Source: a virus
Virus record (IMG/VR): IMGVR_UViG_3300000116_000083
Coordinates: 1-34,701 of that record
Length of the DNA stretch: 34,701 nucleotides
Strand: one strand, 5' to 3'
The stretch's first letter is position 1. Every line of letters begins with the position of its first letter. The notes under the pieces are model-generated. The model did not search any database and was not told the origin of the DNA. It worked only from the letters and a program-made list of their open reading frames with translations. Shown here piece by piece: positions 1 to 34,701 of this stretch. The translations under genes were made by a program, and so were the position numbers.

Positions 1-142
1 ACTGTAAAGAGCCTTTATATTCTTTTCCTTTGTAAGAGAATTCGACATACCAATCAGCCCACTGATCAGGGCGAAGAGTATCAGCTATTTCAATGAATTT
101 AAGTTTGGAGACTAAGGAAGTTTTAATTTCTTTCATGGGCAT
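1..142 (-). CDS. Partial unrecognised protein (5' end only)
   Basis: A minus-strand frame is open from an ATG at 142 to the left edge of the window, giving 47 residues that begin MPMKEIKTSLVSKLKFIE. A second in-frame ATG at 136 is an equally good start. The visible part mixes a basic N-terminus with an aromatic stretch (QWADWYVEFSYKGKEYKG) that looks like beta strands. I do not recognise the family. It is divergent from the PhoH-like gene, so 143-362 probably serves both. The coding call rests on the open frame and its protein-like composition; the 3' end is outside the window. Confidence 0.5.
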   Translation of the reverse strand, partial: MPMKEIKTSLVSKLKFIEIADTLRPDQWADWYVEFSYKGKEYKGSLQ

Positions 143-288
143 AGTATAGCACAGTATCGACTAAAAGAAAAGCTTTTTTTACATATAAATGCATTTTTTA
201 TTTAGGGGAGGGGTTTTCTGAAAATTTTCACTTTTTCGCTTGACAGCGTTAGAGCGGGGGGGTGGTGAACACTATAAGTAATTTCTTT

Positions 289-317
289 TTAGAAAGGAAC
301 GGGTTTCGAGATATAAT
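289..317 (+). promoter_or_regulatory. Candidate sigma70-like promoter for the PhoH-like gene
   Basis: TATAAT at 312-317 matches the bacterial primary-sigma -10 consensus exactly. Seventeen nucleotides upstream is TTAGAA (289-294), a poor -35 match. Transcription would begin near 324 and leave a leader of about 39 nt. The -35 is weak and A/T-rich DNA yields TATAAT by chance, so this is a candidate only. Confidence 0.3.
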
Positions 318-343
318 AAAATACAAACACATTAGATAAAAAT

Positions 344-350
344 GTGTAAA
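344..350 (+). promoter_or_regulatory. GTGTAAA motif (putative phage promoter element)
   Basis: GTGTAAA starts 19 nt before the ATG of the PhoH-like gene, in A/T-rich non-coding sequence. It matches the motif found at the same kind of position before the portal, tail tube, tape measure and other genes. The last base (A instead of T) departs from the commonest form. Confidence 0.4.
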
Positions 351-362
351 TAATAAAAACAA

Positions 363-1028
363 ATGGCAAAGGAAAATAGCTTATTGCTGGGTCATATAGA
401 ATTGACAACAAAACAAAAGGAGTTTTACGACATCATGACAGATGACAAAACAAGAATTGTATTTGTGGGGGGTCCAGCGGGTACCGCTAAGACGTTTTTG
501 TCGGTTTATAGTGCATTAGATTTATATAATACAGATAAGAGTTTGAAGATATTATATTTGCGGAGTGTGGTTGAGAGTGCGGATAGGGGGATAGGTTTTC
601 TGAAAGGAGACATGGATGATAAGTTTGGGCCATATATGGCACCCCTTTTAGATAAGATTGATGAATTATTAAATAAGCCTGAAAAAGACCAATTAAAAAA
701 CAAGAAGGTACTTGAAGCAGAGCCGATTAACTTTCTGCGTGGATGTACGTGGAGGGAAAAGATAGTTATTGTGGATGAAGCTCAGAATATGAGTGTGAGA
801 GAATTGACTACTGTGCTTACAAGGATAGGCCGAGGAAGTAAGTTATTTATATGCGGGGATAGTTTGCAAAGTGATATTAGGAATAGTGGGTTTGATAAGT
901 TATATTCTTTGTTTGAAGATGAGGTTAGTTCCAAAAAAGGAGTGTATAGTGTATCTTTTGATAAGACTGATGTCGTAAGAGATAAAATAATTAGTTATCT
1001 TGTAGAAAAAATTGAAAAAATAGGTTAA
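363..1028 (+). CDS. phoH: PhoH-like ATPase
   Basis: This is a P-loop NTPase of the PhoH family. It has a Walker A motif GGPAGTAKT at residues 36-44, a Walker B motif IVIVDEAQN at 134-142, a GDSLQSD segment at about 165-171 and a DVVRDKII stretch near 203-210, in the usual PhoH order. The 221-residue length suits the phage members, which lack extra RNA-binding domains. PhoH-like genes are common in marine phages, but their role is unsettled; RNA metabolism or phosphate-stress functions have been proposed. It heads the rightward gene series and is 8 nt from the next gene. There is no Shine-Dalgarno sequence before the ATG. The family call is secure; the biological role is not. Confidence 0.9.
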   Translation: MAKENSLLLGHIELTTKQKEFYDIMTDDKTRIVFVGGPAGTAKTFLSVYSALDLYNTDKSLKILYLRSVVESADRGIGFLKGDMDDKFGPYMAPLLDKIDELLNKPEKDQLKNKKVLEAEPINFLRGCTWREKIVIVDEAQNMSVRELTTVLTRIGRGSKLFICGDSLQSDIRNSGFDKLYSLFEDEVSSKKGVYSVSFDKTDVVRDKIISYLVEKIEKIG

Positions 1029-1036
1029 TATTTACC

Positions 1037-1411
1037 ATGAACAAAGTTTTTTGTGTATCTTGTGGATTCAAGAATTCGTATGAGGTGACGAAGCCGAAGT
1101 TTTGTGCGAACTGCGGTACGCCTATCTCTGGTGGAGTTAGGCCGAAAGAGTTGGCTCAAGAAGAAGTTGAGGATGAATCTGAAGTTTCTAGTTTGGCGAG
1201 TTTAGATTTAAGGAAGTTGCGTCGAGATATTGTCGCTGAAGCTAATACACAAAAGACAACACTAACTGATTTATGGAAATCTGCTTCTGAATCTGATGCG
1301 GTTCAAGAAGAGTATAAGAGAAATGCTCCTAATCTTCCAGAAGGTGATGCTTTACTAAAACAAACTCAAGCTGACTGTGCCTCTTCTAGGCCCACAGAAA
1401 TAGATGGATAA
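1037..1411 (+). CDS. Small zinc-ribbon protein
   Basis: A 124-residue protein whose first 30 residues form a zinc ribbon: C6-x2-C9, then C23-x2-C26 (FCANCGTPI). The rest is acidic and then polar and helical, with no other domain I recognise. It overlaps the sigma-like gene by 8 nt, which suggests co-translation and possibly a joint role in transcription. A zinc ribbon followed by an acidic tail could bind nucleic acid or RNA polymerase, but that is inference. The start ATG follows the previous stop by 8 nt and is the only sensible one. Confidence 0.7.
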   Translation: MNKVFCVSCGFKNSYEVTKPKFCANCGTPISGGVRPKELAQEEVEDESEVSSLASLDLRKLRRDIVAEANTQKTTLTDLWKSASESDAVQEEYKRNAPNLPEGDALLKQTQADCASSRPTEIDG

Positions 1412-2081
1412 GGAATATGAAGACCTTATTCCAGAGATAGAGCAAGTACTCGCTAAATATAGAGCTAAATGGCAGCTAAATGCATTAACATGGTTAGACT
1501 ATGATGATGTTTGTCAGATCATAAGGCTACATATTTATAATAAGCTTCATTTGTGGGATCAAAAAAGGGCATTTAAACCTTGGGCTAGTGTTTTGATATC
1601 TAATCAGATAAAGAATCTGATAAGGAATCATTATAGTAACTTTGCTAAACCTTGTTTGCAATGTCCTCATTATTCTGGGGGTTTAGATTGTAGTATGACT
1701 AAAAGCGGGGTTCAAGATGTTAGTTGTTCTTTGTTTGCTAATTGGCGTAAGAAGAAAGAGAATGCATATAATTTGAAGTTACCATTATCATTGGATACAT
1801 CTATTTTTGTTTATGACAACTTGTACGATGAGAATGTTGATTATGATAGAAAAGTGGCAAAGATACATCAGTTGGTTTTGAAGGAATTGAGTGAGAAGCA
1901 TAAGATAATATATACAATGTTATTTATTGAGAACGCTACTGATGAAGAGGTTGCAAAGAGATTCGGGTTTAAGAAGGATACAAGTAAGAGGAAGACTCCC
2001 CGATACAAACAAATAAACAACTTAAAGAAGAAATTTTACTTGATAGCCCAAAAAGTAATTAAAAAGGACGATTTAACATGA
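1404..2081 (+). CDS. Phage RNA polymerase sigma factor with a four-Cys insert
   Basis: This is a 225-residue sigma-70-superfamily protein. Residues about 30-78 match sigma region 2: DYDDVCQIIRLHIYNKLHLWD, then FKPWASVLISNQIKNLIRN, which corresponds to the -10-binding helix. Residues about 158-220 look like region 4, with EEVAKRFGF and RYKQINNLKKKF forming an HTH-like pair. Between them lies a likely metal-binding insert with Cys at 84, 87, 96 and 108. Such factors redirect host polymerase to phage promoters, as T4 gp55 does at late promoters. Its likely target in this genome is the recurring GTGTAAT motif upstream of structural genes; that link is inferred. It overlaps its neighbours by 8 nt and by ATGA. 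Confidence 0.75.
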   Translation: MDKEYEDLIPEIEQVLAKYRAKWQLNALTWLDYDDVCQIIRLHIYNKLHLWDQKRAFKPWASVLISNQIKNLIRNHYSNFAKPCLQCPHYSGGLDCSMTKSGVQDVSCSLFANWRKKKENAYNLKLPLSLDTSIFVYDNLYDENVDYDRKVAKIHQLVLKELSEKHKIIYTMLFIENATDEEVAKRFGFKKDTSKRKTPRYKQINNLKKKFYLIAQKVIKKDDLT

Positions 2082-3139
2082 ACAACTTTAAACTATCAGA
2101 AGAGCAGGAGAAGCAGATTTTAAAAGAGTTCAAAAAGAACCCTGACTTGATGTCTATCACCCGAAAAGTATTTAAAGACGAGAATATTGACGGTAGGTCT
2201 AAACAGGGGAGAGCGGTGAGGGCTTTCCTAGCAAAACAGAATAGAGACTATAACACTTCTCTAGTTCCCAAAGCAGATAACCTAGAACTGACCAAAGAAC
2301 AGAAGTCCTTTCTTATGAGTGATAATATCCATTCGGATATGAATGCTTTAGAGGTCGCCCGATTAACTTTTAAGGATAGAGATGTCGCAAGCCTTAGCAT
2401 TAAACATAGGTTGATTGTAGATTTTCTCAAGACGTATCGCCCTGAAGTAGTTGATGACAACGAGATTATAACAAAAGAGAAATGGATAGCCCCAAAAGCT
2501 TTATCTCGCGTTATTTCTAAAGTGAATGCTTTTTGCGGTACTTCTTTCGAAGAATCAACGATTCAAAACAAACAAAAGAAATTGATGGATCAACTAATGA
2601 TCTATCTTCGTAGTCCTAGGTTTAATCACTTTGTTAATCAGTACTCGACTTTAGCAGACAGAGACCTTTTCGAAAGCGAGTTCGTTAGGGCTATTTGGGA
2701 CAAGCCTGACCTCACTAATGACGAGTTGAACCTGTACGTGACCGTGTGTACCAACTACGTGCGCCAAAAACACATCCAGCAGCGTATTGACAAGCTTAAC
2801 GCACTACTAGACGACCAAGACAACGAAAGAGACATTACAATGCGTCTGACGGAGATTATCAAGGCTACTAGCGATGAACTCAATCAATGCGAAAAAAGGA
2901 TCGAGTCTCTTACAAAAGACTTGAATGGTTCTAGAACTGCAAGGCTCAAGGCCAAGGGAGAAGAAAATGGATCTATCTTTGCTTTAGTGGAAGCCTTTCA
3001 AGAAAGAGAAGAACGTGATCGAATGATCATGATGGCAGAACTCCAGAACAAACTTATTGAAGAGGAAGCTGATAGACTTGAAAGCATGGATGATTACAAG
3101 GCTAGAATCCTAGGCATTTCTAAAAAAGAACTATTATGA
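2078..3139 (+). CDS. Protein with two HTH-like repeats and a coiled coil (candidate small terminase)
   Basis: A 353-residue protein I cannot assign by family. Residues about 6-51 and 71-117 look like two copies of one helical unit: L-S/T-x-E-Q..., then an I/V-x-R-x-x-FKD segment, then a closing helix ending in FL. The middle (about 125-235) is helical. Residues about 236-340 are highly charged and read as a coiled coil. Tandem HTH-like units plus a coiled coil, two genes upstream of the large terminase, would suit a DNA-recognising small terminase, although 353 residues is long for that role. A GC-richer patch lies at about 2690-2830. It has an AAGGA-like sequence about 10 nt before its ATG, which is rare in this window. 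It is joined by ATGA overlaps on both sides. Confidence 0.55.
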   Translation: MNNFKLSEEQEKQILKEFKKNPDLMSITRKVFKDENIDGRSKQGRAVRAFLAKQNRDYNTSLVPKADNLELTKEQKSFLMSDNIHSDMNALEVARLTFKDRDVASLSIKHRLIVDFLKTYRPEVVDDNEIITKEKWIAPKALSRVISKVNAFCGTSFEESTIQNKQKKLMDQLMIYLRSPRFNHFVNQYSTLADRDLFESEFVRAIWDKPDLTNDELNLYVTVCTNYVRQKHIQQRIDKLNALLDDQDNERDITMRLTEIIKATSDELNQCEKRIESLTKDLNGSRTARLKAKGEENGSIFALVEAFQEREERDRMIMMAELQNKLIEEEADRLESMDDYKARILGISKKELL

Positions 3140-4089
3140 GTGATTTTACCTGTAAAGAATGTGGGAAGGAGTTCGACAATAGGAAAAGCTTTCATATGCA
3201 CCTGAAAGCACACTCTTTGTTTATTGGAGACTATTATGTAAAGCATTTTCAGAAAAAAGATTTGTACACTGGTTCTTTACTCCCTTTTAAGAATTATGAC
3301 CAATACTTCCGAGAAGATTTCTCTTGCAAGGAAAATTATCTTAATTGGCTTAAAATCACACCTTCGGAGACCTGCAAAGAATATGTTGAAAACAAAGCTA
3401 AATCTAAATTCTCAGACAAGAAGATAACTATATCTCCTCCTAATTTATTTTATCAATTATCGGACATGGCCGATATTCAAACCTATAGGAAGTTATGGGG
3501 GTCTTATTCTAATTTCACAAAAGAACTGAATCTAAAAAACCAGTTTTGCAGAAACCTCCCAAAAACCTTTTGGGAATCCTCCCACGAGGATATCTCTATT
3601 TTCGTAGACACAAGGGAAAAGCTGCCCTTTACTTTTAAGAACGGCTTAGTAAACAAGTTAGACTTTGGCGACTATACTGCTGGAGGAGAACATTATTCAA
3701 AAACATTCATAGATAGAAAATCACAAGATGACTTCAGGCAAACATTTGGCAAAGATATTAAAAGATTCAGGAGGGAAATGGATCGTTGTGTCCAGTTTAA
3801 TTCTTACATGTTCATTGTTGTCGAGTCTTCTATTGAAAAAATCGAAGAAGACAACAAAATATCGAAGTTTAAATCGAACCTAGGTTATGTATGGCATAAT
3901 TTGAGGGGTCTTATGGCAGACTACCCAGAAAACATACAATTCATATTCGCCTACAATAGGAAAGGCGCTAAAAAGCTAATACCCAAAATCCTTTATTATG
4001 GTCAGGATTTGTGGGAGGTTGATTTACAGTACCATATAGACAATAAAGTTTATGGCTTGGAGCAAAGGAAAACAGAGATATCGCACTGA
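3136..4089 (+). CDS. C2H2 zinc-finger / ERCC4-type nuclease
   Basis: A 317-residue protein in two parts. Residues 6-26 form a classical C2H2 finger (C6, C9, H22, H26). Residues about 150-270 are an ERCC4 (XPF/Mus81-type) nuclease core: VDTREKLPF with D158 and E161, LDFGDY with D179, and the signature DRKSQDDF with D193-R194-K195. ERCC4 nucleases cut branched DNA near junctions. The gene sits directly before the large terminase, which starts inside its last 38 nt. A role in resolving branched replication products before packaging is plausible, but that is inference. Nothing suggests truncation. The catalytic residues are intact. Confidence 0.85.
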   Translation: MSDFTCKECGKEFDNRKSFHMHLKAHSLFIGDYYVKHFQKKDLYTGSLLPFKNYDQYFREDFSCKENYLNWLKITPSETCKEYVENKAKSKFSDKKITISPPNLFYQLSDMADIQTYRKLWGSYSNFTKELNLKNQFCRNLPKTFWESSHEDISIFVDTREKLPFTFKNGLVNKLDFGDYTAGGEHYSKTFIDRKSQDDFRQTFGKDIKRFRREMDRCVQFNSYMFIVVESSIEKIEEDNKISKFKSNLGYVWHNLRGLMADYPENIQFIFAYNRKGAKKLIPKILYYGQDLWEVDLQYHIDNKVYGLEQRKTEISH

Positions 4090-5941
4090 GTTCTCTGCTA
4101 AAGAGTTCAACTCTCATCTTAGATCATTTGAAGGCGACTTGCCCGATGAAGAAGCTAAGTATTTGTTGTACAAGTTTTTAAGGGCTAATATTGCGTTTAC
4201 TTCAGAATTATTCTTAGGGGTTAAGTTATTTCCATTTCAGGCTATGGCTATCAAGGGAATGATGGTATCTGACTATTCCATGTTCGTATTCTCTCGTGGC
4301 ATGTCTAAAACATTCTCTACAGCTATTTATGTGCTACTTGAGTGTCTTTTAAACCCTAGCGCGAATATTGGTGTTATTGCAGGTAGCTTTAGGCAATCAA
4401 AGCAAATCTTCCAGAAAATGGAGGATATACTAGCCAAACCCGAAGCGAAGCTCGCAAAAGAATGTGGGGTTAAGATAACCAAAGGAACTGACCAGTGGAC
4501 TTTAAAAATAGGTGGTAGTAGGGCTATAGCGCTACCCTTGGCAAATGGAGAAAGGTTACGTGGATTTCGATTTAATCGCATTGTCCTCGATGAATTCTTG
4601 ACCATCCCCGAAAAGATTTTCAACGAAGTTATTATACCTTTCCTTGGCGTAGTAGAAAATCCTATCGAACGAGAAGAACTTCACAAGTTAGAAACGCGCA
4701 TAATCGAGAAAGGCGAGATGCAAGAAGAAGATAGGTATGTGTGGCCTAATAACAAATTAATAATACTTTCATCTCCCTCTTTTAAATTTGAATATATGTA
4801 TAAGCTCTATAAAAAGTATGAGGGGCTAATATTCGGAGAGTTTAATCAAGACGATGAAGATGAACCAGCTGCTGATGAGGCTTATAGACTAATAATGCAA
4901 TTAAGTTATGATTGTGCTCCTACTAGGTTGTACGATCAAAACTTGCTTAAACAAGCTAAGGCTACTATGTCTGAGATGCAGTTTAAACGAGAGTTTGGTG
5001 CTCAATTTGTGGATGAGAGTGATGGTTACTTTAGATTATCTAAAATGGCATCTTGTACGATAGCTGATGGGGAATTCCCAGCTGTTGAAGTCGTAGGAAA
5101 CCCAAGCGATGACTACTTACTTGCTTTTGACCCTAACTGGGCTGGAAATACAAGCGCTGACCACTTTGCAATGCATGTGTTTAAAGTTATGAGAGAAGAG
5201 CAGAAGATCTGCCTTGTTCATAGCTATGCAATAGCGGGAGTATCCTTAAAAGAACATATGAGATATTTTCTCTACATCATTCAACATTTTAATATCGTTG
5301 GGATATGCGGAGACTACAACGGAGGCGTTCAATTTATTAATTCTTGTAACGAGAGTCAATTGTTTAAAACAGCTAAAGTTGATATTGGCGTTATAGAAGT
5401 AGACTTAGAAAAACCTGATCAATGGCACAACGATATACTTAGTTTTAAGAATCAATATAATCAGAAAGAAAGAAAGTATTGTATCTTAAGAAAACCTACA
5501 GTTAACTGGATCAGAAGTGGTAATGAGATGTTGCAAGCAGCTATAGACCATAAAAGAATACTATTTGCTTCCAGAGCGGTAGACGATCACTTTGATCAAC
5601 AAAGGAAGAAGAATCTACCTATTGAGAGTATAAAGTGGGATAATAAAATTACAGCTACTTCTAAAGGGGCTAAAATGATTGACCTTATAGATCAACAGAA
5701 AAGTAACATTGAGCTTACAAAGTCGGAATGCGCTAACATTGAGGTCACGACAAACCCCCAAGGCTCACAGTCATTTAACCTACCTCAAAACATCCGAAGA
5801 CAAAAAGGACCGAATAGAGCACGTAAAGATTCTTATTCTGCTTTGATCCTAGGCAATTGGTTCGGCAAGGTGTATTTTGATTCTTTGCATGTTAAACCTG
5901 AGAAAAAACCTACTTCTACATTTATACCTTTTACAATTTGA
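4052..5941 (+). CDS. terL: Terminase large subunit
   Basis: A 629-residue packaging motor protein with ATPase and nuclease domains in the usual order. The ATPase has a degenerate Walker A at about 81-87 (SRGMSKT) and a Walker B with catalytic Glu, RIVLDEF, at about 176-182. The C-terminal nuclease has LLAFDPNWAG (D360), ICGDYNGG (D421) and a late acidic residue in KDSYSALILGNW (about D593), as expected for an RNase H-like terminase nuclease. The chosen ATG lies inside the preceding gene with a 38-nt overlap. Later Met codons would remove sequence ahead of the ATPase core. An 11-bp hairpin and a GTGTAAC motif follow the stop, so transcription may be re-set here before the portal gene. Confidence 0.93.
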   Translation: MAWSKGKQRYRTEFSAKEFNSHLRSFEGDLPDEEAKYLLYKFLRANIAFTSELFLGVKLFPFQAMAIKGMMVSDYSMFVFSRGMSKTFSTAIYVLLECLLNPSANIGVIAGSFRQSKQIFQKMEDILAKPEAKLAKECGVKITKGTDQWTLKIGGSRAIALPLANGERLRGFRFNRIVLDEFLTIPEKIFNEVIIPFLGVVENPIEREELHKLETRIIEKGEMQEEDRYVWPNNKLIILSSPSFKFEYMYKLYKKYEGLIFGEFNQDDEDEPAADEAYRLIMQLSYDCAPTRLYDQNLLKQAKATMSEMQFKREFGAQFVDESDGYFRLSKMASCTIADGEFPAVEVVGNPSDDYLLAFDPNWAGNTSADHFAMHVFKVMREEQKICLVHSYAIAGVSLKEHMRYFLYIIQHFNIVGICGDYNGGVQFINSCNESQLFKTAKVDIGVIEVDLEKPDQWHNDILSFKNQYNQKERKYCILRKPTVNWIRSGNEMLQAAIDHKRILFASRAVDDHFDQQRKKNLPIESIKWDNKITATSKGAKMIDLIDQQKSNIELTKSECANIEVTTNPQGSQSFNLPQNIRRQKGPNRARKDSYSALILGNWFGKVYFDSLHVKPEKKPTSTFIPFTI

Positions 5942-5969
5942 AAAGTTATAAAGTAACTTTTATAACTTT
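5942..5969 (+). repeat. Perfect 11-bp inverted repeat after terL
   Basis: AAAGTTATAAA (5942-5952) is the exact reverse complement of TTTATAACTTT (5959-5969), with a 6-nt loop GTAACT. It starts right after the terL stop and ends 1 nt before a GTGTAAC motif. It lacks a GC core and a T-tract, so it is a poor intrinsic terminator. It may be an operator or an mRNA-end stabiliser. Confidence 0.6.
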
Positions 5970-5970
5970 A

Positions 5971-5985
5971 GTGTAACAATTGTTA
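5971..5985 (+). promoter_or_regulatory. GTGTAAC motif overlapping a 12-bp palindrome, before the portal gene
   Basis: GTGTAAC at 5971-5977 starts 17 nt before the portal ATG. TAACAATTGTTA at 5974-5985 is a perfect palindrome overlapping it, as an operator would. The same GTGTAA core occurs before several other structural genes. Confidence 0.5.
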
Positions 5986-5987
5986 AC

Positions 5988-7958
5988 ATGGAGGAAAAGC
6001 GCAAATATACAAAGAGATCTGAGTATTGGAATAAATTTAAAAGCAATGCTTCTAATAACAACTTAAACGAGTTGTTTGAACAAGAATCAGAAGCTCAGGT
6101 TAGTCCAGAGCTAGTGGGAGAATCTCTATATGAGAGTGTCGCATCTAGATTGCAACCTTCTAATAGAACTGCAACAAGAAGCAATAACGTTTCACAGAAC
6201 TTTGTAAAAGGTCGGTTTAAAAACATCGATGATGGACTTCTTCCATTTGATTATTCTCGTGATTCTGTTGATGCTAGAGACGCAATCCAGTTGTGTCAAA
6301 AAGCTTATTTCAACGTACCTGCCTTCCGCAGTACTATCGATATGCTTTCCGACTTCGCTGACTCTGATATTTATTTAGAAGGGGGTACAGAGAAATCTCG
6401 TAAATTTATTAATGCTTGGTTTAAAAGGATCAAGATCCATGATGTTAAATCTCAATATTTTAGAGAATACTATCGCTCAGGTAATGTTTTCTTATACAGA
6501 ATTGACGGAAAACTTAAAATGCAAGATTCAGGTCAAATCTTAGAGACCTACGGAGCTACTAAGAAAAATGTACCTATACCCATCAAGTATATGGTTATAA
6601 ACCCAACTGATGTTGCTACAAAAGGTTCTATTTCATTTAACGACTTTCAATATTTTAAAGTACTAACACCCTATGAGATAGCTAGGCTAAAAAAGCCCCA
6701 AACAGATCATGAAAAAGAAATGTACGATTCTCTTCCAGAGGACGTTCAAGTCAGGATCAAAAACAACCAAGCTTCAACCTCAGAAAGGATTTATATCCAA
6801 TTAGCTTCTGATTTGCTTCATGTGGTCTTTGCTAAAAAACAAGACTATGAGCCTTTGTCGATTCCTTATGGTTTTACCGTTCTTGATGATATAAATAAAA
6901 AATTAGAATTAAAAAAAATAGACCAAGCTATTTCTCGCTCCATTGAGAATGTTGTTCTCTTGGTGACGATGGGGGCAGAGCCAGATAAAGGTGGAGTTAA
7001 TCATAAGGCTTTAGCTGCCATGCAGAGCATCTTTAAAAATCAAAGTGTTGGTCGAGTACTTGTTTCTGATTATACAACTAAAGCAGACTTTGTTATCCCA
7101 GATCTAAGGAAAGTAGTTGGGCCTGAAAAATACGAAGTGTTAAACAGAGATATTCAAGAAGGACTTCAGAATGTACTCATTGGAGACAATAAGTATGCAG
7201 ATGGTCAATTAAAAATGAAAATTTTCATCCAGCGTTTGGAAGAATCTCGTGACTTATTTATTAAGGAATTCCTCCAGCCAGAAATCCGTAGGATTTGCAA
7301 GTCTGCTGGAATGAGATCTTGGCCTGAAGCTAAATTGGTTAAGACAGACACATTGGACAATTCTGACATGACGAAACTCGCCACCAGAATGATGGAGCTT
7401 GGAGTTATAACCCCAGAACAAGGAATGAAGGTTGTACATACAGGTGTTTTCCCAAAATCTGTAGACATGGATAAAGCTCAAGAAGAGTTTAAACAAAAAA
7501 GAGAAGAGGGTTATTATATGCCTCTTGTTAACAGCGTTAATCTATATCAAGAAGAAAAAGATGGTGATTCAGAGCCTCAAGTAAAAGAAAAGGCTGCTCC
7601 TATAGCTCCATCTGGAGGTAGACCAATTGGGGTATCTAATTCAAGCTTTTCGAAGAAACATATTATTAAGGCTACTCAAAAAGTTAGTGAATTTGAGTTG
7701 AAAGCATATAGGGACTTTGCTTTGAAATATGGTATAGATGAACTAGATGAGCAGAGAAAAGATCTTGTGTCTCAAGCTTGTGAAGCAATTATAGTTTCCA
7801 AAAAAGAAGACGAATGGGAAGAAGCATTATCAAGTGTTGTAGATAATATAGAGAATCTTTCTGATCTTCATATAGACAAAGATATACTTGATTTAGGGTG
7901 TAAACATCAACTTGATGACATGTCTGCTGCGATTTTATATCACTCAACCAATTTTTAA
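5988..7958 (+). CDS. Portal protein
   Basis: A 656-residue protein placed directly after the large terminase. It has the features of tailed-phage portals: a polar N-terminus, a central region including VDARDAIQLCQKAYFNVPAF and YRSGNVFLYRIDG, and a helical stem and crown region around the LIGDNKYADGQLKMKIFIQR segment. Portals form the dodecameric ring at the capsid vertex through which DNA passes and to which the terminase docks. The C-terminal 130 residues are charged and helical and may be a lineage-specific extension. The start ATG follows a hairpin and a GTGTAAC motif, with no Shine-Dalgarno sequence. The call rests on position, length and motif feel rather than on one diagnostic motif. 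Confidence 0.85.
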   Translation: MEEKRKYTKRSEYWNKFKSNASNNNLNELFEQESEAQVSPELVGESLYESVASRLQPSNRTATRSNNVSQNFVKGRFKNIDDGLLPFDYSRDSVDARDAIQLCQKAYFNVPAFRSTIDMLSDFADSDIYLEGGTEKSRKFINAWFKRIKIHDVKSQYFREYYRSGNVFLYRIDGKLKMQDSGQILETYGATKKNVPIPIKYMVINPTDVATKGSISFNDFQYFKVLTPYEIARLKKPQTDHEKEMYDSLPEDVQVRIKNNQASTSERIYIQLASDLLHVVFAKKQDYEPLSIPYGFTVLDDINKKLELKKIDQAISRSIENVVLLVTMGAEPDKGGVNHKALAAMQSIFKNQSVGRVLVSDYTTKADFVIPDLRKVVGPEKYEVLNRDIQEGLQNVLIGDNKYADGQLKMKIFIQRLEESRDLFIKEFLQPEIRRICKSAGMRSWPEAKLVKTDTLDNSDMTKLATRMMELGVITPEQGMKVVHTGVFPKSVDMDKAQEEFKQKREEGYYMPLVNSVNLYQEEKDGDSEPQVKEKAAPIAPSGGRPIGVSNSSFSKKHIIKATQKVSEFELKAYRDFALKYGIDELDEQRKDLVSQACEAIIVSKKEDEWEEALSSVVDNIENLSDLHIDKDILDLGCKHQLDDMSAAILYHSTNF

Positions 7959-7966
7959 GTGTATAA
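7959..7966 (+). promoter_or_regulatory. GTGTATAA, variant of the putative promoter motif
   Basis: GTGTATAA directly follows the portal stop codon and starts 15 nt before the ATG of the protease-scaffold gene. It departs from GTGTAAT by a TA insertion but keeps the position seen at other genes. It is weaker evidence than the exact copies. Confidence 0.25.
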
Positions 7967-7973
7967 AATAAAT

Positions 7974-9476
7974 ATGGAATTAAAAGATTACCTTCTAAGC
8001 AACTTTGATTGTAATATTAAAGCTTTGCATAAAGAAGACTTCGATAAGTTTGGGGTCTCTGAAGGTTCTATAGCGGAAGCTGCTAAATCTCTTATTCCAG
8101 AAGATTTTGATCCGTCTGATAATATAGACGTACTGCCTGTAGTTTTTAATCTAGCTGTTGTTAATGAATTTAATAAAAACGGTGATGGAATTGATTCTGC
8201 TACAGCTGTTGACGCAGTTAAGAGGTTTATAAACAAGCCTATCAACATAGAGCATAAGAAACAAAAAATTGTAGGGCATATTATAAATGCTTCTTTCTCA
8301 GAGGAAGAATTCGATTTTAAAGACTATGATGTTACTTCATATGCCGACAAAACAAAACCTTACTACATTAATGCCGCAGGTTTGATCTACAGGAATATAT
8401 TCCCAGATCTTGCTAAAGCTATCGAAGAAGCTTCTGAAGAAGAATCTTCCGAATATCAAAGCGTATCTACCAGTTGGGAGTTAGCTTTTAAAAATTATAA
8501 GGTCGTCTATGGGTCTGATAGACTAGACGAATGCCAAGTAGCCGAAGGAAAAGACGCTGAAGAACTTAAACAATATGTTAAAGGATTCGGTGGTAAAGGC
8601 AAGGATGAAAATGGTACTCCAGTACATCGTTTGATACATGGAGAGACCTATCCTTTAGGTGCAGCTTTAACCTATAACCCTGCCGCTAGGGTTAAAGGTG
8701 TTTATCTTATGGAAGATAAAAATGAAATTACTGAGATTAAAAAATCAGAAAAAATTTCCCTCAATGCGGAAAACAATGTAAAAACCAATAAATTCGATAT
8801 ATTTGATATGGATACTGAACAATTCGAACAGTTAATGACCAAGGTAGCAGAAAACGTTGCCTCTGTAGTCAAGAAGGACGATCAAGCCAGCTCTGTTGGT
8901 GAGATTATGCGTGATGCTCTTTCCGAGCATTCCGAGACATGGAAATCAAAGGTTCAACTTGAAGCAGAAGCTCGTGAAAAAGCCGAACAAGACCTTGCTG
9001 AGATGAAAGCTTCTTTTGAAAGCGTTCAATCTGACTTGAGTGCTCTTAAGTCGGAAGTCGAAGCTCAGGCTGCTGTTGAACTTTTCAATTCTAGAATGAC
9101 TTTCCTAGATGACACTTATGACTTCTCTAAAGAGGAGCTTGAGTATGTTGTCGCGGAATTAAAGGTCGTAGAAGCTTCTGACGAAGCTTTTGAGACATTC
9201 AAGGGTAAACTCACGGTTCTCTTTGCTCACAAAGCTAAGGAGGCTATTGCCGCTAAGGAGGAAGAGATTAATTCTCGTATCGAGGAAGCTATTGCTTCTA
9301 AGGTACAAGAGGCTACTTCTCCAGAGCCAGAGGTTTCAGAAGCCTCTGAAGAGGAAGAACTTGAAGTCGAAGAGACCACCGAAGCATCTCTCCCAAATAA
9401 TAATGGGGAAGCTGCAGAACCAATTTCTTTGATCAATAAACTAAAAGAAAACTTCTCTGTAGAAGTTACAAAATAA
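7974..9476 (+). CDS. Prohead protease fused to scaffold domain
   Basis: A 500-residue protein from the ATG at 7974. Residues about 50-245 resemble the T4/HK97-type prohead serine protease fold. NKPINIEHKKQKIVGHI carries a probable catalytic His94, and YQSVSTSWEL carries the probable catalytic Ser at 165 or 167. Residues about 280-500 are acidic, Ala/Glu-rich and coiled-coil-like, typical of a scaffold. Fusions of protease and scaffold let the protease remove the scaffold, and itself, during capsid maturation. It lies between the portal and the decoration and capsid genes, as expected. The frame also opens at a GTG at 7959 (505 residues), but that GTG is part of a promoter-like motif, so I prefer the ATG. 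Confidence 0.8.
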   Translation: MELKDYLLSNFDCNIKALHKEDFDKFGVSEGSIAEAAKSLIPEDFDPSDNIDVLPVVFNLAVVNEFNKNGDGIDSATAVDAVKRFINKPINIEHKKQKIVGHIINASFSEEEFDFKDYDVTSYADKTKPYYINAAGLIYRNIFPDLAKAIEEASEEESSEYQSVSTSWELAFKNYKVVYGSDRLDECQVAEGKDAEELKQYVKGFGGKGKDENGTPVHRLIHGETYPLGAALTYNPAARVKGVYLMEDKNEITEIKKSEKISLNAENNVKTNKFDIFDMDTEQFEQLMTKVAENVASVVKKDDQASSVGEIMRDALSEHSETWKSKVQLEAEAREKAEQDLAEMKASFESVQSDLSALKSEVEAQAAVELFNSRMTFLDDTYDFSKEELEYVVAELKVVEASDEAFETFKGKLTVLFAHKAKEAIAAKEEEINSRIEEAIASKVQEATSPEPEVSEASEEEELEVEETTEASLPNNNGEAAEPISLINKLKENFSVEVTK

Positions 9477-9505
9477 ACAAAAAAATCTAACTTAATTATA
9501 TTATT

Positions 9506-10093
9506 ATGGCTAGCGAAATTACAAATATGCTCCCCTTCCGCCAATATAGCGACAACGATGTTGTCAATATGTTCGCTCTGGAAGATGCTAGTACCTCCAT
9601 TGGTGCTGGTACTGTTGTGAAGGTTAAGAATACCACTGATGGTCTTAACGCTGATTTTGCCCACGGGCAAGCTGGAGACAACTACCTTAATGTACAAGGT
9701 AATGCTTACTCTCCTGAAATCGTAAATCCCCTCAAAGTTCAAAAAGCTGGAGACGGAGATGTTGCTCTTGGAATTACTCTTCGCGATGTTCGCGAGACTG
9801 ATGAAAATGGAGAGAAACTTCGTTTCTACCCTCAGAAAAAAGAGGAGCTTCAGTGCGTTGTCTCTGGAGAGACGATCCCTGTTGCAACCAAGGGTATTTT
9901 CACCCTCATGGCTAGCGCCTTCTCAGGCTCTGTTGTTCCTGCTCCTCTTGCTGAGTTGAAGGTTTCTGCTGGCGGCACCCTTGCTATTAATGGCAATGGC
10001 AGTGTTGTTGGTCAGATTCTTGCTACTGGAAAGCGTGAAGGATCTGCTGATACTCATGCTGGTGGATATGCAATCGCAAAACTTAACTTCTAA
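9506..10093 (+). CDS. Putative capsid decoration (cement) protein
   Basis: A 195-residue, beta-rich protein next to the major capsid gene. Its features include GAGTVVKVKN near the N-terminus, ALGITLRDVRETDENG in the middle and an ETIPVATKGIFTL segment. Small beta-rich proteins at this spot usually decorate or stabilise the capsid. The low-complexity Gly/Ala/Val segment near 145-175 suits an exposed loop. Its codons are richer in C/G-ending forms than those of most neighbours and resemble the capsid gene, which suggests high expression. There is no Shine-Dalgarno sequence; the leader is A/T-rich (TTATATTATT). Function is inferred from position and composition. Confidence 0.6.
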   Translation: MASEITNMLPFRQYSDNDVVNMFALEDASTSIGAGTVVKVKNTTDGLNADFAHGQAGDNYLNVQGNAYSPEIVNPLKVQKAGDGDVALGITLRDVRETDENGEKLRFYPQKKEELQCVVSGETIPVATKGIFTLMASAFSGSVVPAPLAELKVSAGGTLAINGNGSVVGQILATGKREGSADTHAGGYAIAKLNF

Positions 10094-10108
10094 TTTTACT
10101 CACAGATT

Positions 10109-11251
10109 ATGAAAATTACTATTAAAAGAACTGAAGATCAGTTAGCCCTAGTTCGCGCTATGGGTTCAAATAATCGTGAAGAGGCTTTCGAAGCACAGGC
10201 AGCTGTTGCAGAACTTCTTGGACCAGTGGTCACTGAAGTTATCAATAACGCAGTTACTGTAGGGAATCTTTTCACCACCTTGACTTATCAAGCTGATGAC
10301 AATCCATCCCTTCCTTTGGATCTCTTCCACGACATCACGGAAGAAGACTATATAAACGTTTACTCCCAGCAAGTTGCTGGTGGTCTTCCTTATAGCCAAG
10401 TCTTCCCTGCTCATAACGAGCTTAAGTTTAGCACTTACACCCTCGATAGCGCACTTGCTTTCGACCGTAAGTATGCTAAGAAGGCTCGCGTTGACGTTGT
10501 TTCCAAAACCTTTACTCGCATGGCTCAAGAAGTTATGCTTAAGCAAGAGCGTACCGCATTCAATGTGTTGGCAACTGCTCTCGTAAAAGGTAATTCGACT
10601 GGCGCTGCTGGTGGACATCTTATTGGCTCTGCATCTGAAAGCACAATGGTCCTTGACGATTTCAACCGACTTATCACCAAGTCTAAGCGTATTAATAGCT
10701 CATGGGCTAGCGGTACTCCTGTTGGTGGATCGAAGGTTGGAGTAACCGATCTTCTCGCTTCACCAGAAATGGTAGAGAAGCTTCGTGGTATGGCTTATAA
10801 CCCAATCAACACTGCTGGGGCTAACGGAACTACTCCTACTGGAGCTGCTTCTGGACTTGCTGCTCCTGAGACTCTTCGTGAGCAACTCTACAGCGGTGCT
10901 GGGCTTCCTAGCTTCTATGGTATCAATATCATCGAAGTTCTCGAAATGGGAATTGGTCAGCGTTTCAACAAGATCTTTGGTGCTGTTGTTGCTTCTGAAG
11001 GCGCAAGTGTTATTGGAGGAGGAAACTCAGGAAACTTTGACCTCGCTGACGATGAAGTCGTTATCGGTGTTGATCGTTCTCGTGATGTTCTTCTCCGTCC
11101 TGTTGTCCTCGACGAAGGATCAACTGGCGAACTCAACGTTCTCGTTGATGACCAGTTCTCTGTACGTCAGAACAAGATTGGATACTACGGTAAGGTTGAA
11201 GAGGGTCGCGTCTGTATTGATGATCGCGCTCTTTGCGGAATCGTTGCGTAA
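10109..11251 (+). CDS. Major capsid protein
   Basis: A 380-residue protein located after the protease-scaffold and decoration genes and followed by a strong terminator, the classic place for the main capsid subunit. It starts with an amphipathic, charged helix of about 60 residues (residues 1-60, with EEAFEAQAAVAELLG) that may act as a scaffold-like or N-arm segment, followed by a mixed alpha/beta body. Later segments such as YGINIIEVLEMGIGQRFNKIFG fit capsid proteins of the HK97 fold. Codon choice is the most C/G-ending in the window (CGT, CTC, AAG), consistent with very high expression. I see no exact signature motif, so the call rests on context, length and codon bias. Confidence 0.85.
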   Translation: MKITIKRTEDQLALVRAMGSNNREEAFEAQAAVAELLGPVVTEVINNAVTVGNLFTTLTYQADDNPSLPLDLFHDITEEDYINVYSQQVAGGLPYSQVFPAHNELKFSTYTLDSALAFDRKYAKKARVDVVSKTFTRMAQEVMLKQERTAFNVLATALVKGNSTGAAGGHLIGSASESTMVLDDFNRLITKSKRINSSWASGTPVGGSKVGVTDLLASPEMVEKLRGMAYNPINTAGANGTTPTGAASGLAAPETLREQLYSGAGLPSFYGINIIEVLEMGIGQRFNKIFGAVVASEGASVIGGGNSGNFDLADDEVVIGVDRSRDVLLRPVVLDEGSTGELNVLVDDQFSVRQNKIGYYGKVEEGRVCIDDRALCGIVA

Positions 11252-11270
11252 TACAGGTTACTATAAATTT

Positions 11271-11304
11271 AAGAGTCGCTCTGAAAGGGGCGGCTCTTTT
11301 TTTT
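11271..11304 (+). terminator. Intrinsic terminator after the major capsid gene
   Basis: AAGAGTCGCTCT (11271-11282) pairs with GGGGCGGCTCTT (11287-11298) in a 12-bp stem with three G-T wobbles and a GAAA tetraloop, followed by a T-run (11297-11304). This is a textbook rho-independent terminator on the plus strand. Confidence 0.92.
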
Positions 11305-11313
11305 GACTTTTTA

Positions 11314-11320
11314 GTGTAAT
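11314..11320 (+). promoter_or_regulatory. GTGTAAT motif directly after the capsid terminator
   Basis: GTGTAAT starts 10 nt after the terminator T-run and 23 nt before the next ATG. Since transcription stops just upstream, a promoter is needed here, which makes this one of the best-supported copies. Confidence 0.55.
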
Positions 11321-11336
11321 ATTATCATAATAAGAT

Positions 11337-11783
11337 ATGGAAACTGACGAAAATAATTCAGAAGAGGTAGAAATCGTTGTAGCTAAAGAAGAACCTGCGA
11401 ACGATACAGAAAAGCAGAAAGCTTCTATGCAAGAATTTATAGTTGCTGATGGGAAGCAGCGGGACGACAAAGAAGAAGAGATTAAAAAAGTAAAGGAACT
11501 TGAAGATCTTTTGGGAATTGAACAAATGAACCCATTTAAAACGCTAGATAAAGATATCTTTGAACAGAATTTATCTTCTATGTCTGTTTCTGATATTAGC
11601 AATATGTGCCAAAACGTAGGTATTAATCCACCCCCTTACGTCAATCAGATGAAAAAATCTCTTTCTACCGCCTTTGATCTATATGCGAGAAAACATAATG
11701 TTACAGTACAAGGCCAAGCTAAACCTATCATTGATAAAAGTTCCCCAGATTATGATTCTGTTGTAAGGTTATTCAAAGACTAA
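11337..11783 (+). CDS. Unrecognised acidic protein between capsid and connector genes
   Basis: A 148-residue protein. The first 60 residues are acidic and probably disordered (many E, D and K). The second half has a helix-turn-helix-like shape, with SVSDISNMCQNVGINPPP followed by a basic helix, which recalls SAP-like folds but not convincingly. It is the first gene after the capsid terminator and lies just before the connector-like genes, so a head-completion or packaging-related role is possible. No family is recognised. Confidence 0.6.
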   Translation: METDENNSEEVEIVVAKEEPANDTEKQKASMQEFIVADGKQRDDKEEEIKKVKELEDLLGIEQMNPFKTLDKDIFEQNLSSMSVSDISNMCQNVGINPPPYVNQMKKSLSTAFDLYARKHNVTVQGQAKPIIDKSSPDYDSVVRLFKD

Positions 11784-11786
11784 TCT

Positions 11787-12308
11787 ATGAATGATCTTGG
11801 TAGACTCGCGACAGATATTGTTAACTATGAATTCTCTGAAGATAGACAGAGATTTCCTGTCTCTTACGTGTCTGGTTGGCTAGATGCCAATATAGGAGAG
11901 CTTAATGGTTTATTGAATGAAGAGTTTTATATAAACTCCACTGGAGCTATTGAGTTAGAAGTTGGTTCTGGACTACTTCCAGTAGAAGAAAATATTTATT
12001 CTACTATGTACGAGATCCATTATTATGAAAAAGCATCTAGAGACGCTCTAAGAGGTTTTGTCTACAATGCTGAAGATGATTGGCTAACCTTAAAAGAAGG
12101 TGATACCACTATTCAAAGGCAGAATAAGAACTCAGTTGCTAAAACATTTTTTGAACTTAAAGAATCTACTGAGAAAAAACTTAATGATCTTGTCGGCAAG
12201 TACAATGTTTACAAGTCAAATCCCTCACAGGTCGCTGGTCTTGACGGGGCTGGTCCTATTGATTCTTATGATGGATACAGCTCTAGAAGTTACTACAGAG
12301 GATTCTAA
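11787..12308 (+). CDS. Putative head-tail connector protein
   Basis: A 173-residue protein, helical at the N-terminus (DLGRLATDIVNYEF, YVSGWLDANIGELNGLL) and polar/Tyr-rich at the C-terminus. It is the first of a run of small genes between capsid and tail tube, where connector (gp6/gp15-like adaptor) proteins are usually encoded. The call is by position and helical character only. It shares a TAATG overlap with the next gene. Confidence 0.5.
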   Translation: MNDLGRLATDIVNYEFSEDRQRFPVSYVSGWLDANIGELNGLLNEEFYINSTGAIELEVGSGLLPVEENIYSTMYEIHYYEKASRDALRGFVYNAEDDWLTLKEGDTTIQRQNKNSVAKTFFELKESTEKKLNDLVGKYNVYKSNPSQVAGLDGAGPIDSYDGYSSRSYYRGF

Positions 12309-12757
12309 TGGCATCTTTACTTACATCAGCCCAAAAAAGATCTTTGCAGAATGTTTTCACTAATGTTCACGATACTTTTGCTAGAGATATCTATGTGTTT
12401 GTTGAAAAACGAATAGCTACCAGACCTTCTGTAGCAAGTTATAATCCTTTGTACGGGAAGGCCAAGGATGCTTCTCAAGTAAGCGGGAAAACTGTTTTAA
12501 CTAAATTCACTTTTAAAGCTAGAATCTTCCATGAAAATGATCAAGGAGAAAATGTTTTAGATGGCAATGGCCAACTGAACCTGAAGTCTTCTGATGGAAG
12601 AGTCCGAATAAAAGTTGATGAGAAAGCTTACGAGAAAATCAAAATATGTTCTAGAATCGAAGTGGATGACATCTTGTATGTAGTTGATTCAGACGCTAAG
12701 AGCGTTGGCCCATTTTCCGCTACATTCTTCATGTTATATCTAAAACGAGAGAACTGA
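12308..12757 (+). CDS. Putative head-closure / neck protein
   Basis: A 149-residue protein with a helical start (SAQKRSLQNVFTNVHDTFARDIYVFVEKR) and a beta-rich end, including RIKVDEKAYEKIKICSRIEVDDILYVVDSD. This arrangement, helix followed by a small beta barrel around a binding site for the next ring, suits head-closure proteins. The position is right for that role, but I see no diagnostic motif. It is joined to both neighbours by overlaps, TAATG and TGATG, which suggests coupled translation in fixed ratios. Confidence 0.5.
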   Translation: MASLLTSAQKRSLQNVFTNVHDTFARDIYVFVEKRIATRPSVASYNPLYGKAKDASQVSGKTVLTKFTFKARIFHENDQGENVLDGNGQLNLKSSDGRVRIKVDEKAYEKIKICSRIEVDDILYVVDSDAKSVGPFSATFFMLYLKREN

Positions 12758-13383
12758 TGCCTAAGCCTTTTTTATCTGCTACAAAATTTGTGGTTGAGAT
12801 TAATCGCGCTCAATTACTTAAGGATATCACCTTTAAAAACTCAAGGGCTACTACGATGGAACTTCGTAAAGAATTGGCCCCTAAGATAGAAGAGGCTCAA
12901 AAGAAACTGGTAAGAGATTTTAGCTCTCATGCAGTCACTCGCGAATTGCAGAGTGGACCCAACGCTCCAAACATAAGTGGATCATTAAATGGATATGGTA
13001 ACCTGTTTTCCTTTATAGGTTTTGATTCTGGAGCAAATCCCACCGATGTGATTCAGACATTGCTCTCTGAGAAAATGAGATTTAAAGTTAGAGCTGTTTC
13101 CAGTGGCAGATTTAAAGTTACGGTTTTTGTACCCACAAAAGAAGAAATTTTTGCAATCACCCCCTTACCTTGGGCTTCTGGCTCTAGTTGGGCGGAAGGT
13201 ATAGAGAAAGGTATAAGCAACTTAGGTAGTTATCTTTATAGCTCTGCTGGATTTGGTCGTTCTAATTCTGGTACAGGTATCCAGATTAAAAATAGTAAAA
13301 AGAGTGTAACATTTAAGGAGACTCCTTATATTTCAGCTTTATTTGATGGACTGAAAAAGAGTTTACAAAGATTAGACAAATGA
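12757..13383 (+). CDS. Putative neck / tail-completion protein
   Basis: A 208-residue protein. An amphipathic N-terminal helix region (MELRKELAPKIEEAQKKLV) is followed by a glycine-rich segment and a conserved-looking stretch LPWASGSSWAEGIEKGISNL near residues 130-150, then a short C-terminal helix. The PW-x-x-G-x-SW pattern and its location between head-closure and tail-tube genes suit a neck or tail-completion protein. It is followed by an ATGA overlap. The specific role, such as tail terminator, cannot be settled from sequence alone. Confidence 0.45.
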   Translation: MPKPFLSATKFVVEINRAQLLKDITFKNSRATTMELRKELAPKIEEAQKKLVRDFSSHAVTRELQSGPNAPNISGSLNGYGNLFSFIGFDSGANPTDVIQTLLSEKMRFKVRAVSSGRFKVTVFVPTKEEIFAITPLPWASGSSWAEGIEKGISNLGSYLYSSAGFGRSNSGTGIQIKNSKKSVTFKETPYISALFDGLKKSLQRLDK

Positions 13384-14258
13384 AAGCTCAATTTGACCAG
13401 AATGTTTTATCCAGTTTTTATCTCTGGTTGGAGAATCGTTTACTCCGAGATGATACAAAAGCTTACTTAACAGAAGTTAAAAATTCTTTTAAATATGTAG
13501 AATTTAACAATGTTCCATCTGACATGATTGCCTATCAGGGTCAATTTAGACAATTAGTCGCTGAATCGAATGTAGATACACCTAACTCAGGATTTTATGT
13601 TGGAGATACTTTTATCACTGGTAACTCTGCAGGGAATGATGGGGTTCATATAGATTATCAAAACGGCAGGATTCTTTTCCCGAAGCTCTCTGGTACAGGC
13701 ATGACTATATCAGGGTTATCTACTGTAAAAGAAGTTAACACATATATCGCGCACGATAATGAGGCTGATTTTATAATGCATTCTGATTTTATTGAGGATG
13801 GAACGGGTACAGACCCCTACTTGTACAAAAAAGAGAAACCATTAGATGAAACTACTTATTTCTTACCTGCATGTTTTGTTTCTTTAGCTTCGTCTTCTAA
13901 TGAAGAATTTGCTTTTGGAGGAGAAGAGAATACAGAGACAAGAGTTAGGGTGATGGTTCTGACAAAAGATTCTTATATTTTGGATTCAGTAATATCTAGA
14001 TTGAGAGACACAGCTAGAGAGCAAATCACTCATATTCCATACGAAGAATTTCCGTACGGGTACTCTTATTCTATCAAGAATTTCCCTTATAAATATGATA
14101 CCTTAAAGGCTAGCCAAACTAATCCAATGACTTCTCATATAGATAAGGTTTCTGTATCAAAAGTGGTCTCCGAAAGTATTCGTGAAGAATTAAATAGGAA
14201 CTTTTCTATTGGGTTTATTGACTTCGATTTGTCTACTTACAGGTTCCCTCGTTTGTAA
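13380..14258 (+). CDS. Putative tail terminator / tail-completion protein
   Basis: A 292-residue protein directly before the tail tube gene. It is mixed alpha/beta, with an N-terminal helix (LSSFYLWLENRLLRDD), a beta-rich middle, and a segment near 170-215 (FVSLASSSNEEFAFGGEENTETRVRVMVL) that resembles the core of tail-completion proteins capping the tube. Its length exceeds the typical terminator protein, so it may carry an additional domain. The assignment is mainly positional. A GTGTAATA motif follows its stop codon by 4 nt. Confidence 0.45.
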   Translation: MKAQFDQNVLSSFYLWLENRLLRDDTKAYLTEVKNSFKYVEFNNVPSDMIAYQGQFRQLVAESNVDTPNSGFYVGDTFITGNSAGNDGVHIDYQNGRILFPKLSGTGMTISGLSTVKEVNTYIAHDNEADFIMHSDFIEDGTGTDPYLYKKEKPLDETTYFLPACFVSLASSSNEEFAFGGEENTETRVRVMVLTKDSYILDSVISRLRDTAREQITHIPYEEFPYGYSYSIKNFPYKYDTLKASQTNPMTSHIDKVSVSKVVSESIREELNRNFSIGFIDFDLSTYRFPRL

Positions 14259-14262
14259 AATC

Positions 14263-14270
14263 GTGTAATA
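14263..14270 (+). promoter_or_regulatory. GTGTAATA motif before the tail tube gene
   Basis: GTGTAATA lies in the 34-nt gap before the tube-like gene and starts 30 nt before its ATG. It shares ATCGTGTAATAAG with the copy at 23501, in an unrelated gene context, which argues against coincidence. Confidence 0.5.
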
Positions 14271-14292
14271 AGAAGAAACCTTTCTATAGAAT

Positions 14293-15552
14293 ATGGCCTC
14301 AAGAACAAGAATTATATCACAAAACAAAGCAGTTTACGCTTCAACAACTGGAATCCACGGTGGTGGGTCTAATTTAGAGTTAAAACCCCAGCAACTCAAT
14401 AGAATTGACACATTGTCTTTCGATATTGATTTGGCGGGTAGTAGGCAAGATATCCGTGAATTCGGTCAATTGTCTCGTATCGGAGTTCAGACTATGTCGG
14501 ACATTGCCCCAAGCGTTTCTTTAGGTTACTACCTAGGAGATGGAAAGAACGAAATTCTTCTCGGATTATACAGTGCAGGTGCCGAAAGGACAGGCACTAC
14601 CGCACCTTTAACTGGATCTATTGTTTCTGGAATTACAGCAGAAGACCCAGATTACAGGGAGAAGAACCTTTATGTTGTGACCTCGAAAGAAGGAGAAGAT
14701 GCATTTAATCAAGTCGCTTTCGAATCCCAGAGAGCTTCTCATGACGTTATTGGTTTTGGAAACTGCGTCCTAACTAATTACACAGCGAACTTTGCAGTTG
14801 GAGAGATACCAAGGGCGGATGTCGAAATGGAAGCTTCAAACATAGTCTTTTGGACTGGGTCTAGCTCAGGTTTAAGGAACCCAGCCATTAATGAAGATGG
14901 AGGGAGAGTAGATGCTGGTATGATTTCGCTACCTGCGCCCAATACTGGAGCTGACGAGATCCTTGTGTTAAGACCTGATGATGTGCATGTAGAATTTGCT
15001 AATAATAACATAAGTTCAAGTATTCCAGCTGCTTACAATTCTGCTCTTGTTGGTGGAACTCACTTTGGAGATGTTTGCGTACAGAGCTGCTCTGTTGAGC
15101 TTCCATTGTCTCGCGGGAATATCGAATGCCTAGGAAAAGAAAGAGCATATGCAAAACCTCTTGAATTCCCAATTAATGTTACTCTTAATATGAGTGCTGT
15201 TCTAAAGAACTTCTCTGCAGGATCTTTAGAAAGAGTTCTCACAGGTACCGCTGGAGATAACAAAACCGACATTAAACTTTCAATTAAAAGAGACAATGGA
15301 GATTTGGCCCAGTATTATGAGTTTAAAAATTGTTATTTAGATAATCAGTCTTTCTCTCAAGGATTGGATGATAACGAAACTGTAGATTTGACATTTAGTA
15401 CTCAAATCGGAGGTTCTTCAAATACTAACGAAGGTATTTTTTGGAGTGGTCAAGCTGGTGCAACAGACAATGTTACTGCTTTACTTGCAAAAGGAGCAGC
15501 ACAGTCCCCCGCAGATGGTTTCTTCGCTCATCAGCCTTTATCACCAGAATAG
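14293..15552 (+). CDS. Putative major tail (tube) protein
   Basis: A 419-residue, beta-rich protein. Its place fits the tube subunit: after the completion genes, before the chaperone-like pair and the tape measure, bounded by its own upstream promoter-like motif and a strong downstream terminator as expected for a very abundant protein. Segments such as DTLSFDIDLAGSRQDIREFG and YYEFKNCYLDNQSFSQGLDD followed by ETVDLTFSTQIG resemble the last strands of tube-fold proteins. It is larger than most tube subunits, so it probably has an extra surface domain. No sheath-like gene accompanies it, which points to a non-contractile tail. Confidence 0.7.
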   Translation: MASRTRIISQNKAVYASTTGIHGGGSNLELKPQQLNRIDTLSFDIDLAGSRQDIREFGQLSRIGVQTMSDIAPSVSLGYYLGDGKNEILLGLYSAGAERTGTTAPLTGSIVSGITAEDPDYREKNLYVVTSKEGEDAFNQVAFESQRASHDVIGFGNCVLTNYTANFAVGEIPRADVEMEASNIVFWTGSSSGLRNPAINEDGGRVDAGMISLPAPNTGADEILVLRPDDVHVEFANNNISSSIPAAYNSALVGGTHFGDVCVQSCSVELPLSRGNIECLGKERAYAKPLEFPINVTLNMSAVLKNFSAGSLERVLTGTAGDNKTDIKLSIKRDNGDLAQYYEFKNCYLDNQSFSQGLDDNETVDLTFSTQIGGSSNTNEGIFWSGQAGATDNVTALLAKGAAQSPADGFFAHQPLSPE

Positions 15553-15576
15553 TAAACAATCTAACTATTGTATTTC

Positions 15577-15607
15577 AAAAAGCCTCATCGAAAGATGGGG
15601 CTTTTTT
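15577..15607 (+). terminator. Intrinsic terminator after the tail tube gene
   Basis: AAAAAGCCTCATC (15577-15589) pairs with GATGGGGCTTTTT (15594-15606) in a 13-bp stem with one G-T wobble and a GAAA tetraloop, ending in a T-run (15602-15607). It shares the GAAA loop with the capsid terminator. The GTGTAAT motif begins at the next base. Confidence 0.92.
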
Positions 15608-15614
15608 GTGTAAT
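15608..15614 (+). promoter_or_regulatory. GTGTAAT motif abutting the tube terminator
   Basis: GTGTAAT starts at the base after the terminator T-run and 16 nt before the next ATG. This is the tightest terminator-plus-motif pair in the window. It also shares its downstream sequence (TAGTTTT) with the copy before the tape measure. Confidence 0.6.
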
Positions 15615-15623
15615 ATAGTTTTG

Positions 15624-16022
15624 ATGTTAGTTTATCAAGATATCACTGGGTATAGCAACTCTGTAATTAATTTAGAGTTTAATATAGATCATACAGAATC
15701 TGGATTTAAAGTCGCAATTGGTTCTGGGGTCAATTCAGCCAACGGCTTAGAGTATTCTGGTATTTTATTTACTGGCCAAAGCGGTTATATCTTCGATCAA
15801 GATGGTGACTTTGTAGGTGGCTATAGACATGATGTACCGTTTTCTATAGAAACTCATATCCATGAAGACTGCCATGTATCTTACTACATGGATGAATCCT
15901 TGATTAAAAACAACTATACGACTTTAACACATAAGCCGATAAGGGTTGAGTTTGAAAAAATAGGACAGTCATCTCTAGAGATAACAAACAAAGGCGACTC
16001 TTCTTGTAAATTGACTTATTAA
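15624..16022 (+). CDS. Unrecognised small protein between tube and chaperone genes
   Basis: A 132-residue protein starting at the ATG that follows the terminator-plus-motif pair. The frame is open further upstream, from 15441, but that part lies inside the tube gene and crosses the terminator. It is beta-rich (LVYQDITGYSNSVINLEFNI near the start, then VAIGSGVNS and ILFTGQSGYIF). LVYQ-x-ITGY also occurs as LVYQTGITGY in the LamG-like tail protein at 25135-26532, hinting at shared fold or partner. It may be a minor tail or decoration protein. No family is recognised. Confidence 0.6.
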   Translation: MLVYQDITGYSNSVINLEFNIDHTESGFKVAIGSGVNSANGLEYSGILFTGQSGYIFDQDGDFVGGYRHDVPFSIETHIHEDCHVSYYMDESLIKNNYTTLTHKPIRVEFEKIGQSSLEITNKGDSSCKLTY

Positions 16023-16043
16023 AATATAATAATTGAATTTCAT

Positions 16044-16073
16044 AAGATAAAACTGATAATATATCAGTATCTT
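16044..16073 (+). repeat. Hairpin in the gap before the first chaperone-like gene
   Basis: ACTGATA (16052-16058) pairs perfectly with TATCAGT (16062-16068) around an ATA loop. Outside it AAGAT (16044-16048) pairs with ATCTT (16069-16073), leaving AAA bulged. There is no T-tract, so it may be an RNA processing, stabilising or operator site. It ends 8 nt before the next ATG. Confidence 0.5.
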
Positions 16074-16081
16074 ACTAATTT

Positions 16082-16876
16082 ATGAAAGAGTTTAAAGAGT
16101 TATATTCCTTTACTGTCACAAGAGAAATCAAAAAAGTCGTACCTAGTTTACGTAAAAACAAAAAAGGCGAGACCGTAGAAAGTAAAAAGACGGTTAAATC
16201 AAAGTCTAAGAATCGGGTCATTTTTATGAAGCCTTCTTTCGCAGATGTGGAAGATGCAGAATTCTTCTATGGTCAAAAATATAATGAGCTTATTAACGCT
16301 GGCTTTCTCACAAAGGCGATGCTCAATAAAAAAATTGGTGATATTGGGGGTCAATCCTCTAAACTACTTGAAGAGATTGCCAATAAAGCAGTTCTTGACA
16401 ATATAGAGTCTGCAAAAACCATAGAATTTTACGAAGGGCAGGATGATTTGCAGGAGGATCAACAAAAAAAACTTCTTGAGGCTAAAGAGTTATTCATCTC
16501 AAGCAGAAAAATAGTACAAGATTTTGAGACTTCTTTTCGGGACCAGTTTAACCAGACGGCTGACGCTAAAGCAGAGCAAAGAATATTGGAATGGTTTATC
16601 TTTAACTTCTCTTTTTACGAGCAGGAATCTGAGAAAGGAGATAAAGAGATCTTCCCTTTGTTTGTTGGGGATGGATATGACGCAAAGAGGGCTTGTTATC
16701 TAGATCTTTGTGAGGATATAGAGAACATGGAGAAACAATCTTTGGTTACAGAGAAGGTTATATTCGACTCTTCATTCAGTAAACTCGCTATGGTTGTAAA
16801 TATTTGGTACAGTAAGATGGGAGATGATCAGAAAAGCATTGATGCAAAAATGAAAGAGATCTTCCCTGATGAGTAA
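16082..16876 (+). CDS. Putative tail assembly chaperone 1
   Basis: A 264-residue, charged, mostly helical protein two genes before the tape measure. A segment near 52-90 (KPSFADVEDAEFFYGQKYNELINAGFLTKAMLNKK) looks like a compact helical domain. Long-tailed phages encode one or two chaperones between tube and tape measure that coat the tape measure during tail assembly. In many, the second is made by a programmed frameshift; here the two are separate frames with a TAATG overlap and no clear slippery sequence. The role is inferred from position and composition. Confidence 0.5.
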   Translation: MKEFKELYSFTVTREIKKVVPSLRKNKKGETVESKKTVKSKSKNRVIFMKPSFADVEDAEFFYGQKYNELINAGFLTKAMLNKKIGDIGGQSSKLLEEIANKAVLDNIESAKTIEFYEGQDDLQEDQQKKLLEAKELFISSRKIVQDFETSFRDQFNQTADAKAEQRILEWFIFNFSFYEQESEKGDKEIFPLFVGDGYDAKRACYLDLCEDIENMEKQSLVTEKVIFDSSFSKLAMVVNIWYSKMGDDQKSIDAKMKEIFPDE

Positions 16877-17742
16877 TGGAAAAAGAAAACTCTGAGTATC
16901 TAGTTCTCTTAGATATTTTAAGAGGATATAGTATCCTGAACCTTAAAGACAAATGCCTTTATTTTCGGCATTTTTTGGTTATGGATAATTTATCTTTAGA
17001 AGAGTATGAAAAAAATGAATTTGAGAAAGCTTGCTTAAATGGACTCAAAACCGAAGAACAACTTTTAGAAGACGCTATCAAAAAAGGCTTCTGGGATAAA
17101 GCTTCTTCTGATAAGATCTCTAGTTTAACTTGGATTATAAACAAAGCGGAGAAGGCTGCATCCAAGATCTCAGACGAGAGGCAAAAGAAAGCTTTTTTAA
17201 AATCCGTTGAGAAACAGAAGATAGAACTGCAAGAATTGAATTTAAAGAGGAGCAATATAATAAATTATAGCGCCGAAAACTGTGCCTCTCAAAAGAAGCA
17301 TACTAAATTAATTCACGAAGCAATATTTTACGATAAGGAGTTTAAGCAGTTGGCCTCTGAAAACGACATATTTCTAGCTATGGCAGATGTGAAATACAAG
17401 TTGGAAATCTTAACAAATGATGTAAACATTATTAAAGCTGCATTCTGCAATTACTTCTTTGATTTGTTTGCTTTGTCTTATAGAGACCCATTATCTTTAA
17501 TAAAAAAGGACTCTTTTTCAATCACCTCTTTGCAACGCCACTTATTGTCTTACGCTTCTGCTTTATTAAATAAGCTTAAAAATGTCGATATGCCAGACGA
17601 TATAAAGGATGATCCTTTAAAAATAATAAAGTATGTCGAGCCAAAAACAACAGATTCAGATACAACTGAGGGTATTGAAGACATTAAAGCGAAGATGGCT
17701 AAAAGAGGAGGAAGTCTTAAAGCAGAAGACCTTTTGAGCTAA
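16876..17742 (+). CDS. Putative tail assembly chaperone 2
   Basis: A 288-residue, helical, charged protein ending 18 nt before the tape measure ATG. It includes an acidic and Ser/Thr-rich C-terminal tail (residues about 250-288). It shares a one-nucleotide TAATG overlap with the preceding gene, suggesting translation coupled to it. Position between tube and tape measure supports a chaperone role, but there is no sequence signature. An alternative is a minor tail protein. Confidence 0.5.
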   Translation: MEKENSEYLVLLDILRGYSILNLKDKCLYFRHFLVMDNLSLEEYEKNEFEKACLNGLKTEEQLLEDAIKKGFWDKASSDKISSLTWIINKAEKAASKISDERQKKAFLKSVEKQKIELQELNLKRSNIINYSAENCASQKKHTKLIHEAIFYDKEFKQLASENDIFLAMADVKYKLEILTNDVNIIKAAFCNYFFDLFALSYRDPLSLIKKDSFSITSLQRHLLSYASALLNKLKNVDMPDDIKDDPLKIIKYVEPKTTDSDTTEGIEDIKAKMAKRGGSLKAEDLLS

Positions 17743-17745
17743 TTG

Positions 17746-17752
17746 GTGTAAT
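17746..17752 (+). promoter_or_regulatory. GTGTAAT motif before the tape measure gene
   Basis: GTGTAAT starts 15 nt before the tape measure ATG in an 18-nt gap. It is flanked by the inverted repeat CTAATT/AATTAG. GTGTAAT-x-TAGTTTT is shared with the copy at 15608. Confidence 0.5.
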
Positions 17753-17760
17753 TAGTTTTA

Positions 17761-20700
17761 ATGGCTGCTCCTATCCAATTAAACGCTAACCTCAACTTAA
17801 ACCCTGCTAGTATCAATGCTTCTGCGAGGCAGGTACAACAAGCTTTGGGTAGAATTACAGGCCAAGCCTCTGAATTTCAAAAGTCTCTTGATGCCTCTAC
17901 AGCGCGTGTGTTCGCTTTTGGAGCTACTACTGCAGTTATTGCTGGAGTTGGTACGGCTTTCAAAAGGCTTATTAGTACAACTATAACTGTACAAGACGAG
18001 CTTATTAAGATTAATGCTATTCTTGGAGCTAGTGCAAAAGACTTTGGGGCATTTAGAGATGCAGTTTTTAATGCCGCTAAAGCTACTGGGCAATCTTTTC
18101 AAACTGTTGCGGCTGGAGCGGGAGAATTAGCCCGTCAAGGTTTGAACGCAGCTGAGACTTCTAAAAGATTAGAGGCTGCTATGATTTTGACAAGGGTATC
18201 TGGCTTAGGTGCAGAACAGTCTGTTAAAGCCCTCACTGCTGCTATAAATGGATTTCAATCTGCTGGGTTGACTGCCGTTGACGTAACCAATAGGTTGGTT
18301 GCTGTTGACACAAGATTCGCTGTTTCGGCTCAAGATCTCGCAGACGGTTTTAGCCGAGCGGGTTCTACTGCTGAAGATGCTGGAGTTAGTTTTAACGAAT
18401 TACTTGGGTTAATTACTGCGGTAGAACAAAAAACAGCACGAGGAGGAGCTGTTATAGGTAACGCATTTAAATCTATCTTCACAAGATTGAGTAGAGGTAA
18501 AACGATTGACCAATTACAACAGCTTGGGGTAGAAATAGATGCTTCTCAAAGTGGAGTTCAAAAATTAGAAGCTCTTTCAAACGCTCTTGCAAAAATATCT
18601 GATCCTACAAAGGCAAGCGCAATTAAAGAGTTAGCTGGTGGAGTTTTCCAAATCAACGTTGTCAGCGCAGCTTTAAAAGATTTGTCCTCTGAAACTTCTA
18701 TATTCGCCAAAGCTACAGATGCAGCCGCAAACGCTGGAAATGATGGTTTTGAAAGAAATGCTGAATTGAGTAAGTCCTTGGCTTCTCAAATTAATTTACT
18801 AGTTGTTTCTGTTACTGACTTTGCAGAAAAAGTTGGATCTATTACATTTGGCCCTTTGCTTGAAGATCTTATCTCAGTAGCCTCAAAAGCTTCTGATGTT
18901 TTAGGAAATGCGTTGGAAGCTGATACAATAGGCGGAAAATTTATATCAGGTTTCTTTAAAGTTGTAGGCAAATTTATAGCAGGTCCAGGGTTAGTTTTGA
19001 TAACAAAAGCATTCTTTAATATATTTAGAATGGTTACTAAGTTCGCTGCAGAGGGATTTAAATCTGTTATGGCTATGGGATCTCAAGCTGAGAAAATAAA
19101 AAGCATTGAAAGTGGCATCGTAGATCTACTTGGCAAAGATGAAAAATTAAGAACCATCTTAAATAGCAAGACTGCCACACAAGCCCAAAAAGAACAGGCC
19201 GTAATTAGTGCTATTAAAACGGAGAATCAATTATTGGTACAGCAACAACAAATTTTAACAAACATAGCTAATGTAGCTGCCCGAAGAGGTGTTTCTGGGT
19301 ATGGTGCTGGCAAAGGATTTACGGGGAAGGGTGGGAAAAAGTTCGCTGCAGGGTTTAGGCAAGAAGAGGCTACAGCCATGATGTTAGGAGCTTCTCCTGA
19401 TGTATCAGCTCATTATGGAAAAGGTACGATTGGTGGCAAGCGTTTTATAATGAATAGCCAAGAGAAGGAGATACCTAACTTTGGTAGCAACGGAGATTCT
19501 GCTGTTATTCCTATGTACGCTAGAGGTTATGCAAGGGGTAGACCTCGTAAAATTAAACAATTAAATGCTGATCAAAGATATGGGATGATAGTAGCTGAGT
19601 CTGGTTCAAAGACAGCTCAAGATTTCTTTATTTCACAAACTTCCAGAGGTATTTCTGCCACGAAAGGGGCTGGAGATAACAGTGTAGCTAAGGTAACCGT
19701 CCCGACCTATAGATTGAATAATTCTAAGGCAAAGGGGGGGATGAATAAACATAGGAATAGTTTGGTACGTAAATATACAGATTTATTTACAAGCGACTCT
19801 ATAACTATGGCAAAGATGATCTCAGGAGGAGAGATGCCTGATCCAGTCAGGGCAAAAGATATTAAAAAGACCTTAAATGCGGGGTCTGCTAAGTCTTCTA
19901 TCGGTTCTGTTTTTGAAAGTGGTGTCGGAGCATTATTATCGACTGATGATTTTAAAGATTTTCAAAATAGAGCTGCAGGGTCTCTTATGGATTTTAAGGG
20001 CAATTCTCTAACAAATTTAAAGGGGGGAGTAAACCCATTTAACATCCCCCCTTCAACAGAAGGTATAGAGGCTAAACATTCATCTAGTCTAGCTGGAGGA
20101 GCAGCTGAAAAAATATATAAAATACTTGGTGCGCCCGTAACTGCAGCTGAAAAAAGGGACAAGATAAAGCCTAGCGAACGTGAAGGCAGGAGAGCCTTTC
20201 AGCAAAAGGCAATAAAGCGAAAGGGTAAAGCTGCAGGTCATATGCCTAGGTACGCCGCAGGTACTACAAATGTTAATTCCAGAATTCATCGGATGAAGCG
20301 TTCACAGTTAGGCCAGCGCTTTGGTGCTGCTTCTGCTAGTAGTCAAAAATTCATGCAAACTGAGGGAGGGGGTTTTAAAATGATGGGACTAGGAATGGCT
20401 CTATCTGCAGCTTCATCTGGCTTAGACTCTCTTGCCGCAAGCTCTAGAGAAGCAGGAAATACAAATACGGCTTTGGCCGCTAGCACAGGTTCTGCTGCAA
20501 TGCAAACAGCTTCTATGGGAGCAATGTTTGGTCCACTGGGAGCAGCTATAGGAGGAGCCGTCGGTGCTCTTGGTGGCCTCGCAATGGCTGTTCTTGAGCA
20601 GCGAGAAGCAATGCATCAGGCAGAAGCATCTCTTGAAAATACGCAGGAGGTAATGGCTAATAGACAGAGGGGTCGAGGAAGAGAAAGAGCAGCTAGAGAA

Positions 20701-21978
20701 GAATTTGGTTTTGTTAGTGGTGATAGCATCTTTAAAGAAGCTCAAAAGCAAACTAAAGCTGGAATGTCAGATAGAACTAAAGACATAACAAGACTCCAGA
20801 CAATCTTAAATACTTCTGAAAGCATACAAGAGCTAGATGACGCAAGCGATCAATTGATAAAGGTGTACGAAGAGGTTGGTAAAGCGATGTCTATTAGGCG
20901 GAATATAGAAGATCTTAAGAAATCTATAGATGCAACGACAAAAAAACTTAAAAGTATTCAACTTGCCGCTGGAGAAAAAATTTCTAAATTCCAAAGCGAT
21001 ATCTTCAATCAACAAGTAATGAATACAGCTGGCTCTACTTTACTTGGTTCTATGCAAGGTCCACAAGCAGCAAGTTTGCAAAGACAGTTATCCACAAACT
21101 CAGACATCCTTGGTGTTTCGAGTGCTCAAGCAGGGCTGCAACAAGCTAAAGTGGATGAATCTAATTTAGTAGTAGGATCTGAAGAGCAGATTAAAGCTGC
21201 TCAGGCGACGCGAAAAGCTGCTGATTCATTTAAGGCTAAAATTGTTGCTGCTGCAACGAACATGCAAGTTAGAATGAATGCTATTAACGAACGTGCAGAA
21301 GCGATTAAGGATGAAGGCGAGAGGAATAGGATGGAGATGGTACGTAATTCTTTCTCTGGCTTGGCTTCATCATTTACTAGTGGAAAATTTGACATAGGAA
21401 ACGCGATAGGAGTAGGAAAACGGATTGCTGCAGAAAGAGACCCACAACGCAAAGCCCAAATGGCTGCGGAATTAGAAGCTGAAATGGATGCAAAAGGAGT
21501 GGCACAAGCAGTAAAAGATATTGTTCTCAAAGCTTCAGGGGTATCTTCGAAAAGCATGGCAGATGCGACGATGACGAATCAATTTGAAAATGTTCCAAAA
21601 AATCTTAGAGGTGAGATAAGAGGCACATTTAATAAAGAAGGGAGAGACAAACAAAAAGCATTAGATGAAGAGGCTGAGGTCTTTAGAAAAGAACTTGGAT
21701 CTGTAAGGGCTAAATTTAAAAAGTTAAATGACAACTTTGATGTTGATGGTGTGGTCTCTAGTGTTGGGCGTCTTAACAAAAATCTAATTGATGCTGGTAA
21801 TAATATGAGTGCTTTTGCCAACGCTACAGGTTCAATAACCTCTGTTGCTTCAAAAGTTACAAAGGCAACAACTGACATCAGTGTTCTTACAGATATGAAT
21901 ATATTAGTTATAGACAAATTAAAAACTAGAATTGAAACTCTTGAGGGTGAGCTTGAATCGATAAAACCAAAAGAATAA
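17761..21978 (+). CDS. Tail tape measure protein with an embedded nuclease-like domain
   Basis: A 1405-residue protein, by far the longest here. Residues about 70-320 match the TP901-type tape-measure core (FRDAVFNAAKATGQSFQTVA, then SVKALTAAINGF and GNAFKSIFTRLSRG). Hydrophobic stretches at about 874-892 and 919-946 (rich in G, A, L) suit membrane-interacting parts, and the last 400 residues are helical coiled-coil. Residues about 570-835 differ: they are basic and mixed, and contain a PD-(D/E)XK-like set, GSVFE (E719), SLMDF (D744) and GIEAKHS (E770-x-K772). This stretch lies between IPMYARG (583-589) and MPRYAAG (828-834). The tape measure sets tail length and is ejected with the DNA; at about 1.5 angstrom per residue the helical part could span 150-210 nm. 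The nuclease reading is inference. Confidence 0.92.
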   Translation: MAAPIQLNANLNLNPASINASARQVQQALGRITGQASEFQKSLDASTARVFAFGATTAVIAGVGTAFKRLISTTITVQDELIKINAILGASAKDFGAFRDAVFNAAKATGQSFQTVAAGAGELARQGLNAAETSKRLEAAMILTRVSGLGAEQSVKALTAAINGFQSAGLTAVDVTNRLVAVDTRFAVSAQDLADGFSRAGSTAEDAGVSFNELLGLITAVEQKTARGGAVIGNAFKSIFTRLSRGKTIDQLQQLGVEIDASQSGVQKLEALSNALAKISDPTKASAIKELAGGVFQINVVSAALKDLSSETSIFAKATDAAANAGNDGFERNAELSKSLASQINLLVVSVTDFAEKVGSITFGPLLEDLISVASKASDVLGNALEADTIGGKFISGFFKVVGKFIAGPGLVLITKAFFNIFRMVTKFAAEGFKSVMAMGSQAEKIKSIESGIVDLLGKDEKLRTILNSKTATQAQKEQAVISAIKTENQLLVQQQQILTNIANVAARRGVSGYGAGKGFTGKGGKKFAAGFRQEEATAMMLGASPDVSAHYGKGTIGGKRFIMNSQEKEIPNFGSNGDSAVIPMYARGYARGRPRKIKQLNADQRYGMIVAESGSKTAQDFFISQTSRGISATKGAGDNSVAKVTVPTYRLNNSKAKGGMNKHRNSLVRKYTDLFTSDSITMAKMISGGEMPDPVRAKDIKKTLNAGSAKSSIGSVFESGVGALLSTDDFKDFQNRAAGSLMDFKGNSLTNLKGGVNPFNIPPSTEGIEAKHSSSLAGGAAEKIYKILGAPVTAAEKRDKIKPSEREGRRAFQQKAIKRKGKAAGHMPRYAAGTTNVNSRIHRMKRSQLGQRFGAASASSQKFMQTEGGGFKMMGLGMALSAASSGLDSLAASSREAGNTNTALAASTGSAAMQTASMGAMFGPLGAAIGGAVGALGGLAMAVLEQREAMHQAEASLENTQEVMANRQRGRGRERAAREEFGFVSGDSIFKEAQKQTKAGMSDRTKDITRLQTILNTSESIQELDDASDQLIKVYEEVGKAMSIRRNIEDLKKSIDATTKKLKSIQLAAGEKISKFQSDIFNQQVMNTAGSTLLGSMQGPQAASLQRQLSTNSDILGVSSAQAGLQQAKVDESNLVVGSEEQIKAAQATRKAADSFKAKIVAAATNMQVRMNAINERAEAIKDEGERNRMEMVRNSFSGLASSFTSGKFDIGNAIGVGKRIAAERDPQRKAQMAAELEAEMDAKGVAQAVKDIVLKASGVSSKSMADATMTNQFENVPKNLRGEIRGTFNKEGRDKQKALDEEAEVFRKELGSVRAKFKKLNDNFDVDGVVSSVGRLNKNLIDAGNNMSAFANATGSITSVASKVTKATTDISVLTDMNILVIDKLKTRIETLEGELESIKPKE

Positions 21979-23526
21979 ATGTCTTTAATTGTTAACAACG
22001 TTGTATCTTCAAGTGTTAAAATTGAATACTCGTACTTGGATTCAGATGAATTATTTGGATTCATTGTAGAAGCTTTATATGAAATTAATATTTCAGATGT
22101 ACAATTTGATGCTGGTGGAGGAGTTTTACTTTCGGGAAGAGCTGCTATAAGAACCGCTTATGAGACTCAAAATATCACCGCACGAATAGGTGGAGATGAG
22201 TTTGTTAATGGTTTAATTACATCTTTAAGTTTTCAAGAAAGTAATTTAGTTGGTTCTGAAATAGCTTCTATTACTATAAGGGAGCGAAAAATGCTAAATA
22301 GTTATTCTGCTAAAACTTTTGCCAAACATATGCCTAGCCCTCATTTGGTTGAATCATTTAGCGAGGATTATGATTTTTCCAGAAGTGGCTCTGATTATTC
22401 TTACAAGAGGAGGGTTTCATTAAAGTATGCCCAAGACGCTGGAGGAGAATTCTTAAAAAATGCTCAAGTATTTTTAAGTAATTTTTATCATCTAAGTAGA
22501 CCTTCTTTAGGTTTTCATACAGATGGCATATCAGAAAACGCTAGGATCTCAAAAGGTTTTGCAGGGCAATTAACTGAAAATATTGATTTAGTTAATCTAG
22601 AGGTGACCTTAAACGAAGATTTTGAATCATCTTTTATAGATGAGACCAACAGGGTATCTAAGAAGACAACCACTAAAATCTCCCAAGGTGATGACGGATA
22701 TTTATCTAAAGAGATCTCTATAGATCTAACTTCTCTTGATTACAATTATCAAAATGTTATACAATCAGCCGTATCGACTTGTATAGATAGCGTAGTATCT
22801 AGCGAGCAATCCGAGTTTGGTCAACCTTACAGTATATCAAAGGGTATAACTAAGGATTCTAAAAAAGCTTCTATATCAATTTCTTTTTCGACAAATCCTA
22901 ATTTGTCTGGCAATAATGAAATATCTTTTTCTTGCGCTAAACAAAAAAAGGAAGCTTTTTTCGAATACAACCTCTCTGTAAGGTACAAAGCTTCTGGAAG
23001 AAGTATTTTTGATAGATATAATAAAACTTTAGAACTGTGGAATTCTTCAAAAGCTCTTAATGAAATTAAAGTTAGCCGCTTGTTCCCAGAGTCACTAGGG
23101 GTTATATTTGAGTCTTCTAGAAGTTCTTCTATTTTAAAATCAGAAGGAGTAGTTGAAGATAAAATCGTTTTTACAACAAATGACGATTACAATAATTCTA
23201 GCCTACCTGATGGCATCTTGAAATATCAGCTTACTTTAAACAAGACTAACCAGATAAAAAGATCTGAAAAAATCTTGGATTTAACCAGTTTAAGAGAAAA
23301 GTTGATTGTGTCAGACCTAGATACTTTAGGGCAAGCTTCGGTAACAGCGTCTGCTGTGGCCGATCCTAATTATGGTATTTACCACGCAAAAGAGTTTTTA
23401 AAAACTAAAACTAGTGAAATGGAAGCAAAATTAAGTGAGAGTACTTATTACTTAGTTGGTGATCAAACAACAATAGATTTGTCCAATGGTACAACAAATC
23501 GTGTAATAAGCTTTGTAATATCTTAA
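21979..23526 (+). CDS. Putative distal tail protein A
   Basis: A 515-residue, beta-rich protein that begins at the base after the tape measure stop, the usual place for distal-tail or baseplate proteins. Residues about 75-165 resemble residues about 60-175 of the next protein in layout: a VNGLITSLSFQESNL strand pair, a Ser/Phe/Glu segment, an R-x-V-S strand and an A-x-x-F helix, so the two may be diverged paralogs. Long stretches are alternating beta strands with many Ser, Asn and Ile. A GTGTAATA motif lies in its last codons and serves as a possible promoter for the next gene. The specific role is unknown. Confidence 0.6.
   Translation: MSLIVNNVVSSSVKIEYSYLDSDELFGFIVEALYEINISDVQFDAGGGVLLSGRAAIRTAYETQNITARIGGDEFVNGLITSLSFQESNLVGSEIASITIRERKMLNSYSAKTFAKHMPSPHLVESFSEDYDFSRSGSDYSYKRRVSLKYAQDAGGEFLKNAQVFLSNFYHLSRPSLGFHTDGISENARISKGFAGQLTENIDLVNLEVTLNEDFESSFIDETNRVSKKTTTKISQGDDGYLSKEISIDLTSLDYNYQNVIQSAVSTCIDSVVSSEQSEFGQPYSISKGITKDSKKASISISFSTNPNLSGNNEISFSCAKQKKEAFFEYNLSVRYKASGRSIFDRYNKTLELWNSSKALNEIKVSRLFPESLGVIFESSRSSSILKSEGVVEDKIVFTTNDDYNNSSLPDGILKYQLTLNKTNQIKRSEKILDLTSLREKLIVSDLDTLGQASVTASAVADPNYGIYHAKEFLKTKTSEMEAKLSESTYYLVGDQTTIDLSNGTTNRVISFVIS
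23501..23508 (+). promoter_or_regulatory. GTGTAATA motif before distal tail protein B
   Basis: GTGTAATA starts 30 nt before the next ATG but lies within the end of the preceding gene. It shares 13 nt, ATCGTGTAATAAG, with the tube-gene copy at the same distance to the ATG (30 nt). That match in sequence and spacing supports a regulatory role despite the coding overlap. Confidence 0.45.
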
Positions 23527-23530
23527 TTAA

Positions 23531-25135
23531 ATGCCTGATTCTGTAACATATGATTCTTACAATTTCCCAAGTCCTCTTCCTGCTATAGCAGAAAGTGACG
23601 AGCTTATAGCGTTTGAAGGTAAATATGATCATAAAGCCATTAATATAGAGGCTATAGGAACTATTACAGGTGATTCCTTAAGTGGTATTCATTTGCAAAA
23701 AATGCAGATGATTAGTGGTTTCCTCAATGAATATCGAAATCTGACAGTCACCTTGGGAACGGATACTAGGGTGTTTAGTAAATGTTTGGTTGAAGGAGTG
23801 GATTTTGGGAAGAGTGATTTATCTACAGTTTTACCTTACAGCGTATCTTTTAAAACATTTGAAAATGAAACTTTTTCCGAATATTATAAGATAGAATCAC
23901 CCGTAAATGAATGGAGTTATTCTGAGTTGGACAACAAAGTAATTAGAGCCACTCACAATGTATCTGCAAAAGGCTTAAAGGTGGATGGGGCAGACCCTCT
24001 GACAAATGCTCGCTCTTTTGTAAACGCAAAATTGCAGGCTGGTTTTGAGTATATTGGATTTTTTAACAGTGGAGTTAATGGATTCTTACAGTCTAAAGAA
24101 GAAAAGGTAGACCGCAAAACTGATGCTTACTCTGTTACGGAAGTCTACCTGTATTCAGCCTCTGACCAAACTCTTTCTAGTAATGGAGTTGTAAATGTTT
24201 CAACCGATATTGCTTATGATAAAAATTCAGAACTTTCGGTTTCTGTAAAAGGCAATGTACAAGGAGGGATGGATGCAAGCATTTCGAATTCTACAATGTT
24301 AACAACAGGGGATTTCTCTCCTAAGATGGCTACTAATGCAGCAGAAGATGCTATAGCTAGTTCTTTATCAAACTATGAGACTGGAAAATATACTTTTGTT
24401 TCTAATGGTCCGACTTCTTATGAATATACATTGGATACAGGATCAAACAATTTAGAATTTTCTTTTACTTTTGAAAATGCTGAGAACTTAGATCTAATAA
24501 CAGGTACAAATGTACTGCACTCTCATACTGCTTCAATTAGCTGTACTAAAGATTCTCCTTTTGTATCTGTAAACGTAGAGGGAGAATTGAGATTTCATGG
24601 TCCCTCTATATCTATAAAAAACATAAGCCAAGCTGGAGTTGAAAACGATAGGTTTAAGGCTGTTTCTGGAGCTTTTGAGTTGGTCGATCAATTCTCTATT
24701 GCTAAAAAAGCTGCCGATGAATTTTCTCAAGTTGCGACTGGATATGAATTAAATTCTTCTTATCTGAATGTAGAGCCTGTTGACTTCTCTATAGATAAAA
24801 ATCCAAATACTAATGAAATTTCTTATAATTATACTTATAATAATATAGTAGATTATTCTAACGGCACTCTTAAAGATTTATCTATTAACATTGTAGATAA
24901 GGTTCCAATTCAAAAAAATGATATTCAGCAAACAATAGGGGGATTTAAAGCTAATGTGGTAGCAGATAGAACTTTGGGGGAATATTCCATTAGTGCTTCA
25001 AGTAATGACGAAGAGAATAAATTATCTACACTCAAGAATATTGCATTAGGATTATGTAGCGGTCAGCATAAAATTTCAGATTCTCACAATATTCAGCAAA
25101 GCAGTATATCTTATAATTTATCCAAATATTATTAA
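23531..25135 (+). CDS. Putative distal tail protein B
   Basis: A 534-residue, beta-rich protein, likely a diverged relative of the preceding gene. It has CLVEGVDFGKSDLSTVLPYSVSF near residues 74-96 in place of the A protein's VNGLITSLSFQ segment, then RATHNVSAKG and ARSFVNAKLQAG. Later repeats of polar strands (SLSNYETGKYTF, NLEFSFTFENAENL) suggest a series of small beta domains. It probably belongs to the tail tip or baseplate. It ends in a TAATG overlap with the LamG-like gene. The exact role is unknown. Confidence 0.6.
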   Translation: MPDSVTYDSYNFPSPLPAIAESDELIAFEGKYDHKAINIEAIGTITGDSLSGIHLQKMQMISGFLNEYRNLTVTLGTDTRVFSKCLVEGVDFGKSDLSTVLPYSVSFKTFENETFSEYYKIESPVNEWSYSELDNKVIRATHNVSAKGLKVDGADPLTNARSFVNAKLQAGFEYIGFFNSGVNGFLQSKEEKVDRKTDAYSVTEVYLYSASDQTLSSNGVVNVSTDIAYDKNSELSVSVKGNVQGGMDASISNSTMLTTGDFSPKMATNAAEDAIASSLSNYETGKYTFVSNGPTSYEYTLDTGSNNLEFSFTFENAENLDLITGTNVLHSHTASISCTKDSPFVSVNVEGELRFHGPSISIKNISQAGVENDRFKAVSGAFELVDQFSIAKKAADEFSQVATGYELNSSYLNVEPVDFSIDKNPNTNEISYNYTYNNIVDYSNGTLKDLSINIVDKVPIQKNDIQQTIGGFKANVVADRTLGEYSISASSNDEENKLSTLKNIALGLCSGQHKISDSHNIQQSSISYNLSKYY

Positions 25136-26532
25136 TGAGCGCACAAGGGTTAAGTTATCAATTGTTAGATTCTTTTGCAAGCAACAAAAGACTAGCAGTC
25201 TATTATGATTTTAATGAGTCCAATGTTTATGGTACTGACACATTTGCTCAAACAAGTAATAATGTTTGGTCTGGAACTATAGCAAATCAAAGCCCCGCAT
25301 TTGACACTGATAAATATTCTGGGGTATTAATTAATACTACTGCTTTTGGCACTTCCTCTGAAGTCCAGACGTTTTTAAATGATTCGGTTTTTGCATCAGA
25401 TACCCTTGATTTAAGTCATAGTAATTTGGCTGTTAGGACTCATGATTTGAATTTTAATGATTTATCTGTTTTTGTCGATTTTGAATTTGGTGGAGCAGTT
25501 TCTGATGGAGTTATTTTTGGATCTTTAGAAAAGACGGAAGAAACAATAAACAGTATAGATTATACAGGGTCTAAGGGCTTTAATGTTGGAGTTACCTCAA
25601 GAGGTCATTTGTTTTTACAATGTTACGGTAAAGACCAAGATCAAATAACTGTTTTAGATTCAGAATTGTCTAAAAGAAATTTAATAGGTATATCTTCTTT
25701 TGGGGATTCTATAACCTTAAGTACTTTTGATTATATCAACAAAAAAATAACTTCAAAAGAAGTTTCGACAGATTCAGATTACTTGTCTAATCCAGATTTT
25801 TTCTATATAGGAGGTTCAAAAAACTACTACAGCTCTAGTAACGAAGTTAGCAAAACCCTTGTCAATAACCATATAAATAAGTTGGCTGTATTTAGTGGGG
25901 CTATATCAGAAGATGCTTTATATTATTTTGGTTCTGGGATATTAGGGCAATATTCTCAGACAGCGGCTACCACATCATCTGCTAATAGAGTTACTGGGTA
26001 CAGCGAGACTTTGGTTTATCAAACTGGGATAACTGGATACGATTACCAAGTTACAGGACAGTTAACTATTGCGACAGGTAGGGAAATTATAACTGGAGTG
26101 ACCCTGAGTAGTTCAGCGCAGCCTCAAATAAGTAGAAAAGAAGGGGAAAGATACTATAAGTATTACACCTTGAATGCAGGTGGTCACGAGACATTTTATA
26201 AGGAAGAGTTAGGGCATTTGCACCCTGACTCTGGATACCTTTACGAGCCAACTGGAGATGACGCTTATGCTACTTTGGGTTTACAAGACATATCCGATAA
26301 CTTGGCCACCTACCTTCTCCAACAAACAACAGGACAGGGAGAAATAACGGTAGATTTATATGGAAAAAATCCTTTGACGGGTACTTTGACAGATATTAGC
26401 GGAGTTGTACAAACTCCTTTAACGGAAAGTTATACTACAGTTACTCAGGAAGCATTTTCTGGAGTTAATTTAACAGGCTTCTCTGAAGATTTAAAGAAGA
26501 ATTATATTTATTACCGTGGAGAAAGAATCTAA
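25135..26532 (+). CDS. LamG-like tail protein (possible receptor binding)
   Basis: A 465-residue protein. Residues about 18-275 look like a concanavalin/LamG-type jelly roll: RLAVYYDFNESN at the start, NDLSVFVDFEFGG, GFNVGVTSRGHLFLQC, and near the end NHINKLAVFSGAISEDALYYF, which is the typical closing strand-helix of such domains. Residues about 285-465 are Thr/Gly-rich with repeated TG-x-x pairs (LVYQTGITGYDYQVTGQL, GREIITGVTLS), suggesting a beta scaffold. LamG-like domains bind glycans or proteins, so a host-recognition or tail-tip role is plausible. TAATG overlaps connect it to both neighbours. Confidence 0.6.
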   Translation: MSAQGLSYQLLDSFASNKRLAVYYDFNESNVYGTDTFAQTSNNVWSGTIANQSPAFDTDKYSGVLINTTAFGTSSEVQTFLNDSVFASDTLDLSHSNLAVRTHDLNFNDLSVFVDFEFGGAVSDGVIFGSLEKTEETINSIDYTGSKGFNVGVTSRGHLFLQCYGKDQDQITVLDSELSKRNLIGISSFGDSITLSTFDYINKKITSKEVSTDSDYLSNPDFFYIGGSKNYYSSSNEVSKTLVNNHINKLAVFSGAISEDALYYFGSGILGQYSQTAATTSSANRVTGYSETLVYQTGITGYDYQVTGQLTIATGREIITGVTLSSSAQPQISRKEGERYYKYYTLNAGGHETFYKEELGHLHPDSGYLYEPTGDDAYATLGLQDISDNLATYLLQQTTGQGEITVDLYGKNPLTGTLTDISGVVQTPLTESYTTVTQEAFSGVNLTGFSEDLKKNYIYYRGERI

Positions 26533-27296
26533 TGAACTATAATTATATTTTATATACGGGGGCTGAATCAATAACTGGAAGTCGAGAGTTTATTTCTTTA
26601 AGGAATGATACAGGTACTTTCGTAGGAGATGGGTTTATTTACAATCCATTTATGGTCACAGGCGCTCATTCTTCGACATTGTCTTTAAATTCTCAAACTC
26701 TTTTTGAAGAATCCCCAATAATAGTTTCTGGTTTAAATAGGACTTACATTAATATAAATACAGGAGATTACTATGTTACTCCTGACGACGATACTTATTC
26801 AAGTACATTTAGGTTTGATCAAGGATTCACTATATCAAGCTCTGACATCGTAATTTATGATTCTAGGAGTGGGGCTTCTGGAGTAGCTTATGATAAAGGA
26901 GATCAACAAGGTTATCAACTAGCTGAAGACGCTCTAACCTCAAAGGTTAATTCTATTTATTCTAATGCTTCAGACAGAGAGGAGCTATTTAACAATTACA
27001 ATATATTTTTCAACGGTCAAAAATTTCAATATGGCTTTGCTCCCTCTGAATATCAGACTACGGGAAGGTATTTCGCAATACCAAAACAAGCTAACGTCCA
27101 AGAGACTTTTTCTGGAGACCCTGATATCTGCGGTACTGGTTTTGTAGAAGGTCAAGTCAGCTACTACATTAATGGCTTAGAAGCTTCTCCTTCTGATTTT
27201 GTAGAGACTTATAGTGGTATTAGCGGATTCATTCAATCTGGGATAAGTTCTTTTACTCCTATCATAAACCAACAAGAAGACACTTATAATCTATGA
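26532..27296 (+). CDS. Unrecognised tail-region protein
   Basis: A 254-residue, beta-rich protein with TG-rich strands at its start (ILYTGAESITGSREF) similar in flavour to the C-terminal half of the preceding LamG-like protein. A helical segment lies near 125-150 (DKGDQQGYQLAEDALTSKVNSIY). It sits between LamG-like and hub-like genes, with TAATG and ATGA overlaps. A minor tail or adaptor protein is likely, but no family is recognised. Confidence 0.55.
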   Translation: MNYNYILYTGAESITGSREFISLRNDTGTFVGDGFIYNPFMVTGAHSSTLSLNSQTLFEESPIIVSGLNRTYININTGDYYVTPDDDTYSSTFRFDQGFTISSSDIVIYDSRSGASGVAYDKGDQQGYQLAEDALTSKVNSIYSNASDREELFNNYNIFFNGQKFQYGFAPSEYQTTGRYFAIPKQANVQETFSGDPDICGTGFVEGQVSYYINGLEASPSDFVETYSGISGFIQSGISSFTPIINQQEDTYNL

Positions 27297-29635
27297 ATAA
27301 AGAATCTTTAATTTCTGTAAATATGAATTTTAGTAATGGTAGCGGGCATACTGCTAGTACTACAAGTGTAATTAACGCAAAAGATATTGAGGTAGGTGGA
27401 GAATCCCTCGGTACTGTAATTGGAGAAATTGGTTCTCGTGTTGACTTTTCAGATCCAAGAATAAACAAATTATTCAGCCAGTTTCAAAGTACTGAAAAAA
27501 CAATCAGTAAAGATGGAACTAAAACGACTATTTCAAGAAAGTTTAATGATATAACTTCATTAAAATTAAAATCTCATTTTATAGCGGTTAGGGGTAAAGA
27601 TACTTCTCCTAAAGGAGCAGGTTCTTTTGATGGAGTTGTTTATGATTACTCTGAATGTCCGAATTCCCCTGTACCTTCGTTTGGGCGTCAGTCTCCTAGA
27701 AAAGTTGGGGGTGGTTTAATATTAGGCAATATTTACAACGAAATTTCAGACACAGATGAGATCACTGGAGATAAAATTTCTTTGATTTATCAAAGTGGGG
27801 TTCTTGACACAGATTTATCTTACAATAGTGCATCTGGAGAGGTGTCTTCATATTCCAATAATCCAGACCTTTCTAAATCAGAAATTAAATATGGTTATAA
27901 GTTAAGGGAATTAATCACTGCTCTGGGGATGGCTGGCATCCCAGTTATAGGATTACCAAGCAGAGGAGATATTCTTTTTGAAAATTCAGGAACTGTAGAT
28001 TCTGTATTATCGTCTATTGCTAGTTCTTTAGGATTATACTGGTACGTGAATCCTTTAAATTCTACTGTTGTATTTATATCTTCTGCTATTGCAGTGACTT
28101 ATCAAATCACAAACCCTTTAACTTTAACTGGGGGGAATTTAAAAAGTTGTTCTTTTACAGAAAATGCTTTAGCTCCAGTTATAGCTAATTCGTACATGAC
28201 TAATACAGCTCCTATTAAGAGTACTCCTGATGAAAGTTCAAAACAAAGAATAGCTAGATTTAAACCTGTAGACATATTAGGGAAAATAGGAAACCTATCT
28301 ATCCCCAAAGAAACTTATAAAGTTTTTTATGGAGCTGAATGTTCTGGGGCATTAACGCCTCTTATTTTTGACGCTATAAGTTATAAATTAGCTACTGAAA
28401 ATAAACCCCCAGATTTTGGGAAGTTTTACGATCCTGCGTTTCAATTGTCTGAAAAAACAGTCAAAGATTGGGGTGAGTTGTATATCACTGGGGGAAAAAT
28501 AGCCGATAACGCTGCAGCCGCATACAAAGGACCATTACAACTAAAAAAATGTAAATATATCGATACTCGTTCTGCTGGGGCTGGGTCTTCTGATAATTTA
28601 AAGCCGAGTGACTCCAAGGCTTACCAAGTAATTAAGGATGCATTTTTTTACTTAAATAATTCTATTTACATCTCTAATAAATTTAGCAAAAGAAAAGCCC
28701 AAAGAATGCAATTTTCTTCTAATGACCTTTCTATTTCTGGGCCTTACGAAACTGACATTAAAGTTAACAAAATTGAAGGCTTAAAAAAAGTTGTTTCTTT
28801 ACTGAGAGCCAATGGGGTAAAAACTGATAATTTTACTCTTGATAATATTATCGAAGCTACTGAAGGAGTAAAAGGTTCAGGTGGATATGTGTTTATAGGG
28901 CAAAAAGCTGTTGCCAATAATAACGTTGTTAAAGGAGATGATAAGGATGATTACATTGATTTTACAAATGAGAATATTTCTTCTTATACTCACACTACTG
29001 GATTGCCTTACTATGCGATATTAGCTGAACTTTTTGACACGAAAATTCCAAAGAATATTGCCAAATCGAAAACTTTATTTGGGAAAAGAAGATCTAAAGA
29101 TGATTTACTTGAAAGTATAAGATGCCCTTATACCAGAACGAAACTTCCTGTTAATGAAATCCTTGGAAACAGAAAGGCTGAACAAGAGTTAGATGACGCA
29201 GACGCCGAAGAGGACGAACAAACTTCTCAAATCACAGATCTATTCGATAAAAAGAATTATGTACAAACTTCTCTTCTATTGAATGGAGCTTCTGGTAATA
29301 TAAAAACGCCAGTTTCTTTTGATGTGAAAAGGGGGAAGGGCGTGGAAATTAATGCTCTTAAAAATTTCAATTATGGCGGTAGATCCAAAACGTTTTTACA
29401 ATCATCTTCTAGGACTATAGTTGGTTTATTTGTACCTACTCAGTTCTCTATAGTAATGTCTGGTTTATCTTACTCTTTGAGTGGAGGGTCTTTAACGACA
29501 ACAATAAAAGAATCTACACAGAAGCTATTGCCTATAGATGACACTATAGTGGTGGGAGATTCAATGCGTTCTTATAGAACCAGTTCTATTTCGAGCAGAT
29601 TCTCTGCAGCCCAGAAGAATTTCCTTGGATTATAA
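27293..29635 (+). CDS. Putative tail hub / baseplate protein
   Basis: A 780-residue protein, last of the rightward tail series. LRELITALGMAGIP (from about residue 204), followed by GTVDSVLSSIASSLGLYWYVN (from about 233) and a VVFIS strand, is the helix-strand pattern found in gpD/gp44-like tail hub proteins, where a short helix followed by x-x-x-W/Y-Y-V/I packs next to the tube end. The C-terminal 80 residues (TIVGLFVPTQFSIVMSGLSYSL) could form a closing beta domain. The gene ends in a 6-nt convergent overlap with the minus-strand operon. The hub role is supported by motif and position, but an enzymatic domain cannot be excluded. Confidence 0.6.
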   Translation: MNKESLISVNMNFSNGSGHTASTTSVINAKDIEVGGESLGTVIGEIGSRVDFSDPRINKLFSQFQSTEKTISKDGTKTTISRKFNDITSLKLKSHFIAVRGKDTSPKGAGSFDGVVYDYSECPNSPVPSFGRQSPRKVGGGLILGNIYNEISDTDEITGDKISLIYQSGVLDTDLSYNSASGEVSSYSNNPDLSKSEIKYGYKLRELITALGMAGIPVIGLPSRGDILFENSGTVDSVLSSIASSLGLYWYVNPLNSTVVFISSAIAVTYQITNPLTLTGGNLKSCSFTENALAPVIANSYMTNTAPIKSTPDESSKQRIARFKPVDILGKIGNLSIPKETYKVFYGAECSGALTPLIFDAISYKLATENKPPDFGKFYDPAFQLSEKTVKDWGELYITGGKIADNAAAAYKGPLQLKKCKYIDTRSAGAGSSDNLKPSDSKAYQVIKDAFFYLNNSIYISNKFSKRKAQRMQFSSNDLSISGPYETDIKVNKIEGLKKVVSLLRANGVKTDNFTLDNIIEATEGVKGSGGYVFIGQKAVANNNVVKGDDKDDYIDFTNENISSYTHTTGLPYYAILAELFDTKIPKNIAKSKTLFGKRRSKDDLLESIRCPYTRTKLPVNEILGNRKAEQELDDADAEEDEQTSQITDLFDKKNYVQTSLLLNGASGNIKTPVSFDVKRGKGVEINALKNFNYGGRSKTFLQSSSRTIVGLFVPTQFSIVMSGLSYSLSGGSLTTTIKESTQKLLPIDDTIVVGDSMRSYRTSSISSRFSAAQKNFLGL

Positions 29636-30400
29636 TTTTTTAACAAGAACCAAGAGCTTTCGACATTCTTTTGCAGGAATATCGGAGAAAGAATCCCAGT
29701 TCTTTATCTCTTCGTTTCTATACTGTTCTTGCTTCCAGAAGTCGCGTAGGACCGTCTTAAAGTTATCAAAGGAGTCTGACCCAGTTTTCTCTCTTGCGGC
29801 CTTCTCAAGCATAGCTGATGGCGTTAAAGCCACATTTGTAGATTCAGCAGAGTCATACTCAAAAGATTTAGCATTATTTGCCCCTTTTGACTTGTCGATT
29901 TCGTCCGCTCCTACAATATGTACATTTAAGAAATTTCTCACACACCTTACAAAAGCCCTGTTACAGGCTATAGTCTCCAAGAATTTGGAAGCGAAAGAGC
30001 TTGTATTGTCTAATGTGGCATTTGCTGAGTCTTCATATGTGATAGAAGCATTATCACTCTCGTAATTAGATAGCCACTCTATGGTACAACTTGCTTTGAC
30101 GTATCCATTCGATACATTTTCAGTATTAAATTTTACAGACTTAAACCCTCTTAGCTTTGCTAAAGATTTAATCCCTCCTAACATAATCAAGAGCTGATTG
30201 TCTTTTAGACCTTCTATTGATTCTGGAACGGGCTTCTTTCTGTACTCAAACCAATCTTTGTTTGGATACAGGTACTCGTCTTTGATCATGGATCTCCAAT
30301 CTACAGACCCATCTTCATTAAATACATATGAAGCATTTTCAAGAAGACCATGTTGATTTCTCTTATACAGGTCTGGGCCGTAAATATTATTCTTGCTCAT
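29630..30400 (-). CDS. Possible Rad52-like ssDNA-annealing protein
   Basis: A 256-residue protein, last gene of the minus-strand operon. The central part has strands followed by a helix SKFLETIACNRAFVRCVRNFL and LNVHIVGADEID (about residues 137-168), a strand-helix-strand order with A-x-x-R-A-x-x-R that resembles the core of Rad52/ERF-type annealing proteins. Other features are a charged N-terminus and a helical C-terminus (about 190-256). Co-location with an SSB-like gene supports a recombination or replication role. The similarity is only by eye, so the assignment is tentative. It overlaps its upstream neighbour by 14 nt and ends 6 nt inside the convergent hub gene. Confidence 0.4.
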   Translation of the reverse strand: MSKNNIYGPDLYKRNQHGLLENASYVFNEDGSVDWRSMIKDEYLYPNKDWFEYRKKPVPESIEGLKDNQLLIMLGGIKSLAKLRGFKSVKFNTENVSNGYVKASCTIEWLSNYESDNASITYEDSANATLDNTSSFASKFLETIACNRAFVRCVRNFLNVHIVGADEIDKSKGANNAKSFEYDSAESTNVALTPSAMLEKAAREKTGSDSFDNFKTVLRDFWKQEQYRNEEIKNWDSFSDIPAKECRKLLVLVKKL

Positions 30401-31505
30401 GAGCTAAATGATAGACAAACATATTCTGTAAGTCAAGGTAAAAATCATCTAAATCTTCGTTATTGTTTGCTGCGTAGTGACTAGCGTAGCTCTTTTTATT
30501 TTTAATCACTTTTTTATAGCTTGAATAACTAAAATCTTCTAGTTCTATGATTTTTTTGTTTTCTTCTATTCTTTTTGAAGTGTTGTATGTCGTAATAGAC
30601 TGGTCGAAATATTTTACTCTTTCGTCGCTTATATTCTCTTCGTCAGTGCAGAGTAAATCGAATTTCTTGCCATACTTAATTAACTTGTTTACAAAATCTT
30701 CATTAAAGGATTTTGAGATGTATGCTATACGCTGTATGTTTTTATTACATAGCAGGGACTCATCTATTGGTTCCTGACAGATGATAGAGCAAACATTGTT
30801 TTCAATCAAACCTTTGGCATTATCTTCATTATGCTCTATATCAAGTCGGATGCAAATACTATCTTCTTTTAAGTCGTAGGGATGATCTGGGATTACATCT
30901 ATAATTTTTTTCTTGTATAGACGCCCGATGAACAAAGTTTTAATATTTACCCCTTTAAAACCCAATTGATTTAGTACAGAGTTCGCTATTTCTTCAGGCT
31001 CGATCTTGTTTATTTTTTTATCCGATTCTTTTGTAGAGAATGATGGTTTATCTCCATCTCTATGAGATTCTATTAGAGTAATGTTTTCTTTGTCTCCCCA
31101 TAGTGGATCACAGGTTCTTGCATAAGTGTGTGCGTATATTGCTACAATAGGTTTATTAAGTAAAGACGCTATATGCACAGGAGAACTATCGATGCCCATA
31201 TGAAGTAAACCATTTTGGATAATGTAAGCAGACTGCTTTATAGAATTGGTTTCGATGAAATCGTCTGTATTTTGAACCTTTGGCTCTTTGCCACTGCCAA
31301 TTTGTAAAATTTTTAATTTAGGAGCAGACTTTTTTATCATTGTTATAACCTCTTCCCAATAATCATATTGTTTCGATTGTACATAATCGTCTGTATGCAA
31401 AGTTATATAATTGGTGTGGGTTATTGGAAAAAAATGAGGTTTAAAAACTGGATTCCCAATCCTAACTCCTAAATCTTTCGCATATACTTCTGCTAAGTGG
31501 CTCAT
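30387..31505 (-). CDS. GT9 C-terminal half plus unknown domain
   Basis: A 372-residue protein starting at an ATGA overlap with the upstream GT4 gene. Residues 1-190 match the second half of a GT9 (ADP-heptose LPS heptosyltransferase-like) fold: HLAEVYAKDLGV at the start, and LHMGIDSSPVHIASLLNKPIVAIYAHT at 101-127, the nucleotide-sugar-binding signature. The first Rossmann half is not here but at the C-terminus of the upstream protein, so the two probably act together. Residues about 190-372 form a separate alpha/beta domain (GRLYKKKIIDVIPDHPYDL, IICQEPIDESLL) that I do not recognise. The acceptor could be modified phage DNA, virion protein or host surface glycan; the sequence does not decide. 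Confidence 0.7.
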   Translation of the reverse strand: MSHLAEVYAKDLGVRIGNPVFKPHFFPITHTNYITLHTDDYVQSKQYDYWEEVITMIKKSAPKLKILQIGSGKEPKVQNTDDFIETNSIKQSAYIIQNGLLHMGIDSSPVHIASLLNKPIVAIYAHTYARTCDPLWGDKENITLIESHRDGDKPSFSTKESDKKINKIEPEEIANSVLNQLGFKGVNIKTLFIGRLYKKKIIDVIPDHPYDLKEDSICIRLDIEHNEDNAKGLIENNVCSIICQEPIDESLLCNKNIQRIAYISKSFNEDFVNKLIKYGKKFDLLCTDEENISDERVKYFDQSITTYNTSKRIEENKKIIELEDFSYSSYKKVIKNKKSYASHYAANNNEDLDDFYLDLQNMFVYHLAHEQE

Positions 31506-33229
31506 CGTAATTTAAATTGATTTTTATCTTTAGCGTTGTGGATATATGTGTGTGTTTTTTGAGTCATGACATTCGGGAAAAAAGCCATGTCGAAAAATCC
31601 TTTGTGATTACGAGAGCCTTCTAAGAAGTAATGAGATTCTATTTTAGGGTCATATGGAAGTAATTTGTAAACATTTGGATTGTCATTAATAAAATCAAAA
31701 AACTTAGGATTGGTAAACATATATATTTTTTTACTTGGATAGAGGTTCTTGAGATTTTCCATCAAAGAATTTATCATTAGTACATCTCCTCCTGATTCAG
31801 GCATTACAACTGCGATCCTATCTTCCAAAGGTACATCCTCTAAAATTTTAGTTAGGCTATTTTTATTGGACTTTTCTTCTTTTAGAGGTGCCTCTTCTTT
31901 CAATTTAATCCCACCACTCTTCTTGCGTTTTAAATCTCGCAATATGCTTATCAATTTTGAAACAGTATACTGTACTGAGAATTTATCTTTAACATAATTT
32001 CTACCTGATTTAATCAAGATGTCTTTTTGCTCTTGAGGCATTTTAAGCACTTTGGTTAAATTCTCATTAATGCTATCTGGACATGTTGTAGCTTTGATAA
32101 ATTGAGTGCTAGGTTCCCTGTACTCGTTCCAAGCCAAGGGAATCCCACCTTGATGTTCGTAGGCTGAATCAGTACCACAGGAATAATCCGTCACTAAAGT
32201 TATTAGACCTGCTGCCTTAGCTTCTTGAATTGGTAGTTCTTGTCCTCCACTTGTAAAAGGGTGGCAGTATACATCCATAAGGTTGTATATTTCATTAAGC
32301 TCCTGCTCTCTTACACCTCTGGCGCTATTTTTTGTTTTAACACATTTTTTACCTCCACACGAAGGGCAGTCTTTTTCTTCCCCGTCATATCCTCTTATAG
32401 AATAGGTATCGCATTTATGGCAGACATAAGTTGCTAGAACTTCAGATTTATCAAAGCCTTTCTCTTTGACATATCTTGGGATGTCCCAACCCATTTTTTT
32501 CTCTCCCCAATCCGTATGTAGAAGAAGCTTGGCAGTTACATCTGGATTGTTTTTTTTAAATCTTTTAAATCCTTCTAGTAAGTTTGGTACTGATTTTCTT
32601 AGTTGATTCTTGAATACAAAACCAACAACAAAATCACCACCAAGGCCGTGAAAATTTCGTAACTCATCTCTATTTTCTAAAGGTTTAAAATGGCTATAGT
32701 CAACTGCTCCATGCAAAGTCTCTACTTTAGGATGACCTAATTTATGCATAGCCTCCTCTGCGAAAGAGGCCCAAACAAGCATCTTGTCGCACTTAGGCTC
32801 CATTTTAATGGCTTGGTCTAAAATAGGTAGACTATCTAAGGTTGTCCATAAAACTTTTACAGTATCATTCCACCATTCTTTTGATTCGAATTGTGTAAAT
32901 GCCCAAATATCTTCTATCCCTAAATAGATGTCAGGCTTGGTTTTTTTTACAATTTCGTCTATACAATAATAACCATATTGAGCTGCTCTTTTTTTAGAAG
33001 CATCTTTTTCTATAGTGTTTAAAATATGAGGATCTACAGGATAAGTTCCATAACTTTTCCAAGGTGTACGGAGATCTGAGTTAAAACGCGCTCCATTAGA
33101 AGCTTCTATGACTTCTATATCGGGGTTAGAGTGCAGTGCTAAGAGTATATTTTTAGCATTTTTTCCAAATCCAGTTACCATTCTACTATAATTAGAATGG
33201 ACTAAAACCCTCAACTTAGAATGGGACAT
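31502..33229 (-). CDS. GT4 glycosyltransferase with zinc ribbon and GT9 N-terminal half
   Basis: A 575-residue protein from the ATG at 33229. Residues 1-435 form a two-domain GT4 (GT-B fold) enzyme: RVLVHSNYSRMVTGFGKN at the N-terminus, VVGFVFKNQLRKSVPNLLEGF at about 201-221 and FTSGGQELPIQEAKAAGLITLV at about 325-345, the donor-binding loop. The first Glu of the usual EX7E is replaced, as in some phage enzymes. A zinc ribbon (C270, C273, C288, C291) is inserted in the second domain. Residues about 471-575 start a second domain: IAVVMPESGGDVLMINSLMENL resembles the N-terminal Rossmann half of GT9 enzymes. A longer frame opens at 33343, but it overlaps the SSB-like gene by 128 nt; this start overlaps by only 14 nt. 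Confidence 0.8.
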   Translation of the reverse strand: MSHSKLRVLVHSNYSRMVTGFGKNAKNILLALHSNPDIEVIEASNGARFNSDLRTPWKSYGTYPVDPHILNTIEKDASKKRAAQYGYYCIDEIVKKTKPDIYLGIEDIWAFTQFESKEWWNDTVKVLWTTLDSLPILDQAIKMEPKCDKMLVWASFAEEAMHKLGHPKVETLHGAVDYSHFKPLENRDELRNFHGLGGDFVVGFVFKNQLRKSVPNLLEGFKRFKKNNPDVTAKLLLHTDWGEKKMGWDIPRYVKEKGFDKSEVLATYVCHKCDTYSIRGYDGEEKDCPSCGGKKCVKTKNSARGVREQELNEIYNLMDVYCHPFTSGGQELPIQEAKAAGLITLVTDYSCGTDSAYEHQGGIPLAWNEYREPSTQFIKATTCPDSINENLTKVLKMPQEQKDILIKSGRNYVKDKFSVQYTVSKLISILRDLKRKKSGGIKLKEEAPLKEEKSNKNSLTKILEDVPLEDRIAVVMPESGGDVLMINSLMENLKNLYPSKKIYMFTNPKFFDFINDNPNVYKLLPYDPKIESHYFLEGSRNHKGFFDMAFFPNVMTQKTHTYIHNAKDKNQFKLR

Positions 33230-33812
33230 CGTCTTCTTCTGGCTCTTCTTTGTATTGTTTTTTAGGAGGATTGTTTTGAGATTGAGGAGATTGATATTGT
33301 TTTTTGGAATCATCCCTCTTGTAGGCATTTGAGTTAAACTCAAAAACTTTTCCGATATAAGCTTTAAGTAATTCGGAAAGAGCTTCTGCTTCTCCCCCTT
33401 CTATAGGGAGTTGGAATAGTTGAGAGGAGTTTTTGCTCACGCTTAGACCCCAAGCTGGGGTTGTGTAAAAGCTATCCTCGCCTTTCTCTTTAACTTTTCT
33501 TTTTTTATCCCAAGGATTTAGCTTGATGATTGTACTAGAGTCTTCACGTTTGTGGAAAGTCACATATGGGATTCTGATTTTAAATGAAGAAAGAAACTCG
33601 CCAGCTTCAGTTTCATTTAACATAATAGTAGCTGATTTTTCTGGATTCTTGGCGTTTTCTTTAAAAGAGCCATTTTTTGTAGAGTCATTCCAGCTATATT
33701 GTTGGATCATAGATACAAACAATACTGGTTTATTATTTCTATCGTTTGTTAGATCGAAGCTAAATGCAGACCCACTATTCTTGGAATTTGGTTTATACAG
33801 TGTATATTTCAT
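33216..33812 (-). CDS. SSB-like single-stranded DNA-binding protein
   Basis: A 198-residue protein, first of the minus-strand operon. It ends in a disordered Gln/Pro/Lys-rich linker (about 165-188) and an acidic tip EEPEEDDVPF, very like the DDDIPF-type tip of bacterial SSB that recruits replication proteins. The N-terminal 160 residues are beta-rich with aromatic residues (YTLYKPNSKNSGSAFSF, PVLFVSMIQQYSW, PYVTFHKRE), suitable for ssDNA binding, but they do not read as a standard OB-fold SSB; a Whirly-like or other fold is possible. Downstream are glycosyltransferases and a possible annealing protein. A minus-strand promoter candidate lies 30 nt upstream. Confidence 0.7.
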   Translation of the reverse strand: MKYTLYKPNSKNSGSAFSFDLTNDRNNKPVLFVSMIQQYSWNDSTKNGSFKENAKNPEKSATIMLNETEAGEFLSSFKIRIPYVTFHKREDSSTIIKLNPWDKKRKVKEKGEDSFYTTPAWGLSVSKNSSQLFQLPIEGGEAEALSELLKAYIGKVFEFNSNAYKRDDSKKQYQSPQSQNNPPKKQYKEEPEEDDVPF

Positions 33813-33819
33813 GGAAATT

Positions 33820-33826
33820 GTGTAAC
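33820..33826 (+). promoter_or_regulatory. GTGTAAC motif before the fibre-like gene
   Basis: GTGTAAC starts 31 nt before the fibre-like ATG, in the 38-nt divergent gap next to the SSB-like gene. It has the same orientation as the fibre gene. Confidence 0.45.
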
Positions 33827-33842
33827 TTTAAAAAGATAATCT

Positions 33843-33871
33843 ATTGTATAATGTCATTTAACAAAATTCAA
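33843..33871 (-). promoter_or_regulatory. Candidate sigma70-like promoter for the minus-strand operon
   Basis: On the minus strand TTGAAT (33871-33866) and TACAAT (33848-33843) are separated by 17 nt, close to the TTGACA/TATAAT consensus. Transcription would start near 33836, about 24 nt before the SSB-like ATG. The -35 box lies inside the start of the divergent fibre-like gene. Confidence 0.4.
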
Positions 33872-34701
33872 CCTCAACAGATACAATTACCTACTTTTTC
33901 CAGCGAAAGTGGTAATTTGTCTTTTACTGACAATTCAACAGGGGTGACTGTAGAATTAAATAATATCATAGATGGAGGCCCGATTAACTTCGCTAGTGGT
34001 GTTAAATCTAAAGGCGTAGATGTTGTGGTGGTTGGCCCCGATACTGATATCACTGGTGGAATTGGGAATACCGCTCTTGCTAATTCTGGTAATTCAATTG
34101 TAAGTGGAAACCATAACGTTGTTTTGGGCGGATCTCCCAATTTGGTGAGTGGTGATTTAAATGCGGTTATCAACAATAATGGCTTAACTCAAGGTGATTT
34201 TAGTAAGAGTAACACTGTTATAGGCGGGGGAGCCGTTGTAATAGACGATTCTATTACAGGTTCTGTTGGTATATTCTCTAGTACTTTTGCTAGAACTATG
34301 GGACAAAACGAAACTGTTTATATCGGAGGGCAAAGTGGAGTACAGATTGTAGCTCCTACTACATTTGCGTCAAACTCCATATACAATCAACCTGCAAGGT
34401 TTAATTCAAGTAGTGAGTTTCATGGTGTAAACACCTATGCAACCAATTCTTCATTTACAAATAGTGGTACATCAAATTTTGTAGGTGCAACCACTTTTAA
34501 CGGAGGCGTGACAATTGCTACAAATGCAGCCACCTTCACTGCGACTGCAACCTTTAATAATTCTGCTGAATTCAATTCTAATGTACTTTTGATAGACAAT
34601 AGCCTAGCTGCTTCTAGGAATTTTATTACTGGAGGAGGCCCAGATCATTTTGTAGAGCAAGCTGTAGGAGGAGGCACTAATCAAGCGATTGCTGTAGACA
34701 A
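33851..34701 (+). CDS. Tail fibre-like protein (partial, 3' end outside window)
   Basis: The plus frame opens at ATG 33851 and runs to the right edge without a stop: 283 complete codons. The first 50 residues may attach to the tail. Residues about 75-150 carry GNSIVSGNHNVVLGGSPN and similar repeats, like the beta-roll heads of trimeric adhesins. From about 165 on there are repeats with a Phe every 6-10 residues (TTFASNS, ARFNSSSEF, SSFTNSG, SNFVGATTF, ATFTATATF, AEFNSN), typical of beta-helical or triple beta-spiral fibre shafts. A virion fibre is likely. Many Asn, Ser, Thr and Gly, and no Cys, fit an extracellular fibrous protein. Confidence 0.75.
   Translation, partial: MSFNKIQPQQIQLPTFSSESGNLSFTDNSTGVTVELNNIIDGGPINFASGVKSKGVDVVVVGPDTDITGGIGNTALANSGNSIVSGNHNVVLGGSPNLVSGDLNAVINNNGLTQGDFSKSNTVIGGGAVVIDDSITGSVGIFSSTFARTMGQNETVYIGGQSGVQIVAPTTFASNSIYNQPARFNSSSEFHGVNTYATNSSFTNSGTSNFVGATTFNGGVTIATNAATFTATATFNNSAEFNSNVLLIDNSLAASRNFITGGGPDHFVEQAVGGGTNQAIAVD

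Follow-up and report, generated by a model that had tools for sequence, protein, structure and literature searches.

The tape measure protein and its central region

The window, i.e. the whole 34,701-nucleotide stretch of DNA analysed from an uncultivated virus (IMG/VR record IMGVR_UViG_3300000116_000083), has as its largest open reading frame (ORF) the gene of a 1405-residue protein with homology to phage tape measure proteins (TMPs). Residues 105–293 match PF10145 (E = 8e-25), and PHROG tape measure families are matched with E-values down to 2e-39. By inspection of their sequences, the adjoining genes look like tail genes; a search of these neighbours against PHROG gave no matches. Its features are as follows.

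17761–21978, + strand: ORF of the TMP, 1405 residues, matching PF10145 and PHROG tape measure families
18073–18639, + strand: PhageMin_Tail (PF10145) core, residues 105–293
18940–19002, + strand: hydrophobic segment, residues 394–414, second strongest in the TMP by hydrophobicity
19471–19485, + strand: IPNFG, residues 571–575, within EIPNFGxNGDSAVIP, just N-terminal of the variable region
19525–20262, + strand: putative cargo region as modelled, residues 589–834, with an N-terminal beta part and a nuclease-like core (AlphaFold pLDDT 78.9, pTM 0.70)
19732–20262, + strand: nuclease-like domain by profile, residues 658–834
19903–19917, + strand: GSVFE, residues 715–719, with G715 and the putative metal ligand E719, on a predicted helix
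19990–19992, + strand: D744 (in MDF, 743–745), putative metal ligand immediately preceding a predicted strand of two residues
20068–20076, + strand: EAK (in GIEAK, 768–772), in which E770 and K772 form the (D/E)xK motif, on predicted strand 768–772
20110–20112, + strand: K784, on the helix that follows the (D/E)xK strand
20236–20256, + strand: GHMPRYA, residues 826–832, the local form of the G[YF][IV]PNFA motif that flanks the domain in relatives
20518–20595, + strand: glycine-rich hydrophobic segment, residues 920–945, a candidate membrane segment C-terminal of the domain by hydrophobicity

The strongest hydrophobic peak of the TMP spans residues 925–945. The IPNFG stretch is kept in two relatives (L002 and L003) and is absent from a third (L001).

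A sequence-only reading of this DNA had proposed a PD-(D/E)XK-like nuclease site formed by E719, D744, E770 and K772, and the ORF translation places these residues exactly where they were claimed. The same reading had set the site in a basic segment of about residues 570–835. This description is borne out only in part: the net charge per 100 residues is +11 (501–600), +6 (601–700), +2 (701–800) and +14 (801–900), so that the charge resides mainly in the flanks.

Five positions are conserved in divergent relatives

Loci with related TMPs were collected by TMP similarity. At 60 of 66 such loci a homologous domain lies inside the TMP, and at the remaining six the contig edge is reached before the domain. 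The domain was also found in two MAG contigs, one of which ends within it. Six search peptides underlie the 66 loci, one of them (MVKEKMEN) lying inside the domain of L003, and some of the loci share contigs with relatives sampled earlier (L008, L021 and L001). Since the scans need exact short peptides, at least as many relatives exist as were counted, and failure to find one in a collection weighs little. The finding from domain alignment A5 that the genome contig collection held no relative was a false negative, as L123, reached there via its TMP N-terminus, carries the domain.

Apart from two near relatives, the relatives' domains are only 13–26% identical to that of the window. The 152-column alignment of 62 distinct, divergent domain sequences has just five fully conserved columns when D and E are counted as equal, namely G715, E719, D744, E770 and K772. 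Position 715 is G and position 744 is D in all 62 sequences; position 719 is E in 60 and D in two. One sequence is truncated before the last motif, and among the other 61 the position of E770 is D in 49 and E in 12, K772 is invariant, and the position of K784 holds K in 50 and Q in 11. The four residues, named before any alignment, are therefore all among the five fully conserved columns and are kept in every relative that reaches them, allowing for D at 719 in 2/62. The order of a PD-(D/E)XK active site, an upstream E, then D, then (D/E)xK, is present in the 62 distinct sequences, the last two residues in the 61 that extend to them. The spacing from E to D is 18–28 residues (median 21) and that from D to (D/E)xK is 19–34 (median 26).

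Some extra loci were found with FE and GGDFD patterns and others with patterns upstream of the active site. All of these were left out of a set of 51 sequences, comprising the window and TMP-based scans only; among its 155 columns, the fully conserved ones are again the same five. Seed sequences for the first profile had been trimmed at an FE-type anchor, which favours E719 among them; the trimming made no use of D744, E770 or K772. Because the MAFFT alignment A4 moves the EAK of the window by two residues, residue counts were taken from the profile alignment instead.

With the window and its two near relatives withheld from profile building, the resulting profile matches window residues 658–834 with 40.2 bits (E = 1.1e-12, among 65 TMPs, HMMER filters off). 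In a scan of 2267 ORFs with a second, iterated profile, again made without the window, the window scored 38 bits (E = 1.9e-10); the default HMMER filters dropped it here, and it appeared only with the filters off. Of 4534 control ORFs, reversed or shuffled, the best reached E = 0.25. On this evidence a chance pattern in a low-complexity tail protein is of negligible probability. The sequence-only reading had rested on one sequence, as it stated, but the independent profile match, the controls and the purifying selection described below all speak against chance, and the conservation in relatives led us to reject it.

Predicted fold and family searches

AlphaFold models were obtained for the domains of the window and of a relative, L014 (pLDDT 79 and 82, respectively). 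Both place the E on a helix, the D just before a two-residue strand, the (D/E)xK at a strand and the K/Q on the next helix. The L014 model consists of helix 116–137 (with E131), D152 before strand 153–154, helix 159–168, strand 177–180 (with D179 of DxK), helix 186–202 and strand 207–212; the window model lacks the last strand. A complete four-stranded core is not visible in the C-terminal half of either model, and extra N-terminal strands could complete the predicted sheet.

Compared with solved structures in the PDB (Foldseek at E ≤ 0.001, and VIA), neither model gave a significant match among the matches listed. The best VIA Z-scores were 4.9 and 2.9, with no recognisable PD-(D/E)XK protein behind them, and PD-(D/E)XK chains do not stand out among the fold matches listed; two McrBC chains (6hz4) were retrieved at a non-significant E of 5.2–5.6 (probability 0.01). 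The viral models of BFVD, searched with the second model, gave no significant match. The nuclease-like reading survives its most exposed test, conservation of the signature residues in relatives; the predicted fold finds no significant counterpart in the PDB.

The window domain has no match in Pfam or PHROGs, and its relatives have none of note in Pfam, PHROG, NCBIfam (37 relatives) or PDB sequences. The weak matches among relatives were ThaI (2/52, E = 0.17) and DUF3810 (1/52, E = 0.01) in Pfam and phrog_32328 (1/52, E = 0.0081) in PHROG; the best PADLOC match, among the same 37 relatives, was Cas8b (3/37, E = 0.0024). Profile–profile comparison with Mrr_cat, UPF0102, VRR_NUC and PDDEXK_1 gave no match (best probability 0.95%, for PDDEXK_1, with a reversed control at 0.55%), in a test of low power that recognised only Mrr_cat/UPF0102 (82%) and missed the other four of five known pairs. 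The family profiles were built from loci with full 1500-base flanks and no stop (Mrr_cat 16/30, UPF0102 20/30, VRR_NUC 2/10, PDDEXK_1 13/30), as were the control profiles (NUDIX 15/30, GNAT 16/30). A tblastn search of the 50,697 phage records with the L003 flank and domain and with the middles of L052, L030 and L120 returned nothing relevant; one of the runs had a single match, to a microvirus capsid protein at E = 0.6.

The domain is exchanged between some TMPs and is under purifying selection in close pairs

TMP bodies that are 70–95% identical carry domains with a median identity of 24%, and some pairs of TMPs show the reverse, a near-identical domain between diverged flanks. In the pair L036/L043 the domain has a dS of 0.018 vs 0.36 and 1.02 on either side, and in L050/L053 a dS of 0.21 vs 1.8 and 2.3, where values above 1 are close to saturation. 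In 14 hand-chosen pairs the domain dN/dS is 0.03–0.44, and in 13 of 13 pairs it is below that of the following 400 residues. In close pairs the domain is under purifying selection.

Further modules are found in the TMPs of some relatives, e.g. a P-loop domain on either the N- or the C-terminal side of the nuclease-like domain, and one protein contains a second FE...D...EAK module. The swapping, the flanking motifs and the further modules are observations beyond the sequence-only reading. No open-licence paper was found to contain the strings GYIPNFA, GFVPNFA or GYVPNFA.

A putative nuclease cargo of the tail

TMPs in general leave the tail during infection, ahead of the genome. We favour, with moderate confidence, the interpretation that the middle of the TMP serves as exchangeable cargo, a domain with a PD-(D/E)XK-type nuclease site that is carried in the tail, delivered at infection and cuts DNA other than the incoming genome. 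There is good support for E719, D744, E770 and K772 as an active site of PD-(D/E)XK type; fold, catalysis, side of delivery and substrate we infer, with entry alongside the DNA and activity inside the host drawn from the general behaviour of TMPs. The cargo domain would be incorporated into the tail at assembly, and at infection the TMP would exit ahead of the genome, its hydrophobic segments inserting into the cell membrane and presenting the domain in or at the cytoplasm. There, the domain would cut, in a metal-dependent manner, non-incoming DNA such as the host chromosome, a plasmid, a prophage or a rival phage. In this way, an enzyme may reach the host through the virus's own tail along with the viral DNA. 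Against delivery, space for folded domains inside the tail tube is doubtful, and a nuclease ejected first would meet the phage's own DNA, for which we know of no protection here.

A nuclease acting on the phage's own DNA or on the TMP gene, through genome processing at entry or tail joining or through gene conversion of its own segment, is an unlikely explanation that nevertheless carries some weight: gene conversion of its own coding segment would itself account for the swapping, seen as clear segment exchange between some TMPs and as divergent domains in similar TMP bodies, and in the available passages of PMC10448857 nuclease genes at recombination boundaries are a theme. A separate homing gene was rejected, as the domain lies in frame within the TMP and has no ORF of its own; its presence in all TMP-similarity relatives long enough to contain it also fits a fixed function over a selfish insertion. 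Rather unlikely, too, is that the acidic/lysine site, though nuclease-like, belongs to an enzyme acting on something else, such as RNA, a nucleotide, or a phosphodiester (non-nucleic) or glycosidic bond. Such an enzyme would be consistent with the lack of a matching known fold, the chemistry being deduced from only four residues and the secondary structure predicted around them, and with the P-loop module that adjoins the domain in some TMPs. However, PD-(D/E)XK sites ordinarily show just this arrangement, E, D, (D/E)xK and then K/Q on the following helix, and the order is preserved in each of the 61 sequences long enough to include it (the first residue being D in two).

As it lies in a structural protein, the domain could also be a dead fold, serving to plug the tail lumen, to act as a spacer within it or to bind DNA. 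In the passages available of PMC10684548, TMPs often look mosaic by sequence without this necessarily reflecting real domain exchange, which would suit such a role. Nevertheless, a filler has no need to retain four charged residues amid change at almost every other position, and we consider a structural domain improbable.

Relation to known systems

For the preferred reading of a delivered nuclease, the closest published case in the open-licence literature, as far as the passages available go, is Tme (PMC11126660), a TMP-related endonuclease that serves as an effector of the contractile injection system of Streptomyces davawensis. Both are tape-measure-like proteins with hydrophobic segments that carry a nuclease or nuclease-like domain in a tail-like machine. 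Whereas Tme, as described there, is an injection-system effector rather than a phage protein and has a C-terminal EndA-type DRGH domain, the domain of the virus TMP is internal, its putative site is E/D/(D/E)xK, and the TMP contains no DRGH string, so it is not a Tme-type C-terminal EndA-like protein. Tme provides a working precedent for a TMP-related endonuclease effector (PMC11126660). A TMP-borne PD-(D/E)XK domain was not recognised in searches of the open-licence literature.

The domain resembles the PD-(D/E)XK phosphodiesterase superfamily in its helix with E, the following D, the (D/E)xK at a strand and the K/Q on a helix, but differs in having no profile or structural match to the families tested. 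SPbeta-like TMPs also carry enzyme domains by annotation (transglycosylase, lysostaphin/glycyl-glycine endopeptidase), although these are annotated as acting on the cell wall. The window TMP matches 88 of the 50,697 phage records; among the 30 of these matches listed, the N-terminal part of SPbeta-like TMPs is related to that of the window with 24–31% identity, but the matches fall within window residues 21–359 (coverage ≤ 21%) and the nuclease-like domain is not shared. Polyvalent proteins (Iyer et al. 2017, via PMC7824862) are likewise large and multi-domain and are thought to enter the host with the DNA, but are not described as tape measures in the passages of PMC7824862 available.

If the delivery reading is true, a catalytic-looking domain that is conserved across the TMPs of this group of viruses, and swapped while the tail ruler remains unchanged, would turn phage tails into protein-delivery machines in ordinary infections and link phages to injection systems such as the carrier of Tme. 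As a tentative extension, which we hold to be possible though on balance doubtful, the TMP of this group of uncultivated viruses might act as a general chassis for delivery, in which the conserved tail ruler has slots marked by G[YF][IV]PNFA-type motifs, enzyme modules are exchanged between phages and a polymorphic effector set is delivered ahead of the genome by each virion. Such an effector set would resemble a polymorphic-toxin or injection-system arsenal. Besides the PD-(D/E)XK-like nuclease, the modules seen to date comprise a P-loop kinase-like one and the second FE...D...EAK module of a single protein.

A conserved putative active site in the tape measure protein

The ORF at 17761-21978 (+) encodes a tape measure protein (TMP) of 1405 residues, as identified by PF10145 (E 8e-25) and PHROG tape measure families. 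A sequence-only reading had proposed that E719, D744, E770 and K772 in the middle of this protein form a PD-(D/E)XK-like active site. The translated ORF bears out their positions, and all four sit in columns that are fully conserved, with D and E pooled, across 62 distinct sequences. We consider a PD-(D/E)XK-type active site in this domain well supported and quite likely, and class the domain as PD-(D/E)XK-like, membership being unproven.

Two near relatives, at 86% and 91%, came out of a first scan, as did a third locus, L003, whose TMP matches that of the window at 71% in the best segment, falling to 47% when the whole alignment is counted. The middle segment of L003 differs in sequence from the window and has a signature in common with it, FE...GGDFDIKG...MDFKAS...FAKKIY. 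With the L003 TMP as query, 66 loci were found, 60 of which encode the domain; the remaining six (L031, L042, L057, L059, L063 and L072) end at a contig edge upstream of it. More loci were added through scans with domain alignments. TMPs of the same group also occur in L123, which has the domain, and L124, whose contig ends inside it. Both contigs come from bins labelled Flavobacteriaceae and Flavobacteriales, a weak hint at the host because viral contigs can be misbinned.

A profile from 48 relatives, built without the window and its near relatives L001 and L002, matched window residues 658-834 at E 1.1e-12 in a set of 65 TMPs, with a score of 40.2 bits. An iterated profile, also built without the window, matched it at E 1.9e-10 in a set of 2267 ORFs, with a score of 38.2 bits, when the HMMER filters were off; the default filters discard the window. 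With filters off, this profile matched 117 ORFs, representing the 62 distinct sequences, and the best E-value among 4534 reversed or shuffled control ORFs was 0.25.

G715 and D744 are invariant (62/62 each), and position 719 is E in 60 sequences and D in two. For the last three positions the counts run over 61, one sequence being truncated: K772 is invariant, position 770 is D in 49 and E in 12, and position 784 is K in 50 and Q in 11. With D and E pooled and each sequence weighted by its relatedness to the others (26 clusters at an identity of 50%), only 715, 719, 744, 770 and 772 are fully conserved out of 152 columns. Restricting the set to the 51 sequences that came from the window or from TMP-based scans (20.6 clusters) recovered the same five, out of 155 columns. 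The four proposed residues had been picked from a single sequence before conservation was computed. Across relatives, 18-28 residues separate E from D and 19-34 separate D from (D/E)xK, the window having 25 and 26.

Predicted fold

AlphaFold models were obtained for the window region (52 sequences; pLDDT 78.9, pTM 0.70) and for the relative L014 (37 sequences; pLDDT 81.6, pTM 0.73). The window model places E719 on a helix, a two-residue strand directly after D744, and EAK on strand 768-772, followed by a helix bearing K784. The L014 model adds one last strand and six N-terminal strands. Both predictions are compatible with a PD-(D/E)XK core without demonstrating one. Foldseek and VIA searches of the PDB with either model, and of BFVD with the L014 model (Foldseek), gave no significant match. 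Searches of Pfam, PHROGs, NCBIfam, PADLOC and PDB sequences yielded scattered weak matches at most. Profile-profile comparison with four PD-(D/E)XK families, a test of low power that recovered one of five known pairs, gave no match.

Divergence and exchange of the domain

Among 61 TMPs, median domain identity is 24% for the 435 pairs whose N-terminal bodies share 70-80% identity, and likewise 24% for the 72 pairs whose bodies share 80-95%. Above 95% (15 pairs) the median is 94%, with one pair as low as 29%. In 14 hand-chosen close pairs, domain dN/dS ranges from 0.03 to 0.44; it is lower than that of the next 400 residues in 13/13 pairs, and at least that of the N-terminal body in 14/14.

Synonymous divergence in L036/L043 is 0.018 in the domain versus 0.36 in the N-terminal body and 1.0 after the domain; in L050/L053 the values are 0.21 versus 1.8 and 2.3. 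The domain, or a segment containing it, has therefore been exchanged in these pairs. In L090/L094, too, synonymous divergence is lower in the domain than in either adjoining part of the gene, which we read as a further exchange of the segment. A survey of TMPs describes sequence mosaicism and confirms no recent genuine case (PMC10684548). Swapping combined with fast divergence suggests conflict with hosts or rivals, and a nuclease that drives recombination at its own gene would leave a similar pattern.

Possible delivery with the genome

In the simplest account, the TMP would carry a cargo nuclease that is delivered along with the genome or immediately before it. Our best reading, a moderately likely one, is that the domain is delivered and cuts DNA inside the infected cell. 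Proximity labelling supports a position of the lambda TMP at the inner membrane while the genome enters (PMC13190303), and a Streptomyces injection system has a TMP-related nuclease effector (PMC11126660).

The strongest hydrophobic stretch of the window TMP (925-945) lies C-terminal of the domain and is glycine-rich, its glycines being kept in L003; another spans 394-414. Of 55 TMPs, 49 have a GxxxGxxxG in the 400 residues that follow the domain, versus 27 expected when that stretch is shuffled. PMC10240207 describes a glycine zipper as required for entry of a toxic type VI secretion system effector into target cells, the case studied being a DNase.

The pattern G[YFHL][IVML]P[NRKS][FYL] accounts for 104 motifs in 54 TMPs, versus 0.2 expected from shuffling. 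In 43 of the 54, such a motif lies close to the C-side boundary of the domain, and in 29 one lies within 220 residues before the domain. The window TMP has one, GHMPRY at 826; IPNFG at 571, on the opposite side of the domain, resembles the motif and falls outside the pattern. As a guess, these motifs could be processing or hinge sites.

The TMP of the relative L030 is 2790 residues long; set between such motifs it has not only the nuclease-like domain but also a P-loop module, a second FE...GPDIT...REAK stretch and other modules (region L030:4411-8610). Among the relatives compared, the second FE...EAK stretch was found in L030 only. The P-loop module, which we describe as kinase-like, lies upstream of the nuclease-like domain in L029 (both within the region 7474-9423) and L120 (region 3531-5480)/L121, and downstream in L108 and L030. 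Pfam gave it a weak AAA match (E 0.013-0.016) in two of seven middles tested.

Other genes of the window

The window, an entire virus record of 34,701 bases with 37% GC, is probably a genome fragment. Its terminase and TMP found only distant relatives in a phage collection, mostly phages of Gram-positive hosts (Bacillus phages, SPbeta-like group) among the matches listed. Besides the TMP, 17 ORFs lie within 5988-29635 (+); a PHROG comparison of 15 of these gave no match at E 0.001, and the head and tail proteins are largely undescribed. Features outside this stretch include:

363-1028, +, PhoH-like ATPase (PHROG E 4e-60)
1404-2081, +, RNA polymerase sigma factor-like (weak match, E 2.6e-4)
3136-4089, +, ERCC4-type nuclease, directly before the terminase gene (PHROG E 2.7e-9)
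30387-33343, -, two glycosyltransferase-like ORFs (by eye)

The N-terminus of the ERCC4-type nuclease appears zinc-finger-like by eye.
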